From: a virus
DNA: 64,000 nt
Virus record (IMG/VR): IMGVR_UViG_3300049740_002873
Location: 1-64,000 of that record
Direction: 5' to 3' (one strand)
A model generated the notes under the pieces. The model did not search any database. It was given only the letters and a program-made list of their open reading frames with translations, and was not told the DNA's origin. Positions 1 to 64,000 of the stretch are shown piece by piece; positions within the stretch are counted from its first letter, which is position 1, and each line of letters starts with the position of its first letter. The position numbers were made by a program, and so were the translations under genes.

Positions 1-614
1 TTAGCGGTATAAGCCAAACCAGTGTGGCAGTTTTCGAAAGTCTTGTCAAGACATATGTACCCAAAATTCCTATCACCAACATGCTTGATTTCAGAAGCTG
101 GATCACTTGACCATATAAAATTTCTGAACTGGGTTAGGGTGCCATGACCCCAAAATTTTGTAAAATTTTGAAAGTCTCCTTGTCCGTGAATATAAAAACC
201 TGTAACAGGTTTATTATTCGCAACTTTTTCAAACATTAGTTGAGAGATTTTGTCTAGTGTAGATCCAGTAGGAACAGCTTGATCTTGAGCGATTCCATAT
301 GCGTCATGCTTTGAAGATTGTGGGAACGCAATTTTTCCTCCTTCAAAATTAGAGTCTGCTCCGTATCCTCCATGAACTTCAATATTTTTCATCGTAGCAT
401 CAGAATAAGTGTGCTCAAGTAGTATATTGTCTGTCGCACTTGCTACGGTCGTTAATTCTGTGTCGCTAGAACCATCACCCCAAACAATTTTTAAATTGAT
501 CGTACTTTCGTCGAAAAAACTGGCAGGGCAAAAAGGTATACCTATTTTGTAGCTATTGCTAGCGCTCGGCTTTACTCTGAGAGTAAAACTGTAAGATGCA
601 TCTGTAGTTGCCAT
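1..614 (-). CDS. Partial structural/surface-type protein with PKD-like segment
   Basis: The frame opens with ATG at 614 (MATTDASYSF...) and stays open to the window edge, so the C-terminus lies outside. About 204 codons are visible. Residues 43-75 carry a WGDGSS...HTYS pattern typical of PKD-like beta-sandwich folds found before BspA/DUF285-type repeats, and the last visible part (DKTFENCHTG) looks like the start of such repeats. That assignment is inferred from pattern only. The start is supported by a late-type motif 7 nt upstream. It lies beside glycan-modifying genes and probably encodes a virion or cell-surface-binding protein; the function is not established. Confidence 0.6.
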   Translation of the reverse strand, partial: MATTDASYSFTLRVKPSASNSYKIGIPFCPASFFDESTINLKIVWGDGSSDTELTTVASATDNILLEHTYSDATMKNIEVHGGYGADSNFEGGKIAFPQSSKHDAYGIAQDQAVPTGSTLDKISQLMFEKVANNKPVTGFYIHGQGDFQNFTKFWGHGTLTQFRNFIWSSDPASEIKHVGDRNFGYICLDKTFENCHTGLAYTA

Positions 615-621
615 ACTTATA

Positions 622-630
622 TATACACTA
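622..630 (-). promoter_or_regulatory. Late-type promoter motif TAGTGTATA
   Basis: TAGTGTATA reads on the minus strand and ends 7 nt before the ATG at 614. It matches the motif seen before other structural genes in this window (for example 16238-16247 and 36557-36566). It lies in the 42-nt gap after the sulfotransferase stop codon. The promoter role is inferred from recurrence and position. Confidence 0.5.
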
Positions 631-656
631 TACGCCTAATCAATTCTTTTTTTATG

Positions 657-1250
657 CTAAAATTCGTAATCAAAATACTTTATATCATGTAAAAATTTTT
701 TATATACTATATCTTTAGTCTTTGATGTGTAGTAAGTTTGATAATTTTTATCTGTAGATTTGTTTTTGTGTTTAAGTTTTAATCTTTTTATGTTGATTGC
801 GTCACAAATATAATCAAAATCTTTCTGTATAGACTCAACCTTTCCGATATAGTTAAAATTTTGATCTTTTATATGCTTTTGGAAATATGGTTGTACATGT
901 GGTTTATTTAATTCTTCTGAATCTAGATTCAATACAAACTCCTCAAAAGAATGGTTTTGACAAAAATTAATCTGCTTCTCATCCCATTGAGAAAAATTGA
1001 AATCACAATTATTAGGTTGATTCTTCCAGAAACAATAGCTACTTACCACGCGACTCCAAGGATTCCTAACAAATGTAAACTTAAAAAAATGTTTAAATTT
1101 AGGATTTAACCTCAAGACTTCATCGAGAGAACAATGCCCGCAATTAATTACATTGCTAGAGGTAGTTTTTTCTGGAAGCGCATTTATGATTGAGCATCCC
1201 GCGCACTTCGGTATATGAATAAAAATAAACTGCCTACTAAGATCTATCAC
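657..1250 (-). CDS. Sulfotransferase family protein (PAPS-dependent, Sulfotransfer_2-like)
   Basis: The 197-residue protein has the two PAPS-binding signatures of carbohydrate sulfotransferases. The 5'-phosphosulfate loop is at residues 9-21 (FIHIPKCAGCSI) and the 3'-phosphate element at 58-74 (FTFVRNPWSRVVSSY). The family moves sulfate from PAPS to a sugar hydroxyl. The length is a little below the usual 220-300 residues, but both motifs are intact. Its start overlaps the stop of the upstream GT25 gene by 4 nt (ATGA), so the two are probably translated together. The likely job is sulfation of a glycan made or changed by that glycosyltransferase, on the host envelope or virion; the acceptor is unknown. 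Confidence 0.8.
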   Translation of the reverse strand: MIDLSRQFIFIHIPKCAGCSIINALPEKTTSSNVINCGHCSLDEVLRLNPKFKHFFKFTFVRNPWSRVVSSYCFWKNQPNNCDFNFSQWDEKQINFCQNHSFEEFVLNLDSEELNKPHVQPYFQKHIKDQNFNYIGKVESIQKDFDYICDAINIKRLKLKHKNKSTDKNYQTYYTSKTKDIVYKKFLHDIKYFDYEF

Positions 1251-2791
1251 AACTCATTTGGATTAATAATACTGTTTCCAAAGGTATGCTCTACATTCAT
1301 TTTAGCATGAAAAACATCAAGAGCTGTTGTTGTATATAAAGCGTCAATAGGAATGATGGTCTCTTCTTCTAGGTATTTTTTAATTTTTTTTGCAGAATTA
1401 GAATTGATTACTTGAAAATGAGTGCCTCCATATAATGCATGAACGGTGGGGCTTACTAATTTATAATCTGTCGAGATCTCATTGATGCGTTGATATATAT
1501 GCCTATGCATGTAAGTCTGAAAAGAATTTGACAGCGGATGACAATACTTTATCTTTTCTAAATTTATTGAGCTGCTCCATGTGCTTCGTAATATGTCCCA
1601 CTCTTCGCCTCTATCTAAAAGCTCCGAAAGCTTTTTGTTGGCTACTGCAAAATTTTGTTTATTGATCTTGCAATCGTCCTCTATAATCAGGATGTTTTGG
1701 TTTTGCTCATTCATATCTGCAATTTGACAAATTAATTTATAGTGCGATAGATAGCATCCTAGTGACCCCAGTTCATACTGTTCGGATTTTTCATACTCTC
1801 CTAGATAGCGAGCGCAATAAAAAAATTTTTGCCTTTTATGATATTCATGATACTCTTCAAGTTTGTCGCAAGATTGTGGATCTGGGCGTATTGCAGAAAA
1901 TCTTTCATATGGTAAATCAAGGAGATTTAATCTACTTTCTATTTCCGATTTTCTGTCAACACTTTCATCGAGATTGATGTAATAAATAAAGTCTATTTTT
2001 TTACTATTTACTGGTTCGATTAAATTTCTATTCTCGAACTTTTGACTGGATATAAGTTTGTTAATTTCTGCTTCGGCCATTTCTCCGAATATAGGAGACT
2101 TATCTGATCGACTTCTGAACGCCAACATGCCTTTTAGGTGGGGATATTCATTGCAGCATGGAACATGCTTGAATGATACTGTTTGATTCTGAGCGCAAAA
2201 TTTTATCAACTGACTTAATGTAATTGATATTTTAAATTTCTTTTTCCAAGTTTGGATTGGCTCATTGATAAACGCTTTATAGTTTGCTAATTTATTGAAT
2301 CCAAAATCAATCTCTGGTCGAATTTTAATAATGTTTCCGAGCCAAGAAAGATCCTCTGAGAGTTGTTTAATTTTTTTTGCACCTATTTTTGATATAAAAT
2401 ATGCAGAGGATAAATTTTTAAGATTAGAGATTGGAAATATATCGAGATTTTCATCAATATCTGGATTGCAGCTTAAAAATGAAATTATATCAGAGGGAAT
2501 AATAGAATCGTTTACTATTAAACATAAGTCGATGTTTTCTTTTATGATTTTAGACCATAAATTATAATGAGATAAGAATTCTTCTTTTAATTTTGGGGCT
2601 TGATAAAAAGCCAACTTGTTACTCAAGCTTACTGGATCTAGCTCGAAAGCATTACTTTCTAGTAAGTGTTGTTGTGGAATAATCTCTAGGCAAGAGCTCA
2701 CTTCTTCAGGCATAAGATTTAAGCAAGATTCAAACTTCACTCGTAAGCTCTCATCGTCTTGATGGCATATAAAAAAGATTTTAAAATTCAT
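1247..2791 (-). CDS. Glycosyltransferase family 25 protein with two GT25-like domains
   Basis: The C-terminal half (about 268-380) is a recognisable GT25 domain: FIYYINLDESVDRK at its start, a GCYLSHYKLI segment, then ILIIEDDC carrying the acidic metal/nucleotide-sugar motif. The N-terminal half (2-200) has the same plan, with FKIFFICHQDDES at the start, SHYNLWSKII, and LCLIVNDS at 89-96 where the acidic triad would stand. It therefore looks like a degenerate, possibly non-catalytic copy. GT25 enzymes usually add sugars to LPS or proteins. The gene sits between a small lipoprotein and a sulfotransferase in one transcription unit. The 514-residue length is about twice the family norm, consistent with internal duplication. 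Confidence 0.8.
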   Translation of the reverse strand: MNFKIFFICHQDDESLRVKFESCLNLMPEEVSSCLEIIPQQHLLESNAFELDPVSLSNKLAFYQAPKLKEEFLSHYNLWSKIIKENIDLCLIVNDSIIPSDIISFLSCNPDIDENLDIFPISNLKNLSSAYFISKIGAKKIKQLSEDLSWLGNIIKIRPEIDFGFNKLANYKAFINEPIQTWKKKFKISITLSQLIKFCAQNQTVSFKHVPCCNEYPHLKGMLAFRSRSDKSPIFGEMAEAEINKLISSQKFENRNLIEPVNSKKIDFIYYINLDESVDRKSEIESRLNLLDLPYERFSAIRPDPQSCDKLEEYHEYHKRQKFFYCARYLGEYEKSEQYELGSLGCYLSHYKLICQIADMNEQNQNILIIEDDCKINKQNFAVANKKLSELLDRGEEWDILRSTWSSSINLEKIKYCHPLSNSFQTYMHRHIYQRINEISTDYKLVSPTVHALYGGTHFQVINSNSAKKIKKYLEEETIIPIDALYTTTALDVFHAKMNVEHTFGNSIINPNEL

Positions 2792-2800
2792 TATAATTAA

Positions 2801-2995
2801 TTATATCTCTTTAAGATATTCTCTCCAGAAAAAATAAAAAGCTTCTTCGTCGTCATTTTCGAGCGCAATTCTTAACTCTTCTTCGTATACAGCTTTCCAG
2901 TTTCTATCTCGATCTTTAAAAAAAGTATCTTGGGGCTGCGGAGATTTAATTACGCAGCCATTTAAAATAAGCAATATTAGTGACAAGACCCTCAC
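2801..2995 (-). CDS. Small predicted lipoprotein (possible outer spanin)
   Basis: This 64-residue protein starts with GTG. A short hydrophobic leader (VLSLILLILNGC) ends in a lipobox with Cys14, so export and lipidation by signal peptidase II are predicted. The mature part is about 50 residues, charged, with KSPQPQ after the cysteine. A late-type motif ends 6 nt before the GTG, which supports this start and late expression. Small late lipoproteins in phages of Gram-negative hosts are often Rz1-like outer spanins, but I see no partner inner spanin next to it. A superinfection-exclusion lipoprotein is an alternative. Confidence 0.55.
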   Translation of the reverse strand: MRVLSLILLILNGCVIKSPQPQDTFFKDRDRNWKAVYEEELRIALENDDEEAFYFFWREYLKEI

Positions 2996-3001
2996 GGAAG
3001 G

Positions 3002-3011
3002 TATTACACAA
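3002..3011 (-). promoter_or_regulatory. Late-type promoter motif TTGTGTAATA
   Basis: TTGTGTAATA on the minus strand ends 6 nt before the GTG of the lipoprotein gene. It shares the GTGTAATA core with the motifs before genes at 16224, 36585 and 60078. It would drive the lipoprotein, GT25 and sulfotransferase unit. The role is inferred from recurrence. Confidence 0.5.
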
Positions 3012-3078
3012 TCACCATTTGTATTTCTCTCTAATGCAAATAAAATAAAATACAGATAAAATCAAAAAAAGTAGCATA

Positions 3079-3591
3079 CTATATAGTACACTTTTCAATC
3101 AGTTTTAACGCTTCATCTTTATTTTTCCAGCCAAAAGTTTCTACATCTATATATTTGTGGTTGGATAGTCTTTTGTAATTGTTGAAGAAATTTTCACAAA
3201 GCTGCAGGAATAAATTATCTATATCGTCTAAGCTTGTATATTTTTTTATATGAGACTGAGGGATGGCTAAAATTTTATCGTCGACAAATCCATTGTCTAT
3301 CATTGATAGATATCCAAGAGGTCTACAATTTACAACAACGCCTCTATCAATTGGTATTCCATTATATATCAAGATATCGAGCGGATCTCCATCTTCAGCT
3401 TTAGTTTTTGGTATAAATCCATAGTTCGACGGGTATACCATGGGACTCAAGAGACATCTATCGTATTCAAAGTAACCTTGGCTTTCATTGAATTCGTATT
3501 TAACATTGGTGCCCTTTGGTATTTCCACCACTGCGTTAATATTAACTGGGAAATTTTTGGGATGAGATATATTAAACAAATTACAAGTCAT
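3079..3591 (-). CDS. ppa: Inorganic pyrophosphatase, family I
   Basis: The protein hydrolyses PPi to two phosphates in the cytoplasm. The family-I active site appears complete: EIPKG and VKYE near the N-terminus, DRCL, YPSNYGFIP, the DGDPLD signature, D...DDKILAIP, and a late NYK. Length (about 170) matches bacterial enzymes. An earlier in-frame ATG at 3600 directly abuts a late-type motif. I prefer the ATG at 3591, which leaves 9 nt after the motif as at other sites. Just upstream is a MazG-like mini-protein and further upstream a dUTPase; both release PPi, so this enzyme would pull those reactions and DNA synthesis forward. Confidence 0.93.
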   Translation of the reverse strand: MTCNLFNISHPKNFPVNINAVVEIPKGTNVKYEFNESQGYFEYDRCLLSPMVYPSNYGFIPKTKAEDGDPLDILIYNGIPIDRGVVVNCRPLGYLSMIDNGFVDDKILAIPQSHIKKYTSLDDIDNLFLQLCENFFNNYKRLSNHKYIDVETFGWKNKDEALKLIEKCTI

Positions 3592-3600
3592 ATAATGCAT

Positions 3601-3609
3601 ATTACACTA
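3601..3609 (-). promoter_or_regulatory. Late-type promoter motif TAGTGTAAT
   Basis: TAGTGTAAT on the minus strand lies in the short gap between the MazG-like gene and the pyrophosphatase. It ends 9 nt before the preferred ATG at 3591 and directly abuts the alternative ATG at 3600. It is identical to the core before 16279. The role is inferred. Confidence 0.45.
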
Positions 3610-3783
3610 TTAATTTAAAATTTTTTTGACTTCTTTGAGGTATTTATCTACGTCAAACATTTCTGAATTTATCTTTTTGATATTGTTTTTATTTGGCTTA
3701 TTCACTGCTTTTAGTATCTCAGAAGCTAATTCATTTAATTCTTCGGCCAGCTTTAGAAAAATGTATTTATCTTCTTCTTTCAT
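3610..3783 (-). CDS. MazG-like mini nucleotide pyrophosphohydrolase (57 aa)
   Basis: The frame runs from ATG 3783 to TAA 3610. Its sequence contains the all-alpha NTP pyrophosphatase signature: an ExxE (E15-E18, in AEELNEL) and, 22 residues later, an ExxD (E41-D44, in EMFDVD). This is the EXXE(12-28)EXXD metal-binding pattern of MazG/HisE-like enzymes, which cut (d)NTP to (d)NMP plus PPi. At 57 residues it is only about the core four-helix unit, so it would have to work as a multimer. The start overlaps the preceding membrane-protein stop by 17 nt. The inorganic pyrophosphatase follows at once, a sensible functional pair. Substrate unknown. Confidence 0.6.
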   Translation of the reverse strand: MKEEDKYIFLKLAEELNELASEILKAVNKPNKNNIKKINSEMFDVDKYLKEVKKILN

Positions 3784-3979
3784 TTAAGTCTATACCGTTA
3801 GCTTCACATATTGCTAATGAGTAACCAACTTTAAAGTTGAATTTCTCTGTAAAATAAATTAACCCTAAAATGACATAGGGTTCCCAGGTTAAAAAACTGA
3901 ATTTTGTGAAAACTAGGAACCCTATAATCAAGAAAGGGCAAAATTTATTAAGGGAGTAGTTAATTATTGTTCCGTTCAC
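3767..3979 (-). CDS. Small membrane protein, function unknown
   Basis: This is a 70-residue protein with two hydrophobic stretches (around FLIIGFLVF and YVILGLIYF) and a charged end (NGIDLNERRR). I choose the GTG at 3979 because it forms a GTGA overlap with the TGA of the upstream gene, a classic translational-coupling arrangement; the frame is also open further upstream to 4045 but there it lies inside that gene. The stop overlaps the MazG-like start. Two close membrane segments could suit a holin-like or membrane-remodelling role, but no family is recognised. Confidence 0.5.
   Translation of the reverse strand: MNGTIINYSLNKFCPFLIIGFLVFTKFSFLTWEPYVILGLIYFTEKFNFKVGYSLAICEANGIDLNERRR
3875..3925. 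repeat. 10-bp inverted repeat inside the membrane-protein gene
   Basis: ATAGGGTTCC at 3875-3884 and its exact complement GGAACCCTAT at 3916-3925 flank a 31-nt A/T-rich loop. The repeat lies within coding sequence for the two hydrophobic segments. It could form a hairpin in the mRNA or be a chance product of codon choice. Confidence 0.4.
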
Positions 3980-4224
3980 GAAGCACGTGTTAGCGAAACA
4001 ATTCTGTCGTGACGAAAAGAGCGAAATTCTTGGCGACCAAAGCAAAAAGCTTTAAATCCAATATTGTTTCTTTCTTCTTCTTTGTTTCCAAAAGATTCTG
4101 TCAGTTGCGGGCGACCAATTTCATAAGTCTTAACTTCATCTTCTGCATTTTTGTATACTACAAAGTAACGTTGATCTTGATTTTTCATAACTTTATTTTT
4201 TAACTTTGATTTAATATTGAACAT
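3976..4224 (-). CDS. Small WYL-like domain protein
   Basis: The frame gives up to 82 residues. From MKNQDQRYFVVYKNAE onward it reads like the ligand-binding half of a WYL domain: a strand with YxVVYxN, then GFKAFCFGRQEFRSFRHDRIVSL, which parallels the 'lRaYChlRqafRtFrldRI' pattern of WYL proteins. WYL domains often sense nucleic acids or nucleotides and control defence or repair genes. No DNA-binding helix-turn-helix is attached here. The first ATG (4224) lies 6 nt after a -10 hexamer, so the transcript could be leaderless; the ATG at 4188 is the alternative start. It heads the small operon running to the MazG-like gene. Confidence 0.55.
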   Translation of the reverse strand: MFNIKSKLKNKVMKNQDQRYFVVYKNAEDEVKTYEIGRPQLTESFGNKEEERNNIGFKAFCFGRQEFRSFRHDRIVSLTRAS

Positions 4225-4230
4225 GCTAGT

Positions 4231-4259
4231 ATTATCTCATAAATTTGATTTAATGTCAA
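4231..4259 (-). promoter_or_regulatory. Sigma-70-type promoter (TTGACA-N17-GATAAT)
   Basis: Reading the minus strand, TTGACA (4259-4254) is followed by 17 nt and GATAAT (4236-4231). The expected transcription start falls about 6 nt later, at the ATG at 4224, so the message would be leaderless if that ATG is used. It is one of six promoters in this window with the same exact 17-bp spacer. Confidence 0.75.
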
Positions 4260-4268
4260 GAATAAATT

Positions 4269-4697
4269 TTAAGAACCTGTGCTTCCAAAGGCTCCATCTG
4301 ATCTATCTGTGCAAGAAAGTTCTTGAACTTCTTCTATTTCAACGCTGGGTAATTTTACTAAAACTATTTGTCCAATCTTATCTCCTATTCTGTATTCTTT
4401 TTCGCCCAAAGCAGGAACGCTCATTCTGAGTTTTAATTCTCCTCTATACCCAGAATCGATAACGCCCACAGAGTTTCGTAAAAAATGATCTGTATTAGAA
4501 ATGCTAGATCTTGGGAATAACAACCCAACATAACCCATGGGCATTTCTAGAGCTAAATCTGTTCCATATTCGAAATACTTTCCTGTGCGAATTAATGTTG
4601 TTGCCACTAAATCCATCCCTGCGTCACCCTTTTTGGCGTAAAAGGGAACAGAGGCTTTTTGATTTAATTTTTTAAATTTAACTTTTATCTTTTCCAT
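4269..4697 (-). CDS. dut: dUTP diphosphatase (trimeric dUTPase)
   Basis: The enzyme hydrolyses dUTP to dUMP and PPi, keeping uracil out of DNA and supplying dUMP for thymidylate. All five motifs are visible in order: GDAGMDL, PRSSISN, GVIDSGYRGE, GDKIGQIVL and, at the C-terminus, RSDGAFGSTGS. Motif 5 has Ser-Asp where RGxGGFG is common, but the catalytic layout is kept. The 142-residue length is normal for the homotrimeric class. It follows the resolvase-like nuclease in the same direction, and dCMP deaminase is two genes upstream, so dCMP to dUMP and dUTP to dUMP are encoded together. Confidence 0.95.
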   Translation of the reverse strand: MEKIKVKFKKLNQKASVPFYAKKGDAGMDLVATTLIRTGKYFEYGTDLALEMPMGYVGLLFPRSSISNTDHFLRNSVGVIDSGYRGELKLRMSVPALGEKEYRIGDKIGQIVLVKLPSVEIEEVQELSCTDRSDGAFGSTGS

Positions 4698-4760
4698 TTT
4701 AATAATATTGTGTGTATGTTGTAAATTTTTTTGTCGAAAAATTTTTTTTGATATATCGGG

Positions 4761-5324
4761 TTATTTTATTCTGACCTCTTTCCACGAAATCATTTTTTTG
4801 TCAACCAAATCTTTTATCTGTCTTTGTCTTTGATTTAATTTTGCATTACCGCTTTTGACTTCAATAAAGGTGATTTCATTATCTCCAAAGGAAATATAAT
4901 CTATAGGCTTTCCGAGAAATGAACATTGTTCAGGGTCAAATTCAAACTGATCAAGAAATGGAGCAAGAGTTTCCGCTATATGACCCAACCTAACTTCTCC
5001 GCTCTTTTTTTGTGAAACTATTTTTTTTCGCTTTTCCGTTTCGTCGAAAAATTTTTCTTCGAGTTCTTTGATATTTTGGGCTTGAAAATTTAATCTTTCT
5101 TGAAAATCAGATCTCTCTTGTTGGCGAGAATCTTGCATCTCATTTATAATTTTTGTTAACCCATCTTCTCTTTCTTGCGTTTGATAGTTTTGCTCTTCTA
5201 TTTTTAATTTTAAAAATTCATTTTCATTTTTCAATGACTCCAAGTCTGGTTCTCGCTCATGTTTTTGAGAAAATAAAAAATAAATTAATATCAATACTGT
5301 TATTAGTAATGCACCTTCTATCAT
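4761..5324 (-). CDS. Membrane-anchored Holliday-junction-resolvase-like PD-(D/E)XK nuclease
   Basis: The C-terminal part (about 105-187) matches the archaeal-type resolvase-related endonuclease family (Endonuc_Holl). SGEVRLGHIAETLAPFL precedes a PD-(D/E)XK core with D142 (PIDYISFG), E155 and K157 (TFIEVKSG), then NQRQRQIKDLV. Residues 3-19 form one hydrophobic membrane segment, and 28-102 a charged region predicted to be coiled coil. The nuclease would sit on the cytoplasmic face of the membrane. A RuvB-like motor is encoded four genes upstream in the same operon, suggesting joint processing of recombination or replication junctions. The actual substrate is untested. Confidence 0.75.
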   Translation of the reverse strand: MIEGALLITVLILIYFLFSQKHEREPDLESLKNENEFLKLKIEEQNYQTQEREDGLTKIINEMQDSRQQERSDFQERLNFQAQNIKELEEKFFDETEKRKKIVSQKKSGEVRLGHIAETLAPFLDQFEFDPEQCSFLGKPIDYISFGDNEITFIEVKSGNAKLNQRQRQIKDLVDKKMISWKEVRIK

Positions 5325-5339
5325 TGTGAAATTATAAAA

Positions 5340-5807
5340 TTATATACTGCATTTATCAACTGTAATTCCGGCTTTTTCAAGCAGGTCAATACCTTCTGAA
5401 TTTTTATATAGCTCGCTATAAATCACTCTAGATATTCCAGACTGAATTATAAGTTTGGCGCAATCTAAACATGGAGACGCAGTGGTATACAGCGATGCGT
5501 CAATACTTGACTGAGTAGATTTTGCAAGTTTAGTGATAGCATTACTTTCTGCATGAAGCACTTCAGGCTTTGTTATAAGAGCGTTGGGTGGATGAGCGCT
5601 TAAGTCATTAGGCGATATAGATTCAGGCATAATGCTTGTTTCGCAGCAATTATCAAAGCCTTTCGGGGTACCGTTATAGCCATCAGAAATAACCATTCCA
5701 TCTTTAACTATCAAGCACCCTACTTTTTTTCTATTAGCTTTAGATAGCTGACTCCAAACCGAAGCCATTTTAAGATAGGTTGTGTCAATTAGGCTTTGCG
5801 TCGGCAT
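5340..5807 (-). CDS. Deoxycytidylate (dCMP) deaminase
   Basis: A zinc-dependent cytidine/deoxycytidylate deaminase fold of 155 residues. The zinc and proton-shuttle motif HAES and the PCLDC motif (two zinc cysteines) are present, with AKLIIQSGISRVIY following as in ComEB/T4 Cd proteins. An extra segment with further Cys and His residues (DNCCETSIM...) lies before HAE, as in T4-type dCMP deaminases. The reaction is dCMP to dUMP, feeding dTMP synthesis. It overlaps the upstream gene by 23 nt and is followed by the nuclease and dUTPase genes in one operon. Confidence 0.93.
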   Translation of the reverse strand: MPTQSLIDTTYLKMASVWSQLSKANRKKVGCLIVKDGMVISDGYNGTPKGFDNCCETSIMPESISPNDLSAHPPNALITKPEVLHAESNAITKLAKSTQSSIDASLYTTASPCLDCAKLIIQSGISRVIYSELYKNSEGIDLLEKAGITVDKCSI

Positions 5808-6291
5808 TTTTATTCCAGATTTGAAAAGACTTAAGTGACTTTATGTCTGAAACGTGTATTTGTGAAATTTGCTCATTACCGCCTTTTCTTTTGTAAATTC
5901 TATACTTAGCTTTCTTTGCTAGAGTAACATACGGTAAGTCATATCTAATTTTATTAGAAGCGCTAATCCAACAAAGTAATTCTTTTCTATTTACAAAAAT
6001 AAAATCGTTGGTTCTTTCAAAAACTAGAAAGTGTGCATCTCCATAAAGCCAGCCGTCTTTTCCTTCTGGATTTTTAAATTCTATCCAGAGCCAGTCTTGA
6101 TCTTGTTTTTTGTTTTTTACTTTTTTAAGATCGACTTTGATGTTGATTGCTTCACCATTTTTTTTCTTTCCTTTCAGTATGTGAGTTACGAATGCGCAAT
6201 TAGGTTCTTTTCTTTTCTTTTTTCTTGGAGTGTAGCCTTTTTTTTCCGCAATTTCCTCGAAAGGATTGTTTTTTTTCTCATTAACTGACAC
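5785..6291 (-). CDS. Conserved phage protein of unknown function, possible nuclease-like fold
   Basis: 168 residues with a very basic N-terminus (KKGYTPRKKKRKEP). The core reads DWLWIEFKNPEGKDGWLYGDAHFLVFERTNDFIFVNR with a late YRIYKRKG. This pattern resembles phage proteins with a PD-(D/E)XK-like layout (E...GWLYG.AdfivFer), so a nucleic-acid role is possible, but I cannot confirm active-site residues. The start is GTG at 6291, which overlaps the preceding TAG by 1 nt. It lies between RuvB-like and dCMP deaminase genes. Confidence 0.6.
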   Translation of the reverse strand: MSVNEKKNNPFEEIAEKKGYTPRKKKRKEPNCAFVTHILKGKKKNGEAINIKVDLKKVKNKKQDQDWLWIEFKNPEGKDGWLYGDAHFLVFERTNDFIFVNRKELLCWISASNKIRYDLPYVTLAKKAKYRIYKRKGGNEQISQIHVSDIKSLKSFQIWNKNADAKPN

Positions 6292-6479
6292 TATCTTATT
6301 TTTTTAGGATTGTTTGTTGCAATAACTCTTACACGCTTTTGGTCTGGATCTTTCCATTTTTTTAAAACTTGTACCAATTGTTCTGCGCGAGCTTCTGCTT
6401 CGTTTTTATCTTCATAGTTTTTTTCTTCAATCCTTCTACCATTTCTGGTAACTACATATAGTTTGTTTGTTTCTTCCAT
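6291..6479 (-). CDS. Small charged protein, function unknown
   Basis: A 62-residue protein with a short beta-like start (KLYVVTRNGRRIEEKNYEDKNEAEARAEQLV) followed by a basic tail. It is not assigned to a family. It lies 1 nt from the end of the RuvB-like gene and overlaps the next start by 1 nt, so it belongs to the same translated series. The even mix of Lys/Arg and Glu suggests a small soluble, possibly nucleic-acid-associated protein. Confidence 0.55.
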   Translation of the reverse strand: MEETNKLYVVTRNGRRIEEKNYEDKNEAEARAEQLVQVLKKWKDPDQKRVRVIATNNPKKIR

Positions 6480-6480
6480 A

Positions 6481-7407
6481 TTATATTGATGCGATTAATG
6501 TTTTTCCTGAGTTTGTAATTTTTCTTTCTCCGTCGATTTGCATAAAGTTTTTCCTCAATAAATAAATTTCATGGTCTCTTCTTAAGCTTGTTGGGCTTAA
6601 GCCTGTGACTGCAGAGAGCGTTTGTAGCTTGCAGCTACCTCTTTCCGACAAAATTTCTAAAATTTGCTTTTCTGTACAAGTGATTCCGTGCGGAAGTATG
6701 CCCAAAAGATCTGTAAGATTTGAGTAGTCGTCTTTATTGAAACTGTTTTGATTTTCTGATTCGCAGTACAAAACAATTTCTTTAGAGCGCATAACCGCGT
6801 TTCTTGCATTACCTCGCACAGTTAATGATAGTTTTTCAAGAGCTTGTTTACTGAAATTTATTCCATCACAATTCATTTTTATAATGTCAGAAAGATTATC
6901 TGAAGAGTATGGCTCAAAATCTACGGTGCTGAGCCTGTCTTTAAGTGGCGGAAATAGCTTGTCACTCTCTGTAGTAGCAAAGATAAAAGTTTGCTTTGTG
7001 AAATCAAAAACAAATGTTTGATCGTCGTATACAAATTCTTTTGTATTTGTTTTTTCTGTATTAAAGATAGTCAAAAAAGCCATGGTCAAATCTTTTGGTA
7101 GAGCATGAGCTTCATCGAACAAAATGGTAATCTCATTGTTCATAATGATGGGAATAAAGATCTGCTCAAAAAACTGAGCATTGTTCTTGATTGTGGAGCA
7201 ATTTAATTCAAGAAAAGGTCTTTTGCTCCCGTCCTTATTGTTAAGATTCTTTGCGAATTCTTTCGCGAATAAAGTTTTGCCCAAACCTTTGGCTCCCACT
7301 AGATTAAGAAATGGGCAGACGCTTGTTGCATGATAAGCTTTAAGATAAAAGTTTAACTTTTTCTTGACGTTATCTTGACCTATGAGATGTGAAAAATAAT
7401 TATTCAT
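6481..7407 (-). CDS. ruvB: RuvB-like Holliday junction branch-migration ATPase
   Basis: A 308-residue AAA+ ATPase. HLIGQDNVKKKL at the start, Walker A GAKGLGKT (38-45), Walker B ITILFDEAHAL (93-103), sensor 1 FIFATTESDKL, an arginine-finger region PLKDRLSTV and sensor 2 RGNARNAV follow RuvB order. A C-terminal winged helix (LLGILPHGITCTEKQILEIL ... YLLRKNFMQ) mirrors the RuvB DNA-binding domain. RuvB hexamers pump DNA through a Holliday junction. It is slightly shorter than bacterial RuvB (about 330-340). No RuvA is visible; the resolvase-like nuclease downstream may be its partner. The start overlaps the upstream gene by 8 nt. Confidence 0.88.
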   Translation of the reverse strand: MNNYFSHLIGQDNVKKKLNFYLKAYHATSVCPFLNLVGAKGLGKTLFAKEFAKNLNNKDGSKRPFLELNCSTIKNNAQFFEQIFIPIIMNNEITILFDEAHALPKDLTMAFLTIFNTEKTNTKEFVYDDQTFVFDFTKQTFIFATTESDKLFPPLKDRLSTVDFEPYSSDNLSDIIKMNCDGINFSKQALEKLSLTVRGNARNAVMRSKEIVLYCESENQNSFNKDDYSNLTDLLGILPHGITCTEKQILEILSERGSCKLQTLSAVTGLSPTSLRRDHEIYLLRKNFMQIDGERKITNSGKTLIASI

Positions 7408-7672
7408 TACGAAAAGATGTTATTGCATACTCGATCTTGTCTTCCACTGATTGCAGTTCAGAAAAATCATTAGAGACTTTTTTATTGGCAAGATAATTTG
7501 CATAAAGTCTGCCTTTGACCCAATCTTCACTAACAGGAATGCAGGATACTTCTTGCGAAGCAAGATCTAAGATCTCATCAATCGACAAGGAAACAATAGT
7601 TGAACCGCCTTTCTTGCCTGAATTACGGCGTTTGCGGGGAGTTCCATCTTTGTTTAATGATACTTTTTTCAT
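7400..7672 (-). CDS. Small basic-N-terminus protein upstream of ruvB, unknown
   Basis: A 90-residue protein with a Lys/Arg/Gly-rich first 25 residues (NKDGTPRKRRNSGKKGG), reminiscent of DNA- or RNA-binding tails, then a predicted helical part (IDEILDLASQEVSCIPVSEDWVKGRL). No family is recognised. It is the first gene after a sigma-70-type promoter whose -10 lies 8 nt before the ATG, and it overlaps the ruvB start by 8 nt, so it may assist the RuvB-like motor. Confidence 0.6.
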   Translation of the reverse strand: MKKVSLNKDGTPRKRRNSGKKGGSTIVSLSIDEILDLASQEVSCIPVSEDWVKGRLYANYLANKKVSNDFSELQSVEDKIEYAITSFRNE

Positions 7673-7680
7673 ATGACACT

Positions 7681-7709
7681 ATTATGCCATAATATAAGAC
7701 TTATGTCAA
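7681..7709 (-). promoter_or_regulatory. Sigma-70-type promoter (TTGACA-N17-CATAAT)
   Basis: On the minus strand TTGACA (7709-7704), a 17-nt spacer and CATAAT (7686-7681) precede the ATG at 7672 by 8 nt. Transcription should start at or next to the ATG. It would drive the operon from 7672 through ruvB to dut. Confidence 0.75.
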
Positions 7710-7921
7710 GATTTTTTAATGATTTTTTTAATTGCAAGAAGTTCTTTTCTGAGCTTGTCTATTTCTAGGTCTTGATCTTCCATTAACTCTTTTAAATTAC
7801 TAACTTCATTTAGGGCAAGTATTAATGCTTCGTCTGGCTCAAAAGTGATTGTCCCTTCTTCATCTTCTTCATCATCGTCGTCGTCATCATACTCATCATA
7901 TTCGTCATATTGATCTGTCAT
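7706..7921 (-). CDS. Highly acidic coiled-coil mini-protein, unknown
   Basis: 71 residues. The first third is an Asp/Glu/Tyr run (YDEYDEYDDDDDDEEDEE) encoded by a GAT/GAC/GAG-type microrepeat. The remainder (ALILALNEVSNLKELMEDQD...) is a heptad-like helix. Such acidic tails can mimic DNA or bind basic proteins. The stop at 7706 overlaps the -35 of the next promoter. No homologue is recognised. Confidence 0.55.
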   Translation of the reverse strand: MTDQYDEYDEYDDDDDDEEDEEGTITFEPDEALILALNEVSNLKELMEDQDLEIDKLRKELLAIKKIIKKS

Positions 7922-7935
7922 AATTATTTATTATA

Positions 7936-8121
7936 TTACTTTTTGTATCTTTTTATACCCCACCAGCATTTTCTTAGTAAATACTTTAATTTTGCTGCAG
8001 AGTACCATTCGTGATCATTCTCTAGTTGTTTAATTTTCTTCTCTGTATCTCTAAATTTTTTTGAAGTTTTTGATCTTTGCGAGTAAGGTAGCTTCCAAGG
8101 TTCTCTTTTTTCTTGTCTCAT
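7936..8121 (-). CDS. Small basic protein, unknown
   Basis: 61 residues, strongly basic with several aromatic residues (REPWKLPYSQRSKTSKKF..., KLKYLLRKCWWGIKRYKK). It is not assigned to a family. It lies 1 nt after the upstream gene's stop and 14 nt before the acidic protein; the pairing of a strongly basic and a strongly acidic small protein in one operon is notable. Confidence 0.5.
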   Translation of the reverse strand: MRQEKREPWKLPYSQRSKTSKKFRDTEKKIKQLENDHEWYSAAKLKYLLRKCWWGIKRYKK

Positions 8122-8122
8122 A

Positions 8123-8575
8123 TTACTTGATGTCTTTTATATTTGAATGGTCTATGTCAGTATAATACCAGAAATTTTTTATAAGATCAATATCTCTGAG
8201 TAATAAATTCCATATCTGGCATGAAAATGTTTCTTGCGAAGTCCAATCCATGACGTTTTGGATCATATAAACGTGTTGAATGTCGTCATAAGATCCAAAA
8301 TCATAAAATAAACATTCAAGCTCTAATCTTTTTTTATTGATTAATCTACAAGAAAGTTTTGGTTTAAATTTTTGGAAGCCTCCAATTAGAATCTCAAAAA
8401 AATCTAATGAATAAGAAGAGTTTTTTGTGAAAGGTATTTTATCTAGCTCACTGCCATTTGGGCATACTCCTGATAATAAAACATTGTCAACAAAACAGTC
8501 ATGAAATTGATCTAGCCTGTCGTAAAATTCTACCTTAGCTAGGTCTTTAAAAATTATTTTTTCTATATTTTGCAC
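8123..8575 (-). CDS. Hypothetical protein (150 aa)
   Basis: Starts with GTG at 8575. The sequence is rich in aromatic and acidic residues with alternating strand-like segments (YSLDFFEILIGG, LSCRLINKKRLELECLFYDFG, HVYMIQNVMDWTS), suggesting a compact mixed or beta fold. No motif or family is recognised. It overlaps the 45-residue basic frame upstream by 29 nt and is followed directly by the basic 61-residue protein. Confidence 0.55.
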   Translation of the reverse strand: MQNIEKIIFKDLAKVEFYDRLDQFHDCFVDNVLLSGVCPNGSELDKIPFTKNSSYSLDFFEILIGGFQKFKPKLSCRLINKKRLELECLFYDFGSYDDIQHVYMIQNVMDWTSQETFSCQIWNLLLRDIDLIKNFWYYTDIDHSNIKDIK

Positions 8576-8684
8576 GCCTTAATCTTTTGTTTAAAACGCT
8601 CAAGTTATTTTTGCAGAATTTTATTTCTGCGCTTGCTTTTTTGATTTGTTTTTTTAGTTTTTTTAATTTTAGATTTTTTGTCAT
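8547..8684 (-). CDS. Possible small Lys-rich protein (45 aa)
   Basis: An ATG at 8684 opens 45 codons ending at TAA 8547, beginning MTKNLKLKKLKKQIKKAS and ending in NKRLRRAKYRKNNF. It is almost entirely basic and helical. It sits between the tmRNA 3' end (8690) and the GTG-started gene at 8575, filling an otherwise empty gap. The compositional bias of AT-rich DNA toward Lys/Asn means it could be chance. Confidence 0.35.
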   Translation of the reverse strand: MTKNLKLKKLKKQIKKASAEIKFCKNNLSVLNKRLRRAKYRKNNF

Positions 8685-8689
8685 AAGAT

Positions 8690-9055
8690 TGGTGGACGTG
8701 GCGGGAGTCGAACCCGCGTCTTTAAATCTTCAGTGATATACTTCTACAAGTTTAGTTAATTTTTTTTATAGTTATGACATTAACATCCAACTTCTTGTTT
8801 CAATTATTTACAGTTTGTGATACAAGAAAACTTTTTCTGTTTTGCAGATTGGTAACCTCGCAATCTTTTTATCTGCGTCAAAAGCTGCGAGGTGACAGAC
8901 GTTATGCTGCCAAAGCGAAAACTTCGCTTTTTGGAGCGAAGCTTTCGACACGACTAAGATTTTTGCCATGTAATTTTTTGCGTTTTTTTAAGGAGCCAAA
9001 CGCTCTCCTACTTGCAGTACATAAATTCAATTTAAATCGAATCCAGTACACGCCC
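8690..9055 (-). ncRNA. ssrA: tmRNA (one-piece transfer-messenger RNA)
   Basis: A 366-nt RNA read from 9055 to 8690. The 5' GGGCGTG pairs with CACGTCC near the 3' end (one G-U), followed by an encoded ACCA. A T arm GCGGG-TTCGACT-CCCGC is present, and GGATTCGA stands in the D-like region. P2 pairs TTTAAAT with ATTTAAA and CTGCAAG with CTTGTAG. Pseudoknot PK1 is visible (AGGAG/CTCCT with GCGTTT/AAACGC), PK2 (ACCTCGCA/TGCGAGGT with GCAGAT/ATCTGC), and PK3 and PK4 are plausible. A 12-nt gap after PK1 leads to resume codon GGC at 8967. The tag frame 8967-8902 encodes 21 residues ending VESFAPKSEVFALAA then TAA. It rescues stalled ribosomes with host SmpB; no smpB is seen here. Confidence 0.95.
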
Positions 9056-9079
9056 ATAGACTGTTAAAGATCTAATATT

Positions 9080-9088
9080 CAATACACT
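9080..9088 (-). promoter_or_regulatory. Late-type promoter motif AGTGTATTG before tmRNA
   Basis: AGTGTATTG reads on the minus strand 24 nt upstream of the mature tmRNA 5' end. It shares the GTGTATT core with the site before the tape-measure gene (23345-23352). A primary transcript starting just downstream would be trimmed by host RNase P. The role is inferred. Confidence 0.4.
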
Positions 9089-9091
9089 TTA

Positions 9092-9430
9092 TCAGAATAG
9101 CTCTTCAGGAATATTCTCATCTTTAGCCGCTTGAGCTTTAGCTTGAGCTGGCTGAGAGGCTTGCACTTCTTGCGCTGCTTGCTGAGCAACTTCGCCTACA
9201 TCCTGTTGATCTTCAGATCTATAGATGACATAGTCTGGAGCGCGTTCATTCTTTTCTCTACCTTTATTGGTAAAAATAACTACTTTAACTTGCTCTGTTA
9301 CTCCAGGCATAGTTTCGACGTTAATACTACCAGATAAATATTTCTGACTCTTTCCACTTCGCACCCAAAGAGCTCCAAGCTCTCTGCTGCGCCACTTTGA
9401 TTCTTGTTTTTCTTCTGTTTGGTTTTCCAT
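9092..9430 (-). CDS. DUF736-like protein with SSB-type C-terminal tail
   Basis: 112 residues. The first 75 follow the DUF736 pattern: ELGALWVRSGKSQKYLSGSI..., a VVIFTNKGREKN strand and APDYVIYRSED. The middle is Gln/Ala-rich (VAQQAAQEVQASQPAQAKAQ), likely a flexible linker. The end DENIPEELF is acidic with terminal hydrophobic residues, like the protein-interaction tip of single-strand binding proteins. A small ssDNA- or replication-associated role is inferred. It follows the 56-residue basic gene and lies just upstream of the tmRNA. Confidence 0.6.
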   Translation of the reverse strand: MENQTEEKQESKWRSRELGALWVRSGKSQKYLSGSINVETMPGVTEQVKVVIFTNKGREKNERAPDYVIYRSEDQQDVGEVAQQAAQEVQASQPAQAKAQAAKDENIPEELF

Positions 9431-9432
9431 AA

Positions 9433-9603
9433 TTATTGATTATACATGTTGGTTAATCCATTTAGGTATAAAGCTTGAGCCCCTTTACTTAGTCTGGAGT
9501 ATTGTTTTTTCGCTCTTCTGTAGTTTCGTTTTTGAGTTTCATCAATAACAGAAAGATCGATGTTTAAAATTTTTCTTATTTGCTTTGATTGTCTGCCGTT
9601 CAT
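9433..9603 (-). CDS. Small basic protein (56 aa), unknown
   Basis: ATG 9603 to TAA 9433, beginning MNGRQSKQIRKILNIDLSVI and rich in Arg/Lys/Tyr. No family is recognised. It is the first gene after an excellent sigma-70-type promoter whose -10 ends 7 nt before the ATG, which strongly supports it as real. The stop lies 2 nt before the DUF736-like start, so the two form a short operon. Confidence 0.65.
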   Translation of the reverse strand: MNGRQSKQIRKILNIDLSVIDETQKRNYRRAKKQYSRLSKGAQALYLNGLTNMYNQ

Positions 9604-9610
9604 ATAAAAG

Positions 9611-9639
9611 ATTATAAGATATTATTCTAGTAAAGTCAA
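9611..9639 (-). promoter_or_regulatory. Sigma-70-type promoter (TTGACT-N17-TATAAT)
   Basis: On the minus strand TTGACT (9639-9634), 17 nt, then a perfect TATAAT (9616-9611), with the ATG at 9603 only 7 nt beyond. The message should be leaderless or nearly so. Confidence 0.78.
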
Positions 9640-9646
9640 GATTTTT

Positions 9647-10393
9647 TTAAGAGAAAATACTACTTTCCCAGTCGAAGTGCCCGAAGTATATCTTCTCTTG
9701 TTTGCTTGGGTTTTTGTATCCTTTTGTTACGAAACTATTTATGTCTTCTTTAAATTGAGATATTATATTGTTTTGAGTTTTTTCGAAAGATGATTTTTTT
9801 AAAAGAAACTTTAAGTTCGAGCAATATTGACTGCTGTAAAGTAAATCCGCATGCTTTAGTCTTGGATAAACTGTAGCATCGATCGATTTTCTTCTCGCAG
9901 AAAGCTCTAGGGCTTCGTTGTGATTGGGCATACTTAATTTTAAAACTTTATTTATTAATTTAATTAGAGGCTTATTGTATATGTAATGATATTTTCTAAT
10001 GCTAAGATTGTCGCTAATACAAATTGATGTCTTATTGTCTGTTGAAAAATATATAGACTTAATAATAGAGTTGGTGTTTAAATTATGTTTAATACTAAGA
10101 TTGATTCCTCTTAATGATTTTTGATTGTGACCTTTAAATATTTTTGTAACATTAGAATAGTATAATTTTTTGAATCTATTGTTGTCTGAAAATTTGTTTA
10201 TAAAGTCCTCTAGATCTATAAGGTTGTATTTGTAAAGTTTTATGTATAATTTTATTGCATTAATTTTTTCATCAAAATCAAATGCAAAGCCGTCTAGGCA
10301 TTTACAGTTCTCTTTAAAGAGTAAAGATGTGTCCGCGAAACTGATAAGCTTTTTTGCCTGATCTGTTTCTGCTAAATAATCTCTAATTTTCAT
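9647..10393 (-). CDS. Hypothetical protein after the citrate-synthase-like gene
   Basis: Start chosen at ATG 10393, which overlaps the TAG of the upstream gene; an open frame extends to 10468 but inside that gene. The 248-residue product starts MKIRDYLAETDQAKKL. Strand-like segments such as GFAFDFDEKINAIKLYIKLYK and SIIKSIYFSTDNKTSICIS may form repeated antiparallel elements. No family is recognised. Its tight coupling with a GNAT and a citrate-synthase-like protein suggests a shared acyl-CoA-related or biosynthetic step, but that is only context. Confidence 0.6.
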   Translation of the reverse strand: MKIRDYLAETDQAKKLISFADTSLLFKENCKCLDGFAFDFDEKINAIKLYIKLYKYNLIDLEDFINKFSDNNRFKKLYYSNVTKIFKGHNQKSLRGINLSIKHNLNTNSIIKSIYFSTDNKTSICISDNLSIRKYHYIYNKPLIKLINKVLKLSMPNHNEALELSARRKSIDATVYPRLKHADLLYSSQYCSNLKFLLKKSSFEKTQNNIISQFKEDINSFVTKGYKNPSKQEKIYFGHFDWESSIFS

Positions 10394-10991
10394 TAACAAT
10401 GTTCTCGAAAGAAGGGACGACTTTATTAAACTTATCTTTTGTTTTATTGTATAGCTTGAGCCACCCAAAACTTCTTCCTAGAAGCGGTAAAAATAAACAG
10501 TTTTTTGCCTCTATGCCATTATCTAGAGATAAGCTTGCTATAATACATCCTATATTCATTGAGACTGGTAGTCTTGATTCTAATTGTGTTGCAAACAAGG
10601 TATGTTTTCCTTGAAGGTCTCTAAATTTATTAAATAAATATGTTACCCTTGGATCTTCTCCTTTAATCGAGGGATGCCCAAAGCCTGGAATTTTTTTATT
10701 TTTGAAATTATTTATGACCTCGCTAGGCTCTAATAAATAATTAGAGTCTAAAAATTCTGCAATTTGTCTTATTGGTAAATGCTCTGAGGTTATACAATTT
10801 AATCCACAAGAAATAGCTTGCGGTAATTCAGCCCCACAATTTGCAGATAGAGCCACAGCTGCGGAGCTGGGAGGTTCATTGTCTATCGGGAACTCAATAA
10901 AAATTTCAGACAAGCTACTAAATAATTGAATTTGCTTATCTGAAACTAAATCTTTACCTGTTAAGTATTGTACTATTTCATTGAAGATCAT
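10383..10991 (-). CDS. Short citrate synthase/citryl-CoA-lyase-like protein
   Basis: 202 residues that line up with the C-terminal catalytic part of citrate synthase and citryl-CoA lyases. PPSSAAVALSANCGAELPQAISCGL precedes a His (H71, at the HGGA-like position). PGFGHPSIKGEDPR (H106, with the DPR oxaloacetate/CoA element) is nearly consensus. LPVSMNIGCIIASLSL matches the next helix, but the catalytic Asp expected there is Gly or Ile. The large-domain N-terminus of full citrate synthase (over 360 residues) is missing. It could cleave or bind an acyl-CoA, or be a non-catalytic relative. It overlaps the GNAT gene by 14 nt. Confidence 0.7.
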   Translation of the reverse strand: MIFNEIVQYLTGKDLVSDKQIQLFSSLSEIFIEFPIDNEPPSSAAVALSANCGAELPQAISCGLNCITSEHLPIRQIAEFLDSNYLLEPSEVINNFKNKKIPGFGHPSIKGEDPRVTYLFNKFRDLQGKHTLFATQLESRLPVSMNIGCIIASLSLDNGIEAKNCLFLPLLGRSFGWLKLYNKTKDKFNKVVPSFENIVNEN

Positions 10992-11472
10992 CTGTATTAG
11001 CTAAAAATCTATAAGATAATAAATTTGGGTCAGCGTTGATTTTTGTTGCTATGCTATTAGCATTGCTCAAAGACGCTTCGTTGTTTTTTTTAATTTCAAA
11101 GATAAATTGCTTAATTCCTTTTTGTTTTAAAGCTTTTCCAATTTCAAGCCTAAGCTTTGACCCTATGCCTTTTCTTCTGTGCTCATAATGCACTAATGTA
11201 AGAACTCCACACGCTGCAGGTTTTTTAAGTTTATACATATTGTTTATTTTTGTACTACAAGTCGAAAAACCTAGTAAAGTGGAATCTTCAAACCAACCGA
11301 AGCATGGGTCATCATCAATGATGCAGGGTAAAACTTCAAGAAAAAATAAGGTGTTCGCGTTTTCTTCTGAAGCAACTAACTCTCCCACAATAAGATCATC
11401 TTCATGCTTTAAGCTTTCATGAATTAAATCTATAATTTTTTCTTCGTCATCTGGAGTTAATTGCCTAATCAT
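10978..11472 (-). CDS. GNAT-family N-acetyltransferase
   Basis: 164 residues with the GNAT fold pattern: MIRQLTPDDEEKIIDLIHESL at the N-terminus, FGWFEDSTLLGFSTC as central strands, CGVLTLVHYEHRRKGIGSKLRLEIGKALKQKG as motif A (pyrophosphate loop RRKGIG), and FIFEIKKNNEASLSNA as motif B. It would move an acetyl group from acetyl-CoA to an amine; the acceptor is unknown. It is 1 nt from guaC and overlaps the citrate-synthase-like gene, so it sits in the middle of the 13098-9647 operon. Confidence 0.85.
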   Translation of the reverse strand: MIRQLTPDDEEKIIDLIHESLKHEDDLIVGELVASEENANTLFFLEVLPCIIDDDPCFGWFEDSTLLGFSTCSTKINNMYKLKKPAACGVLTLVHYEHRRKGIGSKLRLEIGKALKQKGIKQFIFEIKKNNEASLSNANSIATKINADPNLLSYRFLANTDDLQ

Positions 11473-12444
11473 TTAAATATATTCCCACGCAGTTTCTTTT
11501 AATGAAGATAAATCTTGTCCTCCTGAGTAACTTATAGAGCTTTGAAGGTCTTGCGTGATTTCTTTAAGCTTGTGTTCATATGTCATGCTATTGTTTTTAA
11601 TTTTATTAAGTTTGCCCTCTATATGATTTCGATGTTTTTTGTTTTCGTAGCTGGCAGATCCAAAATAAGCCTTGTGAAATTCTCCATTAATTTCTATAAC
11701 CGAAGCTGGACTATCTGCACAACTCGCAAATAAACCACCCGCCATAACCATTTCTGCTCCAGCTGCCATAGCTTTGGCGATATCTCCATTGCAAGATACG
11801 CCTCCATCAGCTATAATAGGAACTTTTTTAAAATCTTCATCAGTTTCTATATAGGCATCGCTACATTTTTGTACGCAACTAAACATTGGTACTGTAAACC
11901 CTGTCTTGTCTTTAGTTGTGCATGGAGAGCCCTGCCCTATTCCTACTTTAACTATATCTGCTCCGGCGGAAGCCAAATCAATAACACCCTGCCTCGTAGC
12001 AACATTGCCTGCAATAATTTTTGTATTTGGTAATTCTTGTTTAATAAATTTTATCATATTGATCATTTTTTTTGAATGACCATGTGCAATATCTATTGTT
12101 AGAAAATCGACATTATGTTCGCGTTTTTTTATTTTATATATTTTTTCTTTATCTATTTCCTGAACTCCGACACTAAAAGAAATTGTTTTCCAGTTTTCTG
12201 AGTTTGCTGTTGCTACGTCTTCTGTAAGATCGTTATCAAACCTATGCATTATATAAAAATAATCGTTTTCGCTCAGCCATTTTGCTAGGCTCAGGTTTAT
12301 CACAGACTTCATATTCGCTGGAATAATTGGCAGCTTATATTGTTTATCGAATAAACTTATGCTTGCGTCGCAAGCCGAACGGCTGTCACATTCGCTATAC
12401 TGCGGAATTAAAACTATATCTGAATATTTATATTGTTTAACCAT
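11473..12444 (-). CDS. guaC: GMP reductase
   Basis: An IMPDH/GMPR-family TIM barrel of about 323 residues. YSDIVLIP near the start, IPANMKSV, DFLTIDIAHGHS, IIAGNVAT, DIVKVGIGQGSPCTTKDKTGF with the catalytic Cys, IADGGV and MVMAGGLFA are in GMP-reductase order. No CBS domains are inserted, and the CTTK version of the active loop fits GMP reductase rather than IMP dehydrogenase. It converts GMP to IMP with NADPH, releasing ammonia. I take the ATG at 12444, which gives an N-terminus matching the family; an in-frame ATG at 12453 would add three residues. It follows the deoxyribosyltransferase-like gene. Confidence 0.92.
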   Translation of the reverse strand: MVKQYKYSDIVLIPQYSECDSRSACDASISLFDKQYKLPIIPANMKSVINLSLAKWLSENDYFYIMHRFDNDLTEDVATANSENWKTISFSVGVQEIDKEKIYKIKKREHNVDFLTIDIAHGHSKKMINMIKFIKQELPNTKIIAGNVATRQGVIDLASAGADIVKVGIGQGSPCTTKDKTGFTVPMFSCVQKCSDAYIETDEDFKKVPIIADGGVSCNGDIAKAMAAGAEMVMAGGLFASCADSPASVIEINGEFHKAYFGSASYENKKHRNHIEGKLNKIKNNSMTYEHKLKEITQDLQSSISYSGGQDLSSLKETAWEYI

Positions 12445-12562
12445 AGAATTCATCGTCCTCTTTCTTTCTTACTCTCCAAGCTAGGTAACCAAAAAACGGG
12501 ATTATAATAAAATCTCCTGGGAAAAATTCAAAATATGATGCGGATGCTATTACTTCTATCAT
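12437..12562 (-). CDS. Single-pass mini membrane protein (41 aa)
   Basis: ATG 12562 to TAA 12437, starting MIEVIASASYFEFFPGDFII and ending RVRKKEDDEFYG. One hydrophobic stretch (about 4-30) is followed by a basic then acidic tail, the usual inside-positive arrangement. The start forms an ATGA overlap with the upstream deoxyribosyltransferase-like gene, and the stop overlaps the guaC start, which argues that it is translated. Function unknown. Confidence 0.55.
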   Translation of the reverse strand: MIEVIASASYFEFFPGDFIIIPFFGYLAWRVRKKEDDEFYG

Positions 12563-13098
12563 CTAAATTCTTTCCTCAGTAATCTCCATCTGTCTGAATC
12601 TATAGGCTTATTGCCGTCATCTATAGCAAATAACATTTCCACAATTTCGTCTACATTGTTATAAATATATTTATGAGGAAACATTCCTAGCATCCAAAGT
12701 GGAGTTTTTGATTTTCCGCCTTCCATACTTACGAACACAGGCTTTTTCTCTCTTACCGCTGTAACAATTTCTTCCGCACTCCCCCAGCTTGCGACTTCAG
12801 GTACTAAGTGAGCTATAATAAAATCGCTTCTATCGACCAAGTTTAAGTCATAAGCTCGAACAGTTTTCATTCTTTCTGTAACCCTATCATACTGTTTTGT
12901 TCTCATCCAGGTTTCCATTTCTTGCCTGTTAGCTTCATCCTCCTCTACGTCTTTAATAAATGGTTTTTTATAAGGATCAAAACAAGTTATGCTTAAAGGT
13001 TGTAGTTTCTCTGCAACATCTTCTCGCCAATTTCTGCCACTAACATATTGCATATGGCCAACCAGATAGCATTTGGTTTTATATAATAGATTTTTCAT
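12559..13098 (-). CDS. Nucleoside 2-deoxyribosyltransferase-like protein
   Basis: About 179 residues. YLVGHMQYVSGRNWREDV at the N-terminus, CFDPYKKPF, a YDLNLVDRSDFIIAHLVPE strand, WGSAEEIVTAVREKKPVFV (E in GSAEEI at the usual nucleophile position) and a final DEIVEML helix follow the 2-deoxyribosyltransferase/DUF4406 pattern. Such enzymes swap or remove bases from deoxynucleosides or dNMPs. The ATG at 13098 is chosen because a sigma-70 -10 ends 7 nt before it; the frame also has an earlier start at 13134. First gene of the operon with guaC, GNAT and the citrate-synthase-like gene. Confidence 0.75.
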   Translation of the reverse strand: MKNLLYKTKCYLVGHMQYVSGRNWREDVAEKLQPLSITCFDPYKKPFIKDVEEDEANRQEMETWMRTKQYDRVTERMKTVRAYDLNLVDRSDFIIAHLVPEVASWGSAEEIVTAVREKKPVFVSMEGGKSKTPLWMLGMFPHKYIYNNVDEIVEMLFAIDDGNKPIDSDRWRLLRKEFR

Positions 13099-13105
13099 TC
13101 TTATG

Positions 13106-13134
13106 ATTTTAACATAAGAAAAATATAATGTCAA
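13106..13134 (-). promoter_or_regulatory. Sigma-70-type promoter (TTGACA-N17-TAAAAT)
   Basis: On the minus strand TTGACA (13134-13129), 17 nt, TAAAAT (13111-13106), then 7 nt to the ATG at 13098. It lies just after the stop of the fibre gene at 13138, so it separates late from early transcription on this strand. Confidence 0.75.
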
Positions 13135-13137
13135 GAA

Positions 13138-14865
13138 TTATCTTGATGCGTTCGTATGAACGAAATATTGCGACTCAATTTCAGAATCAAAACTTAAGGT
13201 ATATGATTGTGTCGATATATTTGATATATAGAATGGTAGGACTTGAGAATTAGAGGAAGACCAAGATGATATCGCAAATTTTTTCCAACCTTCTGCAGTC
13301 AAAACATGAAACTCGTTTTCGTCATAAAATTCGTCACCTAGTATTCCCGCTTCTGTCCTGCTTGAAGTAGATAATTCAATTTCTCCCCATAGAGTTTCAT
13401 CTATACATACATAGTATTTATTGTTATCAAAATCTGTATCACCCCTGTTAGCGTCTTCCCTGAATGACTCTGTCATAGTAACTCTTCGCCATGTATCTTG
13501 AGATACGCAAATATAATATTGAAAGCCGTCAATAAATGTCTGACCAATGTCTCCTTGAGCCGAAGGACTGTAGGAGTCTTTTTGCTCTAATGAAGCTAAT
13601 ACTATAGGCGTATTTTCAAACGCTTGCGGAAACTGTATATTGAAAGAAGAAGCGCCTTCAATAATTTGCGTTGAGAAGGATTGAGATTGTGTTTTGTTTG
13701 TTGATTCTGAGTCAGTCGTTCTTGCATGTACATGTAGCGTATAGTTTTCGTTTTCTAATTGTTCGTTAAGTTTTAAATTAAATTTAGATGCAGAAATGTT
13801 TGAAAGGTTAAAAAACTTAAGATCTCCATTTTGGTTTTGCAAGGTTGTAGACACTACTGGCAGAGAACCAAAAGTCTTTGGGAAATCAATTTCATAAATA
13901 TCGCTGCCAGAAGGTAAGTTTACATTAAAATTCATAGATTCATCATAACCTTGAGGGGCAACTCTATGCCAGTCTCCATCTGATCCAGTAATATATAATT
14001 CACCTAAGTAAGATTGTCCGCTGATATTGATATCTCCACCAAAATCTTCTTGATTAAAAATTAATCTACCTTCATTATTGAATTTTAATTTTTCTTCTGA
14101 GTTTATAAAAAATGATGCTTCGTTTGAATTAATTTTGATTGATTGTCCAGACGCTTTTAGTTCTATATCTGAAGGCGAAAGATTGATTGCGGAAGTTTTT
14201 TCGGAGTTTCCAAAAATTGATCCAGAAACTTGAATTCCCGAATTAAAAGAAGCATCGCTATAAAAATTAGCCAAACCTTCAGATATTAATTCTCCAGAAA
14301 TGTTTACGCTTCCATCTGTAGAGATTCCTGATTCAAAAAAGCCGGAGCCAGAAATGAAAATGTTTTGATTTGCTATTATTGAGTCTGATACAATGTCTTC
14401 AGAAAATGACGTGCCTTCCTGGGCAATTAGTTTTCCTTCAATTTTGACATCTCCTTGGACGTGAAAATCATGAGTTGGCTCTCTTAATCCGTCTACAAAG
14501 TCTGAACCAATTCCTAGCTTATTAAAAATTCCAGTCTCTCCTCTTACTACATATCCGCTAATATCTCCAGTAAACGTAGTATCTATTATTTCGTCCATAA
14601 AAACTACGTCGTTAAAAGTGCATGTATCTACAAAAGTTTTTTCTCCAGAAATTATTTGATCTCCGCCTAATGTTACAGAGTGGCCAACAATAGAGCTTGC
14701 TAAGTTTTTGAATGTAATTTTTTCACTCTTGATCCCTGACCTAGAAACGACGAATAAAACATCGTCGTCATTGCCTTCTGTTTCTGGAGCAGGCACAAAT
14801 GCAGCTTCTGTTCCATGTAAAAAATTTATTTCATCGAAGCTAGATACTCTGTTATTTGTTGCCAT
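13138..14865 (-). CDS. Tail-fibre-type virion protein with W-x-x repeat module
   Basis: 575 residues. The first 120 (FLVVSRSG-like strands, NLASSIV, DQIISGEKTF, GDISGYVVRGETGIFNKL) are shared with the next gene upstream, marking a common virion-attachment or assembly head. The middle is made of short beta repeats (ISGSGFFESGISTDGSVNIS...). Residues about 425-525 carry three successive YYxC/W units (FQYYICVSQDTWRRV, NKYYVCIDETLWGEI, NEFHVLTAEGWKKF). The same three-unit module occurs in the plus-strand protein at 16279. Transcribed from the divergent late promoter near 16240. Receptor binding or decoration is the likely role. Confidence 0.65.
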   Translation of the reverse strand: MATNNRVSSFDEINFLHGTEAAFVPAPETEGNDDDVLFVVSRSGIKSEKITFKNLASSIVGHSVTLGGDQIISGEKTFVDTCTFNDVVFMDEIIDTTFTGDISGYVVRGETGIFNKLGIGSDFVDGLREPTHDFHVQGDVKIEGKLIAQEGTSFSEDIVSDSIIANQNIFISGSGFFESGISTDGSVNISGELISEGLANFYSDASFNSGIQVSGSIFGNSEKTSAINLSPSDIELKASGQSIKINSNEASFFINSEEKLKFNNEGRLIFNQEDFGGDINISGQSYLGELYITGSDGDWHRVAPQGYDESMNFNVNLPSGSDIYEIDFPKTFGSLPVVSTTLQNQNGDLKFFNLSNISASKFNLKLNEQLENENYTLHVHARTTDSESTNKTQSQSFSTQIIEGASSFNIQFPQAFENTPIVLASLEQKDSYSPSAQGDIGQTFIDGFQYYICVSQDTWRRVTMTESFREDANRGDTDFDNNKYYVCIDETLWGEIELSTSSRTEAGILGDEFYDENEFHVLTAEGWKKFAISSWSSSNSQVLPFYISNISTQSYTLSFDSEIESQYFVHTNASR

Positions 14866-16224
14866 TTAATTTAACGTTTGTTTGTTTTTTGTTGATAATG
14901 TTGTGTGTACTATATAGTCTTCTTTAGTGGGTTCATTAAAAGCTATTTTATATTCTGTTGTATTTACACCTGATATTATATACAGTGGAACATGTTGATT
15001 TCCCTCTATAGATGTAGAAACTGTTGGTTTTTCTAGAAAAGGTTCTGGGTATGTGATTGTTTCAGAGATTTTACCTGATGCAATAGGCTCATGAAATCTA
15101 TAAATACCTTGGTTGTTTGTAGAAAAATCTCTTTTAGAGTCGCTCATGGCTGTAATTTTTACATAAGAATCTTCGTCGGTTGGTTCGTCTATTTTTAACA
15201 GCAGACTATTTGTTGTTACGCTTGAAATCAATATTTTATTTGAAAAGTTCTTGGAGCTGCTTACGCAAGCCGAAATAACAGGTTTGAATAAAAATGTTTT
15301 AGGTAAGTTTATTTCAAATTCTTTTAAATTGCTTTTTAGCTTTTGAGAGAACGTTACTGATTCATCTCCTGCTGGAATAATTTTTTGGTGATCTCCGGTA
15401 ATAATAGCAAAACTTTCTGTAGAATATCCTGTGTTGTAAGTATAAATCGCTCCCGCAGGACTTTGACTTGTGGAGTTAAGAAAATTATCTTTATTTAAAT
15501 ATAAGTGTCCAGATAGGTCTATATAGTTTTCTTGATTATTTATATCCACAACTTTTTGTCCGTCTTTTTCAATAATAAAATCTTCTTTTATATTTAGTTT
15601 ATAATTTTGATTTACTTCTATTGGGTGGCTGGTATTAATATTTGCAAAAAATGCTGATTCGCTGTTGAATGCAGCTTTGTCGCTGCAGTCTAATTGATTT
15701 GTTTGCAAGTTGTTTGAGTAAATGTTTTGATTTATTTGAATGTTTTTTCCTGAGCAAAAATTAGCATTTATATTTTTTAAGGTTTCTGTTTTATTTCCCG
15801 CAGATATTCCTGAAGTTACAGATAACCCTGATTCAGGAGCAAAATTTCCTTTGAAAGTGTTTTCGGGTACGGCTTTAAAGAATCCAGATTGAGAAATTAC
15901 TTTGTAGCCGCTGAGGACTGAGTCGTCTGCGGGGCCATGAAGCTGAGAAATATTTGTGCGTTTTTGTATTCTGCATGGGTCTGAAAAAGTTTTTTGCCCG
16001 CTTATAATTTGATCTGTATATCTATCCGCGTGGTTTTTATTGATTGAGCGAGATAGGTTTGAAAAAGAAATTTTATGATTGCTCTGTTTTTCTTTAGCTA
16101 AAAGAAAAAATACCTCGTTTTCTGCAATAGATTCTGTAGGTGTTTCCAAATTTTCTTGATTATTAATTTGGGATACAGATAAGGTTGATGATTCATCTAG
16201 TTCTGATATTCTTTTATTTGGCAT
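14866..16224 (-). CDS. Tail-fibre-type virion protein, paralogue of the following gene
   Basis: 452 residues. The N-terminus (KRISELDESSTLSVSQ, EVFFLLAKEK, FSNLSRSI, DQIISGQKTFSDP, SGYKVISQSGFFKAV) aligns with that of 13138-14865, so the two are tandem paralogues. The C-terminal half has repeated beta units (FEINLPKTFLFKPVISACVSS; EPFLEKPTVSTSIEGN) also seen there (IQFPQAFENTPIVLAS). It lacks the W-x-x module. It ends exactly where the next gene starts. First gene behind the late motif at 16238. Confidence 0.6.
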   Translation of the reverse strand: MPNKRISELDESSTLSVSQINNQENLETPTESIAENEVFFLLAKEKQSNHKISFSNLSRSINKNHADRYTDQIISGQKTFSDPCRIQKRTNISQLHGPADDSVLSGYKVISQSGFFKAVPENTFKGNFAPESGLSVTSGISAGNKTETLKNINANFCSGKNIQINQNIYSNNLQTNQLDCSDKAAFNSESAFFANINTSHPIEVNQNYKLNIKEDFIIEKDGQKVVDINNQENYIDLSGHLYLNKDNFLNSTSQSPAGAIYTYNTGYSTESFAIITGDHQKIIPAGDESVTFSQKLKSNLKEFEINLPKTFLFKPVISACVSSSKNFSNKILISSVTTNSLLLKIDEPTDEDSYVKITAMSDSKRDFSTNNQGIYRFHEPIASGKISETITYPEPFLEKPTVSTSIEGNQHVPLYIISGVNTTEYKIAFNEPTKEDYIVHTTLSTKNKQTLN

Positions 16225-16237
16225 AGCGGACTAAGTT

Positions 16238-16247
16238 TATTACACTA
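16238..16247 (-). promoter_or_regulatory. Late-type promoter motif TAGTGTAATA (leftward)
   Basis: TAGTGTAATA on the minus strand ends 13 nt before the ATG at 16224. With the rightward copy at 16259-16267 it forms a nine-base inverted repeat between divergent genes, so each gene has its own oriented copy. Confidence 0.6.
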
Positions 16248-16258
16248 AAGAAAATAAA

Positions 16259-16267
16259 TAGTGTAAT
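16259..16267 (+). promoter_or_regulatory. Late-type promoter motif TAGTGTAAT (rightward)
   Basis: TAGTGTAAT on the plus strand ends 11 nt before the ATG at 16279. It mirrors the leftward copy at 16238-16247 across an 11-nt spacer. Confidence 0.6.
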
Positions 16268-16278
16268 GTCTATTTGAA

Positions 16279-17790
16279 ATGTTTAGTCATAAAGCGAAGT
16301 TAATTCTGGATTCAATTCAAAATGAAGCTAGTGCGGGTGGTGCATCTTTTACTAGATTAACTCATGAAAGGATTGGCGTCGCAATTAGTAACTCACCTGG
16401 ATATAAAATTGCAGATTCAGAAATGAATAATCTTATGCGAATTCAGTCTGCAAGCTATTCTATAAATCAAAACCCTGTTCAGATAAAATCGGTGGGGTCA
16501 GATGATATTATTAAAATAGATGGGCAGGCTCCTGTGGTTAGAAGTCCGGATGTTCAATTTTCTCTCTCTTACCTTTTTTGTGAAGGTCATAATGAAAACA
16601 CAATAGGCTTTTATTTGGGGGACGATGGTTCGGTTTTCAAGAATTATTTAAGCGATTTCTCTGGCGACGATGTGAATATATTTATTGTTGCATCTAACAC
16701 TGATACAAGTAGAGACTTGAATCTTCAACCATTGGGAAGTTTTGATGGTTTCAATGTAATTGGTATAGGTAATGCATTTTTGCAATCCTATGAATATCAA
16801 GCTTCTGTAGGCAGTTTGCCCGCATGTTCGTTATCTTATATAGGTTCTAATGTTGAATATAACGCCTATGATTCTGGCTCATTGCCAGAATTTCCTTCGT
16901 TTAAGTTGGGTGTAAATAATTTAAAATCTCCTGAAAAATTTAGTATAGATGATAATACTTTTGATAGCTATTTTGATTCTGAGCCTTCAGTTATAAAACC
17001 TGGAGAAATACAAGTAAGATTCACTAAGACAAACGGGTCTCGAGGAGGCAGCTTCATAGAATCTATTGATGCCGCAATACAGAGCATATCAATTAATGTT
17101 GGTCTAGACCGTCAAAATATATATGGTTTTGGTAGTAACATGCCTTTTGATAGAAAATTTAAATTACCTATAATTGGAGAAATGTCTGCAGAGTTTGTTA
17201 TTAGGGGGTTTAATCAAGATCAGATATCTAGTTTTTTTGACAGAAATAATATATTTGATATTAAAATATTTCACCCTATTAAACCTAGACTGTCTGGCTC
17301 AGAGGGTTCAAGGTTGTATCAAAATGGATTTTTATATTTTGCTGTGGCTGATGGGATATGGAGAAGATCCGCTGGAGTTTTAGCTAATTCTGTAGCTAAT
17401 TATAATCAGGTTAATATTAATGAATACAATGATTTTTTTAGTTCTGAATTTTATTTTGCAAATACAGGTAATAATTCATGGATTAAGATTCCCTTGTCTT
17501 TAGCTAATCTAGAAAGAGACGGAGAAGTCGGTGATATATTTCACGATGTAATTAATTACTATATTAAAACATCTCAGGGTTGGAAAAACTTTCCACTGTC
17601 CGAAATTAATCCTGGAGAAATTGATAGAAGCGATGCTTTTCAAATAGCTAAATATTTAGTTTACGAAATTAACGACGCACAGCTAAATCAAGAAGCTTTT
17701 TCTTTCGCTATTGAAAAAAATGCCACAATTTCTTGTGGCATTAATTTTCCAGTTTCTAAAAGTAGAGGCCTTAAGGCCTATTTGATATAA
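16279..17790 (+). CDS. Tail-tube-like virion protein with inserted W-x-x repeat module
   Basis: 503 residues, a paralogue of the tube protein encoded opposite: RIQSASYSINQNPVQIK, VQFSLSYLFCEGHNENTIGF, VIGIGNAFLQSYEYQASVGSLPA and VDAAIQSISINVGLDRQNIYGFGSN all have counterparts there. Residues about 345-450 are an inserted module (FLYFAVADGIWRRS, SEFYFANTGNNSWIKI, NYYIKTSQGWKNF) shared with the fibre protein at 13138. A minor tube or tail-decoration protein is likely. It is the only plus-strand gene in the 1-21 kb block and converges on the tube gene with 3 nt between stops. Confidence 0.6.
   Translation: MFSHKAKLILDSIQNEASAGGASFTRLTHERIGVAISNSPGYKIADSEMNNLMRIQSASYSINQNPVQIKSVGSDDIIKIDGQAPVVRSPDVQFSLSYLFCEGHNENTIGFYLGDDGSVFKNYLSDFSGDDVNIFIVASNTDTSRDLNLQPLGSFDGFNVIGIGNAFLQSYEYQASVGSLPACSLSYIGSNVEYNAYDSGSLPEFPSFKLGVNNLKSPEKFSIDDNTFDSYFDSEPSVIKPGEIQVRFTKTNGSRGGSFIESIDAAIQSISINVGLDRQNIYGFGSNMPFDRKFKLPIIGEMSAEFVIRGFNQDQISSFFDRNNIFDIKIFHPIKPRLSGSEGSRLYQNGFLYFAVADGIWRRSAGVLANSVANYNQVNINEYNDFFSSEFYFANTGNNSWIKIPLSLANLERDGEVGDIFHDVINYYIKTSQGWKNFPLSEINPGEIDRSDAFQIAKYLVYEINDAQLNQEAFSFAIEKNATISCGINFPVSKSRGLKAYLI
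17714..17742 (-). terminator. Rho-independent terminator for the major tail gene
   Basis: A perfect 10-bp stem (AATGCCACAA at 17719-17728 with TTGTGGCATT at 17733-17742) and a 4-nt loop; read on the minus strand it is followed by a T-run. It sits about 50 nt downstream of the tube gene's stop at 17794, inside the 3' coding end of the opposing gene. Confidence 0.8.
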
Positions 17791-17793
17791 TAT

Positions 17794-19044
17794 TTACGAA
17801 AGTAAAGTGAGAGCGTTGTCGCTTCCAAGTATAAACAAACCGTTTGTCTTATCTTCTGGACCGCCAACTTGAGCAGTAAATGTGAGATCTACTGTTTTAT
17901 TATCTCCTATTGAGGAAGAGAAGGATTCTCCGTCTAGTTGAGCTCCTTTTACTGTAAATTTGATAGCAGCATCTCCTCCTCCACCTTTTTTAGGTTCTTT
18001 CAAAGTAACTTCTAGGTCATGTTTATCATTGTCAAAAAGAAGGTCTGCTACATTTCCTTCTTTAAGGTCTGACATGATTGCGCTGACCGTAATTGAAATA
18101 TTAATTGGTAAATCTGTGACTCTTGTGAATCCGTATGGATTACCGAGTCTCTGAATTGGAGTTCTTGACATTGGAACGTCAATGCTTACGCTCTGTATAT
18201 GAGCTGTTCCTTCTGTTGCTGTTGTGCCATCTGGAAGCTGTTCAAATTCTCCAGCTGCTCCGCCAGCTCCAAGTTTTAAAGTGATATCTCCTGGTCGAAG
18301 ACATGCGACGCCCTCTGCCCCAAAGCCTTCATCTCCGCCAGCTAAACCAGTAACTGCTGCAGGAATAGAAAAATCAAGACCTTCGATCGGTGTTCCTTGC
18401 TGTATATCTACAGATGGTAAAGGTTTCTTATCGGTTCCTGTATAACTTCTTAAATTTAATCCGTCCACAGTTACGTTTGCTGTAGGCATAGCTCCCACTG
18501 CAGCTTCTACGGAATAATTTGAAACAAAACCATTTCCAAGAGCAATAACGCTTTTACTATCTGGATCGGTTGTCAAGTCATGACCTACTGCGTCTTTACC
18601 TTCTGGGGTTGTAAGAATAAAAAAGTTTTTACCTGCAATAGAGGGATCTTCTGTTGGTGTTCCTAGACAAACATCCCCAGCTAAAGCTGAATTATTACCA
18701 GCAACATCAAATCCTAAAATACTCTCGTTGACCCCATTTGTCAAATAGTAAGAAAGATCTAATGTAACTGTTGGCGGATCAATGGCAACTGAATCGACTC
18801 TAGCCAATTGACCGAATTGATTTACATCTTGTCGGTTTACTGTAAAGCTATAGTTTGCGCTTTGAACTCTTCTAAGTTGATGGATATGGTTTTTAACGTC
18901 GCCTCCAACTGCTTCTGCGCCCTCTTTTGTTGGGTGTGATGTGGTTGTTCCATCTTTTGTTGCTGACCAGTGGTGACCGGTAGCGTCGACTGTGCCTGCA
19001 TATAAGGCCTCGCTTTGGTAAATTACTCTTGCTCTGTTTGACAT
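17794..19044 (-). CDS. Probable major tail tube protein
   Basis: 416 residues. It is less AT-rich than its neighbours, with many Gly/Ala/Val codons, as expected for an abundantly made protein, and has its own strong terminator. Segments such as RRVQSANYSFTVNRQDVNQFG, VTLDLSYYLTNGVNESILGF, VIALGNGFVSNYSVEAAVGAMPTANV and HIQSVSIDVPMSRTPIQRLGNP are shared with three other proteins here (16279, 31061, 31936), consistent with a tube fold. It follows the neck/completion candidates in the order usual for siphoviruses. No late motif is obvious just upstream; it may be read from 21049. Confidence 0.6.
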   Translation of the reverse strand: MSNRARVIYQSEALYAGTVDATGHHWSATKDGTTTSHPTKEGAEAVGGDVKNHIHQLRRVQSANYSFTVNRQDVNQFGQLARVDSVAIDPPTVTLDLSYYLTNGVNESILGFDVAGNNSALAGDVCLGTPTEDPSIAGKNFFILTTPEGKDAVGHDLTTDPDSKSVIALGNGFVSNYSVEAAVGAMPTANVTVDGLNLRSYTGTDKKPLPSVDIQQGTPIEGLDFSIPAAVTGLAGGDEGFGAEGVACLRPGDITLKLGAGGAAGEFEQLPDGTTATEGTAHIQSVSIDVPMSRTPIQRLGNPYGFTRVTDLPINISITVSAIMSDLKEGNVADLLFDNDKHDLEVTLKEPKKGGGGDAAIKFTVKGAQLDGESFSSSIGDNKTVDLTFTAQVGGPEDKTNGLFILGSDNALTLLS

Positions 19045-19107
19045 AATATTTAAATGGGTTTATTTGTTCTTGTATTTAATACATTTTATTTTATTGAAAG
19101 GGAATTT

Positions 19108-19956
19108 TTATGATAAAAATCTGAGATTTGTAACTTCAAAGTCTAAAAATCCTATAAATAATGAAGGATCTATATTTTTACTTACTCTGTCGCTAAGCTT
19201 TGACGCTCTAACTTCTTCGATGTGGAATAAATTATGTTTTTTATCTTCGTACAGAGATGAATAATTAAAATCTCCAGTAATGCCGCCAAGCTCTGTTAAA
19301 GGATAATCCGAGTATTTTAATTTTGGGAAAACTGCATCTTTAGAGTCTGTGAAAACTGAAAGGGCTCCATCTAGCTGATATGTATTTTCTGCAAATACCA
19401 CGCATCTGATATTTGTTGTTGTTTTGTTTTCTCCGCCAAAAGCAAATGCTTCATTATGAATCAACTCTGGATTAACAAAAATAGCTGGGACTGTTTGTTT
19501 ATATGGAGCAATTCCCGATAATTCTTGCTTGAATCTTCCATTTTGATCGAACTTGCTTTCAACTATTAACTGTTCTTCTGTTTGGTTTGTAATGTAAAAG
19601 TTAAATTCTTTAACGGAATAAGAAGCGCTCAGGCTATTTTTTTCTGCACCAAATGAAGAATCTAAAATTACTCGACCATTATCAAAGTCTAAAAGCAAAC
19701 CGCTTTCTCCTGTGGTTATAAAATCTCCACTGTCATATATTCCCGAAGGAATTTGAGCTCCTTCGACATTGCTATCGAACACCCATTGTTTATGCGGACT
19801 ACTATATGTAACAAAAGAACTTCCGAGTCTTTCGTCTTCAGGCATTGCGTATAGAGGAGATGTATAATTTTGATATGCTTCAGCTTTTGTTGTGACGTAA
19901 TTATCTGCCCAAAGCATAAAGCTTGTTGTAAGTTCGTGTTGGAATTGTGGTTTCAT
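19108..19956 (-). CDS. Virion protein, tail-completion/terminator candidate
   Basis: 282 residues starting MKPQFQHELTTSFMLWADNY. Contains strand-rich segments (FITTGESGLLLDFDNGRVIL, SASYSVKEFNFYITNQTEEQ) and an end with LFHIEEVRASKLSDRVSK. No family is recognised. Placed between the 207-residue neck candidate and the tube protein, where siphoviruses encode tail terminators or completion proteins, so that role is inferred from order alone. Its start is 2 nt from the preceding stop. Confidence 0.5.
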   Translation of the reverse strand: MKPQFQHELTTSFMLWADNYVTTKAEAYQNYTSPLYAMPEDERLGSSFVTYSSPHKQWVFDSNVEGAQIPSGIYDSGDFITTGESGLLLDFDNGRVILDSSFGAEKNSLSASYSVKEFNFYITNQTEEQLIVESKFDQNGRFKQELSGIAPYKQTVPAIFVNPELIHNEAFAFGGENKTTTNIRCVVFAENTYQLDGALSVFTDSKDAVFPKLKYSDYPLTELGGITGDFNYSSLYEDKKHNLFHIEEVRASKLSDRVSKNIDPSLFIGFLDFEVTNLRFLS

Positions 19957-19958
19957 TT

Positions 19959-20582
19959 TTAAAAATATTGTTTTGAAACTCTGGATGCTTCTATTGAATT
20001 TAAAGAGTCTTCAAAATCCTCTAATATACTTCTTATATACGGAATCTTAACGCGCGCTCCATTAGATAAGTTGTCATTCTGTATGCCCGCCCCAGATCTA
20101 CTGTTGCTAGATTTTTTAAAAAGATATTGTCCTAGGTTTGGAATGCCTCGACCTTCTATATCTCTTAGCCAGCTTGCGCCATTTGCCCAAGGCATAGGAG
20201 TCATATCATATAATTCTTGAAGAGATGGAGAGGTTACTAAAAAAGTCCATATAAAACCATAGGAACCAAATTTTCTGTTTTTTATTACGATAGACGTTTC
20301 TTTAAGTCTATTTTCTACCAAATCCAGTGGCGAATCACCTGATTCAAAACCTATAAATCCAAAAAGATTGCCTGTTGGTAAAGTATTTGTAATGTTTGAT
20401 GACCCTGACCCGTTTTTTATTTCCTTTGTGACTGGATGTCTTAAAAAATGATTTATAAAATTTTTTTTAATAATCTTGAATTGATTTTCAATAAGTATTC
20501 TTCCTTCTTGAACCAAGGCTTTGTCATTTTTAATTTGATTATGTATTGCTAGTTTAAGATTTGTCTGTTTGATTTTCGCCAT
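19959..20582 (-). CDS. Virion protein, head-tail joining candidate
   Basis: 207 residues. N-terminal helical, basic part (KLAIHNQIKNDKALVQEGRI...KNFINHFLRHPVT) followed by GNLFGFIGFESGDSPLDLVE and TPMPWANGASWLRDIEGRGIPNLGQYLF. This resembles phage neck/tail-completion proteins in length and make-up but matches no family I can name. It overlaps the upstream connector candidate by 29 nt. Confidence 0.5.
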   Translation of the reverse strand: MAKIKQTNLKLAIHNQIKNDKALVQEGRILIENQFKIIKKNFINHFLRHPVTKEIKNGSGSSNITNTLPTGNLFGFIGFESGDSPLDLVENRLKETSIVIKNRKFGSYGFIWTFLVTSPSLQELYDMTPMPWANGASWLRDIEGRGIPNLGQYLFKKSSNSRSGAGIQNDNLSNGARVKIPYIRSILEDFEDSLNSIEASRVSKQYF

Positions 20583-21042
20583 TTGTCTCTATAGGTTTAA
20601 GGAATAAAGTATAAAATTGTATTTTGTCGAATAATCCGTGCGCTCTAGGATCCGATTCTACATGGAACATTCTGCCGTCAAGCTCAATTCTTTTTGCGTC
20701 TTTTAAATATGCAAAATCTTCCGCTTTTAATTTTATTCTAACTAGACTGCTTGCATTAGGTCTTGTTACTTTTACTTGAGTATCTGTTTCTCCGAAAAAT
20801 TCTAAAGACCTATCTGTATCGTATCTTATTCTTGCTTTAAATATCTTTTTTACTGGCACGTTTTCTACGCTAGGAGTCTCCGCTCCACCATTACCATATA
20901 AATAGTTGTAACTAGGGTCTGTGCTTACGACAACTTTTTGAGCTTCTTTATAAACAATTATGTCCCTACCGAATGTATCGTGAAGGTTTAATAATTGAGA
21001 AGAAATGCTTTCTTTTTGAGAAGATGTAAAAAAATCTGCCAT
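20554..21042 (-). CDS. Virion protein, head-tail connector candidate
   Basis: Start taken at ATG 21042 (MADFFTSSQKESISSQLLNL), giving 162 residues; the frame is open to 21132 but that would cross the divergent promoter region. The body is a beta-rich domain (VENVPVKKIFKARIRYDTDRS, VRIKLKAEDFAYL, GRMFHVESDPRAHG) like the small barrel proteins that close the portal in siphoviruses. First gene of the leftward neck-tube unit, with a late-type motif 6 nt upstream. Confidence 0.5.
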   Translation of the reverse strand: MADFFTSSQKESISSQLLNLHDTFGRDIIVYKEAQKVVVSTDPSYNYLYGNGGAETPSVENVPVKKIFKARIRYDTDRSLEFFGETDTQVKVTRPNASSLVRIKLKAEDFAYLKDAKRIELDGRMFHVESDPRAHGLFDKIQFYTLFLKPIETNGENQTDKS

Positions 21043-21048
21043 AAATAT

Positions 21049-21056
21049 GGATACAC
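21049..21056 (-). promoter_or_regulatory. Late-type promoter motif GTGTATCC (leftward)
   Basis: GTGTATCC on the minus strand ends 6 nt before ATG 21042. It is an exact inverted copy of the plus-strand motif at 21068-21075 with 11 nt between. Confidence 0.5.
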
Positions 21057-21067
21057 CAAACTTTTTT

Positions 21068-21075
21068 GTGTATCC
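21068..21075 (+). promoter_or_regulatory. Late-type promoter motif GTGTATCC (rightward)
   Basis: GTGTATCC on the plus strand lies 21 nt before ATG 21097. Between them is TAAGGTATAAGGTAAT (21081-21096), a leader element nearly repeated before the tape-measure and gpI-gpJ genes. Confidence 0.5.
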
Positions 21076-21096
21076 TTTTTTAAGGTATAAGGTAAT

Positions 21097-21384
21097 ATGG
21101 ACGCAGAAGGCATTTTTAAAAAATCTTGCCAAAGGAATACGGTTTCCCTTTTTAAAGGGTTTCTCGTTATGCTTGAAGATTTACATAACGAACATCAGAT
21201 TCATTTTGAAAAATTAAAAAGAAATCTGCCAGAAGGTTGTGTTCCTATAATTGATCAGGCTGATTACTTCGATGACGAAAAACTCCAGTACCTTAGAAAA
21301 AGAACTTTAGATATTGGTAACGAAACAATTAGAAATATCGAAGGAGATTTAGATAATTATACTATAGGTTTTACATTTAAATAA
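21097..21384 (+). CDS. Hypothetical protein, first gene of the tail operon (95 aa)
   Basis: 95 residues starting MDAEGIFKKSCQRNTVSLFK, then a helical, charged body (LEDLHNEHQIHFEKLKRNLPEG) and a beta-like end (LDNYTIGFTFK). No family is recognised. The start is supported by the AAGG-type leader shared with two other large tail genes. It precedes the tail-assembly candidates by 1 nt. Confidence 0.6.
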   Translation: MDAEGIFKKSCQRNTVSLFKGFLVMLEDLHNEHQIHFEKLKRNLPEGCVPIIDQADYFDDEKLQYLRKRTLDIGNETIRNIEGDLDNYTIGFTFK

Positions 21385-21385
21385 T

Positions 21386-22228
21386 ATGAGCACTACTACA
21401 ACTAAACAAAAAGAAGAAAATACTGAAGAAGTTAAATCAATCATCGATGAAACTAGAAAAAAAATGAAAGAAATTTATAGTTTCACTTTCGAGAAAAAAG
21501 AAAAAACAAAAAGGACTGAGGTCAGCCGCACCAAGAACGAAGAGACTGGAGAAGAGGAAGAGGTTTCTATCACTAAAGAAGTTGAAGAACCTGTTGCGTA
21601 TAGAGTAATCTTAAAACAGCCTACCCGAAGACAAGTCGAGGAAGCTGAATTAGAATTTAGCGTCGAAATGAGTAACTGCATTAAGAAAGGAATTTTAACA
21701 AAAGCAATGCTTGCAAAAAAATATAGTGATACTGGAGGGTTGTTATCCGAAGTAGATGCAAAAGCTTTAACTAAAATGTATGTTAAATACGGCGAATTGA
21801 CTCAAGAGAGCGAAAAGATTCAGGTCAAGATTAAGAAAACAGAAGATGACGAAAAAAGATTAAAAGCTTTGGCTGAAGAAATTACCACTCTTAGAAAAGA
21901 TATTGTTGATGTTGAAACTTCTTACTCTAATTTATTCAATCATACCGCAGATGTGCGAGCGGAAAATAGAGTGATTCAATGGTATATATTAAATTTAACT
22001 TTTATTCAAAAAGAAGATGAGGATGAATCGAAACCCTTATTTGAAGGTATCGACTTTGAAGATAAGCTTGAGAGATATTATGAATACGAAGAAGAGGGTA
22101 ATGACTTCTATGATCTCGTGGGCAGTAAGATCGCGGCTTTATTTAGTTTTTGGTATTATAGTTCAGGTATCGTCACTAGAACAGACTTTGAAAAGCTAGA
22201 TAGTGATATTGAAGAAGGTAAGGTTTAA
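21386..22228 (+). CDS. Tail-assembly-chaperone candidate (acidic helical protein)
   Basis: 280 residues, mostly charged helices with a strand region VAYRVILKQPTRRQVEEAELEF and an NCIKKGILTKAMLAKKY segment. The C-terminal half has aromatic helices (IQWYILNLTF, ALFSFWYYSSG). By place (second gene of the tail operon, before the tape measure) it fits tail assembly chaperones, which are often two proteins. I see similarity in style to marine phage structural-region proteins but cannot name a family. Confidence 0.5.
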   Translation: MSTTTTKQKEENTEEVKSIIDETRKKMKEIYSFTFEKKEKTKRTEVSRTKNEETGEEEEVSITKEVEEPVAYRVILKQPTRRQVEEAELEFSVEMSNCIKKGILTKAMLAKKYSDTGGLLSEVDAKALTKMYVKYGELTQESEKIQVKIKKTEDDEKRLKALAEEITTLRKDIVDVETSYSNLFNHTADVRAENRVIQWYILNLTFIQKEDEDESKPLFEGIDFEDKLERYYEYEEEGNDFYDLVGSKIAALFSFWYYSSGIVTRTDFEKLDSDIEEGKV

Positions 22229-22233
22229 TATGC

Positions 22234-23220
22234 GTGGAAACTGTAAAGCGCAGAAAAGTTTTTAGAGACATTGTTCGCGGTTATTCTACTGCGATAATTC
22301 AAGATAAAGAAGTATTTATTAAACATCTTACTCCTCATGACCAAGTTGAGCTTGAGGAAATAGAAGAAAGATACTTTTTGTCTGCACAAAAAAGAGGCGT
22401 TCCGACAGAAAAGGATATGCTTGATTATTTGGAAGATGAAGGTCAATGGACAAAAGAAGACGAAAGAGATATTACTGAAAAGAAGTCTTATCTTAAAAAT
22501 CTAGAAAAGACGTTATCTCAGTTGGTTTTAGGAAAAGAAATAGAAAAGCAAAAAAAAGTAATCGAAAAAGAAAGAAAAGAGCTTAACGAAAAACTAAATC
22601 AAAAAACTGCTCTAATAGGTAATACTTGCGAAAAATATGCAAAAGAAAGAATGAATGATTTTTATGTTATTAATAGTTTTTTTAAAGATAAAAATTTTAA
22701 TCATAAATTATATGAAGAAAGTGATTTTGATGAACTAGAAGATTTTGATCTTAAATTATTGGTTAATACATACAATAGTATATTTGAATTTTTTAGCGAA
22801 GAAAATGTTCAATATACTGTACTAGAAGAATTTTATAATCCATATTTAAGTTTTGCTGAAGATAGCATGCAGTTTTATGGAAAACCATTTTGTGAATTAA
22901 CATACAATCAGGTAAGATTAATTGTTTATACTAGAATATTTAAAAATATATTTGATACAAATGAAAATATACCGGAAAGTATATTAAAAGATCCAGTTAA
23001 ATTGTTGGAGTTTGGTAGCAGTTCTAAAGACGAAAAAGAAAAAAGAAAAAAACAAATGTATGAAGGTGATGGAAGTACTATAGTCGGAGCAAAGCAGGAA
23101 GACTATGAAAGGCTTGGGGTTGATCAGGGAGTTAAGTCTGTGAGCCTCCACGAAGAAGCAAAAAAGAAAGGCGGAACTTTAGATATGGAAGACTTAATGA
23201 AGCTTCATGGTGTAACATAA
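22234..23220 (+). CDS. Second tail-assembly-chaperone candidate
   Basis: 328 residues starting with GTG at 22234, 5 nt after the previous stop. The beginning (KRRKVFRDIVRGYSTAIIQDKEVFIKHLTPHDQVELEEIEE) is followed by a long coiled-coil stretch (about 85-140), a compact helical part and a basic/acidic tail ending LMKLHGVT. It lies just before the tRNA and tape-measure gene, the normal place of the lambda gpG/gpT pair. Its frame is -1 relative to the previous gene, but I find no slippery heptamer, so separate initiation is more likely. Confidence 0.5.
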   Translation: METVKRRKVFRDIVRGYSTAIIQDKEVFIKHLTPHDQVELEEIEERYFLSAQKRGVPTEKDMLDYLEDEGQWTKEDERDITEKKSYLKNLEKTLSQLVLGKEIEKQKKVIEKERKELNEKLNQKTALIGNTCEKYAKERMNDFYVINSFFKDKNFNHKLYEESDFDELEDFDLKLLVNTYNSIFEFFSEENVQYTVLEEFYNPYLSFAEDSMQFYGKPFCELTYNQVRLIVYTRIFKNIFDTNENIPESILKDPVKLLEFGSSSKDEKEKRKKQMYEGDGSTIVGAKQEDYERLGVDQGVKSVSLHEEAKKKGGTLDMEDLMKLHGVT

Positions 23221-23235
23221 TGTATAGTGAGTTTT

Positions 23236-23309
23236 AGCCTGGTGGTGTAATGGTAGCACAGAGGTTTTTGGTACCTTTAGTCGGGGTTCAAGTCCCTGCC
23301 GGGCTGCCA
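23236..23309 (+). tRNA. tRNA-Gln (anticodon UUG)
   Basis: A 74-nt cloverleaf with encoded CCA. Acceptor AGCCTGG pairs with CCGGGCT (one wobble). Anticodon stem GAGGT/ACCTT encloses loop TTTTGGT with anticodon TTG (positions 34-36), and T stem CGGGG/CCCTG encloses TTCAAGT. Discriminator is G. It reads CAA and, by wobble, CAG. It stands between the chaperone candidate and the tape-measure gene and is probably cut from their transcript. Confidence 0.95.
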
Positions 23310-23344
23310 CTATAACTATTTAGTTCATCTATCAGATTCTTTTG

Positions 23345-23352
23345 GTGTATTA
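23345..23352 (+). promoter_or_regulatory. Late-type promoter motif GTGTATTA
   Basis: GTGTATTA lies 23 nt before the tape-measure ATG and after the tRNA. It is followed by TAAGGAATAAGGTAAT (23360-23375), the leader element also found before 21097 and 36585. Confidence 0.45.
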
Positions 23353-23375
23353 TACCATATAAGGAATAAGGTAAT

Positions 23376-26300
23376 ATGGCTATTAATCTTGATGTACATG
23401 GTAATACAACTCCTCTCGAGGCAGAGGTTCGTGCTGCAGTCAATAGAATTAGAAAAATTCCCGTCAAATTAAGTATTGACGATAAGGGAGCTACCCAACC
23501 ATTGGGTAACATGCGTAGAGGCGCAGATGAATTTACCAAATCTATGGAGGCCGCTAATGCCCGTATCATTGCTTTCGGAGCCAGTATGGCGATCATCAAT
23601 GGAGTAGGAAATGCATTTAAGGCTCTTGTGCGAGATGTGGTTGAGGTTGAAAAATCTTTGGCAGATATAAATGTTGTCATGGATTTAAGCACAGAAAAAC
23701 TTGATAAATTTAGTGATGGTTTATTTAAGGTGGCCAAAGAAACTGGTCAAGCATTTAAGGTTGCTGCAGATGCCGCTACAGAATATGCTAGGCAAGGTTT
23801 AGGGGTTGAAGAGTCTTTAAGAAGAACAAAAGATGCATTGATTCTTACTAGGTTGACAGGTATGGATTCTGCAGAAGCGGTAAAATCCTTGACCGCTGCA
23901 ATGAATACATATGGCCATCAAATAGAAAATACTACGCAGTTGGTTAGTAAGTTTGCTGCAGTTGATGTTAAGTTTGCTGTTAGCGCTGAAGATTTTGCAG
24001 ATGCTATTTCTAGAACTGGTTCTGCTGCAAAAGGAGCTGGAGTTGATATTGACGAGTTGATAGGTATAGTAACTGCCGCCCAGCAAAAAACTGCTCGAGG
24101 TGGTAAAGTGATTGGTAACTCCTTGAAAACAATTTTTACTCGTGTTGGAAGAGCCGACACTTTAAATCAATTAGAAAATTTAGGTATTGCTGTTAGAGAT
24201 ATTGAAGGAAATACATTAGGGGCCAAAAAGATTCTTACAGATTTGGCGAATACATTTGATACTTTGAGCGAAGCTCAAAAAGCCCAAATCGCACAAACAG
24301 TTGGTGGAGTATTTCAAATCAACGTATTAAAAGCAATTCTTGGTGACGCAGCAAAACAAAATGGTATTCTTGCTAATGCAACTCAAATATCTGCAAACGC
24401 AACAGACGAAGCGATACAGAAAAATGAAATGCTACGTGGTACTATTGCAGCTATGGCCAGTGAAACTGGAACTGCTATAAAACAATTGAGCAGCGACATC
24501 GGAGAAATTGCCTTGGCTCCAGGCATTGAAAAAATTCTCAGCACAGTCAAAGGTTTTGCTGAAAATTTAAGTGGTGTGCTTGGAGATGGAGAAAGTACAG
24601 GTAATAGATTTGCTACAGGCTTGTTGAAGGGTATTGGTAATATTATTACTGGTCCGGGTCTAGTTGTTTTAGTTGGTGTATTTTTTAAACTTTTTGGTCA
24701 AGCTTTTAAATTTACAAGAGATAGTTTAAGTTCTCTTATTGGAATTACTAGTGAAGCACAAAAACAAAAAGCGATACAAACATCTCTTGTCGATCTTATG
24801 GGTCGAAACGCAAATTTAAATAAAGAATTGCTGAGGACAGATATCGGGAGATCCGAGAAAGAAAAAATAATTCTAGGCTACTTAAAAGCGCAAGTTGCAG
24901 AAGCAAATGTATTAAACAATATTTCAAAGCAGCTCGCATCCACTTTGTATACAAAAGGTTATGGAGCAAACTTAACTCCCGTAAGAAGGGGTCGAGCTCA
25001 TGGTTATGTTCCTAATTTTGCACATCCAGAAAGAGAAGAAGCTGCTAAGGGTGGATATGCAGCAGGCAATATTCGCAGTATGCATATGCCTGGCGAGGGC
25101 TCGATTATTTACAATAGCGCAGAGAAAGTAAAAAATTTCAAAGGTATGACGCAACCCGCGATTATGCCTCCAGAATCCAGTAAGGCTGGAAAAAAATATC
25201 AACAAGCATTTGGGGATATACATGGATTTGATCCGTATGCTGCAGGGGGATATATACCTAATTACTCACAAACAACCGCAAACGCTGATAGGCGTATGGT
25301 AGTTTTTGCAGCTTCTACTCAAGGAGGTGGTAAATTTGGTGGTCAAGATAATGTTAATAACAAATTTTTTATATCTCCACCAAAAAAGAAAAACGAATCT
25401 TATAAATTTGCTGACGTTAGCAAGCAAGGAGCTAGGGGTGCGAGCCCAAGGGGGATGATCCCTGTTAATGTTCCATATTTTACAATCGGGAAAAACGACG
25501 CAAAATTAAATAACCATCCAGATGTTCAGTCTTTTATTTATGCTAAAATGAAAAAAGCTGGGCAAGCAGTTGCACAAGACGTAGCGAATAAACTTTTTAA
25601 AGTTAGAGGTGCAAGCGTAAAAAAAATTGAAACCAAAGACATTGCTGCATCGTCTGGCAATATATTTGAAGCTGCTATTATGGCTGCTCAAAATAAGGTC
25701 GCAAGAGAAAGTATGGGCCCTGATCCTGTTGGTAATACATTGTTAGATATTCCCAGAAAAGGCAGAGATAAATTATGGGATTTATTTGGAGCTGGAACCC
25801 TTGGTGGTTTGGGCGCCGAAGCCAAAATAGCATTAGGAGGTTTGGCTTCAAAAGCTGGAAAGCATTTAAAAAGTGCTGCAGAAAAATTTTATAAAGTAGA
25901 TATAGAGAAAAAAGCTGCATTTGGAGGTCAGGCGCCAAAAACAAATTTTTCTCAAAGCTCTGCATTGGGTGGTTTGTTAACTAAAAAAGGTAAGGATATT
26001 TATGTAGGTGGAGAAAAATTTGATAATTTGTCTGACGAACAAAGCAAAAAATTAAGAGGTAAGGGGCTGGAGCCTGGGGGAAAGACGGGCATGTTTAGTT
26101 TTAAGCAATTAGAAAATTTGCCGTTTTCAGCGGGTGGATATATACCTAATTTCGCGGCCATGGCTATATCTAGACTTGGAGGTTTAGGGAAAAGTAAGTT
26201 TGGCTTGGCTGCGGTCATAAATTCTAACCCGTACTTCTCACAACTGCTTAAAAGATACGGTCATTGGAAAAACTTTCCGAGCCAAGAAAAAACAAAATTA

Positions 26301-29300
26301 AACAAATTTTTATTAAAGCAGGGATTCACGAATCGAACTCTTCAAGGATATGGAATTGCTAGTATGCATGGAAAAAGTATCGGAGAGGGTATTAGTAATG
26401 TGGCTGCGGCAGGCGGATACATTCCTAATTTCGCAAATCCATTATCTGATGCAATAGGGCGAGAAAGAGCAGCTGGAGTTCCAGTATCTCAAATTAGAGT
26501 TGGATCTCATGGAGCTCTTATGAATAAAGATAACCCTCTTGGTCTTGGCGTAACAAACACAAAGGATGAACCAAATGGTTTACGTGATGTATTTGGCGCA
26601 AATGGATATGTACCGAATTATTTTAACCCATTCAGCTTTGCTAAAGATAAAATTATACAAACTAATTTTGCAAAACAAATGACTTTAGGTGCAAGTAATC
26701 TGGAAGATTACAATAAAAAACTAAAAAAACACAAACAAGAACAGCAAAAACACTCTGCAGCGGTTAGCAGAATAGAAAAACAACTTCAAAGGAACTTACT
26801 TTCTCAAAAAGAAGTAGATCGATTAAATAAAAAATTAGCAACCGCTAAAAAACATGAAGCCGCAGCTTCTAGAAGAATTGCGTCCACTGCAAGGGGGACA
26901 GGAGTCGGCGGTTTTCTTGGTAGGTCAAGCGCTAGTATGGGTAGGGCGTTTAGTGGTAATGCAGGAATGATGATGATGATGGGCGCTCCTATGGCCGCTG
27001 GATTTGTTCAACAAGGAGGGATGGGTGCGGAAGGAGGAAGTCAAGCAATGTATGCCGCAGGGGGCGCATTGAGCGGCGCTGCCTCTGGAGCTATGATGGC
27101 GAGCATGCTAGCTCCGATGTTTGGACCTGCTGCACCATTGGTAATTGGTGTGGGAGGGCTGCTCGGAGGTGTAAAGGGACTAATATCCGCAAACGAAGAA
27201 AATACAAAAGCATTAAAAGAAAAAAGCGAACAAGAACTAAAAGCTCAAATCCAATCTACATCGCAAGCTGTATCTCAAATAGCTCAAGGGTCAGAATTAT
27301 CTAGAACATTGTCTTCGGCAGGTATAACCGCACAAAGCATCGCGACACTTGGACTAAAAGGAGGTGATACAGTTTTACAAGGTTTACAAAAATCTAAGGT
27401 TGGTCACTCGGCTCCACAAGCATTAGTTGATGTTATGAAACAATATGAAGCGGGTAAAATGAAACCGGTATCTCAAGAAAAATTAAACAGACAGATTGAT
27501 GTAATTTTAAAAAATGCAGAAAAGGGACGGAAGCAATTCGAAAAAACTAGAAGTCAATTGGGAGCATTCTTCGCCCCAAGAGATCGCGATGATATGCGAA
27601 GATATAAGGATGTAACATCCAGAGAAGAAGCTTTGGAATTTTTAAGCAAGCAAAATAATCCTATTGGTAGAGCTGCATTATATACAAAAACAGCACGAGA
27701 ATATATGGGGGGTACAGGAGATCCTGATTTTTATGGAATAAAAACAAAGCAACAATTAGAGCTAACATCAAGTGGTCAAGCTCGATCTGAATTGATTGAT
27801 TATTTAATGGAGAACGAAAAAAAGCAAAGTTTTGCTTACGATTTCGGCCAAGAAAAAGGGGGTACAGGCTACTTGGATAAAGCTCAGTACGCTGCCCTCT
27901 TAAAAGGTCAGGAAGTTGATATTGGTGGTCAAATTGGGCCACAGAAACTGTCGGAGGCAGCTATTCAGGAAGCGCTCACTAAGGAATCCCAAAGAATTCA
28001 AAGTGAATACGTCAACGCGCAAACACAACAAAAAGAAGCTTTAATTCTTCAACTCAACCTTCAAAAAGCTCAAATTATCGCACAGCAGGCCAGCGCAGAC
28101 GCACAATTTAAGATAAAAGCAGAGTATATTAAGCAATCAAACCTACTTCAAATGCAAGAAAAATTGATGGGGTCATTTATATCCGATAAACAAAAAGCCG
28201 AAAATAAATACACAGACTCATTGAACAAAGCTGCTAAAGCATATAATGCAGGGGCTGAGTCTGCAAAATTAAGTTTAAAAACAGGAATTATGCAAGACAT
28301 TTTGCAAAACCCTGTGTTAGAACAAGCTTTAAAGCAAGCATTATTTACAGGTACAGATTCGAAAGATATCACGAAACAAGACCTAACTAATAAACTTGCA
28401 AAAATGGATGATAAAGAATTGATTGATACATTAAGAAATATTAAGGTTGCAGAAGATGATATAAATGAAATTATAGAAAACAGAAGTTTACTCTATGGTA
28501 ATCAAATTATCAATCTTGAGCGACAACAGAGTTTGTCGGTTTCTCAGGCCGCAAATGAAAAACAAATCAATCTCGTTCTTTCAGAACGCAAAGAGATTCT
28601 GGATGATATGAGCAAGAGAATGGAAGATTTTGCTAGTAGGTCTCAATTTTTGTCGGAAAAAGGAGGATTAGAGCGAAGAATTTCTGCCGCACAAAGAGAA
28701 GGGACCGGTTACATTTCTGCAGATAGACAACTGCAAATACAAAGAAGTGAAATGGAAAAATATACTATTCCAGGATTGCAACGACAAGGACGAGCACAAA
28801 AAGAATCTATACTCGAGAAAGTTGGAGTAGGTTTTAGCGACGAGGAGCAAAAGCAAATCATGACCATGCGAGGAAAAGATCTTGATATAGCGGAAGTAGT
28901 AAAAGCACAAAGAGGAAGAGAATTTGAGGAGAAGGGCGGTTCTGCTAAAATACTTGAACTGCAACAATTTGTAGATAACCCATTCAATGCATTCGGTGAA
29001 GGTCGTACAGAGGCTCAGATGAAAGAATACGCCGAAAAAGAAGCTAAGCTTAACGAATTAAAAACTTTAGATGCAGAAAGAAATAAGTTGAGCGACGATT
29101 TAAATAAAAAAATATCAGCCGCCAACCGAGACCTAAAAGAGCAAAACGTATTAAACAAAAAAAATGTAGATACTGTAAACCAAGAAATGCTTGCGCGAGA
29201 AAGAATGCACGATAGAATGACTGGCCCTAAGGCTGTGCAAAACGGTATGCAGGATAGCTTTGCGAAAATGGCAGATAATGCAGACAAAATGAGATATCAA

Positions 29301-31064
29301 ATCGGAGAAAGAATTCCTAATTTATTGGCCGATGGATTAGCTCAAGCAATGCAAGTTGGATTAAATGGCGCAGAGGACATTGGTGACGCTATGCGTCAAA
29401 TAGGAATAAACTTTTTGCAGGCAATACAATCTGCGTTTTTGCAACACGCTGCTCATAGTATCGTCGGAAACATGGGATTCAATTTAACAAAAAATGAAGG
29501 AGGTAAAATTCCTAGATATTCTACTGGAGGATCTGTTCCTGCAATGGTAACTGACGGAGAATATGTCATGAGTAGGCAAGCTGTCAACAAATATGGCGGT
29601 GCATTTATGCATGGATTGAACGTAAGAGGAAGTGCTCCTGAGAAATTTAGTCAAGGTGGTTTAGCAGACGCATTTGGTAAATTAGGAACTTATCAAGATA
29701 GTGGCTTGGGTCAAGCATTTCAGAATTTAGATCGAGGTAAAATGAATAACATCTATAGTGAAATGTCTAAGGCTCAACCGAGACAAATGACTATGGACAG
29801 AATGAAAACTGCCCAGATGCAAGAAAAGTCACTTCAAGATTTCTTTTCTAATCCTGCTAAAGCTCAAAAAGGCGGGCCTGATTTGGCAAATAAAACAGTG
29901 TTAAACAATTTAATGGATAATAAATCTATTAAACCAAATCCTGGAAGCTCAGGTCTTATTGGTAATCTTTTAGGTGGGATATTTAGTATAATTACCGCTC
30001 CATTTAAAATGATTGGAAATATTTTTGGGGGACTCGGAAAGTATCAGGGCGGTTTAATCCCTCAAGATATACAAAAATTTGCAGAAGGTGGAGGTGTTGA
30101 GAATGGAATTGGTGCGGCGCTCCTGCCACAAAAAGAGGAAGAACCTAAGCCTGGAACATTAATAAGCGCTCATGGAGGAAGAAGATATCATTCTGGCAGA
30201 AAGTATACCAAAAATAGAATGTCTGGATTTTTCTATAGTCAATCAGGAAATGTTGGATTAAGAGAAGATGCCGAGGGCTTGCGTAATGAGTTGGCTAAGG
30301 AGGAGGCTGCTCGAAGAGCTAGAGAAGCAAAAAAAGCAAAGAAAAAACAATTTATTATGAGTTTAGTGGGCGCTGCCGCATCTGCAGCAATATCTTATGG
30401 CATGAGCGGGGGGTTTAGTGGTGGTGCAGATTCAACCCCTTTATCTGGCGATCAAGGAGGAGGGCAGAGCATAATACCTACTACCGAAGGGGGCTCTGGG
30501 GTTCCAATAAGCAATTGGGATCTCACTGATGCACAATTAGCTAAAGGAGTTACAGTAGGAGGTCAGACTTTTTCAAGTCAACCAACTTTATCTGAAAGAC
30601 TTAGGAGGCCGATTCATTATAACAATTTTGGGGGGAAAATCAATAAGTACGCCAGTGGAGGACACATATCTGGCAAGCCTGGTATAGACCAAATTCCAGC
30701 TATGCTAAGTGAAGGAGAGTATGTAATTCGCGCAAGCTCTGCCAGAAAACTTGGAAGAAGTAGGCTAGATCAAATCAACGCAGGAAAGTTTTATGATGGC
30801 GGATCTGTATCTTCTGACGATGAAACAAAACAAGAAACATCTAGCTCTTCAGGAAATACTAATAATATAAGCATATCAGTCAATGTAACAAATGGTTCTA
30901 AAGCAGGAGAAAATTCCGAGTCTTCAATAACAAACTCTGGGGAAGATAACAGAGATCAGGCAGATAAACAAAAGCAAATGGCGGAAAAAATAAAAGAGCA
31001 AGTTGTTTCAGTTATCGTAGAAGAACAAAGACCAGGAGGATTACTCAGTAAGACTGAATCATGA
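23376..31064 (+). CDS. Tail tape-measure protein
   Basis: 2562 residues. Residues about 55-320 form the TP901-type tape-measure domain (FGASMAIINGVGNAF ... ADAATEYARQGLGVEESLRR ... DFADAISRTGSAAKGAGVDI). Hydrophobic stretches occur near 425-445, 1215-1260, 2190-2220 and 2325-2345. Five copies of a G-Y-(I/V)-P-N motif lie between 543 and 1082. Long Gln-rich coiled coils fill 1350-1950. The tail end repeats a GG(S/H)(V/I)..G...(P)AM..(D/S)GEYV(M/I) element found in many tape measures. It sets tail length and is threaded into the cell at infection. Preceded by tRNA-Gln; overlaps the next gene by 4 nt (ATGA). Confidence 0.93.
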   Translation: MAINLDVHGNTTPLEAEVRAAVNRIRKIPVKLSIDDKGATQPLGNMRRGADEFTKSMEAANARIIAFGASMAIINGVGNAFKALVRDVVEVEKSLADINVVMDLSTEKLDKFSDGLFKVAKETGQAFKVAADAATEYARQGLGVEESLRRTKDALILTRLTGMDSAEAVKSLTAAMNTYGHQIENTTQLVSKFAAVDVKFAVSAEDFADAISRTGSAAKGAGVDIDELIGIVTAAQQKTARGGKVIGNSLKTIFTRVGRADTLNQLENLGIAVRDIEGNTLGAKKILTDLANTFDTLSEAQKAQIAQTVGGVFQINVLKAILGDAAKQNGILANATQISANATDEAIQKNEMLRGTIAAMASETGTAIKQLSSDIGEIALAPGIEKILSTVKGFAENLSGVLGDGESTGNRFATGLLKGIGNIITGPGLVVLVGVFFKLFGQAFKFTRDSLSSLIGITSEAQKQKAIQTSLVDLMGRNANLNKELLRTDIGRSEKEKIILGYLKAQVAEANVLNNISKQLASTLYTKGYGANLTPVRRGRAHGYVPNFAHPEREEAAKGGYAAGNIRSMHMPGEGSIIYNSAEKVKNFKGMTQPAIMPPESSKAGKKYQQAFGDIHGFDPYAAGGYIPNYSQTTANADRRMVVFAASTQGGGKFGGQDNVNNKFFISPPKKKNESYKFADVSKQGARGASPRGMIPVNVPYFTIGKNDAKLNNHPDVQSFIYAKMKKAGQAVAQDVANKLFKVRGASVKKIETKDIAASSGNIFEAAIMAAQNKVARESMGPDPVGNTLLDIPRKGRDKLWDLFGAGTLGGLGAEAKIALGGLASKAGKHLKSAAEKFYKVDIEKKAAFGGQAPKTNFSQSSALGGLLTKKGKDIYVGGEKFDNLSDEQSKKLRGKGLEPGGKTGMFSFKQLENLPFSAGGYIPNFAAMAISRLGGLGKSKFGLAAVINSNPYFSQLLKRYGHWKNFPSQEKTKLNKFLLKQGFTNRTLQGYGIASMHGKSIGEGISNVAAAGGYIPNFANPLSDAIGRERAAGVPVSQIRVGSHGALMNKDNPLGLGVTNTKDEPNGLRDVFGANGYVPNYFNPFSFAKDKIIQTNFAKQMTLGASNLEDYNKKLKKHKQEQQKHSAAVSRIEKQLQRNLLSQKEVDRLNKKLATAKKHEAAASRRIASTARGTGVGGFLGRSSASMGRAFSGNAGMMMMMGAPMAAGFVQQGGMGAEGGSQAMYAAGGALSGAASGAMMASMLAPMFGPAAPLVIGVGGLLGGVKGLISANEENTKALKEKSEQELKAQIQSTSQAVSQIAQGSELSRTLSSAGITAQSIATLGLKGGDTVLQGLQKSKVGHSAPQALVDVMKQYEAGKMKPVSQEKLNRQIDVILKNAEKGRKQFEKTRSQLGAFFAPRDRDDMRRYKDVTSREEALEFLSKQNNPIGRAALYTKTAREYMGGTGDPDFYGIKTKQQLELTSSGQARSELIDYLMENEKKQSFAYDFGQEKGGTGYLDKAQYAALLKGQEVDIGGQIGPQKLSEAAIQEALTKESQRIQSEYVNAQTQQKEALILQLNLQKAQIIAQQASADAQFKIKAEYIKQSNLLQMQEKLMGSFISDKQKAENKYTDSLNKAAKAYNAGAESAKLSLKTGIMQDILQNPVLEQALKQALFTGTDSKDITKQDLTNKLAKMDDKELIDTLRNIKVAEDDINEIIENRSLLYGNQIINLERQQSLSVSQAANEKQINLVLSERKEILDDMSKRMEDFASRSQFLSEKGGLERRISAAQREGTGYISADRQLQIQRSEMEKYTIPGLQRQGRAQKESILEKVGVGFSDEEQKQIMTMRGKDLDIAEVVKAQRGREFEEKGGSAKILELQQFVDNPFNAFGEGRTEAQMKEYAEKEAKLNELKTLDAERNKLSDDLNKKISAANRDLKEQNVLNKKNVDTVNQEMLARERMHDRMTGPKAVQNGMQDSFAKMADNADKMRYQIGERIPNLLADGLAQAMQVGLNGAEDIGDAMRQIGINFLQAIQSAFLQHAAHSIVGNMGFNLTKNEGGKIPRYSTGGSVPAMVTDGEYVMSRQAVNKYGGAFMHGLNVRGSAPEKFSQGGLADAFGKLGTYQDSGLGQAFQNLDRGKMNNIYSEMSKAQPRQMTMDRMKTAQMQEKSLQDFFSNPAKAQKGGPDLANKTVLNNLMDNKSIKPNPGSSGLIGNLLGGIFSIITAPFKMIGNIFGGLGKYQGGLIPQDIQKFAEGGGVENGIGAALLPQKEEEPKPGTLISAHGGRRYHSGRKYTKNRMSGFFYSQSGNVGLREDAEGLRNELAKEEAARRAREAKKAKKKQFIMSLVGAAASAAISYGMSGGFSGGADSTPLSGDQGGGQSIIPTTEGGSGVPISNWDLTDAQLAKGVTVGGQTFSSQPTLSERLRRPIHYNNFGGKINKYASGGHISGKPGIDQIPAMLSEGEYVIRASSARKLGRSRLDQINAGKFYDGGSVSSDDETKQETSSSSGNTNNISISVNVTNGSKAGENSESSITNSGEDNRDQADKQKQMAEKIKEQVVSVIVEEQRPGGLLSKTES
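25002..26621 (+). repeat. Five dispersed G-Y-(I/V)-P-N motifs in the tape-measure gene
   Basis: The motif GYVPNFA or GYIPN(F/Y) is encoded at about 25002, 25248, 26136, 26415 and 26604, usually after Ala/Gly (AAGGYIPNFAN). Spacing is irregular, with different sequence between copies. The copies may mark domain borders or processing sites. Confidence 0.7.
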
Positions 31065-31933
31065 GTTACTCGAACTACGAACAATCCGTTTTTTTTGATG
31101 GGTTCAAGCTTTCAGGAGTGCAATCTGTTGCGGGTAGTTATTCAATTAATGAAAAAGCTATTAATGTGGCAGGCGTTGGTTTCGTAGACTCTATAGTTAA
31201 TGCTCCAATGCAAGGAGATTTTTCTTTTAATAGGAAGATGGTAAGTTTTGATCCTGTATTAAGAACTAATTCTATTGGAAAATATTTGTACGATGAAAAT
31301 GAATTTGATGGTGCAATAGCATATAATAATGACTCGAATGGTTTTGGTTTTACAAGAGGCAGGGTAAATCGATATTCGGTGACATGCAGCGTTGGAGAAG
31401 TTCCTGATATACAAACAAGTATAACAGTATATGGACAATTAGGGAAAGATGTTATTAATTATGATAATTATGCAACAGAAGATCATCCTGAAATAAAATT
31501 TATAGATCAGTCTAGTATTAAATTATCTGTTAGTGATTTTGATATAGATGCTATTAGTGATTTTAGTTATACTCGATCAATTAATCTTAATCCTGTTTAT
31601 GCTTTAGGTAATGGTGATGCAAGTGATTGGAATCAAAATTATACAGATTCACAAAATTTAGAGCCAGTTCAGGTTGATACCACTTACCCTATTGAAACAG
31701 ATATTAATTTTACTATGATTGCAAGTAAATACGAGATAAAAAGGATTGCCGATAGACTTGCTGCTTCAGAAGAAAGTGATGTAAGAATTGAAATATGTGA
31801 TGCAGTGGATAACAATAATATTGTTAATTCTTTTACTGGTATAAACATGAAGCTTATGAGCGAAAGTATAAATTCATCAATAGAAGATGAGTTGTCTATA
31901 TCAATGTCTTACAAAGGTTTCGAAACTTTATAA
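31061..31933 (+). CDS. Tail-tube-like protein after the tape measure (distal tail candidate)
   Basis: 290 residues. GVQSVAGSYSINEKAINVAGVGF near the start and RGRVNRYSVTCSVGEVPDIQTSITVYG in the middle parallel the tube protein and its plus-strand paralogue. DISDFSYTRSINLNPVYALGNGDASD corresponds to their second strand block. A tube-fold adaptor at the distal tail end is likely. Translationally coupled to the tape measure by ATGA and 2 nt before the next paralogue. Confidence 0.55.
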   Translation: MSYSNYEQSVFFDGFKLSGVQSVAGSYSINEKAINVAGVGFVDSIVNAPMQGDFSFNRKMVSFDPVLRTNSIGKYLYDENEFDGAIAYNNDSNGFGFTRGRVNRYSVTCSVGEVPDIQTSITVYGQLGKDVINYDNYATEDHPEIKFIDQSSIKLSVSDFDIDAISDFSYTRSINLNPVYALGNGDASDWNQNYTDSQNLEPVQVDTTYPIETDINFTMIASKYEIKRIADRLAASEESDVRIEICDAVDNNNIVNSFTGINMKLMSESINSSIEDELSISMSYKGFETL

Positions 31934-31935
31934 TC

Positions 31936-32853
31936 ATGAGCGAATCATTTTTTAGATTTGAGAATACAAAAATTCAAATAGATGGAAAAGATCTTATGGT
32001 TACATCTGCAAATCTTTCTATGGAAACTTCGCTACAATCCGAGAGAGTATATGGAGATTATGACGCAGAAATAGATGGTGCTACTACAGAGTTTGTAACT
32101 CATAGCCCAAATGCGGGTATACGCGGAACCCTTGAAGTACAGTTTTTGATTTCTGCAGAAAATTTCGCACAAGAGGGTACGCCAAATAATATAGACCGCT
32201 TTTTAGAGATCAAAGCTGGCATGAGCGAAAGATCAATTAACGATAATGTTGTGGGGCCGTATGAGTTTGATAATATATATTTAAATAATTTTGGTTTTCA
32301 ATTGGTTCCGTTTGATTTGGTCAAAGCATCTGCTCGTTACAGTATATACGGAAGTATTTATAAAGATGCAGCACAAAGGTTGGCGGGCACCAGCTCTAAT
32401 TTCGCTCACGCTTTTAAGTCATTTAATGATATTAAAATTAATAGTGCATCTAGTTATGGAATTTTTGGTAATGATTTTTTCGCTAAGAAACTGCAATATC
32501 AAATAAATGTAGAAAGAAAAGCTCAAACAAATATAGCTAATAGCGAAAGTAGTCTTTTTTCTAAATCTGCTGATGGGGTTGTACCTAAGAGATTATCAGT
32601 TTCTAGGATAGAATCAGAAATGAATATAGAATCAAATGAAATAGTGCCAGAATTAAATGATCGAGGAGATCAGCAGTCTTCATCTATATATTCAGAAAAA
32701 ATGCAATCTACAGTAACCGCCTACCTTTTCTCTATGGGCGGAAATAGGCTTGCGTCGTTTTCTTGTTCTGGAAGAGTAAGCTCTCAAGGTTTTAATGTTA
32801 GCGAGGGACAAAATGGAGCTGCAAAAATATCAATAAAGGGGGTAGTTAAATAA
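31936..32853 (+). CDS. Tail-tube-like protein, paralogue of the preceding gene
   Basis: 305 residues starting MSESFFRFENTKIQIDGKDL. VTSANLSMETSLQSERVYGD, FGFQLVPFDLVKASARYSIYG and GNRLASFSCSGRVSSQGFNV follow the same beta plan as 31061-31933. It probably forms part of the distal tail or tube-tip adaptor. The stop TAA overlaps the next ATG by 1 nt. Confidence 0.5.
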   Translation: MSESFFRFENTKIQIDGKDLMVTSANLSMETSLQSERVYGDYDAEIDGATTEFVTHSPNAGIRGTLEVQFLISAENFAQEGTPNNIDRFLEIKAGMSERSINDNVVGPYEFDNIYLNNFGFQLVPFDLVKASARYSIYGSIYKDAAQRLAGTSSNFAHAFKSFNDIKINSASSYGIFGNDFFAKKLQYQINVERKAQTNIANSESSLFSKSADGVVPKRLSVSRIESEMNIESNEIVPELNDRGDQQSSSIYSEKMQSTVTAYLFSMGGNRLASFSCSGRVSSQGFNVSEGQNGAAKISIKGVVK

Positions 32854-35033
32854 TGGTATCTCCATATAAAAATAACATACAAAACTATCGAGGTGATTTT
32901 GACCCTAATCAAGATTATAAAAAGTTTGATTTTGTATATAATCCACAAAATTCATCTTACTATTACGCAACAAATGACGTACCTGCAGGGGGAAGTCTAG
33001 AATCTAGTGGAAGTGGTATTGCTTATTATAAGCTTGATCTCTCTCTCGCTACTTTAGATTTTGAGGGAAAAAGAATTGGGGGTGTTAATTTTCCAGAATC
33101 TAGTAATATACCATATGATCCACAGGGATTAAGGAGCGCCTTTATTGATGAAAGCTTGAATATATCTGTTGAAGATTACAATCAACTACCTGATCAAACA
33201 GAAACTAGAGCAGGGCCTGGATCTAAGTGGTATATAACTTTAGGCAAAGACTTTTTCTCTCCGATAAATATTTCTCAATTATGGATTAAGGATTATTTCT
33301 TTTTTGACGCAGATTATGGCGCAAGAGTTAGATTTAAAGCAAACAATAATCAAGTTAATTTTGGTAATGGGTACTACTCTACTCAATTAGAGGATATTAA
33401 TGCTTTTACTTGTGAATTTGATTTGACTTTTAAAAACAGAACCAATAAAGAGGCTAATGCCATAATGCATTTTTTAGAAAATCATCCTGGGTCTCAATCT
33501 AGCTCGCCAGAATCAATGTCCTTAACTTATTCTCAGGGTATTAAGGGTTTTTACTGGGGCGGAGACGCTATTTTTCATCCATACGATTCTGCTGAAATGC
33601 AAATCAAGGAATTTCATTGCGATAAATTTTCTCATCAATTAGAATTTGAAAATAATAATAACCTTAGTGTGACATTAAAAAATTATACAACCTCAATGTT
33701 AAATAAGTCTGAATCTCTTTATGTAAAAAGAGCTGAAAATTATAATTCAAACATAATGTATAATAGAAATGATGTAGTGTTTATGCCTCAAAATCAATCA
33801 TATTATTATTGTATGAAATCTAGCGGATTAAATGCTTTTCCTATAATGGTTAGAAATCAATGGTCTAGGCAAGGAGGGTCATATATTGATGTTAATAAAG
33901 ATATTTGGGCAAGGCATTTTTTCTGGAAGCCATCAATAGGTTTAACTATAAGTTCTAATATTAAAAATTATAAAATTAATGTTGGTAATAGTTATACTCA
34001 GATATATAAAGGTGGATTAAATGATAATTTACTTGAGTTTGATTTAGAATTTAATAATAGAGATGATAAAGAAGCTTATGCGATTCTTCATTTCTTGGAA
34101 AGCAACTATGGAAATAGGCCGTTTCAATATACATTGCCTGCTCCTTATAATGAAGAAAGAACTTTTATATGTGAAGAGTGGGAGCATGTTTATAATTATA
34201 GAAATAATCATTCTGTAAAAACTAGATTTAAGGAGTGTCCTATAAAAATTACTCCTGATATACTTGATTCCGAAAAAGATAAATCTCCGACAGTCTTGGG
34301 TGATCCTGTTTTAGCTATATTTAGGAATACAACTCTTAGAAACAATGAGTCTATTTCTGAATTTAAATACTATGAAAATTTAAGACATAGGGTAAAAATA
34401 AGAAATTCAGGGGGTAAAGATTTGAATATTTCTTCTATGGATTTTTTCGCTCCAGAAAATAATGGTATTGTTTTAAGTTTAGCTGGCCAGAATGGTTCTG
34501 CAAGTTGTATAGCTAAGCCTTCAGATTTAAATTATAGCGTCTATTTGGGAAGAAAAAATTTACCTTTTAATCTTTCGTTTAAAACTGTAGAGTTGGGGCG
34601 TTCTTTTACTAACGGAGTAGATGGGGGTTATTCTTTTTTGCATAATGGGGTGCAATTTTTTCAAAAAAATGATGGTTCAATTATAAACAGAGATACGGGA
34701 GAAATTGAAACTAATGTTGACTACTTTATTGTTGAAAGTTTTTTTAATGCAAATAAAACGAGCGTAATTAAGGCTGGAAAAAGTTCTTATTTTGATGTGA
34801 TATTTAGGGGTGTTAGTCGAGATCTTTTGGCTGGTAATTTATTGGGTGAGGATGAGGCTGGTTTATATAATATAGAGGCAAATCTCATGAATAAAAATGG
34901 TAGTTATGGTAATAGGTATTTGGAAGCTTTTTCTGCATCCGTATATTTTTATAGTACATTAAAAATAATCAGTAATTCTTATTATAATAATGGTGTTGAT
35001 GAAGTTAATTTTAAAATACTAGTTGATACTTGA
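32853..35033 (+). CDS. Minor tail protein M-like with two tandem gpM-type domains
   Basis: 726 residues. Two gpM-like units are visible: FKANNNQVNFGNGYYSTQL...CEFDLTFKNRTNKEANAIMHFLENHPG and YKINVGNSYTQIYKGGL...LEFDLEFNNRDDKEAYAILHFLESNYG, each followed by a short 'wxHxY...sv' block. Before each lies a Y-x-x-x-D-x-V-x-x-P-Q-N-x-S-Y-Y-Y segment like a carbohydrate-binding module. Lambda gpM is about 109 residues with one unit, so this is an expanded version. Residues after 430 are beta-rich and unassigned. Role: tail-tip assembly next to gpL. Confidence 0.65.
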   Translation: MVSPYKNNIQNYRGDFDPNQDYKKFDFVYNPQNSSYYYATNDVPAGGSLESSGSGIAYYKLDLSLATLDFEGKRIGGVNFPESSNIPYDPQGLRSAFIDESLNISVEDYNQLPDQTETRAGPGSKWYITLGKDFFSPINISQLWIKDYFFFDADYGARVRFKANNNQVNFGNGYYSTQLEDINAFTCEFDLTFKNRTNKEANAIMHFLENHPGSQSSSPESMSLTYSQGIKGFYWGGDAIFHPYDSAEMQIKEFHCDKFSHQLEFENNNNLSVTLKNYTTSMLNKSESLYVKRAENYNSNIMYNRNDVVFMPQNQSYYYCMKSSGLNAFPIMVRNQWSRQGGSYIDVNKDIWARHFFWKPSIGLTISSNIKNYKINVGNSYTQIYKGGLNDNLLEFDLEFNNRDDKEAYAILHFLESNYGNRPFQYTLPAPYNEERTFICEEWEHVYNYRNNHSVKTRFKECPIKITPDILDSEKDKSPTVLGDPVLAIFRNTTLRNNESISEFKYYENLRHRVKIRNSGGKDLNISSMDFFAPENNGIVLSLAGQNGSASCIAKPSDLNYSVYLGRKNLPFNLSFKTVELGRSFTNGVDGGYSFLHNGVQFFQKNDGSIINRDTGEIETNVDYFIVESFFNANKTSVIKAGKSSYFDVIFRGVSRDLLAGNLLGEDEAGLYNIEANLMNKNGSYGNRYLEAFSASVYFYSTLKIISNSYYNNGVDEVNFKILVDT

Positions 35034-35034
35034 T

Positions 35035-36249
35035 ATGTCTTTTAAGTCTACAGATCATTTAAATAAAGAAATTTTTTCTTTAAGTCCTGACGTTCTTGTC
35101 AATTTGTATGAAATAGATTTTAGTAATTTACAGCATAATTTTGAAATCCTGCAAGATCAATTTGGGGTAACGGTAGGAGAAGATTTAACTTATAGATTTT
35201 GTGGGGCGATAAATGGTTCAAACCCTATTATATGGCAAGGTTTTAGTTATCAACCTTTACCTATTAATAGTGAAGGGTTTGAGCATAAAGCTGACGGCAG
35301 AATGGCTAGGCCTAAGTTATTGGTGGCAAATCCTGATGGGTTGTTTTCAAGAATATTAAAAGCCAATCAGGACTTTGTGGGATGTAAAATTACTAGAAAA
35401 AGAACTTATGTTAAATTTTTAGATGCAGAAAATTTTCAAAACAGGAATTCTTTTGAGGGCATTAACCCTTTTGGAGAAAGTGATCCAGACGCTCATTTTC
35501 CTGATGATGTATATTTTATAAATAAAAAGATTACAGAAAACAGGACATCCTTAGAGTTTGAGTTAGTCTCTGTATTGGAGATTGAGAATGCTTATATCCC
35601 TGGGCGAGTGATTCATTCTAATTTTTGCTCATGGTCTTATCGTTGTAGTATTGGCTGTGGCTATAAGGGTAAACCTATTGAGTCTGCGAAAGGAGGCTCA
35701 TTTATTGACAAGATGTATGAAATTAATAGCAGTATTAGTGGTGAAATCATAAATAATTTAAATAAAAAAGTAGATGACATTGAGTCTTGGAGCCATAACA
35801 AAGGAAATTATCGGGTTGGTGACGTTGTAAAAATAATAAACGAAAATGAAAAAAATCCATATAAAAGAGTGCCATTTGTTTTTGTTTGTACAAAAGATCA
35901 TGTATCCGGCTCGAGGTACTATCCTTTTTTTAGGCAAGATTACTGGTTAAAGGATGAATGTTCGAAAACAATTAATGCATGCAAGAAAAGATTCGGAAAG
36001 CATCAATATGATTTTGCAAAATATGTTGATATCAATGGCGATGTGCTTTCTGAGTATAAAAATAACAATCCGGATGGCTTGACGAAAATTCAGTTTGGGG
36101 AGAAGTATTGGGATACGTATGGAAGAGCGGAATATAAAAATCCAGATTCAAATTCAAGTCACAGACCTCCGCCAGAAATTGGTATAACCGATGAAGGCCA
36201 TCTTCCATTCGGAGGGTTTCCTGGTACGCATAAGTATGGATATGTTTAA
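35035..36249 (+). CDS. Minor tail protein L-like (Fe-S cluster tail-tip protein)
   Basis: 404 residues from ATG 35035; an in-frame TTG at 35023 overlaps the previous stop. The gpL signature is present: FCSWSYRCSIGCGYKG and, after an inserted YRVGDVVK...FVCTKDH module, DECSKTINACKKRFG. These four conserved cysteines bind an iron-sulphur cluster in lambda gpL. The inserted segment (about 260-300) looks like a small carbohydrate-binding unit. It is longer than lambda gpL (232). The gpK-like gene follows with an 8-nt overlap. Confidence 0.82.
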   Translation: MSFKSTDHLNKEIFSLSPDVLVNLYEIDFSNLQHNFEILQDQFGVTVGEDLTYRFCGAINGSNPIIWQGFSYQPLPINSEGFEHKADGRMARPKLLVANPDGLFSRILKANQDFVGCKITRKRTYVKFLDAENFQNRNSFEGINPFGESDPDAHFPDDVYFINKKITENRTSLEFELVSVLEIENAYIPGRVIHSNFCSWSYRCSIGCGYKGKPIESAKGGSFIDKMYEINSSISGEIINNLNKKVDDIESWSHNKGNYRVGDVVKIINENEKNPYKRVPFVFVCTKDHVSGSRYYPFFRQDYWLKDECSKTINACKKRFGKHQYDFAKYVDINGDVLSEYKNNNPDGLTKIQFGEKYWDTYGRAEYKNPDSNSSHRPPPEIGITDEGHLPFGGFPGTHKYGYV

Positions 36250-36559
36250 TCAGGATCTTGAATCGCAATTAATTAAATTTTCTGAAAAAAATAATGAGCA
36301 AGAGTGTTGTGGATTAATAGTAAGTTCGGGCGAGAATTTAAAATTCATTGCTTGTGATAATATAAATCCAGATCCTAAATATATGTTTACTATAGATCCT
36401 GCGTGTTTTTTGAATAGAGATGTAAAGTATGTCTTTCATTCTCATGTGATTGGCAATGAAAAGCCGTCTAAGTTAGATATTAAAAACTGTAAAATTGTGG
36501 ATATTCCTTATATAATATATTCGTTGAAAACTAAAAAATTTTTTTTATTAGAAATATAG
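36242..36559 (+). CDS. Tail-tip assembly protease, JAMM domain (gpK-like)
   Basis: 105 residues from ATG 36242 (ATGTTTAA overlap with the preceding stop). The JAMM zinc motif is complete: E21 in ECCGLIV, H66-S-H68, S76 and D79 in FHSHVIGNEKPSKLDI, that is HxHx7SxxD. Lambda gpK has such a domain plus an NlpC/P60 domain; only the JAMM part is encoded here. It stands in the M-L-K-I-J order and would act in tail-tip maturation. Confidence 0.85.
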   Translation: MFNQDLESQLIKFSEKNNEQECCGLIVSSGENLKFIACDNINPDPKYMFTIDPACFLNRDVKYVFHSHVIGNEKPSKLDIKNCKIVDIPYIIYSLKTKKFFLLEI

Positions 36560-36566
36560 TGTAATA
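36557..36566 (+). promoter_or_regulatory. Late-type promoter motif TAGTGTAATA
   Basis: TAGTGTAATA starts at the end of the gpK-like gene and lies 18 nt before ATG 36585. It is followed by AAAGGTATAAGGTA, the leader element shared with 21097 and 23376. Confidence 0.55.
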
Positions 36567-36584
36567 GGTGAAAGGTATAAGGTA

Positions 36585-39500
36585 ATGAAGAGGGTCTTTT
36601 TATATGGCGATTTAAAAAGACGGTTTTGTAACTCAATCGAAGTTGATGTGAGTGGCATAACCGACCTTGTTCATGCTTTAGAAGCTAATTTTGATGGATT
36701 TACTAATCATGTTATCCGTAGATATATAGAAGGTAATGAATACGCTTTCTTGAAGAAAGATCCAAAAAAAATAGAAAACCAGGAGGATTTGCAAAGTAGT
36801 ATAGTATCTAAGGATTCAGATTATATATTAAGCTCTAAAGAAAAAGAAGTTCATATTATTCCTTTTTCAAGTGGAGGAGTTGTGGCCAAATTCTTTGGCG
36901 CTAAATTATTTGGAAAAATAATGTCGGCTATTGTTTGGTCTGCTGTAGCTCAAGTCGCTATGAATATATTATTCAAACCTCCGAAGCAGAGAACGCCTAA
37001 AACTATAAGCACTAAATCTATGATTTTGAACGCAAAGGCTAATAGCACAAGCCAAGGCTCTCCAGTCCCTGTTGGATATGGAAGATTAAGAGTGGGCGCA
37101 GCAAATATATTAACATATCAAAGCAACAAAACAACTTCAGGAGGTGCAACCGGAATTGAGTCTGCGAGCGAAATAGAATTTGTGGATTTAATTTCAGAAG
37201 GCCCAATAGGTGGTTTTGCTGACGAAAAAGGTCTTCCGGTTGGAGGTGGTGGAGTGGGTGCAGGCGCAACCCCTTTAATAACTCAGAAATCAGAGGAGAA
37301 TTTAAAGGGTATATATCTAAATGACACTCCCGTACTTGGTTCTCATGGATTTAGAAATTATATACTTAATGAGAGGGAGAATGGTTTTCCAGAGTTATCT
37401 GTTGGCGTAAATAATCCTACAGGTAGCGTCATTAATAAAGCTTCTTATATGAAAAATTATGATCTAGATTTAGTGGGTCCAAGTTTTGAGAATTTACAAG
37501 GTGCGACAAATGCTGTAGTAAATTCAGTGGCTGCTGCATATTTACTTCCTGAAGATGTAATCAATCAATCTGGTTTACCTGTTGCTCATCGAGTTTATAA
37601 CGAAAATATTGATATTGTCACATTCGCGTTAACAAGTCAGCAGCAACATCAGAACGTTAAAAATGCTGATACACAAGCTAGAACAGTGATTTTTTCTATA
37701 TCTTATGCATTTGGATTAAATTCTAGTAATAACAATGAAGCTGTTGGAACTCCAATTCAATTAGGATTTGAAAAAAATGATAACCGCTCAAGTTTTTTTA
37801 CGCCAGGTATTTCTCCTGTTAAAGACCAATTTTTTATGAGTGATGCAGTGGGAGATGGTGAGTATGGATTATTCTCCTATTATAATAAAGATGATCAGAA
37901 ACCACCAAAACTATATAATAATTTATTTAATACTCATGGTGTGGCTTCGAGCGCTTTTCAGTTTGATATTAGTGTTAGATTTAGCGAAGAAACTAAAAGG
38001 AGAATTAAAAATGAAGGTATTACTTTTAGGATACTTAAGCATAGCGTAGAATTGGATCCTGCAGCAAAAGGTGCTGTTGGTGGGGCAAATAACGTACAAT
38101 CTTTAAAGCTTGATTATGTTCAGGAAATAACTGCGGCAAATTTTACTTATCCTAATAGCGCTATATGTAAATTACTGATAGATGGAAAAAACTTTTCTTC
38201 TGCCCCTGAGAGAACTTATCATCTTTTTTTGAAAAAAGTTTTAGTGCCTTCTAATTATGATCCTGTGTCTAGAACTTATGATGGCGCATGGAGCGGATCT
38301 TTTCATAAGGATGGATCTGATACTGAGTCAATCTCTAATTTAGGGGACTCTCATAGATTTTGGACCAATAACCCTGCTTGGATTTATTTTGATTTAATTA
38401 CGAATCCAAGATTCGGACTTGGAAGAAATGGAGTTGACTACGAATTTGTTAATAAATGGCAGTTGTATAAGATAGCTAAATATTGTGACGAATTGGTTTC
38501 AACTAGTTATCCAATAGAGACTTCTGATGGAAATTTAGTTGATTTTAAATATGAAAATGAAGGTGCTGCTGTTGATGAAAAGGGTGAATTTACTGTCAAA
38601 ATAGATATCGATCAATATAATAGGTCTGTCGAAGATTTTGGAGAAGGAACAAGTTTTGCAGGTAAGCTTGTTGCTTTTTTCATTGGTGACGATATTGATG
38701 TAAATGATTCCAGTAAAAATTTAGAAATTTATCAAAGAGAATTAAAGAGAGTTGATAATAACAACAATACAATCATCTTGAAGGGCCCATCTTTACCTAC
38801 AAAAATAGTTGATGATGTTAACGTTTCTATTGGTAAGTGCGCACTTCAAAAGAATCATAAAATTGTTGAGCCTAGGTTTTCTTGTAATGTTTATATCAAT
38901 GAAAAATCAGAGGCTCTCGATTTAATTAATAAACTTGCTTCAGTTTTTAGGAGTATTAATTCTTATTTGGGTGGTAAAATTTATGCGATACAAGATGTTC
39001 CTCAGGATCCTATTCAAATATTTAATAATAGTAATGTGGCTAATGGGGAGTTTAATTATAGCACTGCGGACAAAAAAAGAAGGATTACAGCTTGCGTTGT
39101 TCAATTTGTGAATGAAGATAAAAATTATGATGTTGATTCTGTTTACGAAGAAGATGCTTTTGCTATGCAAAGGTTCGGGTTTGTTCAGGAAGAAATTGTT
39201 GGATTTGGCGTAACTTCCTCTTCTCAGGCAAGAAGATTGGCGAAATGGAATTTAATAGCGTCTCAGTCAGAAAATGAAATTATAAAATTTAATGTATCTC
39301 AAGAGGGAGCTTATTTATACCCGAATTCAATTATAGAAGTATCTGATGAAAATAGAATAAGTAAAGAAAAAAGCGGAAGAATAAAGTCAATGGGCGAGAG
39401 TTACACAAAAATAAGCGGAGGCTCAGAAATAGTGATAGATAAACCTTATTTTGAACTAGATAAGGATATCACAAAAACCCCAAGCGGAACTCCTGTTGAA

Positions 39501-41081
39501 ATAAAAATAGCCAGAGGTATTGGTAATATTACAACAGAAGATCTCGAGAGCTCTTCCGCTTTAGAATCGGATCATGGAGTAGATCAGGATGTAATGATCG
39601 AAGGGTTCTTTTCTGAGCAAATCGTCATATTTCAGGGAGTGTTGTCTCAAATTCAAAATTCTCATGGATTTCAAAATATAATAACAGACTTAATTTTAAA
39701 AAGATCTATCGAGATTAATGTTTTAGAAAATTTTATTCTATGTAAAAATCATGGTTTTCCAGAAGGAGCTAAAGTTTCTTTTTCATCTGATGGGGTACTG
39801 CCTTCTGGGATAAAATCTTCTTCCGTCTATTCTGTTATAAATTCTTCCAAAAATTCTTTTCAGTTAGCGATTGGAGGAAATGTTATTAAAATTTTTGATA
39901 AAGGTAAAAGTGATTTAATGGAGAATGGTGGTCAACATTATGTTTATTATAGTAACGATTCAGCTAATAAAGAAAAAACTATAATAGAAATGAACTCAAT
40001 CGCCTTTGGTGCTGCTTACAATATAACCGGGTTTAGTGGGGATATAGCTGGCGATTCAGAGCTTGCGTACAAAAGTGGCGGCGGGAATGTTTTTAGTGTT
40101 TTAAATAATGTTGTTGATGGCATGGTTCCAGGCTGGTATTCTGCGGATTTTTTGGGAAGTTTTTTCGTATCTCCTAAAAGTAAATTTTATGTATACAGTT
40201 CTAAGCGATTAGGGTGGGTTTATATATCTCCAACTTCTAGTAAGGATTCTTTAATTATACATAAAGAATCGTTTGGGTGGATGTATAAAAAGCAATATAT
40301 AAGTGATAACTGGTGGTATATATACGAAAAAAAATCTTGGGCTTTTTTGTTTGGCGGAGAAGATGATTATGTATTTATCTTGGGGCAGGATTACTACGAT
40401 CAATATAATGTTGGTGATATTTTTCCTTTTGGGCTTGGTACAACTTATGAAGTAGTTGCTAAAGTGAGCGAAGGTATTTGGATATCAAGCGGAGGTGCTT
40501 GGGAGGACCGTTTCGAATACACCCCCTTAACTCAATCAGCGGCGCCAGATTTGAGCGCCCCATCTTCTAGAGTAGTAGCTATAGAAAGTTATGAATATAT
40601 TTCTGCCAATGATTCTGTTCAGAAAAAAGATTCTGTTGTTGTTAAGTTATTTTCTAGTGATGATATTGATTATAATACTGTGTCAGAATTTTTTATTAAA
40701 ATATCTTCTAAAAGCACGTTAGTAAATAAAAATTGGCAGGTTATATTCAGAGGGGGGCGCAGTTTTGAGCTGATAGATTCTGAACACGACTCGGGGTTTC
40801 AAGGTGGAGATGCTGGTGTATTAGATAGCGTTACCATAGAAATAGATTTTTCTATGTTATCCGAAAGGTATTTTAGGTCTCAATTATATAGAGTTTTAAG
40901 TGTAAAAGAAGCCAAAGGGAACTCTTATGAAGTTATCGCATCAGAATATAACTCTTCTAAATATAGAGCAGCAGATTCTTCCGGTTTGGTCGAGTCTCCT
41001 ATACTCCCTTTACCTCCTCAGGCAAACATGTCTGTTCCTGCAACCCCTTCAAATTTAAGGATTGATTTAACTTCTACTTAA
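36585..41081 (+). CDS. Fusion of tail-tip protein I-like and host-specificity protein J-like (N-terminal part)
   Basis: 1498 residues. The first about 130 match lambda gpI: KRVFLYGDLKRRFCNSIEVDV at the start, then a Gly/hydrophobic stretch (VVAKFFGAKLFGKIMSAIVW...) and QGSPVPVGYGRLRVGAANI. gpJ-type sequence follows at once (EFVDLISEGPIGGFADEKG, GIYLNDTPVLG, NPAWIYFDLITNPRFGLG). Late in the protein (about 1195-1260) are FYVYSSKRLGWVYIS and FGWMYKKQYISDNWWYIY repeats. It ends inside a fibronectin-III unit (PATPSNLRIDLTST) that continues in the next gene. It forms the central tail hub. Confidence 0.85.
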   Translation: MKRVFLYGDLKRRFCNSIEVDVSGITDLVHALEANFDGFTNHVIRRYIEGNEYAFLKKDPKKIENQEDLQSSIVSKDSDYILSSKEKEVHIIPFSSGGVVAKFFGAKLFGKIMSAIVWSAVAQVAMNILFKPPKQRTPKTISTKSMILNAKANSTSQGSPVPVGYGRLRVGAANILTYQSNKTTSGGATGIESASEIEFVDLISEGPIGGFADEKGLPVGGGGVGAGATPLITQKSEENLKGIYLNDTPVLGSHGFRNYILNERENGFPELSVGVNNPTGSVINKASYMKNYDLDLVGPSFENLQGATNAVVNSVAAAYLLPEDVINQSGLPVAHRVYNENIDIVTFALTSQQQHQNVKNADTQARTVIFSISYAFGLNSSNNNEAVGTPIQLGFEKNDNRSSFFTPGISPVKDQFFMSDAVGDGEYGLFSYYNKDDQKPPKLYNNLFNTHGVASSAFQFDISVRFSEETKRRIKNEGITFRILKHSVELDPAAKGAVGGANNVQSLKLDYVQEITAANFTYPNSAICKLLIDGKNFSSAPERTYHLFLKKVLVPSNYDPVSRTYDGAWSGSFHKDGSDTESISNLGDSHRFWTNNPAWIYFDLITNPRFGLGRNGVDYEFVNKWQLYKIAKYCDELVSTSYPIETSDGNLVDFKYENEGAAVDEKGEFTVKIDIDQYNRSVEDFGEGTSFAGKLVAFFIGDDIDVNDSSKNLEIYQRELKRVDNNNNTIILKGPSLPTKIVDDVNVSIGKCALQKNHKIVEPRFSCNVYINEKSEALDLINKLASVFRSINSYLGGKIYAIQDVPQDPIQIFNNSNVANGEFNYSTADKKRRITACVVQFVNEDKNYDVDSVYEEDAFAMQRFGFVQEEIVGFGVTSSSQARRLAKWNLIASQSENEIIKFNVSQEGAYLYPNSIIEVSDENRISKEKSGRIKSMGESYTKISGGSEIVIDKPYFELDKDITKTPSGTPVEIKIARGIGNITTEDLESSSALESDHGVDQDVMIEGFFSEQIVIFQGVLSQIQNSHGFQNIITDLILKRSIEINVLENFILCKNHGFPEGAKVSFSSDGVLPSGIKSSSVYSVINSSKNSFQLAIGGNVIKIFDKGKSDLMENGGQHYVYYSNDSANKEKTIIEMNSIAFGAAYNITGFSGDIAGDSELAYKSGGGNVFSVLNNVVDGMVPGWYSADFLGSFFVSPKSKFYVYSSKRLGWVYISPTSSKDSLIIHKESFGWMYKKQYISDNWWYIYEKKSWAFLFGGEDDYVFILGQDYYDQYNVGDIFPFGLGTTYEVVAKVSEGIWISSGGAWEDRFEYTPLTQSAAPDLSAPSSRVVAIESYEYISANDSVQKKDSVVVKLFSSDDIDYNTVSEFFIKISSKSTLVNKNWQVIFRGGRSFELIDSEHDSGFQGGDAGVLDSVTIEIDFSMLSERYFRSQLYRVLSVKEAKGNSYEVIASEYNSSKYRAADSSGLVESPILPLPPQANMSVPATPSNLRIDLTST

Positions 41082-41082
41082 T

Positions 41083-44000
41083 ATGAAAAGAACATCAATA
41101 TTAGTTAGTTTTAATATAAATGATTTGCAAGCAAGTTATGAGGCTGTTGTTTCTTCTAAAGATTATTCATTTACAAAGAATTTTGGCAAGGGGTCTGATT
41201 TAGTTAGTTTAGTCGGTCACAATTTTTCTCAAAATATATCTCTCGAAGGAAATTATGGTAATTTTCAAGTTAGAATTTATGCGATTAGTTCTATAGGTGT
41301 TCGCTCTGATTATATATCTGAAAATGTAACTGTTGTTCCTCCTGAATTTTATGGAACATTTCAATTTTCAGAGTTAGTAAATAATGTTGGCGCGAATGTG
41401 AGTAACGCATCTAATTCTTATACTATAATAAATTCTCCAGAAGATTTTTCTTCTGGAAATTCTCTTGAAATATCTGATGGAGTTTATGATAAAAATGTAA
41501 GTTTATCTTGGAGCTTGAATCCACCTTTTGGTCATGTGCTTCATGGTCAAAATTTAACAGATGCTTTATTGGGAGATACTTTTTTTGATCATTTTAAAAT
41601 AAAAATTATTAAGTCTGGTAATGAAATAGATCTCAGTTTTTTTGATGAAAATGGAGCAGAAATATCTGCATTGGCAAATTCTTTATCTGTATCAAATAGT
41701 TCGGTTATTGATAAATTAAATAATTACAAAGAATTTAATTTAAACTTATCTGATGAGGTTTTTAACGCATTGAATTTGGGTAGATCTTTTTCTGTAGAAA
41801 TACAAGCTTTTGATTCAAAGGGTAATGATTGTTCTGCATCTATAGATTTTAGTTCTACTCCTCCGGTAATTAATTCTTTGACTAATAATATAGTTGGGAA
41901 TAAGTCGACTTTAACATGGGATTATTCTGGTATAACCGTAGGTAAGTCGAACAGTATTAGGGTGATATCTATGCCATTATCATCTTACCTTAAGGATTCT
42001 GAAGATTTTGAAGAAAATTTTTCTTTTTTCAGTTTAGTTGCTAATGCTAAAAAGTATAAAAATATAAGCGGTAATACTTATGCTGTAGGGGATGTGGTCT
42101 CTTATAATGGATATGTATACGAATGTATATCTCAACATTCATCTTCAAGCTCAACGCGACCAGGTAATAATAGTATATGGACTCAAATCGGTCCAGAAGG
42201 AGTTTATAACGTATCTCAGCAAACCTCATCATCTAATAGTTACGAGCAATTTCAGGATTGGGGTTATAAATATTACTATTCATTAACTCCTAGTGATATA
42301 ATCGGGGAAGGAGATAGTGTTGAATATAGAATTGCTGGAGATTTAGCGGCTTCTAGTTCTAGCGTATCTATTCAAAACGGATTAGCTTATGAGGATAGAG
42401 GGGATATTGTATTTAGTTGGGACATTCAAGATAATAATGGTAATGATGTAGATTTAGATCAGTATAGATTTTCTAGTAATCCAAATTTTCCTCCGGCAAT
42501 TCTTGGCATTAGTGGGCATTTGTTTGACTTAGATATGTGGAGAAATTATTCTAAAGAAGTAATCATTAAACAATTAAACGATGGCCGAAATTCAGTATCA
42601 ACAAACGCTGATGGAGAATTATCTGCTGCGCCTAGCGTAGGTGTTTATGATCGTTATGAATATAATATAAGTGAGAATAGAAATATATATACATCAAGAG
42701 GTTTTCCTGCGTATGAGGTATTTAATTATGAAAAAATATATAATCAGGGTCAGTATGTAATTGTATTGGATCAAGAAGGTCTTTATTATGCAGCTCGAGA
42801 CACTTTAAATTCAGATTCAAACGGTAAGTCTATATACGTAAAACCTTATTATTCTGAATTTAATATAGAAGATAATTATAAAAGTGGAGATTGTATTGTA
42901 GAAAATAATTCTATATATGAACTAAAACAAGATTTTGGAATTGATAGTTCTAAAGGAGTATTTCGTTATGATTCAAATTATGATGTTGGTGATTATGTTA
43001 TTGCTTCGAATAATTTTGTTCAAAAATTTGATGCCGCAAAAGGTTATGAGGTAGATGAAATTGTTACTTTTGAAGGAAATTTTTATATTTGTATTACTGC
43101 ACAACTTATATATGCAGAAGATATAAATAATAGAAATTATTGGGCATTGTTATCAGAATTTGATGAAATTGAATGTTCTTTATATGTAGCCACTAATGCA
43201 GTTTCATCTAATGCAAACTATCCTTCTCAGGATTCTGTTAATTGGCAAAAAATACAATTAAATAATGAAAATTATTTTTCTTTAATTATAGAGCCATACC
43301 CTATGCAGGGTTTTTCTGACTGGTCTTCTTCTGTCGTGTACGAAGAGGGGGATGTTGTTGTGTATAAAAATGACACTTGGGTATGTGCTTCTCGAAATTC
43401 AGGGCAAAAACCGGGTAGAAGAAAGATGTATTGGAGTAATTCAGCTCCAGATGGCGTTGATTTAGTAGAGGGATTTGGTTATAAGGAGGGTGACTTAGTA
43501 TACGCTAATGGTTCGGTTTATGAGTGTTTGAGGGATAATCCTTTATGTGCTCCATTACGTTTAGAAAATACTGATGCTAGATCTTCTTATTCTCAGGTTG
43601 GCTGGAAACCATTCTGGGTTCAAGATGAAACTTACAATGATGTGGTTTTTGGTCATATGGCTATTCCTGAGGGAGGTAAGCGCGGAGTAGGGCTCAGCCT
43701 TTCTATATTAGACATAAATGAAGAGCCAATATCTTCAGTAAGAATTACGGGGGTGAATCCCGCTCCAGTTATATCAAATCAAGATTTTGAAATTGATTCT
43801 ATAAGCGTAACAGAAAGAGTAAAATTTAATTTTAAATATTTATTAGGATTTCAGGAAAGAACTACATTCTTGGAACTATATAGAAAGCCAGCTCAAGATT
43901 GGATTGACGATGATTATACGTTTGAAATTAGGGATAAAAAGAATTTTGTAAAAAGAGTTGAAGCTAATGTTGATGATGCTTATGGTGAAAACATAGTAGA

Positions 44001-47000
44001 AATAGAAGACTTTCCTCCTATTGAAGTGGATTCAAATGGTAAAAAAATTGCTGCTGGTTATGTTTATAAGTTGTTGCCTTATGATGATTTTGGTAGTGGT
44101 CAACAGCATTTTGTTTCTTCCGATAATGGAGATAAAATTATTAGTGTTTTTCCTAAAAATTTATCGAATCAAGAAGAGGGTGCTCCAAATGGGCCTGTTA
44201 TTAGAGCTTCTCAAGGAATAGCTAATTTAGGAGCAGTTCCTTTTCCCGTGGATAATTTAAGTGGATCGACTGCATTTGAAACATTTCTTTTAAACTGGGA
44301 AACAAGAGATAATGATATTGATTTCTTCGAGTTGTGGCAAGAAAAATCTGATTCGAATGAAGGGGCACTTATAATACAAGAAGGGGAGTCTACTCCTGAG
44401 TTTTTATCTCAAGAAAAAAATCAAGAAGGTTTCAGGAGGTTCGCTGGAGCTTTATATAGTATTGGTGATACAGTACCAACTGAACAAACAGAATTTTCTG
44501 TAATAAATGCAGAGAAAATTTTTGATATTCCTGGAAATACTAGAACTGTTTCCACTTCTGTTGCTGGCGACGCCAATTCTTCTGCAAATTTTTGGGTTAG
44601 AGCCGTAGACAAAGGGGGGAATAAAAGTCCATTTACAGGATCTTTTTTAGGAGATAGCAGTTCAAATATTCTTGGATTATCTTTAACTGCTGGAGGTTTT
44701 GACCCTCAGTCTATAGATGGATTTGAGAGTTCTATTACAGAAAAATTTCCCAAGAGTATAGCTTTGGTTCCTGATAACCCATTTATAGCTGGAGATAGAA
44801 ATGCATGGTCTTCTCATAAATTATTTTGGAGGGGTGGGGAGTATAATATATCAGAATATGATAATACGGATTTTTCTGCAGAATATAGCGAGGGATATGT
44901 CTATTGGAGGACAGGGGATAATGCTTATGGTTTTTCAGAAAGTCATCCTGCTAATAATTCTGATTTAGAATTTGAAGATGGCGACTTTATTGTAGCTAGA
45001 TATAGTAAAGATGAAGAGGGAGCTCTCCATGTTTCTACTCAATTTGTAGCATATAATACTGCTAGTATTGGTACTGCCAACATAGTGGATGGTGCAATTA
45101 CTAATGCTAAAATTGGATCCTTAAGTGCAGATAAAATCACAGCAGGATTAATAAATAGTCAGGATATACAAATTGGTGGTACTGGAGCTATAAGATCTGT
45201 CGGTTTTAATGGTTCTGAGACAGACTCAGGTTTTACTCTTAATGGTGATGGAGAATTCATATTTCAAAAAGTAATTGGTAATCAGGTTTCAAAAATATTT
45301 TTTGGTGAAGAGGGCTTGGTTATACAGGGTAAACTAAAAAGTACCAGCGGAAAAACTACAGAAATAATTAGGGGTTCTGCAAGTACTGAGTCTTTAAAAT
45401 ATTATCCAATTACAGAACCAATTCATCATCCTGATGGCTATAATTCTATAATAATGGAGGATGAACTTACTTTTTATCCTTTTTGGCACGAGAAAATTAC
45501 TGACACTACTACAGAGTATGCTAAAGCGACTGCTCCTACTATAGAGTTTACTTTTAGAATTCAAAATTCAACACTTAGACCTGAGGATATAAGATTTAAT
45601 GTTTTTGCGGTAAAAGATGGTGATACTGTACAGATCGTTGGTGACGAGCATCATGGTGGGCACGGATATGATATATATGGTTTTAAATTTGATCTAAACA
45701 ATAATAGTGGTGATGATATTGTTATTGATGAAGATAGTATGATTGTTAAATGTACACTTGATGGTGGATATGTAAAAGATCATGATGTTTGGTCTAAAGC
45801 CCTTGCCCCTCAATACTACCCTCACTCATACGGTTTTGATTATATGATTAAATTTGCATTTACATCTGATTTACCTGGTGGATGGTTATATGATAATGGT
45901 CTCGAAGGTAAATACTTTGCTGAAGATCAAATTGCTGATGGTGTGTTGGTTCAATATACATCTATCAGCGGTTCTGGAACTGAACAAGTAATCGTAAGAA
46001 GAACTGCTGATGCTGTCGCTGGCCCGCAGGGTCAACAAGGTGAGACTGGAGCATCAGTTGATTTTTGGTTTACAAGAAGTCATTCTTTGCCAAGTTTTGT
46101 GGATTCTGGTGAAAACCCAGGTGATGAATGGTATACAGATTTTTCAAAACTTTCTGATACTATAAAAGCGTTCTCAACCATTAACCCGAAAACTGGTGAA
46201 CTAATAAATAGTAACTATATAAAATGGCTTGAAGGCAATAGTAATATTCAAGTAAATTTAAGTGATATAGGTTTTAATTATTATGAAATACCAGACGTTT
46301 TAAATCCTAAATTGGAGGATTCGTGGGGGCAATCTCCTGGGGAAGTTGTTATTAATAGTGTTGTTCAATCAAGTAACGGTGATATTGTAATAACTTTTGC
46401 GACAGCCAATGGGGGCCCTGTGTATGGTATGGGGTATTTACAGTTTGATTTAATCGCTAAGGGATCTTTGTATTCGCTGAAGGCTCAAAGCACTGGTAAC
46501 ACTGATGAATTTAATTTTTCAAATTTACAACAAATTGAAGGTGATGCTATTGCAGAAATAGCTGTTCACAGAGTATATAATGAGGGTGAGTTTGATGGAT
46601 TGCCTATTGATGTACAAAAAGTATTAAGGGCTATTACTTTTAATTTTAGAGAAAACAAATTAAATTTAAATGAAGATGGTAAATTATATGATGCTTCCGG
46701 CTCTTTTAGTGAATTTAGTAACTCAGACAAAGCTGCGCTAGAGGCTGAGCTGGAAGAATGGACCACCGATCAACCTTCTTTAAATCCAGGGCAAGAATTA
46801 AGATCTGCTCTTTTATTATTCGCAGGATCAAAAGTTGACTCAAAGTCTACACCTTTAAATCCTGATCCTATAAGTATTGATATTAGACAAACAAGAGAAA
46901 TATTAACTATACAGGAAATATTTTTTAAAGCTAGTCCGACTAAGCCTAGCGATGAACATGCTACTCCAAATACATCTCCTGAAGGTGGGGGGTTAAATGT

Positions 47001-50000
47001 ACCCGAGGATAATTATCAGAATAATGGTTGGTATAACTCGATTGATAGTCTTACTAATACTCTTAACTATCCTGCTGACGGCAATAAGCATATTTGGCAA
47101 ATTAGGGGTAGTATTAGTGATGGTGGTAGTAATGCTGAGGAGTGGCAATTTGATGATACTATTACAAAATTATCAAGTCAAGAATCTATAGAAGTAAAAG
47201 TTTTTTATACTCAAGATTTGGGTGGCAGTCCAATGGATACCACAGAATTGGGTAATAAGATAAATGCTCTTGATAATATTGATGAATTAACTCTAAACAA
47301 TGACACCTGGACATTGACAGGTTTTGATACTCTGCGGCAGAACGACGATAATTGGTATTTTGATTTAAACCCGACAAGTGTTAACACTAAGTACAGTAGA
47401 ACATATATGTCTACGGTTGTTTTTTCTAAACCAAATTTAGATTCAAATACATACTATCGAGTTGGCGATTGGTCTCCGTTAAGTTTATTTGTTTCTGATG
47501 GAAGATATATATTGCCAGAAGTTACTGTACGAACTATAAATGATGATCAAGATGCAGAAGTTATACAAGATGTATTGCGGATTCCGACGGATGAAAATAA
47601 TAATAATTTATATGATCATGATATACTACCAATAACACTTAAAATACCTAAAGGTAAGCGTGGACCTGGAACAACTTTTAGAGGTAAATTTTTAGATAGT
47701 AATGGAAAAGTTAAAGAAAAACCTTACGTAGGTGGACCTGATGACCCGATTCGTGACGTTGTTGAGCATAATGGTTCTTATTACGTATGTATTCAGAGCT
47801 ATAACGCTACAGAATCTAGTAAGACCCCTGATGAGGATACTAATTATTGGCAATCCATTCCTCATTTTGAGTCAATTTCTACAGGTTTACTTTTGGCCGA
47901 AAGGTCTTTTGTTACAGATAAACTTGAGATTGGCGACGAAGATGACGATGGAGGATTGATAAAATCTGTTGGTTTTCGCGGAGGATTAATTACAACTGAG
48001 AGCCAGATGGATTGGATAGGTTATTATAGCTTGGCGAAAGGGTATAATTTGAGCCTTCTCGACGGCACAAAGAATGTCTATAGTGAAAATTATAACACTC
48101 CAGGTTTCTTGCTTGCTAATATAAGGATTGCGGACAGCTCAAACTTGCCAGAAAATGGAGAGATGCATTCTTTCTTTGATGTCGGGGGTCCAGATCAAAT
48201 AAATAAATTATTGGTTGACTCTGGTAAAAGTGACCCAGGAAACTCTTCGTATATTAGATATAGTTCTATGACCGGCAAAATAGAGCTTGCTGGGTCATTT
48301 ATAAATAATTCAACATTAAATGAAACCGCAGTTTTTGAAGCTGCAGACGATGGACAATTAATAGACAGTAATTGGGTTCTGGATGAATATGGAAGTTTTA
48401 TAGGCGGTGGATACAATAATGAATTATCCGGTGATACTGGAGAAATGTATATACTAAATATTCCTGGCAATCTGTGCGACTCGATGATGACCTCTGGTGG
48501 TAGAAATGTTTATGATTATGGATTTGAACCGTACGAACAATGGAAACTCAATCATTGGCAATGGGCTCCAGTGAGTCGTGTTTGGTTACGTAATAGTGAT
48601 GGTACTTATGGTAGGCGTTTTACCAAAGATGATATATTTTATAACAATATAATCATTACAAAAGAGGAATACGATGCGCTAAGTTATTCGACAGGTTTTT
48701 CTTGGTATAGCGGTTGGGGTAGTGATGGATGGAGGGTCTATTTTGGTAAAGAGCATTTTATACAATGGGTAAATGGTAGACCCGCTTTTGTAAATACAGG
48801 CTCTTCTATAGTTGCTGGAGCGGGTAATGAAATAAAAGGTAGATTTTCTACAATATCTGGTGGATACAAGTCTTTATGTAAGGATAATTTCTCATTTATA
48901 GGAGCTGGTTATAAAAATGAAATGTCCGTAGATGAATCGGAATTAATTTATCATAGTGTTGGAATACCTCCATATGAATACGACAAATCTTTTACGCAAA
49001 TTAGGACTGTATATGAATACTCTAGGGCCTACGCTCAAGATCTTGCATACTTAGATTATTACGACAACGTTAGTTTTGAGGCAATTTCTGCAGAAACATT
49101 CTCGTCTGGTTATTTTACATATTTTTATAAGCCAGCGTATTTTGAGGGAGATCCTGATGGAGAAAGTCACGTCTGGACTGGTAGTTGGTCAAGTATATAC
49201 CGCACAGCCGCTCAGTGGATTTGGGGAAAATACTTCAACGTTTCTAATCCAGCTGGGGCACAAAATTCTAAAGAACAGTATCAAAATTATCCAAGGGGTA
49301 ATGTTTATCTTTTTAAAACCTTAGACGATCCTATGCTTGATGATACTTCGGATGATTTTAAGTTTGTAGACAGTAATCAATATCCGGATTTACAACTAAT
49401 TCATGGAACTGAAGTGTATCAACTTTCGCCTCAAGGCGATGAATACTATGATGAATCGACTCTTATTTCTTCTTTTTTAGATAGATGTCTACAGCCAGGT
49501 AGGCGGGCAGAATTAATTCAAGATATGGGTGGGGGTATAGAAAATATGTATTTTACTATAAGGGAAGTCTACAGTCAGGGGGATTCAGATACTTGGTATT
49601 ATTACACTACTCAAATGGGAAAAGCAGTAAGCTCTGCCTACCTTATACCTTTACAGAAAATTGGTGATACGTATTCAGTTAGAAAAGTAAATGGTAAAAC
49701 TAAAAGATATCAACTTGAATCTCATTCCGAGCTTAAATCAAGGGGTTATAGAGTAAGAGACGGGCACTCAAGGTTTAAAGCTTATGAAGATTATACTTCA
49801 GGAAAAACCTTGAAAGAGATAACTGTAAATCAAGACTTTGGTAAGTTTAGACTACCTTATGAAGAAATATATACTAATCAATCATATATCACTAGACAAT
49901 TAGAGTTAGGGACATTAACTCTAGAGCAGGAAGACTTTGAAAAGCTTCCTAAGTATACTTCATTAGATTATTGGGGCAATTTATATTTAGGGCGAGATTT

Positions 50001-50646
50001 TTTTGAAATTAGAGATTTTGGTTACGGACTTTCTGGGTCTCATCAAGGAGTTAATTTCATGGGTTCCGGAATAAATAACAAAATTGAAGGGGGCTCTAAT
50101 CAAACCATATTAAATGGCAATAATAATAAAATCGAAAGCAAGGTTGGAATTTTTGCTCCTAAATTTGATAATTTAAACTCTTGGACTAATAAGAATATTT
50201 TAGGGACTTACGATAGTGACAATATAGTCTCCAATGGAAAGTTTGAATCTTTTTTTGGTAGATTAGATGTCGCAGATTTTCAAGCAGGAGTTCCAACTAA
50301 TCGAGTAGTAAGTAACTTAAATCTCAGCGCATGGGTTCGTCTTGATTATATAGGAGATAAGAATTATAGTATATTTAGTTTTGATCCAGAAACAAGAATC
50401 TCTAAAATTGAGGATGAACACGGATTAAATGACCCTAATTCTGAGAATTATTTAGAGGGAAGATGGGTATATTTAGCTCGAGACTATGATTTTTTATATC
50501 TAGATAAACCTATAAAATCGATGTGGGTGTATCTATCTGATATAAGTTCTGTAGGAAAAAATCCAACGCACGAGGGTTGGTGTATCATTTATCGAAATAA
50601 TAGCTATAATGCAAGAAAAAATATTACGTTTGCATATACCAAATAA
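41083..50646 (+). CDS. Giant central fibre protein (J-like C-terminal part)
   Basis: 3187 residues. It begins with the second half of a fibronectin-III unit (RTSILVSFNINDLQAS ... FQVRIYAISSIGVRSDY). It then holds several Y-x-x-GD-x-V-x-x-x-x-x-x-Y-x-C modules that look like carbohydrate-binding units (TYAVGDVVSYNGYVYECIS; VYEEGDVVVYKNDTWVC; FGYKEGDLVYANGSVYECL). Later come a short collagen-like GPQGQQGETGA and, in the last third, YadA-head-like repeats (GSFIGGGYNNEL, STISGGYKSL, NFMGSGINNKIEGGSN). The domain plan fits a trimeric receptor-binding fibre. It starts 1 nt after the gpI-gpJ stop. Confidence 0.78.
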   Translation: MKRTSILVSFNINDLQASYEAVVSSKDYSFTKNFGKGSDLVSLVGHNFSQNISLEGNYGNFQVRIYAISSIGVRSDYISENVTVVPPEFYGTFQFSELVNNVGANVSNASNSYTIINSPEDFSSGNSLEISDGVYDKNVSLSWSLNPPFGHVLHGQNLTDALLGDTFFDHFKIKIIKSGNEIDLSFFDENGAEISALANSLSVSNSSVIDKLNNYKEFNLNLSDEVFNALNLGRSFSVEIQAFDSKGNDCSASIDFSSTPPVINSLTNNIVGNKSTLTWDYSGITVGKSNSIRVISMPLSSYLKDSEDFEENFSFFSLVANAKKYKNISGNTYAVGDVVSYNGYVYECISQHSSSSSTRPGNNSIWTQIGPEGVYNVSQQTSSSNSYEQFQDWGYKYYYSLTPSDIIGEGDSVEYRIAGDLAASSSSVSIQNGLAYEDRGDIVFSWDIQDNNGNDVDLDQYRFSSNPNFPPAILGISGHLFDLDMWRNYSKEVIIKQLNDGRNSVSTNADGELSAAPSVGVYDRYEYNISENRNIYTSRGFPAYEVFNYEKIYNQGQYVIVLDQEGLYYAARDTLNSDSNGKSIYVKPYYSEFNIEDNYKSGDCIVENNSIYELKQDFGIDSSKGVFRYDSNYDVGDYVIASNNFVQKFDAAKGYEVDEIVTFEGNFYICITAQLIYAEDINNRNYWALLSEFDEIECSLYVATNAVSSNANYPSQDSVNWQKIQLNNENYFSLIIEPYPMQGFSDWSSSVVYEEGDVVVYKNDTWVCASRNSGQKPGRRKMYWSNSAPDGVDLVEGFGYKEGDLVYANGSVYECLRDNPLCAPLRLENTDARSSYSQVGWKPFWVQDETYNDVVFGHMAIPEGGKRGVGLSLSILDINEEPISSVRITGVNPAPVISNQDFEIDSISVTERVKFNFKYLLGFQERTTFLELYRKPAQDWIDDDYTFEIRDKKNFVKRVEANVDDAYGENIVEIEDFPPIEVDSNGKKIAAGYVYKLLPYDDFGSGQQHFVSSDNGDKIISVFPKNLSNQEEGAPNGPVIRASQGIANLGAVPFPVDNLSGSTAFETFLLNWETRDNDIDFFELWQEKSDSNEGALIIQEGESTPEFLSQEKNQEGFRRFAGALYSIGDTVPTEQTEFSVINAEKIFDIPGNTRTVSTSVAGDANSSANFWVRAVDKGGNKSPFTGSFLGDSSSNILGLSLTAGGFDPQSIDGFESSITEKFPKSIALVPDNPFIAGDRNAWSSHKLFWRGGEYNISEYDNTDFSAEYSEGYVYWRTGDNAYGFSESHPANNSDLEFEDGDFIVARYSKDEEGALHVSTQFVAYNTASIGTANIVDGAITNAKIGSLSADKITAGLINSQDIQIGGTGAIRSVGFNGSETDSGFTLNGDGEFIFQKVIGNQVSKIFFGEEGLVIQGKLKSTSGKTTEIIRGSASTESLKYYPITEPIHHPDGYNSIIMEDELTFYPFWHEKITDTTTEYAKATAPTIEFTFRIQNSTLRPEDIRFNVFAVKDGDTVQIVGDEHHGGHGYDIYGFKFDLNNNSGDDIVIDEDSMIVKCTLDGGYVKDHDVWSKALAPQYYPHSYGFDYMIKFAFTSDLPGGWLYDNGLEGKYFAEDQIADGVLVQYTSISGSGTEQVIVRRTADAVAGPQGQQGETGASVDFWFTRSHSLPSFVDSGENPGDEWYTDFSKLSDTIKAFSTINPKTGELINSNYIKWLEGNSNIQVNLSDIGFNYYEIPDVLNPKLEDSWGQSPGEVVINSVVQSSNGDIVITFATANGGPVYGMGYLQFDLIAKGSLYSLKAQSTGNTDEFNFSNLQQIEGDAIAEIAVHRVYNEGEFDGLPIDVQKVLRAITFNFRENKLNLNEDGKLYDASGSFSEFSNSDKAALEAELEEWTTDQPSLNPGQELRSALLLFAGSKVDSKSTPLNPDPISIDIRQTREILTIQEIFFKASPTKPSDEHATPNTSPEGGGLNVPEDNYQNNGWYNSIDSLTNTLNYPADGNKHIWQIRGSISDGGSNAEEWQFDDTITKLSSQESIEVKVFYTQDLGGSPMDTTELGNKINALDNIDELTLNNDTWTLTGFDTLRQNDDNWYFDLNPTSVNTKYSRTYMSTVVFSKPNLDSNTYYRVGDWSPLSLFVSDGRYILPEVTVRTINDDQDAEVIQDVLRIPTDENNNNLYDHDILPITLKIPKGKRGPGTTFRGKFLDSNGKVKEKPYVGGPDDPIRDVVEHNGSYYVCIQSYNATESSKTPDEDTNYWQSIPHFESISTGLLLAERSFVTDKLEIGDEDDDGGLIKSVGFRGGLITTESQMDWIGYYSLAKGYNLSLLDGTKNVYSENYNTPGFLLANIRIADSSNLPENGEMHSFFDVGGPDQINKLLVDSGKSDPGNSSYIRYSSMTGKIELAGSFINNSTLNETAVFEAADDGQLIDSNWVLDEYGSFIGGGYNNELSGDTGEMYILNIPGNLCDSMMTSGGRNVYDYGFEPYEQWKLNHWQWAPVSRVWLRNSDGTYGRRFTKDDIFYNNIIITKEEYDALSYSTGFSWYSGWGSDGWRVYFGKEHFIQWVNGRPAFVNTGSSIVAGAGNEIKGRFSTISGGYKSLCKDNFSFIGAGYKNEMSVDESELIYHSVGIPPYEYDKSFTQIRTVYEYSRAYAQDLAYLDYYDNVSFEAISAETFSSGYFTYFYKPAYFEGDPDGESHVWTGSWSSIYRTAAQWIWGKYFNVSNPAGAQNSKEQYQNYPRGNVYLFKTLDDPMLDDTSDDFKFVDSNQYPDLQLIHGTEVYQLSPQGDEYYDESTLISSFLDRCLQPGRRAELIQDMGGGIENMYFTIREVYSQGDSDTWYYYTTQMGKAVSSAYLIPLQKIGDTYSVRKVNGKTKRYQLESHSELKSRGYRVRDGHSRFKAYEDYTSGKTLKEITVNQDFGKFRLPYEEIYTNQSYITRQLELGTLTLEQEDFEKLPKYTSLDYWGNLYLGRDFFEIRDFGYGLSGSHQGVNFMGSGINNKIEGGSNQTILNGNNNKIESKVGIFAPKFDNLNSWTNKNILGTYDSDNIVSNGKFESFFGRLDVADFQAGVPTNRVVSNLNLSAWVRLDYIGDKNYSIFSFDPETRISKIEDEHGLNDPNSENYLEGRWVYLARDYDFLYLDKPIKSMWVYLSDISSVGKNPTHEGWCIIYRNNSYNARKNITFAYTK

Positions 50647-50661
50647 AGTTAATTTAAAATT

Positions 50662-51900
50662 ATGAATTTAAACCCCCCAAATTTAAGTAATAGTTATGGC
50701 AGAGACTTTACTTCTCCTTTGAATAATAATGGTTTTAATGAATATTATAATGAAAATAATTTGATACTTGCTGGTAACGATAATGAAATATTCAATTCTC
50801 GATCCTGTTCAGTTATTCATGGTAATGGTAATTTAATATCGAATAAATATAATTGTCATGTAATTGGAGATTATTTAGGTAAAGAAAATATAACCGATCT
50901 GGAAGACGGTTCGTTTAATGTTGGTTGTTATAATGGTATTAATTCATGGGGAAAAATAACTGCAAAAAGAGGTGGCGCAGAAATAAACGGAGCGTTGCTT
51001 TTGTCGGAAACTAATTTAGCTGATGGATTTGCTAGTATAGAATTTAAAAATGATAGAGATGTCGCTTCTTCTAGAATATCTCTTGGAAAAGATGAAACGC
51101 AACTAAATTATGATTCATTTGCTCAATGGGCACAATTTAATTTGGGTTTTGTGGGTTTCGATGGTGCTAGTGGTTGGTATTCTTCCGGCTGGTTTCTGAG
51201 CAATAGTTGGGAAGCTTTTGTAGACTCTCGGGAAAATAATCCAGATAGTGGAGATGTATCATTTGGGGCTAATTTAAATAGCTGGATTTACTTAAATTTA
51301 CACGAAAATAATAAATTTTATGATTTTAAAAGAAATGTGGTTGATAGTACTCCGAGTATCTTTTTGGCGTACGTAAATGTATCTCAGAAAGAATCTAATA
51401 ACTCATTTTGGGCTTATCTTGGTGATAATGATCCGGAAACAGATGCAACCTGGGAATATGAAGATAAATGGGTTTGGTTTTCTCAAGGAACTTTTCCTTT
51501 TGCTTATGTTCACCCAACCGGAAGTTGGATATACTTTTATCAAGACGAAGATAATCAAAACTATGTTCCTACTTTTGATAATATATCAAATCTTAGTATT
51601 AATACATTACACACTATTGAGACTATTGGTGGTAGCAGTGACATTATTATTGATTCGCAACAAGATGAAACCGCTGCAAACTTAATAGTTGAAGGTAAAA
51701 CAAAATCTATCCAAGGCTTTGTTGTTGGCTCAAAAGAACAAAATAGTGAGGTTACATGGACTAGCGGAAAGGGCCCTCCCACTAGTAGCGGACAACCAAT
51801 AGAAGTCCAACAAGCTAGTAAGGGTTCTCTTTATACTGATATTAATGGTAGTAATGGTAATGTGCTTTGGGTTAAAGAGAGTAGTTGGGTTCCTAAATAA
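50662..51900 (+). CDS. Fibre-tip/side-fibre protein with YadA-like and W-Y modules
   Basis: 412 residues. The start (NLILAGNDNEIFN, CSVIHGNGNLISN, CHVIGDYLG) continues the YadA-head-like repeat of the large fibre. Residues about 165-310 hold GWYSSGWFLSNSW, NSWIYLNLHEN, KWVWFSQGTFPFAYVHPTGSWIYFYQDE, a W-x-Y repeat resembling that in the gpI-gpJ fusion. It lies 15 nt after the large fibre gene and closes the tail operon. Receptor binding is inferred. Confidence 0.62.
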   Translation: MNLNPPNLSNSYGRDFTSPLNNNGFNEYYNENNLILAGNDNEIFNSRSCSVIHGNGNLISNKYNCHVIGDYLGKENITDLEDGSFNVGCYNGINSWGKITAKRGGAEINGALLLSETNLADGFASIEFKNDRDVASSRISLGKDETQLNYDSFAQWAQFNLGFVGFDGASGWYSSGWFLSNSWEAFVDSRENNPDSGDVSFGANLNSWIYLNLHENNKFYDFKRNVVDSTPSIFLAYVNVSQKESNNSFWAYLGDNDPETDATWEYEDKWVWFSQGTFPFAYVHPTGSWIYFYQDEDNQNYVPTFDNISNLSINTLHTIETIGGSSDIIIDSQQDETAANLIVEGKTKSIQGFVVGSKEQNSEVTWTSGKGPPTSSGQPIEVQQASKGSLYTDINGSNGNVLWVKESSWVPK

Positions 51901-51901
51901 T

Positions 51902-52741
51902 TTAAGAATTTATTGCTCTCATTAATATTCTAGCTTCGGTCGCAGGAATATCTTCAAAGTTCATCCAATTTTTAACGTTTTCGTTTTTATATTTACCATT
52001 ACTCCACCAGTCTCGCAATATAACTTTAAATTCTTCAAAGTTACCACAGTTTAATTTATCTTTAGCCATATTCTGAATCATTGAGTGGGGTGTCAAAGAG
52101 GGACTCATGGAGCTTTGCTGCGGAGAGTTTTTATCTGACTTATCGATCTCATCATCACCAACGATATGTACGTTTAGAAAATTTCTTACAGCTCTAACAA
52201 AAGCTCTATTACACGCAATGGTTTCAAGGAACTTAGTCGCAAAACTGCTTGTGTTATTTAGCGTAGCATTAGCCATGTCTTGATAAACGACTGGTTTGCC
52301 GCCTGTTTCGTAATTTGGTAAAAAGGTTACATTGCATATCACAGCGACATGATCCTGCTCGCATTTAACTACTTCATAATTAACATTAGAAAAGCCTCTA
52401 AGCTTTGCTAATTCTTTTATTCCAGATAATTTAATTAATAATTGATGATCTTTTAATCCTTCTATACTTCTGGGTACATCTTTTTTTCTTAAATCAAACC
52501 AAGATTTATTTGGAAATAAATGTTCATCTTTTATCATTGATCTCCAATTGACTGATCCATCTGTATCGAATATATAATCTACTTCGTCTAATAAGCCAAA
52601 TTCATTCCTGTTGAATTTACCAGGTCCGTCTTTATAATTTTTTTGAAATTTTTGAGTTTTTTTTGTTTCCATAATATCTTCCACTGCACAATCTGCTGTG
52701 ATTGTAACAGAATTATCTGTTGCTGTTATTGTTTTATTCAT
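51902..52741 (-). CDS. Putative DNA-recombination/annealing-type protein
   Basis: 279 residues. The middle part (KDHQLLIKLSGIKELAKLRG ... VVYQDMANATLNNTSSFATKFLETIACNRAFVRAVRNFLNVHIVGDDEID) follows a pattern common in phage ssDNA-annealing or DNA-metabolism proteins: an A-x-A-T..N block and then a tIA..RA..RAvR..L helix. The C-terminal about 60 residues are a separate helical unit (MIQNMAKDKLNCGNFEEFKVIL). I cannot name the family. It overlaps the GT9-type gene upstream by 8 nt and converges with the fibre gene. Confidence 0.45.
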   Translation of the reverse strand: MNKTITATDNSVTITADCAVEDIMETKKTQKFQKNYKDGPGKFNRNEFGLLDEVDYIFDTDGSVNWRSMIKDEHLFPNKSWFDLRKKDVPRSIEGLKDHQLLIKLSGIKELAKLRGFSNVNYEVVKCEQDHVAVICNVTFLPNYETGGKPVVYQDMANATLNNTSSFATKFLETIACNRAFVRAVRNFLNVHIVGDDEIDKSDKNSPQQSSMSPSLTPHSMIQNMAKDKLNCGNFEEFKVILRDWWSNGKYKNENVKNWMNFEDIPATEARILMRAINS

Positions 52742-53882
52742 TGTATAACATAAAGCTCTCTGATTCTTCCCAGAAATCGGGCGAATCTATCATTGTGTCT
52801 TGATCGATTAAGTTTTGCTTCCACGCTGCTTTACTTCTATATATTTTGTTATTTGATACTAATATTTGAGAGCTTTTGTATTTCGTATTATTGCATATTT
52901 TTTCGTGGTTGTCAATATCTTTTTTACTTCTAGGGGTAATTAGAAAAACTTCCCAGTCAAAAAAGTTGATTCTTAATTTACTTAGGTTTTCAGAATCTTT
53001 AGTGATTAGTTTTAATGGTATACCTAGATTTGATATTTCGCTAAAATAATTTTCATCATCATCTAAACTAACATAAAAATTTATTTGATTAATATTATGT
53101 TTTACTAGCTCTAGTAATTTTATATTGATTTGTTTATTTAAAAATAGATTTACTTTTCTTTCGTTTGCTATTTTAATAATATTTGTTTCATCGAAATATT
53201 CATGCCCCATAATGTTTCCAGGTTTATTGTCAAACTGTTTTCCGTCAATTACTGTATCTGGTATAATGCATAAAGATGTTGAACTATAATTTCTTCCAGT
53301 ATAAATTGTGGAAATTTTTTCAAGATCATTTTTTATTTCGAGTAAATCTAGAATAGATTTAGCAATCTTTTCGGGTTTTATTTTGTTTATATTATCGATA
53401 TATTCTGACACAAGAAGATTTGGCTTGAAGTTTTCTTGTTCTGTATTTAGACAAATTTGATTATCAGGAGAACCCCAGAAGGGTTTTACATAGTTACTAT
53501 GCATGCTTCCATGAATAGAAACTATTTTTTTGTCTTCGCTAGAAGCCACATTAAGCAAGAAGGATTCTGGGCCGAAGAATAAACTACAACCTTCAATCAA
53601 GTAGGCTTGTTGCCTTAGCGATGCGTCGCTAATTTGATCGCAACCTTCTATAGTCCAATCCGGTGAATCGCCGAGTAATAAAACTTTTATATTCTCCTTT
53701 TTTAGGTAAGGATTAATAAAATCTATTACATCTTGATAGTAATGATAAAACTTAAATTTGTCTCCATGGCAGGCATGTAGTACAATATATTTTTCACTAC
53801 AATACGGATAGTAGTTTTTTTCTATATGAGGTGAATCTATTTTCACTCCACATGTTAAAGCGTACTGTTCTATTTTGTGCAT
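52734..53882 (-). CDS. GT9-like glycosyltransferase, C-terminal half
   Basis: 382 residues. The first about 190 match the acceptor/donor-binding C-lobe of heptosyltransferase-like GT9 enzymes: KYIVLHACHGDKFKFYHYYQD, KVLLLGDSP and the conserved YLIEGCSLFFGPESFLLNVAS with IVSIHGS. The matching N-lobe is at the end of the upstream protein, in another frame. Residues 195-382 are unassigned (NINQINFYVSLDDDE...INFFDWEVFLITP). The ATG overlaps the upstream TAG by 13 nt (ATGCACAAAATAG), so it is coupled or joined by frameshift. Confidence 0.65.
   Translation of the reverse strand: MHKIEQYALTCGVKIDSPHIEKNYYPYCSEKYIVLHACHGDKFKFYHYYQDVIDFINPYLKKENIKVLLLGDSPDWTIEGCDQISDASLRQQAYLIEGCSLFFGPESFLLNVASSEDKKIVSIHGSMHSNYVKPFWGSPDNQICLNTEQENFKPNLLVSEYIDNINKIKPEKIAKSILDLLEIKNDLEKISTIYTGRNYSSTSLCIIPDTVIDGKQFDNKPGNIMGHEYFDETNIIKIANERKVNLFLNKQINIKLLELVKHNINQINFYVSLDDDENYFSEISNLGIPLKLITKDSENLSKLRINFFDWEVFLITPRSKKDIDNHEKICNNTKYKSSQILVSNNKIYRSKAAWKQNLIDQDTMIDSPDFWEESESFMLYNE
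53870..53882 (-). other. Possible -1 frameshift or coupling site between GT9 halves
   Basis: On the minus strand the overlap reads ATGCACAAAATAG. A -1 slip on A-AAA just before the TAG would fuse the upstream N-lobe to the downstream C-lobe frame, restoring one GT9 enzyme. No pseudoknot was looked for in detail. Simple start-stop overlap translation is the alternative. Confidence 0.35.
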
Positions 53883-55777
53883 AGATCGAATTGAATTTTA
53901 TCTTTATTGTTTCTTGTTAAGAAATTATTTAAAGTATTTAATATGCAGGGTTGAAAAACCATCTCAAAATAACCGTCATGCTCTCCATAACCTTCCATTA
54001 ATGGGAGATCGTTCATTGATTCGTGGAATGGTATACATTTGTGCACATATGGATTTCCATCTAGTATTTCGAAAAATTTAGTTTTTGTTGCTACATAGAT
54101 ATTGTGATCTGGATAGAGCTCGTTTAAGTTTTTAAATAAAGATGTAACAAGAAATACATCTTCTTCTGATGTGGGGACGTTTATTAGTATCCTTTTTCCT
54201 TTGTCGTCCGACAATAAGTCTTCAAGGTTTACTTTTTTGTTTTCACTATTTTCTTTTGATGCAACCTTCTTGAAGTACCTTAATACATCATCTCTTTTTA
54301 AGTCTGTTTTTAGTCTTTTTATCCAGTGATTATAACCTTCGTCATATTGGTCTACTCTTTTTTTTAGTATATGTTTATATATATCTATTATGAATTCACT
54401 GTCAGTAAGATTTTCTGGAGGGTTGTATTCGGGATTTCTTTCTTCTGATGTAAAATCAAAGTCCCATTCACAGTGTGGCATGTTGTCAATTATTTCTTCA
54501 AGCTTTTCACCTACAACCTTTATACTGTAATTTTTCAAAACAAAGTCTCTAGATTTTTTCCCTATTTCCTTTCGCTTGGATTGTTGCATATTGAATACTT
54601 TATTTAATTGATTTGATATGCTATTCGGGTCTGTGCTGGCTTTAATAAATTGAGTTCCTTGCTCTCTATACTCTGTCCATTTTAAGGGTAAGCTACCACT
54701 ACCTTCTACGCAAGAATCTTCGCCGCAACTATAGTTGGTTACTAATGTTATTAGTTCCGCAAGTTTGGCTTCTTGTATTGGAATTTCTTGACCTCCGCTT
54801 GTGAATGGGTGGCAATATACGTCCATAAGATTGTAGATTTCATTAAGCTGTTGCTCTGAGGCCCCTACGCTTGTGTTTGGTGTTATTTGCGAACTTTTAG
54901 AGCCGCAAAAACTACAATCTACGTCTTCGGATTTAAAAGGTTTGATTTCATAGGATTTGCAATTTTTGCATATATGTGTTGTTAATACTGTATTGGGGTC
55001 TATAGAGTGTTCACTCATTAGTCTTTTAATGTCCCACCCTTCAGTCCAGTTTGTGTGAAATAAAAGTTTTGCTTTTGAGTTTGGGTTTTGTCTTAAAAAT
55101 TTATTGAATCCCTGTAATAAATTGGGAACGCTTTTTCTAAGTTGATTTCTGAAGACGAAGCCTATTATAAATTCGTCATCTCGCAAGCCTTGTTTTTTTC
55201 TTAATTCACTTCTTTCCTTATCGCTTAAACGAAAAAAATGTTTCGTATCAATAGCTCCCCTTAGTGTTTTTACATGATCGTACCCCATCTTGTTTAATGA
55301 CTTTTGCGCAAAAGAAGCCCACGTATAATAGTTTTTGATATTAGGGGCAGACCTTACTGCTTCAGGTAATATAGGTAAGCTATCTAAAGTAGTCCATATC
55401 ATAGAGTTAACTTTATTCCACCATATTTTATCTGTATATCCACTAAACGCCCATATATCTTCTATGCCAATATACACATCCGGTTTTTCTGCCTCTATTA
55501 CTTTATCAATCATCTCCGATCCGTAATGAGCGCTCCGTGCCATAGACGGATCTTTGCTTAGTGTTTCTATTAATTTCGGGTCATTGGGTAATGACCCTAT
55601 ACATTTCCAGGGCAGTTGTTTTAAGCTAGGGTCTGCCCATTTTTTACCATTAGAAAATTCTACTATTTCATATTTACCTGTTTTATGTAAATGTATTAAA
55701 ATATTTTTAGCGTTTTTACCGAAGCCAGTTAAGGCTTTACAGTGATTGCTGTGGATTAATACTTTCTTTTTTTGCAT
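53870..55777 (-). CDS. GT4-type glycosyltransferase with zinc-ribbon insert, DUF4214-like part and GT9 N-lobe
   Basis: 635 residues. Residues 1-430 are a GT-B glycosyltransferase (GT4-like): HSNHCKALTGFGKNAKNI, FIIGFVFRNQLRKSVPNLLQGF, and SVGASEQQLNEIYNLMDVYCHPFTSGGQEIPIQEAKL carrying the donor-binding acidic residue. A four-cysteine ribbon (CKNCKSYE ... CSFC) is inserted around 270-293. About 450-510 resembles DUF4214 (SEFIIDIYKHILKKRVDQYD..GYNHWIKRL). From about 535 (ILINVPTSEEDVFLVTSLFKNL) it is a GT9 N-lobe ending at the stop. It would build or extend a glycan; the acceptor is unknown. Confidence 0.75.
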   Translation of the reverse strand: MQKKKVLIHSNHCKALTGFGKNAKNILIHLHKTGKYEIVEFSNGKKWADPSLKQLPWKCIGSLPNDPKLIETLSKDPSMARSAHYGSEMIDKVIEAEKPDVYIGIEDIWAFSGYTDKIWWNKVNSMIWTTLDSLPILPEAVRSAPNIKNYYTWASFAQKSLNKMGYDHVKTLRGAIDTKHFFRLSDKERSELRKKQGLRDDEFIIGFVFRNQLRKSVPNLLQGFNKFLRQNPNSKAKLLFHTNWTEGWDIKRLMSEHSIDPNTVLTTHICKNCKSYEIKPFKSEDVDCSFCGSKSSQITPNTSVGASEQQLNEIYNLMDVYCHPFTSGGQEIPIQEAKLAELITLVTNYSCGEDSCVEGSGSLPLKWTEYREQGTQFIKASTDPNSISNQLNKVFNMQQSKRKEIGKKSRDFVLKNYSIKVVGEKLEEIIDNMPHCEWDFDFTSEERNPEYNPPENLTDSEFIIDIYKHILKKRVDQYDEGYNHWIKRLKTDLKRDDVLRYFKKVASKENSENKKVNLEDLLSDDKGKRILINVPTSEEDVFLVTSLFKNLNELYPDHNIYVATKTKFFEILDGNPYVHKCIPFHESMNDLPLMEGYGEHDGYFEMVFQPCILNTLNNFLTRNNKDKIQFDLCTK

Positions 55778-56340
55778 TAAAAAGGTACGGGGGATTCTTG
55801 ATTTGCTTCTTGAGAGGTTCCTTGTGTTTTATTTTGTTGGGATTTGGCGATAAGTTCTTGCTCTTTTTTAAATCTGAAGTCGTGAAGCTTCGAGAAAAAG
55901 TAATTAAAAAAACTAATTATACTCTTGATTTCTCCAGGTTCAATGGGTATTCTGAATGTCTGGTTTCCGTTTCTTGTTATATTTATTCCAAAAGCTGGTA
56001 CAGTAGTTGTTTTTCCTTGAGATTTTGTTTCTTTATCCCAGGGAACGCATTTGATTGACGTCTTATTATCATCAAAAGAGTGAAATGTTGAGTATTCTGT
56101 CCTTGTCTCGAAGGCGTGAATTATCGCTCCAATTTCAGACTCATTAAATTTGAGGCTTATCTTTTTCTCGGGATCGCTAGCATTGCCAGAAAAACTTCCG
56201 ATTTTTTTAGTGGAATCCCAGCTGTGCTGCTGGATCGCATTTATGTATATGGTTGGTTCTTTACTCTTATTGCTGCCAATAGAAAATTTAAAGGCGCAAC
56301 CTGAGTTTTTGCTGTTTGGTTTATATAGAGAAATAGACAT
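55777..56340 (-). CDS. Candidate ssDNA-binding protein with SSB-like C-terminus
   Basis: 187 residues. The body has strand blocks (CAFKFSIGSNKSKEPTIYINAI, GSFSGN, KISLKFNESEIGAIIHAFE, STFHSFDDNKTSIKCVPWD, PAFGINITRNGNQTFRIPIE) resembling Whirly/PC4-like ssDNA-binding proteins seen in marine phages. The extreme C-terminus is a Gln/Glu-rich linker ending ESPVPF, like the PF tip of SSB. The role is inferred from pattern. The stop overlaps the next gene by 1 nt. Confidence 0.5.
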   Translation of the reverse strand: MSISLYKPNSKNSGCAFKFSIGSNKSKEPTIYINAIQQHSWDSTKKIGSFSGNASDPEKKISLKFNESEIGAIIHAFETRTEYSTFHSFDDNKTSIKCVPWDKETKSQGKTTTVPAFGINITRNGNQTFRIPIEPGEIKSIISFFNYFFSKLHDFRFKKEQELIAKSQQNKTQGTSQEANQESPVPF

Positions 56341-56388
56341 ATTGAATTTGGATTAAATATACTGATATTATATTTAATAAGATTTTTT

Positions 56389-56676
56389 TCAAGTTGTATT
56401 TCTTTTTACATAAGTTAATACTGTAGTAGATGTTTTGTTGAAAGTTTTTTTTCGAGATATGTGTTTGGCCCTGCAGAGGCGATTTAGGCTTGCAGATATT
56501 TTTCCGTAAGACATTCCACCTAAATCTTCTGCAATCTTGTTATTGGAAAAGTAAATTGGTTTTCCGTGCCCGCCCTTCGTTAAGAGGTAATTAAACACAA
56601 CAAGATCATTTCCTATTAATTTGCCCTCTATGACATCTTGCTGTACCTGGATTGGTAGTTGGATAAATTTAGTCAT
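56389..56676 (-). CDS. Winged-helix DNA-binding regulator
   Basis: 95 residues from ATG 56676 (MTKFIQLPIQVQQDVIEGKL). GNDLVVFNYLLTKGGHGKPIYFSNNKIAEDLGGMSYGKISASLNRLCRAKHISRKK is a typical helix-turn-helix with wing. The frame is open upstream to 56721, but a sigma-70 promoter (56711-56683) lies within that part and its -10 ends 6 nt before this ATG, so the downstream ATG is chosen. It faces the divergent plus-strand early unit and may control that switch. Confidence 0.7.
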   Translation of the reverse strand: MTKFIQLPIQVQQDVIEGKLIGNDLVVFNYLLTKGGHGKPIYFSNNKIAEDLGGMSYGKISASLNRLCRAKHISRKKTFNKTSTTVLTYVKRNTT

Positions 56677-56682
56677 AAACAT

Positions 56683-56711
56683 ATCATGCATTAAAAATTG
56701 AAATTTGTCAA
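56683..56711 (-). promoter_or_regulatory. Sigma-70-type promoter (TTGACA-N17-CATGAT)
   Basis: On the minus strand TTGACA (56711-56706), 17 nt, then CATGAT (56688-56683), then 6 nt to ATG 56676. It supports the short form of the regulator and a leaderless message. Confidence 0.65.
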
Positions 56712-56814
56712 GTACATTCAAAAAAATAAACGTCGTACGTGCAATTTATTGAATGATATATATTATATAGTTTATATATTTTATAATTTTATTTATTAAT
56801 AAATTAATAAATGT

Positions 56815-56843
56815 TTGACACAGCTTTATGTTTATGATAAAAT
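56815..56843 (+). promoter_or_regulatory. Sigma-70-type promoter (TTGACA-N17-TAAAAT)
   Basis: TTGACA (56815-56820), 17 nt, TAAAAT (56838-56843), then 16 nt to ATG 56860. The DNA just upstream (56740-56812) is almost pure A/T and could act as an UP element. It drives the rightward early unit with dNMP kinase, the sigma-like factor and SSB. Confidence 0.78.
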
Positions 56844-56859
56844 ATTTGACATAATAAAA

Positions 56860-57156
56860 ATGGAATTCGTAAATTTAAGTAAAAAGAAATGCTATTTAGT
56901 TAGATGTTCTGACTGGTCTACTATAATAGAAGCAGATAATGAAAGTGAGGCTTGTTCACTATCGTTAGTAGAAATGCTAGCTGAAGAGGGTAAAAATTTA
57001 AAACTATCTTCAGTAATGTCAACCACCAAATTAGTAGCAGATATAATGGATGAAGAAGTGGAGCAGGACGTTTGTTACCATTCCGTATCAAGGATGCTGG
57101 CGAATGCAGGTTTTCATGACCTATCGTCTAACGTAAAATCTATTTTTGAGTCATGA
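56860..57156 (+). CDS. Hypothetical early protein (98 aa)
   Basis: Start chosen at ATG 56860; the frame is open upstream from a TTG at 56815 but that is the promoter's own -35. The product (MEFVNLSKKKCYLVRCSDWS ...) has a strand-like start, then a helix with ESEACSLSLVEMLAEEGK, and a helical end. No family is recognised. It is the first gene of the rightward early unit and overlaps the dNMP kinase by 4 nt (ATGA). Confidence 0.65.
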   Translation: MEFVNLSKKKCYLVRCSDWSTIIEADNESEACSLSLVEMLAEEGKNLKLSSVMSTTKLVADIMDEEVEQDVCYHSVSRMLANAGFHDLSSNVKSIFES

Positions 57157-57710
57157 AATTGATAGGCATATCGGGATTAGCTAGGAGCGGCAAAGACTCT
57201 ATATACTTAAAGTGCAAACCTATACTAAGGAGCATGGGCTACTCTGTGAAAAGAGTTGCTTTCGCTGATTGTTTAAAATCTGAGTGTGACGAACTATTAT
57301 CTAAATATACGGGAATTTCAGCATTTACAGAGAATACGGAAGAGAAGGAAATCATAAGACCATTATTAGTAACTTATGGAACTCACATAAGGCGAAAGCT
57401 TAATAAAAACTGTTGGATAGATAAAATCGACGGAATGGTTAAAAGTTTTCTAAATGATGACATAATTACATTTGTTACTGATGTAAGGTTTGAAAACGAA
57501 ATAAACTGGATTCACGACCTAGGAGGCTTATCGGTATACATATCAAGAGATGGGATAAAAGCTCCCAATCAGGAAGAGTTAAGGAACGATCCGAAATTAA
57601 AAAAATTATCTTCACTCAAACTCCATTGGGGAGATTTCAACGAAGAAAGCTTGCACAATATAAACTCAACCATCAACCAAGTTATAGAGGGCATAAAAAA
57701 TGAAAGATGA
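57153..57710 (+). CDS. Deoxynucleoside monophosphate kinase
   Basis: 185 residues. P-loop GISGLARSGKDS (4-15) at the N-terminus and a TFVTDVRFENEINWIHDLGG segment are typical of T4 gp1-like dNMP kinases; LLVTYGTHIRRKLNKNCWID and an RD.IKAPNQEE stretch also fit. The enzyme phosphorylates dNMPs with ATP, following dCMP deaminase and dUTPase in the nucleotide pathway. It overlaps the sigma-like gene by 11 nt. Confidence 0.88.
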   Translation: MKLIGISGLARSGKDSIYLKCKPILRSMGYSVKRVAFADCLKSECDELLSKYTGISAFTENTEEKEIIRPLLVTYGTHIRRKLNKNCWIDKIDGMVKSFLNDDIITFVTDVRFENEINWIHDLGGLSVYISRDGIKAPNQEELRNDPKLKKLSSLKLHWGDFNEESLHNINSTINQVIEGIKNER

Positions 57711-58275
57711 AACTATTATAAACGAAATACAAAACGATAATCCTAACCCTGAATACATCAGCGAATTAATATCAAGACACAGTGGTATATATCTAGATAT
57801 GGTAAACACTTTATGCGATAAAAGAATATACCCAATAACTTATAATGATTTCGTAAATGATAAAGATTTAAATATATATATTAGCGCAAAAAAATTTGAC
57901 AAAACTAAAGGTGCAAAATTTAGCACTTTTCTTGGCAATCGAACCAGGTGGATGTGTTTAAATGAATTCAACAAATCCAAAAGAAAAATAAATACAGTTA
58001 GCTCAGACTTAATAGATAACATATCTGAAAGTGTTTATGACGACTCAATTCATGAATGCATTAAAAAGGACACTTTTAATAAAATAATAAATATCATAAA
58101 CAATCACCCAGATCACAGGGTTGAAAAAATATTCAAAATGAGATATATTACAGGAGACGGTAATAAAGTTACTCCTTGGAAAAATATATGTGGACAAGTA
58201 AACCTCAGCATACAAGGATGTATTAATGTTCACAACTCAGCAATACAATACATTCAAAAAAATCTAACAAATTAA
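57700..58275 (+). CDS. Sigma-70-family-like transcription factor
   Basis: 191 residues. Residues 20-96 look like sigma region 2: ISELISRHSGIYLDMVNTL, YNDFVNDKDLNIYISAKKFD, KTKGAKFSTFLGNRTRWMCLNEFNKSKRK, matching the 'A..kFD..kG.kFSTfl..r.r' pattern. Residues 120-190 resemble region 4 with a helix-turn-helix: VEKIFKMRYI, TPWKNICGQVNLSIQGCINVHNSAIQYI. It would bind host RNA polymerase and recognise phage promoters, plausibly the GTGTAATA motif. It is flanked by dNMP kinase and SSB genes in the early unit. Confidence 0.72.
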   Translation: MKDETIINEIQNDNPNPEYISELISRHSGIYLDMVNTLCDKRIYPITYNDFVNDKDLNIYISAKKFDKTKGAKFSTFLGNRTRWMCLNEFNKSKRKINTVSSDLIDNISESVYDDSIHECIKKDTFNKIINIINNHPDHRVEKIFKMRYITGDGNKVTPWKNICGQVNLSIQGCINVHNSAIQYIQKNLTN

Positions 58276-58277
58276 TT

Positions 58278-58655
58278 ATGAATAAATACATAGCATTAGG
58301 AAATCTCACGAGAGACCCATCAATAAAAAATACCAAGAATGACAAAAGCGTATGCAATTTTAGCCTCGCAGTTAACAATATTAATGATGTAACATATATC
58401 GAAATAGAAACATGGGGTAAAATCGCCGAAAACTGCAACAACTATTTATCAAAAGGAAGCAAAGTTTTGATCGAAGGAAGACTTTCTTTAAATCAATGGG
58501 AATCTAAAACTGGAGAAAAAAGAAGTAAAATTTTCTGCATAGCCGATAGAGTTCATTTTCTTAAAAGTACAGAAAACGAAACTAACCATAAACAACAACA
58601 ACAACAAGAAGACAGCCAAGAATCCACTGATGAATTTTCGGACGTACCTTTTTAA
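58278..58655 (+). CDS. ssb: Single-stranded DNA-binding protein
   Basis: 125 residues with the OB-fold SSB pattern: NKYIALGNLTRDPSIKNTK, VCNFSLAVNN, YIEIETWGKIAENCNNYLSKGSKVLIEGRL, NQWESKTGEKRSKI. A Gln/Glu-rich linker leads to the acidic tip DEFSDVPF, the site that binds partner proteins. It coats ssDNA at phage replication forks. Two nt after the sigma-like gene, 1 nt overlap with the next. Confidence 0.95.
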   Translation: MNKYIALGNLTRDPSIKNTKNDKSVCNFSLAVNNINDVTYIEIETWGKIAENCNNYLSKGSKVLIEGRLSLNQWESKTGEKRSKIFCIADRVHFLKSTENETNHKQQQQQEDSQESTDEFSDVPF

Positions 58656-59710
58656 TGAAAGATATAATAGTAAACTGCCCAATAAATTCACTATCAATAG
58701 GTAATGTTTCATTAAACTTACTTAAAGAAATTTATGATTCTAAAATAGATTGCTCTATCATAGAAATGGGAAAAACAGACATATCATCCTTTGATGATTT
58801 AACGGATGATTTTATAGACTGGCTTAACTCCAGCATTAAAAATGCCAATAAAAAAATAAACAAAGACTCAACTACATTAAAAATATGGCACTTAAACGGC
58901 TCTCATGCAAGAGTTTCTAAAAATCAAATACTATATACTTTTTATGAGCTAGATCAACCAACTGACTCTGAAATTAATCTTGTAAAATTTCAAGACAAGA
59001 CTATTTTTAGCTCTTCTCACGCAAGTAAACTTTTCCCCGGCTCTTACTATGCGCCATTAGGTTTTGATAAATCATTCTTTAACACAGATAGAGAATATTT
59101 AAAAGGAAAAATACATTTTGGATTAATGGGTAAGTTCGAGAAAAGGAAGCATACTAAATTAATTATACAGAACTGGATTAAAAAATTCGGGAACAATAAA
59201 GATTACCAACTGTCATGCTGTATAACTAATCCATTCTTCAAGAATGAAGATATGGAAGCTATAATTGCAGACACATTAAATGGAAAAAAATATTTTAATA
59301 TTAATTTCCTACCATGGCTTCCTAAAAATTCTCAATTCAATGATTTCATAAACTCAATTGATATAGACTTAACAGGAGCAAGCGGTGCTGAAGGCTGGAA
59401 CCTACCGGCATTTAATGCAACTTGCTTGGGAAAATGGAGCATAGTGCTTGATTCAACATCTCACAAGGATTGGGCAAATGAAGAAAATTGTATATTAATA
59501 AAACCAAACAGGCAAATACCTGCAGTTGATAACATCTTTTTTACAGAAAACTCTGAATTCAATCAAGGCGATATAAATACTTTTGACGATGATGAATTCA
59601 TATATGCAATGGAAAAAGCTATAGAAAAATATAATATAGTTAATACTAATGGAAAAAAACTGCAAGAAAAATTTACTTATAAAAATACATTAGAAAAAAT
59701 ATTAGAATAA
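58655..59710 (+). CDS. GT4-type glycosyltransferase
   Basis: 351 residues with a GT-B C-lobe pattern: IHFGLMGKFEKRKHTKLIIQNW, DIDLTGASGAEGWNLPAFNATCLGKWSIVLDS, where the GxEGWNLPxFNA block with its Glu is the nucleotide-sugar site of GT4-like enzymes. The N-lobe (LSIGNVSLNLLKEIYDS ... LKIWHLNGSHARVSK) is shortened. Unlike the other glycosyltransferases here it lies inside the early unit next to ssb. It may modify host glycans or phage DNA/proteins; the substrate is unknown. Confidence 0.75.
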   Translation: MKDIIVNCPINSLSIGNVSLNLLKEIYDSKIDCSIIEMGKTDISSFDDLTDDFIDWLNSSIKNANKKINKDSTTLKIWHLNGSHARVSKNQILYTFYELDQPTDSEINLVKFQDKTIFSSSHASKLFPGSYYAPLGFDKSFFNTDREYLKGKIHFGLMGKFEKRKHTKLIIQNWIKKFGNNKDYQLSCCITNPFFKNEDMEAIIADTLNGKKYFNINFLPWLPKNSQFNDFINSIDIDLTGASGAEGWNLPAFNATCLGKWSIVLDSTSHKDWANEENCILIKPNRQIPAVDNIFFTENSEFNQGDINTFDDDEFIYAMEKAIEKYNIVNTNGKKLQEKFTYKNTLEKILE

Positions 59711-60054
59711 TGCCTTTATATACATATCAACACCCAGAAACTAAAGAATATATAGATATTATTCAGGGAATGAATGATACTCATGTATATGTAGATCAAG
59801 AGGGTGTTTCATGGAGAAGAATTTTTTATTCACCGCAAGCTAATATAGATTCAAACACAGATCCCTTTGATAATCAAGCATTTATAAATAAAACATCAAA
59901 CCAAAAAGGTTCCTACGGAGACCTTATAGATCAAAGCCAAGAGCTTAGTCAAAAAAGAACCGATAAACTGGGTTATGATCCAGTTAGAAATAAATATTTC
60001 AAGGAATACAAAAAGAAAAGACGCGGAGTAAAACATCCGCAGGATAACAGTTAA
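59710..60054 (+). CDS. FmdB-like protein lacking the zinc cysteines
   Basis: 114 residues. The start (MPLYTYQHPETKEYIDIIQG ... WRRIFYSPQ) follows the FmdB/CxxC zinc-ribbon family (MPxYeYxC..C...fe...) in spacing and strands, but the metal-binding cysteines are all absent. The rest is polar with a basic C-terminus (YKKKRRGVKHPQDNS). Related proteins occur in several marine phages near head-neck genes. Function unknown. Its start overlaps the upstream stop (TAATG-type). Confidence 0.6.
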   Translation: MPLYTYQHPETKEYIDIIQGMNDTHVYVDQEGVSWRRIFYSPQANIDSNTDPFDNQAFINKTSNQKGSYGDLIDQSQELSQKRTDKLGYDPVRNKYFKEYKKKRRGVKHPQDNS

Positions 60055-60060
60055 AAAAAA

Positions 60061-60068
60061 GTGTAATA
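60061..60068 (+). promoter_or_regulatory. Late-type promoter motif GTGTAATA
   Basis: AGTGTAATA on the plus strand ends 9 nt before ATG 60078, between the early unit and the structural genes that follow. It matches the cores at 16238 and 36557. Confidence 0.55.
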
Positions 60069-60077
60069 TTCCCCGAG

Positions 60078-60971
60078 ATGTCTGATCAAGGGAAATATAA
60101 AAACAATCCGTTATATAAAGATATAACGAAGCTTGACCATTTATCACCACAACCAACCTTTTCGTATAGCTGGAATACTCAAAGTGGAGTGTGGGAGCCT
60201 AGCACTGTAGGCACAAATTCTTCTACCCTAGATTTATCCTTCTTAGAAGAAACATTAAATAGAAACAACCAAAATATACTATCGGGCATATCTGGTATAT
60301 CTATCACAAATGATAGCAACACAAATATTTCTATAAGCAGAGCAGATTCTCAACCATGGAAATTAGTAAGCAAAACCGTTAATCAAAAAATAGAAGAAGA
60401 TTTTTTATTAATGGAAAATATTCCAAACGAGCAAAGATTTGGAGAATATTCTGGCATTACTTATGGCTCAGACAGATTTATAATTGATGATCTCTTTAAC
60501 ACCTATTACCCAAATGCAAGATCAAACCCAAGTACCCCCGAAACAGGTCACCCAGAATATTTTATACATGAAGAGTCTATTGATACCGGAAGAGGCTCGG
60601 AGCTTTATCAAACTTTCCATAGTGATACCCAATTTTCTTTAAGACAGGAGTGTAGTGGAGTGAGCCCAATTAATTCTTATGAATTAAAAGACTTTTCCAA
60701 ACTATACGAGCAAGGCCTTCTTGATAGTGTATTACTATTTAACGAGACAACCTACCCAATACAGTTTCATACTATAGATGAATATTTTGACGAATCAAAG
60801 CTAGACGATGAAGAAAACACAAACATGATGTATTTATATTCTGATGCGTCAGTCAGGATTAGCAGCGATGAAGCTAAAAAAATATTTATTAAATTACCAC
60901 ACTGTATATCGGGATACACTGCCAAGTATACATTAACATATAAGTCTACAGGATACTCAGATATTATATAA
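60078..60971 (+). CDS. Structural protein of unknown role (297 aa)
   Basis: 297 residues starting MSDQGKYKNNPLYKDITKLD. SYSWNTQSGVWEPS, NILSGISGISITNDSNTNIS and late beta segments (YLYSDASVRISSDEAKKIFIKLPHCISGYTAKYTLTYKS) suggest a beta-rich virion protein related in style to the fibre genes. First gene after a late-type motif, 2 nt before the next gene. The exact role is not established. Confidence 0.55.
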   Translation: MSDQGKYKNNPLYKDITKLDHLSPQPTFSYSWNTQSGVWEPSTVGTNSSTLDLSFLEETLNRNNQNILSGISGISITNDSNTNISISRADSQPWKLVSKTVNQKIEEDFLLMENIPNEQRFGEYSGITYGSDRFIIDDLFNTYYPNARSNPSTPETGHPEYFIHEESIDTGRGSELYQTFHSDTQFSLRQECSGVSPINSYELKDFSKLYEQGLLDSVLLFNETTYPIQFHTIDEYFDESKLDDEENTNMMYLYSDASVRISSDEAKKIFIKLPHCISGYTAKYTLTYKSTGYSDII

Positions 60972-60973
60972 TT

Positions 60974-61378
60974 ATGGAATTTTCAAGAATAAGAGAGCCC
61001 ATTAAAAAGACTGGTCCAAACCAATTTATAATTGGTGATTCTCCAGTAAATAGTCAACTTTCATTAACAGACGGAAAACTCCAAGTGGAAGCAGTGGACG
61101 CCTCTTCTTTGTTGGAAATTAGTGGAATAAATTTTGTAGAGTACTTAACTGGAGACTTAACTTTCTTAAGGAATTTAGATAACAACTTAGTAAAATCTAG
61201 ATATGAACTCAAGGAAGCTTTTGAAGTTAACGAAGACAATGAAATAGTTCCATCTAACGCAGAGTCTATTTCGGATACAATGTGGATTTTAAGAAACGAA
61301 ACAGACTTAGAACTAAGAAATAATATTTGGCGTTACAATACTGGGCCCGAAGCCTTCACAGACGATATATCATTTTAA
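60974..61378 (+). CDS. Small structural protein (134 aa)
   Basis: 134 residues starting MEFSRIREPIKKTGPNQFII. INFVEYLTGDLTFLRNLDNNLVKSRYELKEAF recalls tail-fibre spacer units in this window (for example the ISG/FEG repeats at 13138). It links 60078 and 61381 with 2-nt gaps. Likely part of the same appendage; unassigned. Confidence 0.5.
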   Translation: MEFSRIREPIKKTGPNQFIIGDSPVNSQLSLTDGKLQVEAVDASSLLEISGINFVEYLTGDLTFLRNLDNNLVKSRYELKEAFEVNEDNEIVPSNAESISDTMWILRNETDLELRNNIWRYNTGPEAFTDDISF

Positions 61379-61380
61379 TT

Positions 61381-63969
61381 ATGGCGACAAGAAATTTAGT
61401 ACCAAGAAATAGCGGAGAAGGGGGTGTAGGAAGAATACCCAAAGCGTGGGCTAGTGGAGTATTTGATAATCTTTACATAAGAGGGTTTGAGTTCACCATG
61501 GATCAACCTCTAACCACTCAAGATAATGTAACATTTAATAGTGGAGACTTTCCTAGTGGATTAACTGTTAGCGGAATGACAATCCCAGAAATACATGACA
61601 TGTTAGATAAAAGATCTGGAAGCATGGCAGACTTTTGTTTTTTTTCTGACGCCTATTCAAATCATGGAGTTACAAATAAATCTTACTACGATACAATCCA
61701 CGAAAACCATTTTATTTCAGGAATTAGCGTAAGTTCTGCGGATGATTTACGGCTCCACTTCAGGTGGGATGGACCAAAAGATCAATATATGGGCAAAGCC
61801 TTAATCAATAACATAGAAATACCCAAAGAAAATATTATAGAACTAGGGGATAAAACAAGAAGATTTGAAGGTTATCTAGACAACTTAAACCTAACAGGAA
61901 AAACGTCAATCACTGGAATAGCTAATGGACAAATTTCTGTAATTTCCTTACTAGAAGTTGGTGCAGGTCCATCCGCAACAGATATAGTAATATCTGAAAT
62001 TTCAGAAGCTTCCGCCAAACCAGGTCAACTTTTAGGAGAGACTCACTTAAAACAAGGAGATAGAATAAATGTAGATGTATTTTTTGACAGAGAAGATATA
62101 GCCTCTATTAAAGTATTAGATTACGGATTAGCTGAAGAAATTGATTTTCAAAGTTATACAATCTCCAGCGAATCAGATTTCTATAAAGCAACTATCCCTG
62201 TGACTATATCAGACAGATCGGGAACTCAAGGAATAAAAGTTCAAGCAGTTGATGATTTTGGTACAACTGGGGTAGTTGTGTCTTCAGAAGATTTCGCTCA
62301 TGAAAATACCACAAGAGAACTCGATCAATTATATCCTTTAATAAACACTTCAGATCCAACATCCTACAATGGAAGAAGTGACGGACTAAGAGAAGGAGAG
62401 TCTGCAACCTTTGATAATTCTATATCTAATTGGGATGAGCTTTCAGACGAAATTGAATATGAAGCACTAAGCTCTTTCATACAAATAGAAAACCCAAACA
62501 TTTTTGAAGAAACTAAATCAGTAAATTATGTAGATGGAATATTTAGCGATGTAGATAATATAGAAATTTATGCAATAAGAAAAAATAACGGCGCAACAGA
62601 CAGGAATAAAGTTAATGTTAAAATAGCAAATGGACCAGTAATACTATCAACGCAACTTGACTCTCTAGCTTCTGAATCTGAATCTCCCCACATAATAGGA
62701 AACTCTCAAGTTAAGGCTGGTGATACGGTTTTATCTAGGATAGAAATTAACACAAATGGTGTTGAAGCAAATGATATAAGTATATCAATACCCAACGAAG
62801 GAGTTGCGGATGGCTCGCAATCTTTTTTCTCATCTAGCTACCAAAGCAATGAATTACCTAATGGCAATTTTGAATTTACAATTCCAATCAAAGTTTATGG
62901 AGCATTAGGTTTTAACAATAGAGACGGAGATCAGCCATCTAGCTTTATAGCAAGAAATAATTTTGGAACACAAAGCGATAAAGTAACTTCAACAGACACA
63001 GCTGAAGTGCATAATGAAACTATTCCAGAAATATCCATAAATAGCATCTCATACCCTCAAGGACAAGAAGCAATTAAATCTCCAGAGCAGGCATCCATCA
63101 ACAACACGGTAATTAATTTTGATCAAATACTTTATTCCTCTCCAAACAATCAAATATCAATAGATAATAATACTACATTAGAAGAAAATAAAACTGTTAC
63201 ATATTTAAATGGAGATTATAATGTAGAAAATGATTCTGGGATAAATAATTTTAAAATATCCGCAACAAGAAACGCCAATGGAGCAACATCAGAATCTTCT
63301 AAGGTTGTAAACATTGCAAACCTTCCAATCATTATATCAATAGATGGAATATCTCTACCAATCAAAACATCATCAACTCCCTCTACTACAAACGAATTTA
63401 CATTATCAACAAATCAATTGATGCTAAACATTCCAAGCTTAAACACAAGCAATGATCAGCAAGAACAATCTATACTAAATAGCATTGCCTCTGGAACAGG
63501 AAAAACAAGCAATAGATATTCCTTGACTGTTAGCGATCAAGATACAAAAGGATCTTTCCCATGGATAGTTTCCGTAAAAAATTTATCCAACATAGAAAGT
63601 AAAGTAATTTCTCAAAACCCCAACTATATACTAGAAGGTTTTAATGAAAGAACTATATTCTCAGACCCAAATAGCATAGGTGCAGGATTAGCAGACATCG
63701 GAACATCCGTATCCAATCCATTAAATTTAAATTTTGAAAATATTTCAGAAGGAGGAACCGGGCCAAACGGGGGAACAATATATTCATACGAGTCATTTGA
63801 TGAAGGAACCGTTTTCAATAACTCATTTGATATAAACAATAAGTTTTCAATTTGCGATGAAAACGGAAACTTTAATCCTCAAGGAAATTTCGTATTTAAT
63901 CTAGATAAATTAAACAGATCAGCAAATACATCTACTATAAATCCAGCATCTTTTACTGTATCAGAATAA
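61381..63969 (+). CDS. Large appendage protein with two Ig-like repeats
   Basis: 862 residues from ATG 61381 (MATRNLVPRNSGEGGVGRIP); the frame is open earlier but inside the previous gene. The N-terminal 120 residues (DNVTFNSGDFPSGLTVSGMTIPEIHDML) are fibre-like. Two copies of a beta repeat are clear: KSVNYVDGIFSDVDNIEIYAIRKNNGATDRN and KTVTYLNGDYNVENDSGINNFKISATRNANGATSES, each followed by VNVKIANGPVI or VVNIANLPII. Such Ig-like repeats are common in marine phage head or neck appendages and may bind surfaces or sugars. Confidence 0.62.
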   Translation: MATRNLVPRNSGEGGVGRIPKAWASGVFDNLYIRGFEFTMDQPLTTQDNVTFNSGDFPSGLTVSGMTIPEIHDMLDKRSGSMADFCFFSDAYSNHGVTNKSYYDTIHENHFISGISVSSADDLRLHFRWDGPKDQYMGKALINNIEIPKENIIELGDKTRRFEGYLDNLNLTGKTSITGIANGQISVISLLEVGAGPSATDIVISEISEASAKPGQLLGETHLKQGDRINVDVFFDREDIASIKVLDYGLAEEIDFQSYTISSESDFYKATIPVTISDRSGTQGIKVQAVDDFGTTGVVVSSEDFAHENTTRELDQLYPLINTSDPTSYNGRSDGLREGESATFDNSISNWDELSDEIEYEALSSFIQIENPNIFEETKSVNYVDGIFSDVDNIEIYAIRKNNGATDRNKVNVKIANGPVILSTQLDSLASESESPHIIGNSQVKAGDTVLSRIEINTNGVEANDISISIPNEGVADGSQSFFSSSYQSNELPNGNFEFTIPIKVYGALGFNNRDGDQPSSFIARNNFGTQSDKVTSTDTAEVHNETIPEISINSISYPQGQEAIKSPEQASINNTVINFDQILYSSPNNQISIDNNTTLEENKTVTYLNGDYNVENDSGINNFKISATRNANGATSESSKVVNIANLPIIISIDGISLPIKTSSTPSTTNEFTLSTNQLMLNIPSLNTSNDQQEQSILNSIASGTGKTSNRYSLTVSDQDTKGSFPWIVSVKNLSNIESKVISQNPNYILEGFNERTIFSDPNSIGAGLADIGTSVSNPLNLNFENISEGGTGPNGGTIYSYESFDEGTVFNNSFDINNKFSICDENGNFNPQGNFVFNLDKLNRSANTSTINPASFTVSE

Positions 63970-64000
63970 TATTAAATTCCCATTCTTGTTATAGAAAAAT

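What the first reader, a model, noticed from the sequence alone, without database searches (positions are those of the whole stretch)
8690..9055. Complete tmRNA gene inside a phage genome
The RNA has a full acceptor stem with encoded CCA, a T arm, a P2 helix, clear pseudoknots PK1 and PK2, and a tag frame starting exactly 12 nt after PK1 and ending -EVFALAA. Phage-encoded tmRNAs are known but rare. It has its own late-type motif, suggesting that ribosome rescue is wanted during virion production. No SmpB is seen, so it would use the host's.
Basis: partly seen in the sequence, partly recalled or inferred. Interest (0 to 1): 0.85.

Follow-up and report, generated by a model that had tools for sequence, protein, structure and literature searches.

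The report
Phage tmRNA behind a boxA signal
A marine phage carries a complete, apparently working tmRNA (the RNA that frees stuck ribosomes), and just in front of it, as in most of its relatives and many unrelated phage tmRNA genes, lies a boxA-like sequence, the signal bacteria use to help copy their ribosomal RNA; that pairing appears not to have been described before.

Summary
The tmRNA is real: Rfam scores 9055..8690 (minus strand) at 138 bits, and 33 viral relatives show strong covariation in P1, P2, P5 and PK1, PK3 and PK4 (PK2's second helix is invariant). The G3:U70 alanine-identity pair is invariant, as is the U-A before the resume codon, and the tag frame (GKNLSRVESFAPKSEVFALAA) is under protein-level constraint. 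It is not host contamination: about 20 independent viral contigs keep it beside the same phage gene, and 8 of 9 relatives of at least 120 kb carry it. Phage tmRNAs are already known (402 of 18,146 genomes in one survey), so this alone is a new member of a known kind.

The "late-type motif" is misread. It is not enriched in the genome and matches boxA, the NusB/S10 site of rRNA leaders. It occurs 16-19 nt before the tmRNA in 30 of 36 distinct relatives; at least 120 viral stretches have boxA plus a tmRNA 5' end, against 2 for a scrambled boxA; no true case appeared in the bacterial ssrA genes sampled. A near-perfect sigma-70 promoter heads the operon, so expression looks host-type, not late. 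Best reading: a phage ribosome-rescue RNA transcribed by host RNAP with Nus-factor help and using host SmpB. The boxA link is the new part. Host unknown.

The parts
8690..9055 (-). tmRNA gene (ssrA-like), 366 nt, one-piece, CCA encoded
   Evidence: RF00023 138.4 bits, E 4.2e-54; covariation in 33 viral homologues; fold z-score -6.3
9049..9055 (-). acceptor stem P1 5' strand GGGCGUG; pairs with 8694-8700 CACGUCC; contains G3:U70 wobble (alanine identity)
   Evidence: G:U at the third pair in 33/33 homologues, other pairs covary
8690..8700 (-). P1 3' strand plus ACCA end
8701..8717 (-). T arm (P5), GCGGG-UUCGACU-CCCGC
   Evidence: 99.4% paired with compensatory changes
8980..9009 (-). pseudoknot PK1
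   Evidence: both stems covary across homologues
8902..8967 (-). tag reading frame GKNLSRVESFAPKSEVFALAA*, resume codon GGC 12 nt after PK1; conserved U-A at 8972-8971, the A four nt before the resume codon as A86 in E. coli
   Evidence: translation; synonymous codon differences 37% against 14.6% expected and 13%/6% in other frames
8844..8892 (-). pseudoknot PK2
   Evidence: stem 1 covaries; stem 2 invariant, so untested by covariation
8793..8832 (-). pseudoknot PK3
   Evidence: stem 2 covaries
8755..8792 (-). pseudoknot PK4
   Evidence: stem 2 covaries
9062..9072 (-). boxA-like element GATCTTTAACA, begins 17 nt before the mature tmRNA 5' end (one mismatch to GYTCTTTAANA)
   Evidence: 30/36 distinct relatives, 0/40 bacterial ssrA, 6/3198 random windows; at least 120 viral stretches against 2 with scrambled boxA; window sequence read
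9092..9430 (-). upstream gene, 112 aa, DUF736-like (borderline PF05284 hit); syntenic marker of the operon
   Evidence: Pfam E 1e-4; 22 relatives, each with enough sequence followed by tmRNA
9433..9603 (-). first ORF of the operon, 56 aa, unknown function
   Evidence: open frame; start codon 7 nt after the -10 box
9611..9639 (-). sigma-70 type promoter TTGACT-17-TATAAT heading the operon
   Evidence: 11/12 here, 12/12 in 21 of 21 relatives; only 0.8% of shuffles reach 11

Best explanation
A functional phage tmRNA lies in a short operon headed by a host-type sigma-70 promoter. Where the transcript passes from translated message into the untranslated, heavily folded tmRNA it carries a boxA. The host NusB-S10(NusE) complex would bind it, joining NusA/NusG/SuhB on the polymerase, so that RNA polymerase is not stopped by Rho and the RNA folds and matures properly, as in rRNA operons. 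Host RNase P and exonucleases make the ends. Host alanyl-tRNA synthetase charges it through G3:U70. Host SmpB and EF-Tu carry it to stalled ribosomes, and translation resumes at GGC, adding Ala-GKNLSRVESFAPKSEVFALAA, a degradation tag of the ClpXP type. The phage keeps ribosomes recycling while mRNAs are being cut or degraded during infection. Shown by computation: RNA architecture, tag constraint, conservation in phages, the boxA-like motif and its position, the promoter match. Inferred: expression, Nus binding, charging, SmpB use, tagging, benefit to the phage.
For: Rfam 138 bits. 33-sequence covariation: 93.7% of cells paired, 50 of 92 pairs with changes on both sides, 0/500 shuffles; G3:U70 in 33/33. 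Tag frame under protein constraint. U84/A85 invariant, matching the A86 ruler rule (PMC2481249). Syntenic in all relatives with enough sequence; 8 of 9 records of 120 kb or more. boxA in 30/36 against 0/40 and 6/3198; at least 120 viral stretches against 2 with scrambled boxA, 25 sequence clusters; 0 of 249 Bacillota and no true case in 113 genomes of the Verrucomicrobiota class. boxA consensus GYTCTTTAANA from PMC5725501. Promoter 12/12 in 21/21. No tyrosine integrase in 16 records, so not an att-site remnant.
Against: No expression or binding data. The window's boxA has A at position 2, outside the gamma-proteobacterial consensus; the boxA consensus of the unknown host is not known. 6 of 36 relatives lack the motif (L026 degenerate; L036, L038, L040, L048, L049), so it is not indispensable. 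The count of 120 comes from a scan that required the motif, and 23 of the 99 distinct sequences did not pass my tmRNA end check.
Confidence: 0.66

Rival explanations
1. Functional phage tmRNA, but the upstream motif is a DNA promoter (a dedicated phage or host sigma site) rather than an RNA boxA.
For: A/T-rich TTTTAT next to the 5' end resembles a -10 box; near-fixed distance to the mature end.
Against: Conserved positions match boxA (GNTCTTT-A-A) and the consensus-N position 10 varies as in boxA; no genome-wide excess of the motif; a near-perfect sigma-70 promoter already heads the operon; the same element precedes unrelated viral tmRNAs.
Confidence: 0.15
2. The phage tmRNA is a decoy: its boxA leader and its tRNA-like domain titrate host NusB/S10 and SmpB, shifting host resources rather than rescuing ribosomes.
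For: Tag-less tmRNA-like domains occur in viral contigs and the DS6A form inhibits tmRNA (PMC4131195, PMC11915505).
Against: The tag frame and resume-codon determinants are under selection here, not needed for a pure decoy; the leader should be removed on maturation.
Confidence: 0.1
3. Ordinary horizontally acquired host gene, carried neutrally or as an integration-site remnant.
For: ssrA is a common attachment site and 3' fragments of it occur in many temperate phages.
Against: Full length, no tyrosine integrase in 16 records, kept in 8 of 9 large relatives, viral tmRNAs form one clade (support 0.996) apart from the sampled bacteria.
Confidence: 0.04
4. Assembly chimera or bacterial contamination.
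For: The record is an uncultured metagenome contig.
Against: About 20 independent contigs carry the same gene order.
Confidence: 0.01

Closest known systems
Bacterial tmRNA (RF00023, standard one-piece form)
   Same: All structural elements, encoded CCA, G3:U70, resume-codon spacing, -ALAA tag end
   Different: This 3' end (CRCGTCCACCA with this T arm) was found in only 2 contigs of the 84,980-species genome collection; 21-aa tag, where 10 aa is the most frequent length (PMC11915505); boxA directly upstream
Phage-encoded tmRNAs (mycobacteriophages Bxz1 and Wildcat, Bacillus phage G; PMC4131195) and marine methylophage Melnitz (PMC9004378)
   Same: Complete tmRNA gene carried by a phage; in Melnitz also without an integrase and from the sea
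   Different: Melnitz has a permuted two-piece tmRNA with a glutamine riboswitch; this lineage has a one-piece tmRNA with boxA. Whether the mycobacteriophage copies carry boxA was not tested (records not held)
boxA / Nus-factor sites of rRNA operons, suhB and lambdoid phages (PMC5725501)
   Same: Sequence match, and position in the leader of a stable structured RNA as in rRNA
   Different: Applied to a phage tmRNA; the published boxA survey states that it did not consider non-coding RNAs

Membership tests
tmRNA (RF00023) | Covariance model above gathering score over the whole length | tested here: met
   138.4 against 47 bits, positions 1-374
tmRNA (RF00023) | Acceptor stem with G3:U70, T arm, no anticodon arm, CCA | tested here: met
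tmRNA (RF00023) | Pseudoknots | tested here: met
   PK1, PK3, PK4 covary; PK2 stem 2 invariant
tmRNA (RF00023) | Tag frame after PK1 ending in a hydrophobic degradation signal, under selection | tested here: met
   12-nt spacer, ALAA end, synonymous bias
tmRNA (RF00023) | Alanine charging, SmpB binding, tagging of stalled chains | not testable with these tools
   needs biochemistry
Phage-encoded tmRNA | Lies among phage genes and is kept in related phages | tested here: met
boxA element | Match to GYTCTTTAANA | tested here: inconclusive
   exact in 9 of 36 relatives, one mismatch in the window copy and 20 others, i.e. 30 of 36 with at most one mismatch
boxA element | Located in the transcript leader of a stable RNA, conserved in position | tested here: met
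   16-19 nt before the mature end
boxA element | Binds NusB-S10 and changes termination | not testable with these tools
   needs binding and reporter assays
Integration-site ssrA remnant | Integrase nearby or 3' fragment only | tested here: not met
   full-length gene; no PF00589 in 16 records; serine integrases not searched

The most novel reading that the evidence does not exclude
Phages of many lineages have brought their tmRNA genes under the host rRNA antitermination (Nus/boxA) system, so that ribosome-rescue RNA is made like ribosomal RNA during infection, a coupling that the bacterial ssrA genes sampled do not have.
Probability: 0.5. Interest if true: 0.75.

Novelty: new variant of a known kind. 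Interest (0 to 1): 0.6.

Why it matters
It would show how phages express long untranslated RNAs in a cell where Rho terminates untranslated transcripts, and would give Nus factors a target outside rRNA, lambdoid nut sites and the few known mRNAs. It makes an open question testable, why phages carry tmRNA, because the control element and the tag (SEVFALAA end) can be read out separately. It also gives a sequence signature for finding phage tmRNAs that ARAGORN misses.

Tried and rejected
Late promoter reading: motif not enriched in the record. Close known relatives: no match for the tmRNA or the 112-aa gene in 50,697 phage records. Host by tmRNA similarity: the same 3' end occurs in only two bacterial contigs; a Verrucomicrobia MAG shares the 5' sequence too, but it is 1 of 388 genomes of that phylum, so no host is assigned. 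Tags of two divergent relatives (AKNIVSFEDF..., ANNIVRFEDF...) resemble cyanobacterial tags as I remember them; not tested. My first boxA-plus-tmRNA scan had the wrong D-loop spacing and returned 15 stretches with no ARAGORN tmRNA call. The single pattern hit in a Verrucomicrobiota-class genome has no tmRNA by ARAGORN and reads as coding sequence. Mycobacteriophage Bxz1 and Wildcat records were not held, so boxA in classic phage tmRNAs is untested. E. coli could not serve as a centre for Pseudomonadota; its ssrA shows no boxA directly upstream. ARAGORN's tag ANNYMATKTVLKLLA for L003 and others is a likely miscall; the frame at the conserved resume position gives GNKNRVKAFGLKAKKLALAA.

Full report
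Observation. Rfam RF00023 matches the whole tmRNA model at 9055..8690 on the minus strand with 138.4 bits. ARAGORN misses it but finds it in most relatives. The record is a 73,336-base linear IMG/VR virus contig, with tape-measure, tail-tip J and minor tail proteins; by its tail genes it is a long-tailed phage, with no match for its tmRNA, its 112-aa upstream gene or one tail protein in 50,697 sequenced phage records.

Anatomy. Helices were placed by hand and counted on 33 distinct viral homologues (67-93% identical to the window). 93.7% of cells pair against 39.8-46.5% when the partners are slid; 50 of 92 pairs have changes on both sides and no shuffle of 500 reaches this. Nothing varies at G3:U70, the pair that directs alanine charging (established knowledge). 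PK1, PK3 and PK4 covary; PK2 stem 2 is invariant and so untested. The resume codon is GGC, 12 nt after PK1, with invariant U84 A85; A85 lies four nucleotides before the resume codon, as A86 does in E. coli, where it sets the frame (PMC2481249). The tag is GKNLSRVESFAPKSEVFALAA. Among 20 distinct 21-aa tag genes, 37% of codon differences are synonymous, against 14.6% expected and 13% and 6% in the other frames: the peptide is selected.

A phage gene, kept by phages. Twenty-two viral contigs share the 112-aa gene upstream; all that reach far enough have the tmRNA soon after it, in some after one more small ORF. Searching by an unrelated tail protein, 8 of 9 records of 120 kb or more, and 10 of 28 shorter ones, carry a tmRNA. 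No tyrosine integrase was found in 16 records and no SmpB in 15. A tree puts 35 viral tmRNAs in one clade with support 0.996 apart from sampled Bacillota, Verrucomicrobiota and E. coli (the bacterial sampling is narrow).

The upstream motif. A weight matrix from 30 relatives finds no excess of it in the record. The element GHTCTTTNANA begins 16-19 nt before the mature 5' end in 30 of 36 distinct genes; 9 are exact to the gamma-proteobacterial boxA consensus GYTCTTTAANA (PMC5725501). It is in 0 of 40 bacterial ssrA controls and 6 of 3198 random 40-nt windows. It persists where the upstream sequences are unrelated. Ninety-nine distinct sequences fall in 25 clusters with very different tags; 76 have a matching acceptor stem with G3:U70 and a T loop, 62 are called tmRNA by ARAGORN. 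The pattern is absent from 249 Bacillota genomes, and its one match in 113 genomes of the Verrucomicrobiota class is not a tmRNA. Four literature searches found no paper that ties boxA to tmRNA; absence from an open-access library is weak evidence.

Timing. A sigma-70 promoter heads the operon: TTGACA-17-TATAAT perfect in 21 of 21 relatives, 11/12 in the window at 9639-9611; 0.8% of shuffles reach 11. Similar sites precede other leftward genes of the nucleotide-metabolism block. This suggests host-polymerase, early or middle expression. Timing itself is inferred.

Mechanism. The most likely function is ribosome rescue with host SmpB, EF-Tu, alanyl-tRNA synthetase and proteases, the long folded transcript being protected from Rho and helped to fold by Nus factors at boxA. 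The RNA part is strongly supported; the Nus part rests on sequence and position alone.

Known and new. Phage tmRNAs are published: 402 of 18,146 phage genomes (PMC9004378), mycobacteriophages and phage G (PMC4131195), huge phages, some with SmpB (PMC7162821). What I did not find described is the boxA in front of them.

Side result. Scanning for the tRNA-like domain alone found 18 viral contigs with tag-less mini-tmRNAs whose acceptor stems carry G3:U70. Phage DS6A is the published phage precedent (PMC4131195, PMC11915505). One 211-kb relative has both forms.

Noticed in passing
L243-L260 (viral contigs); also L242 1501-1573: Tag-less mini-tmRNAs of roughly 65-90 nt: tRNA-like domain with G3:U70, GGATTYGA loop, short P2 and CCA but no mRNA part, in 18 viral contigs and about a dozen distinct sequence types. 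DS6A is the only published phage case I found; they may inhibit tmRNA or rescue without tagging.
   Followed up: partly
L236 and L242 (record G467, 211,117 bases): One large relative carries both a full tmRNA (tag ANNIVRFEDFTACGEELALAA) and a tag-less mini-tmRNA about 46 kb apart.
   Followed up: partly
L020 3333-3701, L026 5562-5929, L241 1501-1867: Some otherwise intact phage tmRNAs have an altered, 8-nt T loop (AAUCGAAG instead of UUCGANU) with a conserved stem.
   Followed up: no
window 10383-10991, minus: 202-aa protein with a weak match to the C-terminal domain of citrate synthase (E 1e-5, below Pfam's cut-off); odd for a phage.
   Followed up: no
window 3079-3600 and 11473-12453, minus: Inorganic pyrophosphatase and an IMP dehydrogenase/GMP reductase homologue in the same leftward block as dUTPase and dCMP deaminase: a nucleotide-supply set.
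   Followed up: no
window 4259, 7709, 9639, 13134, minus: Near-perfect sigma-70 promoter matches directly before leftward genes, suggesting a host-polymerase block distinct from the structural genes.
   Followed up: partly
window 23236-23309, plus: tRNA-Gln(TTG) between structural genes, just before the tape-measure gene.
   Followed up: no
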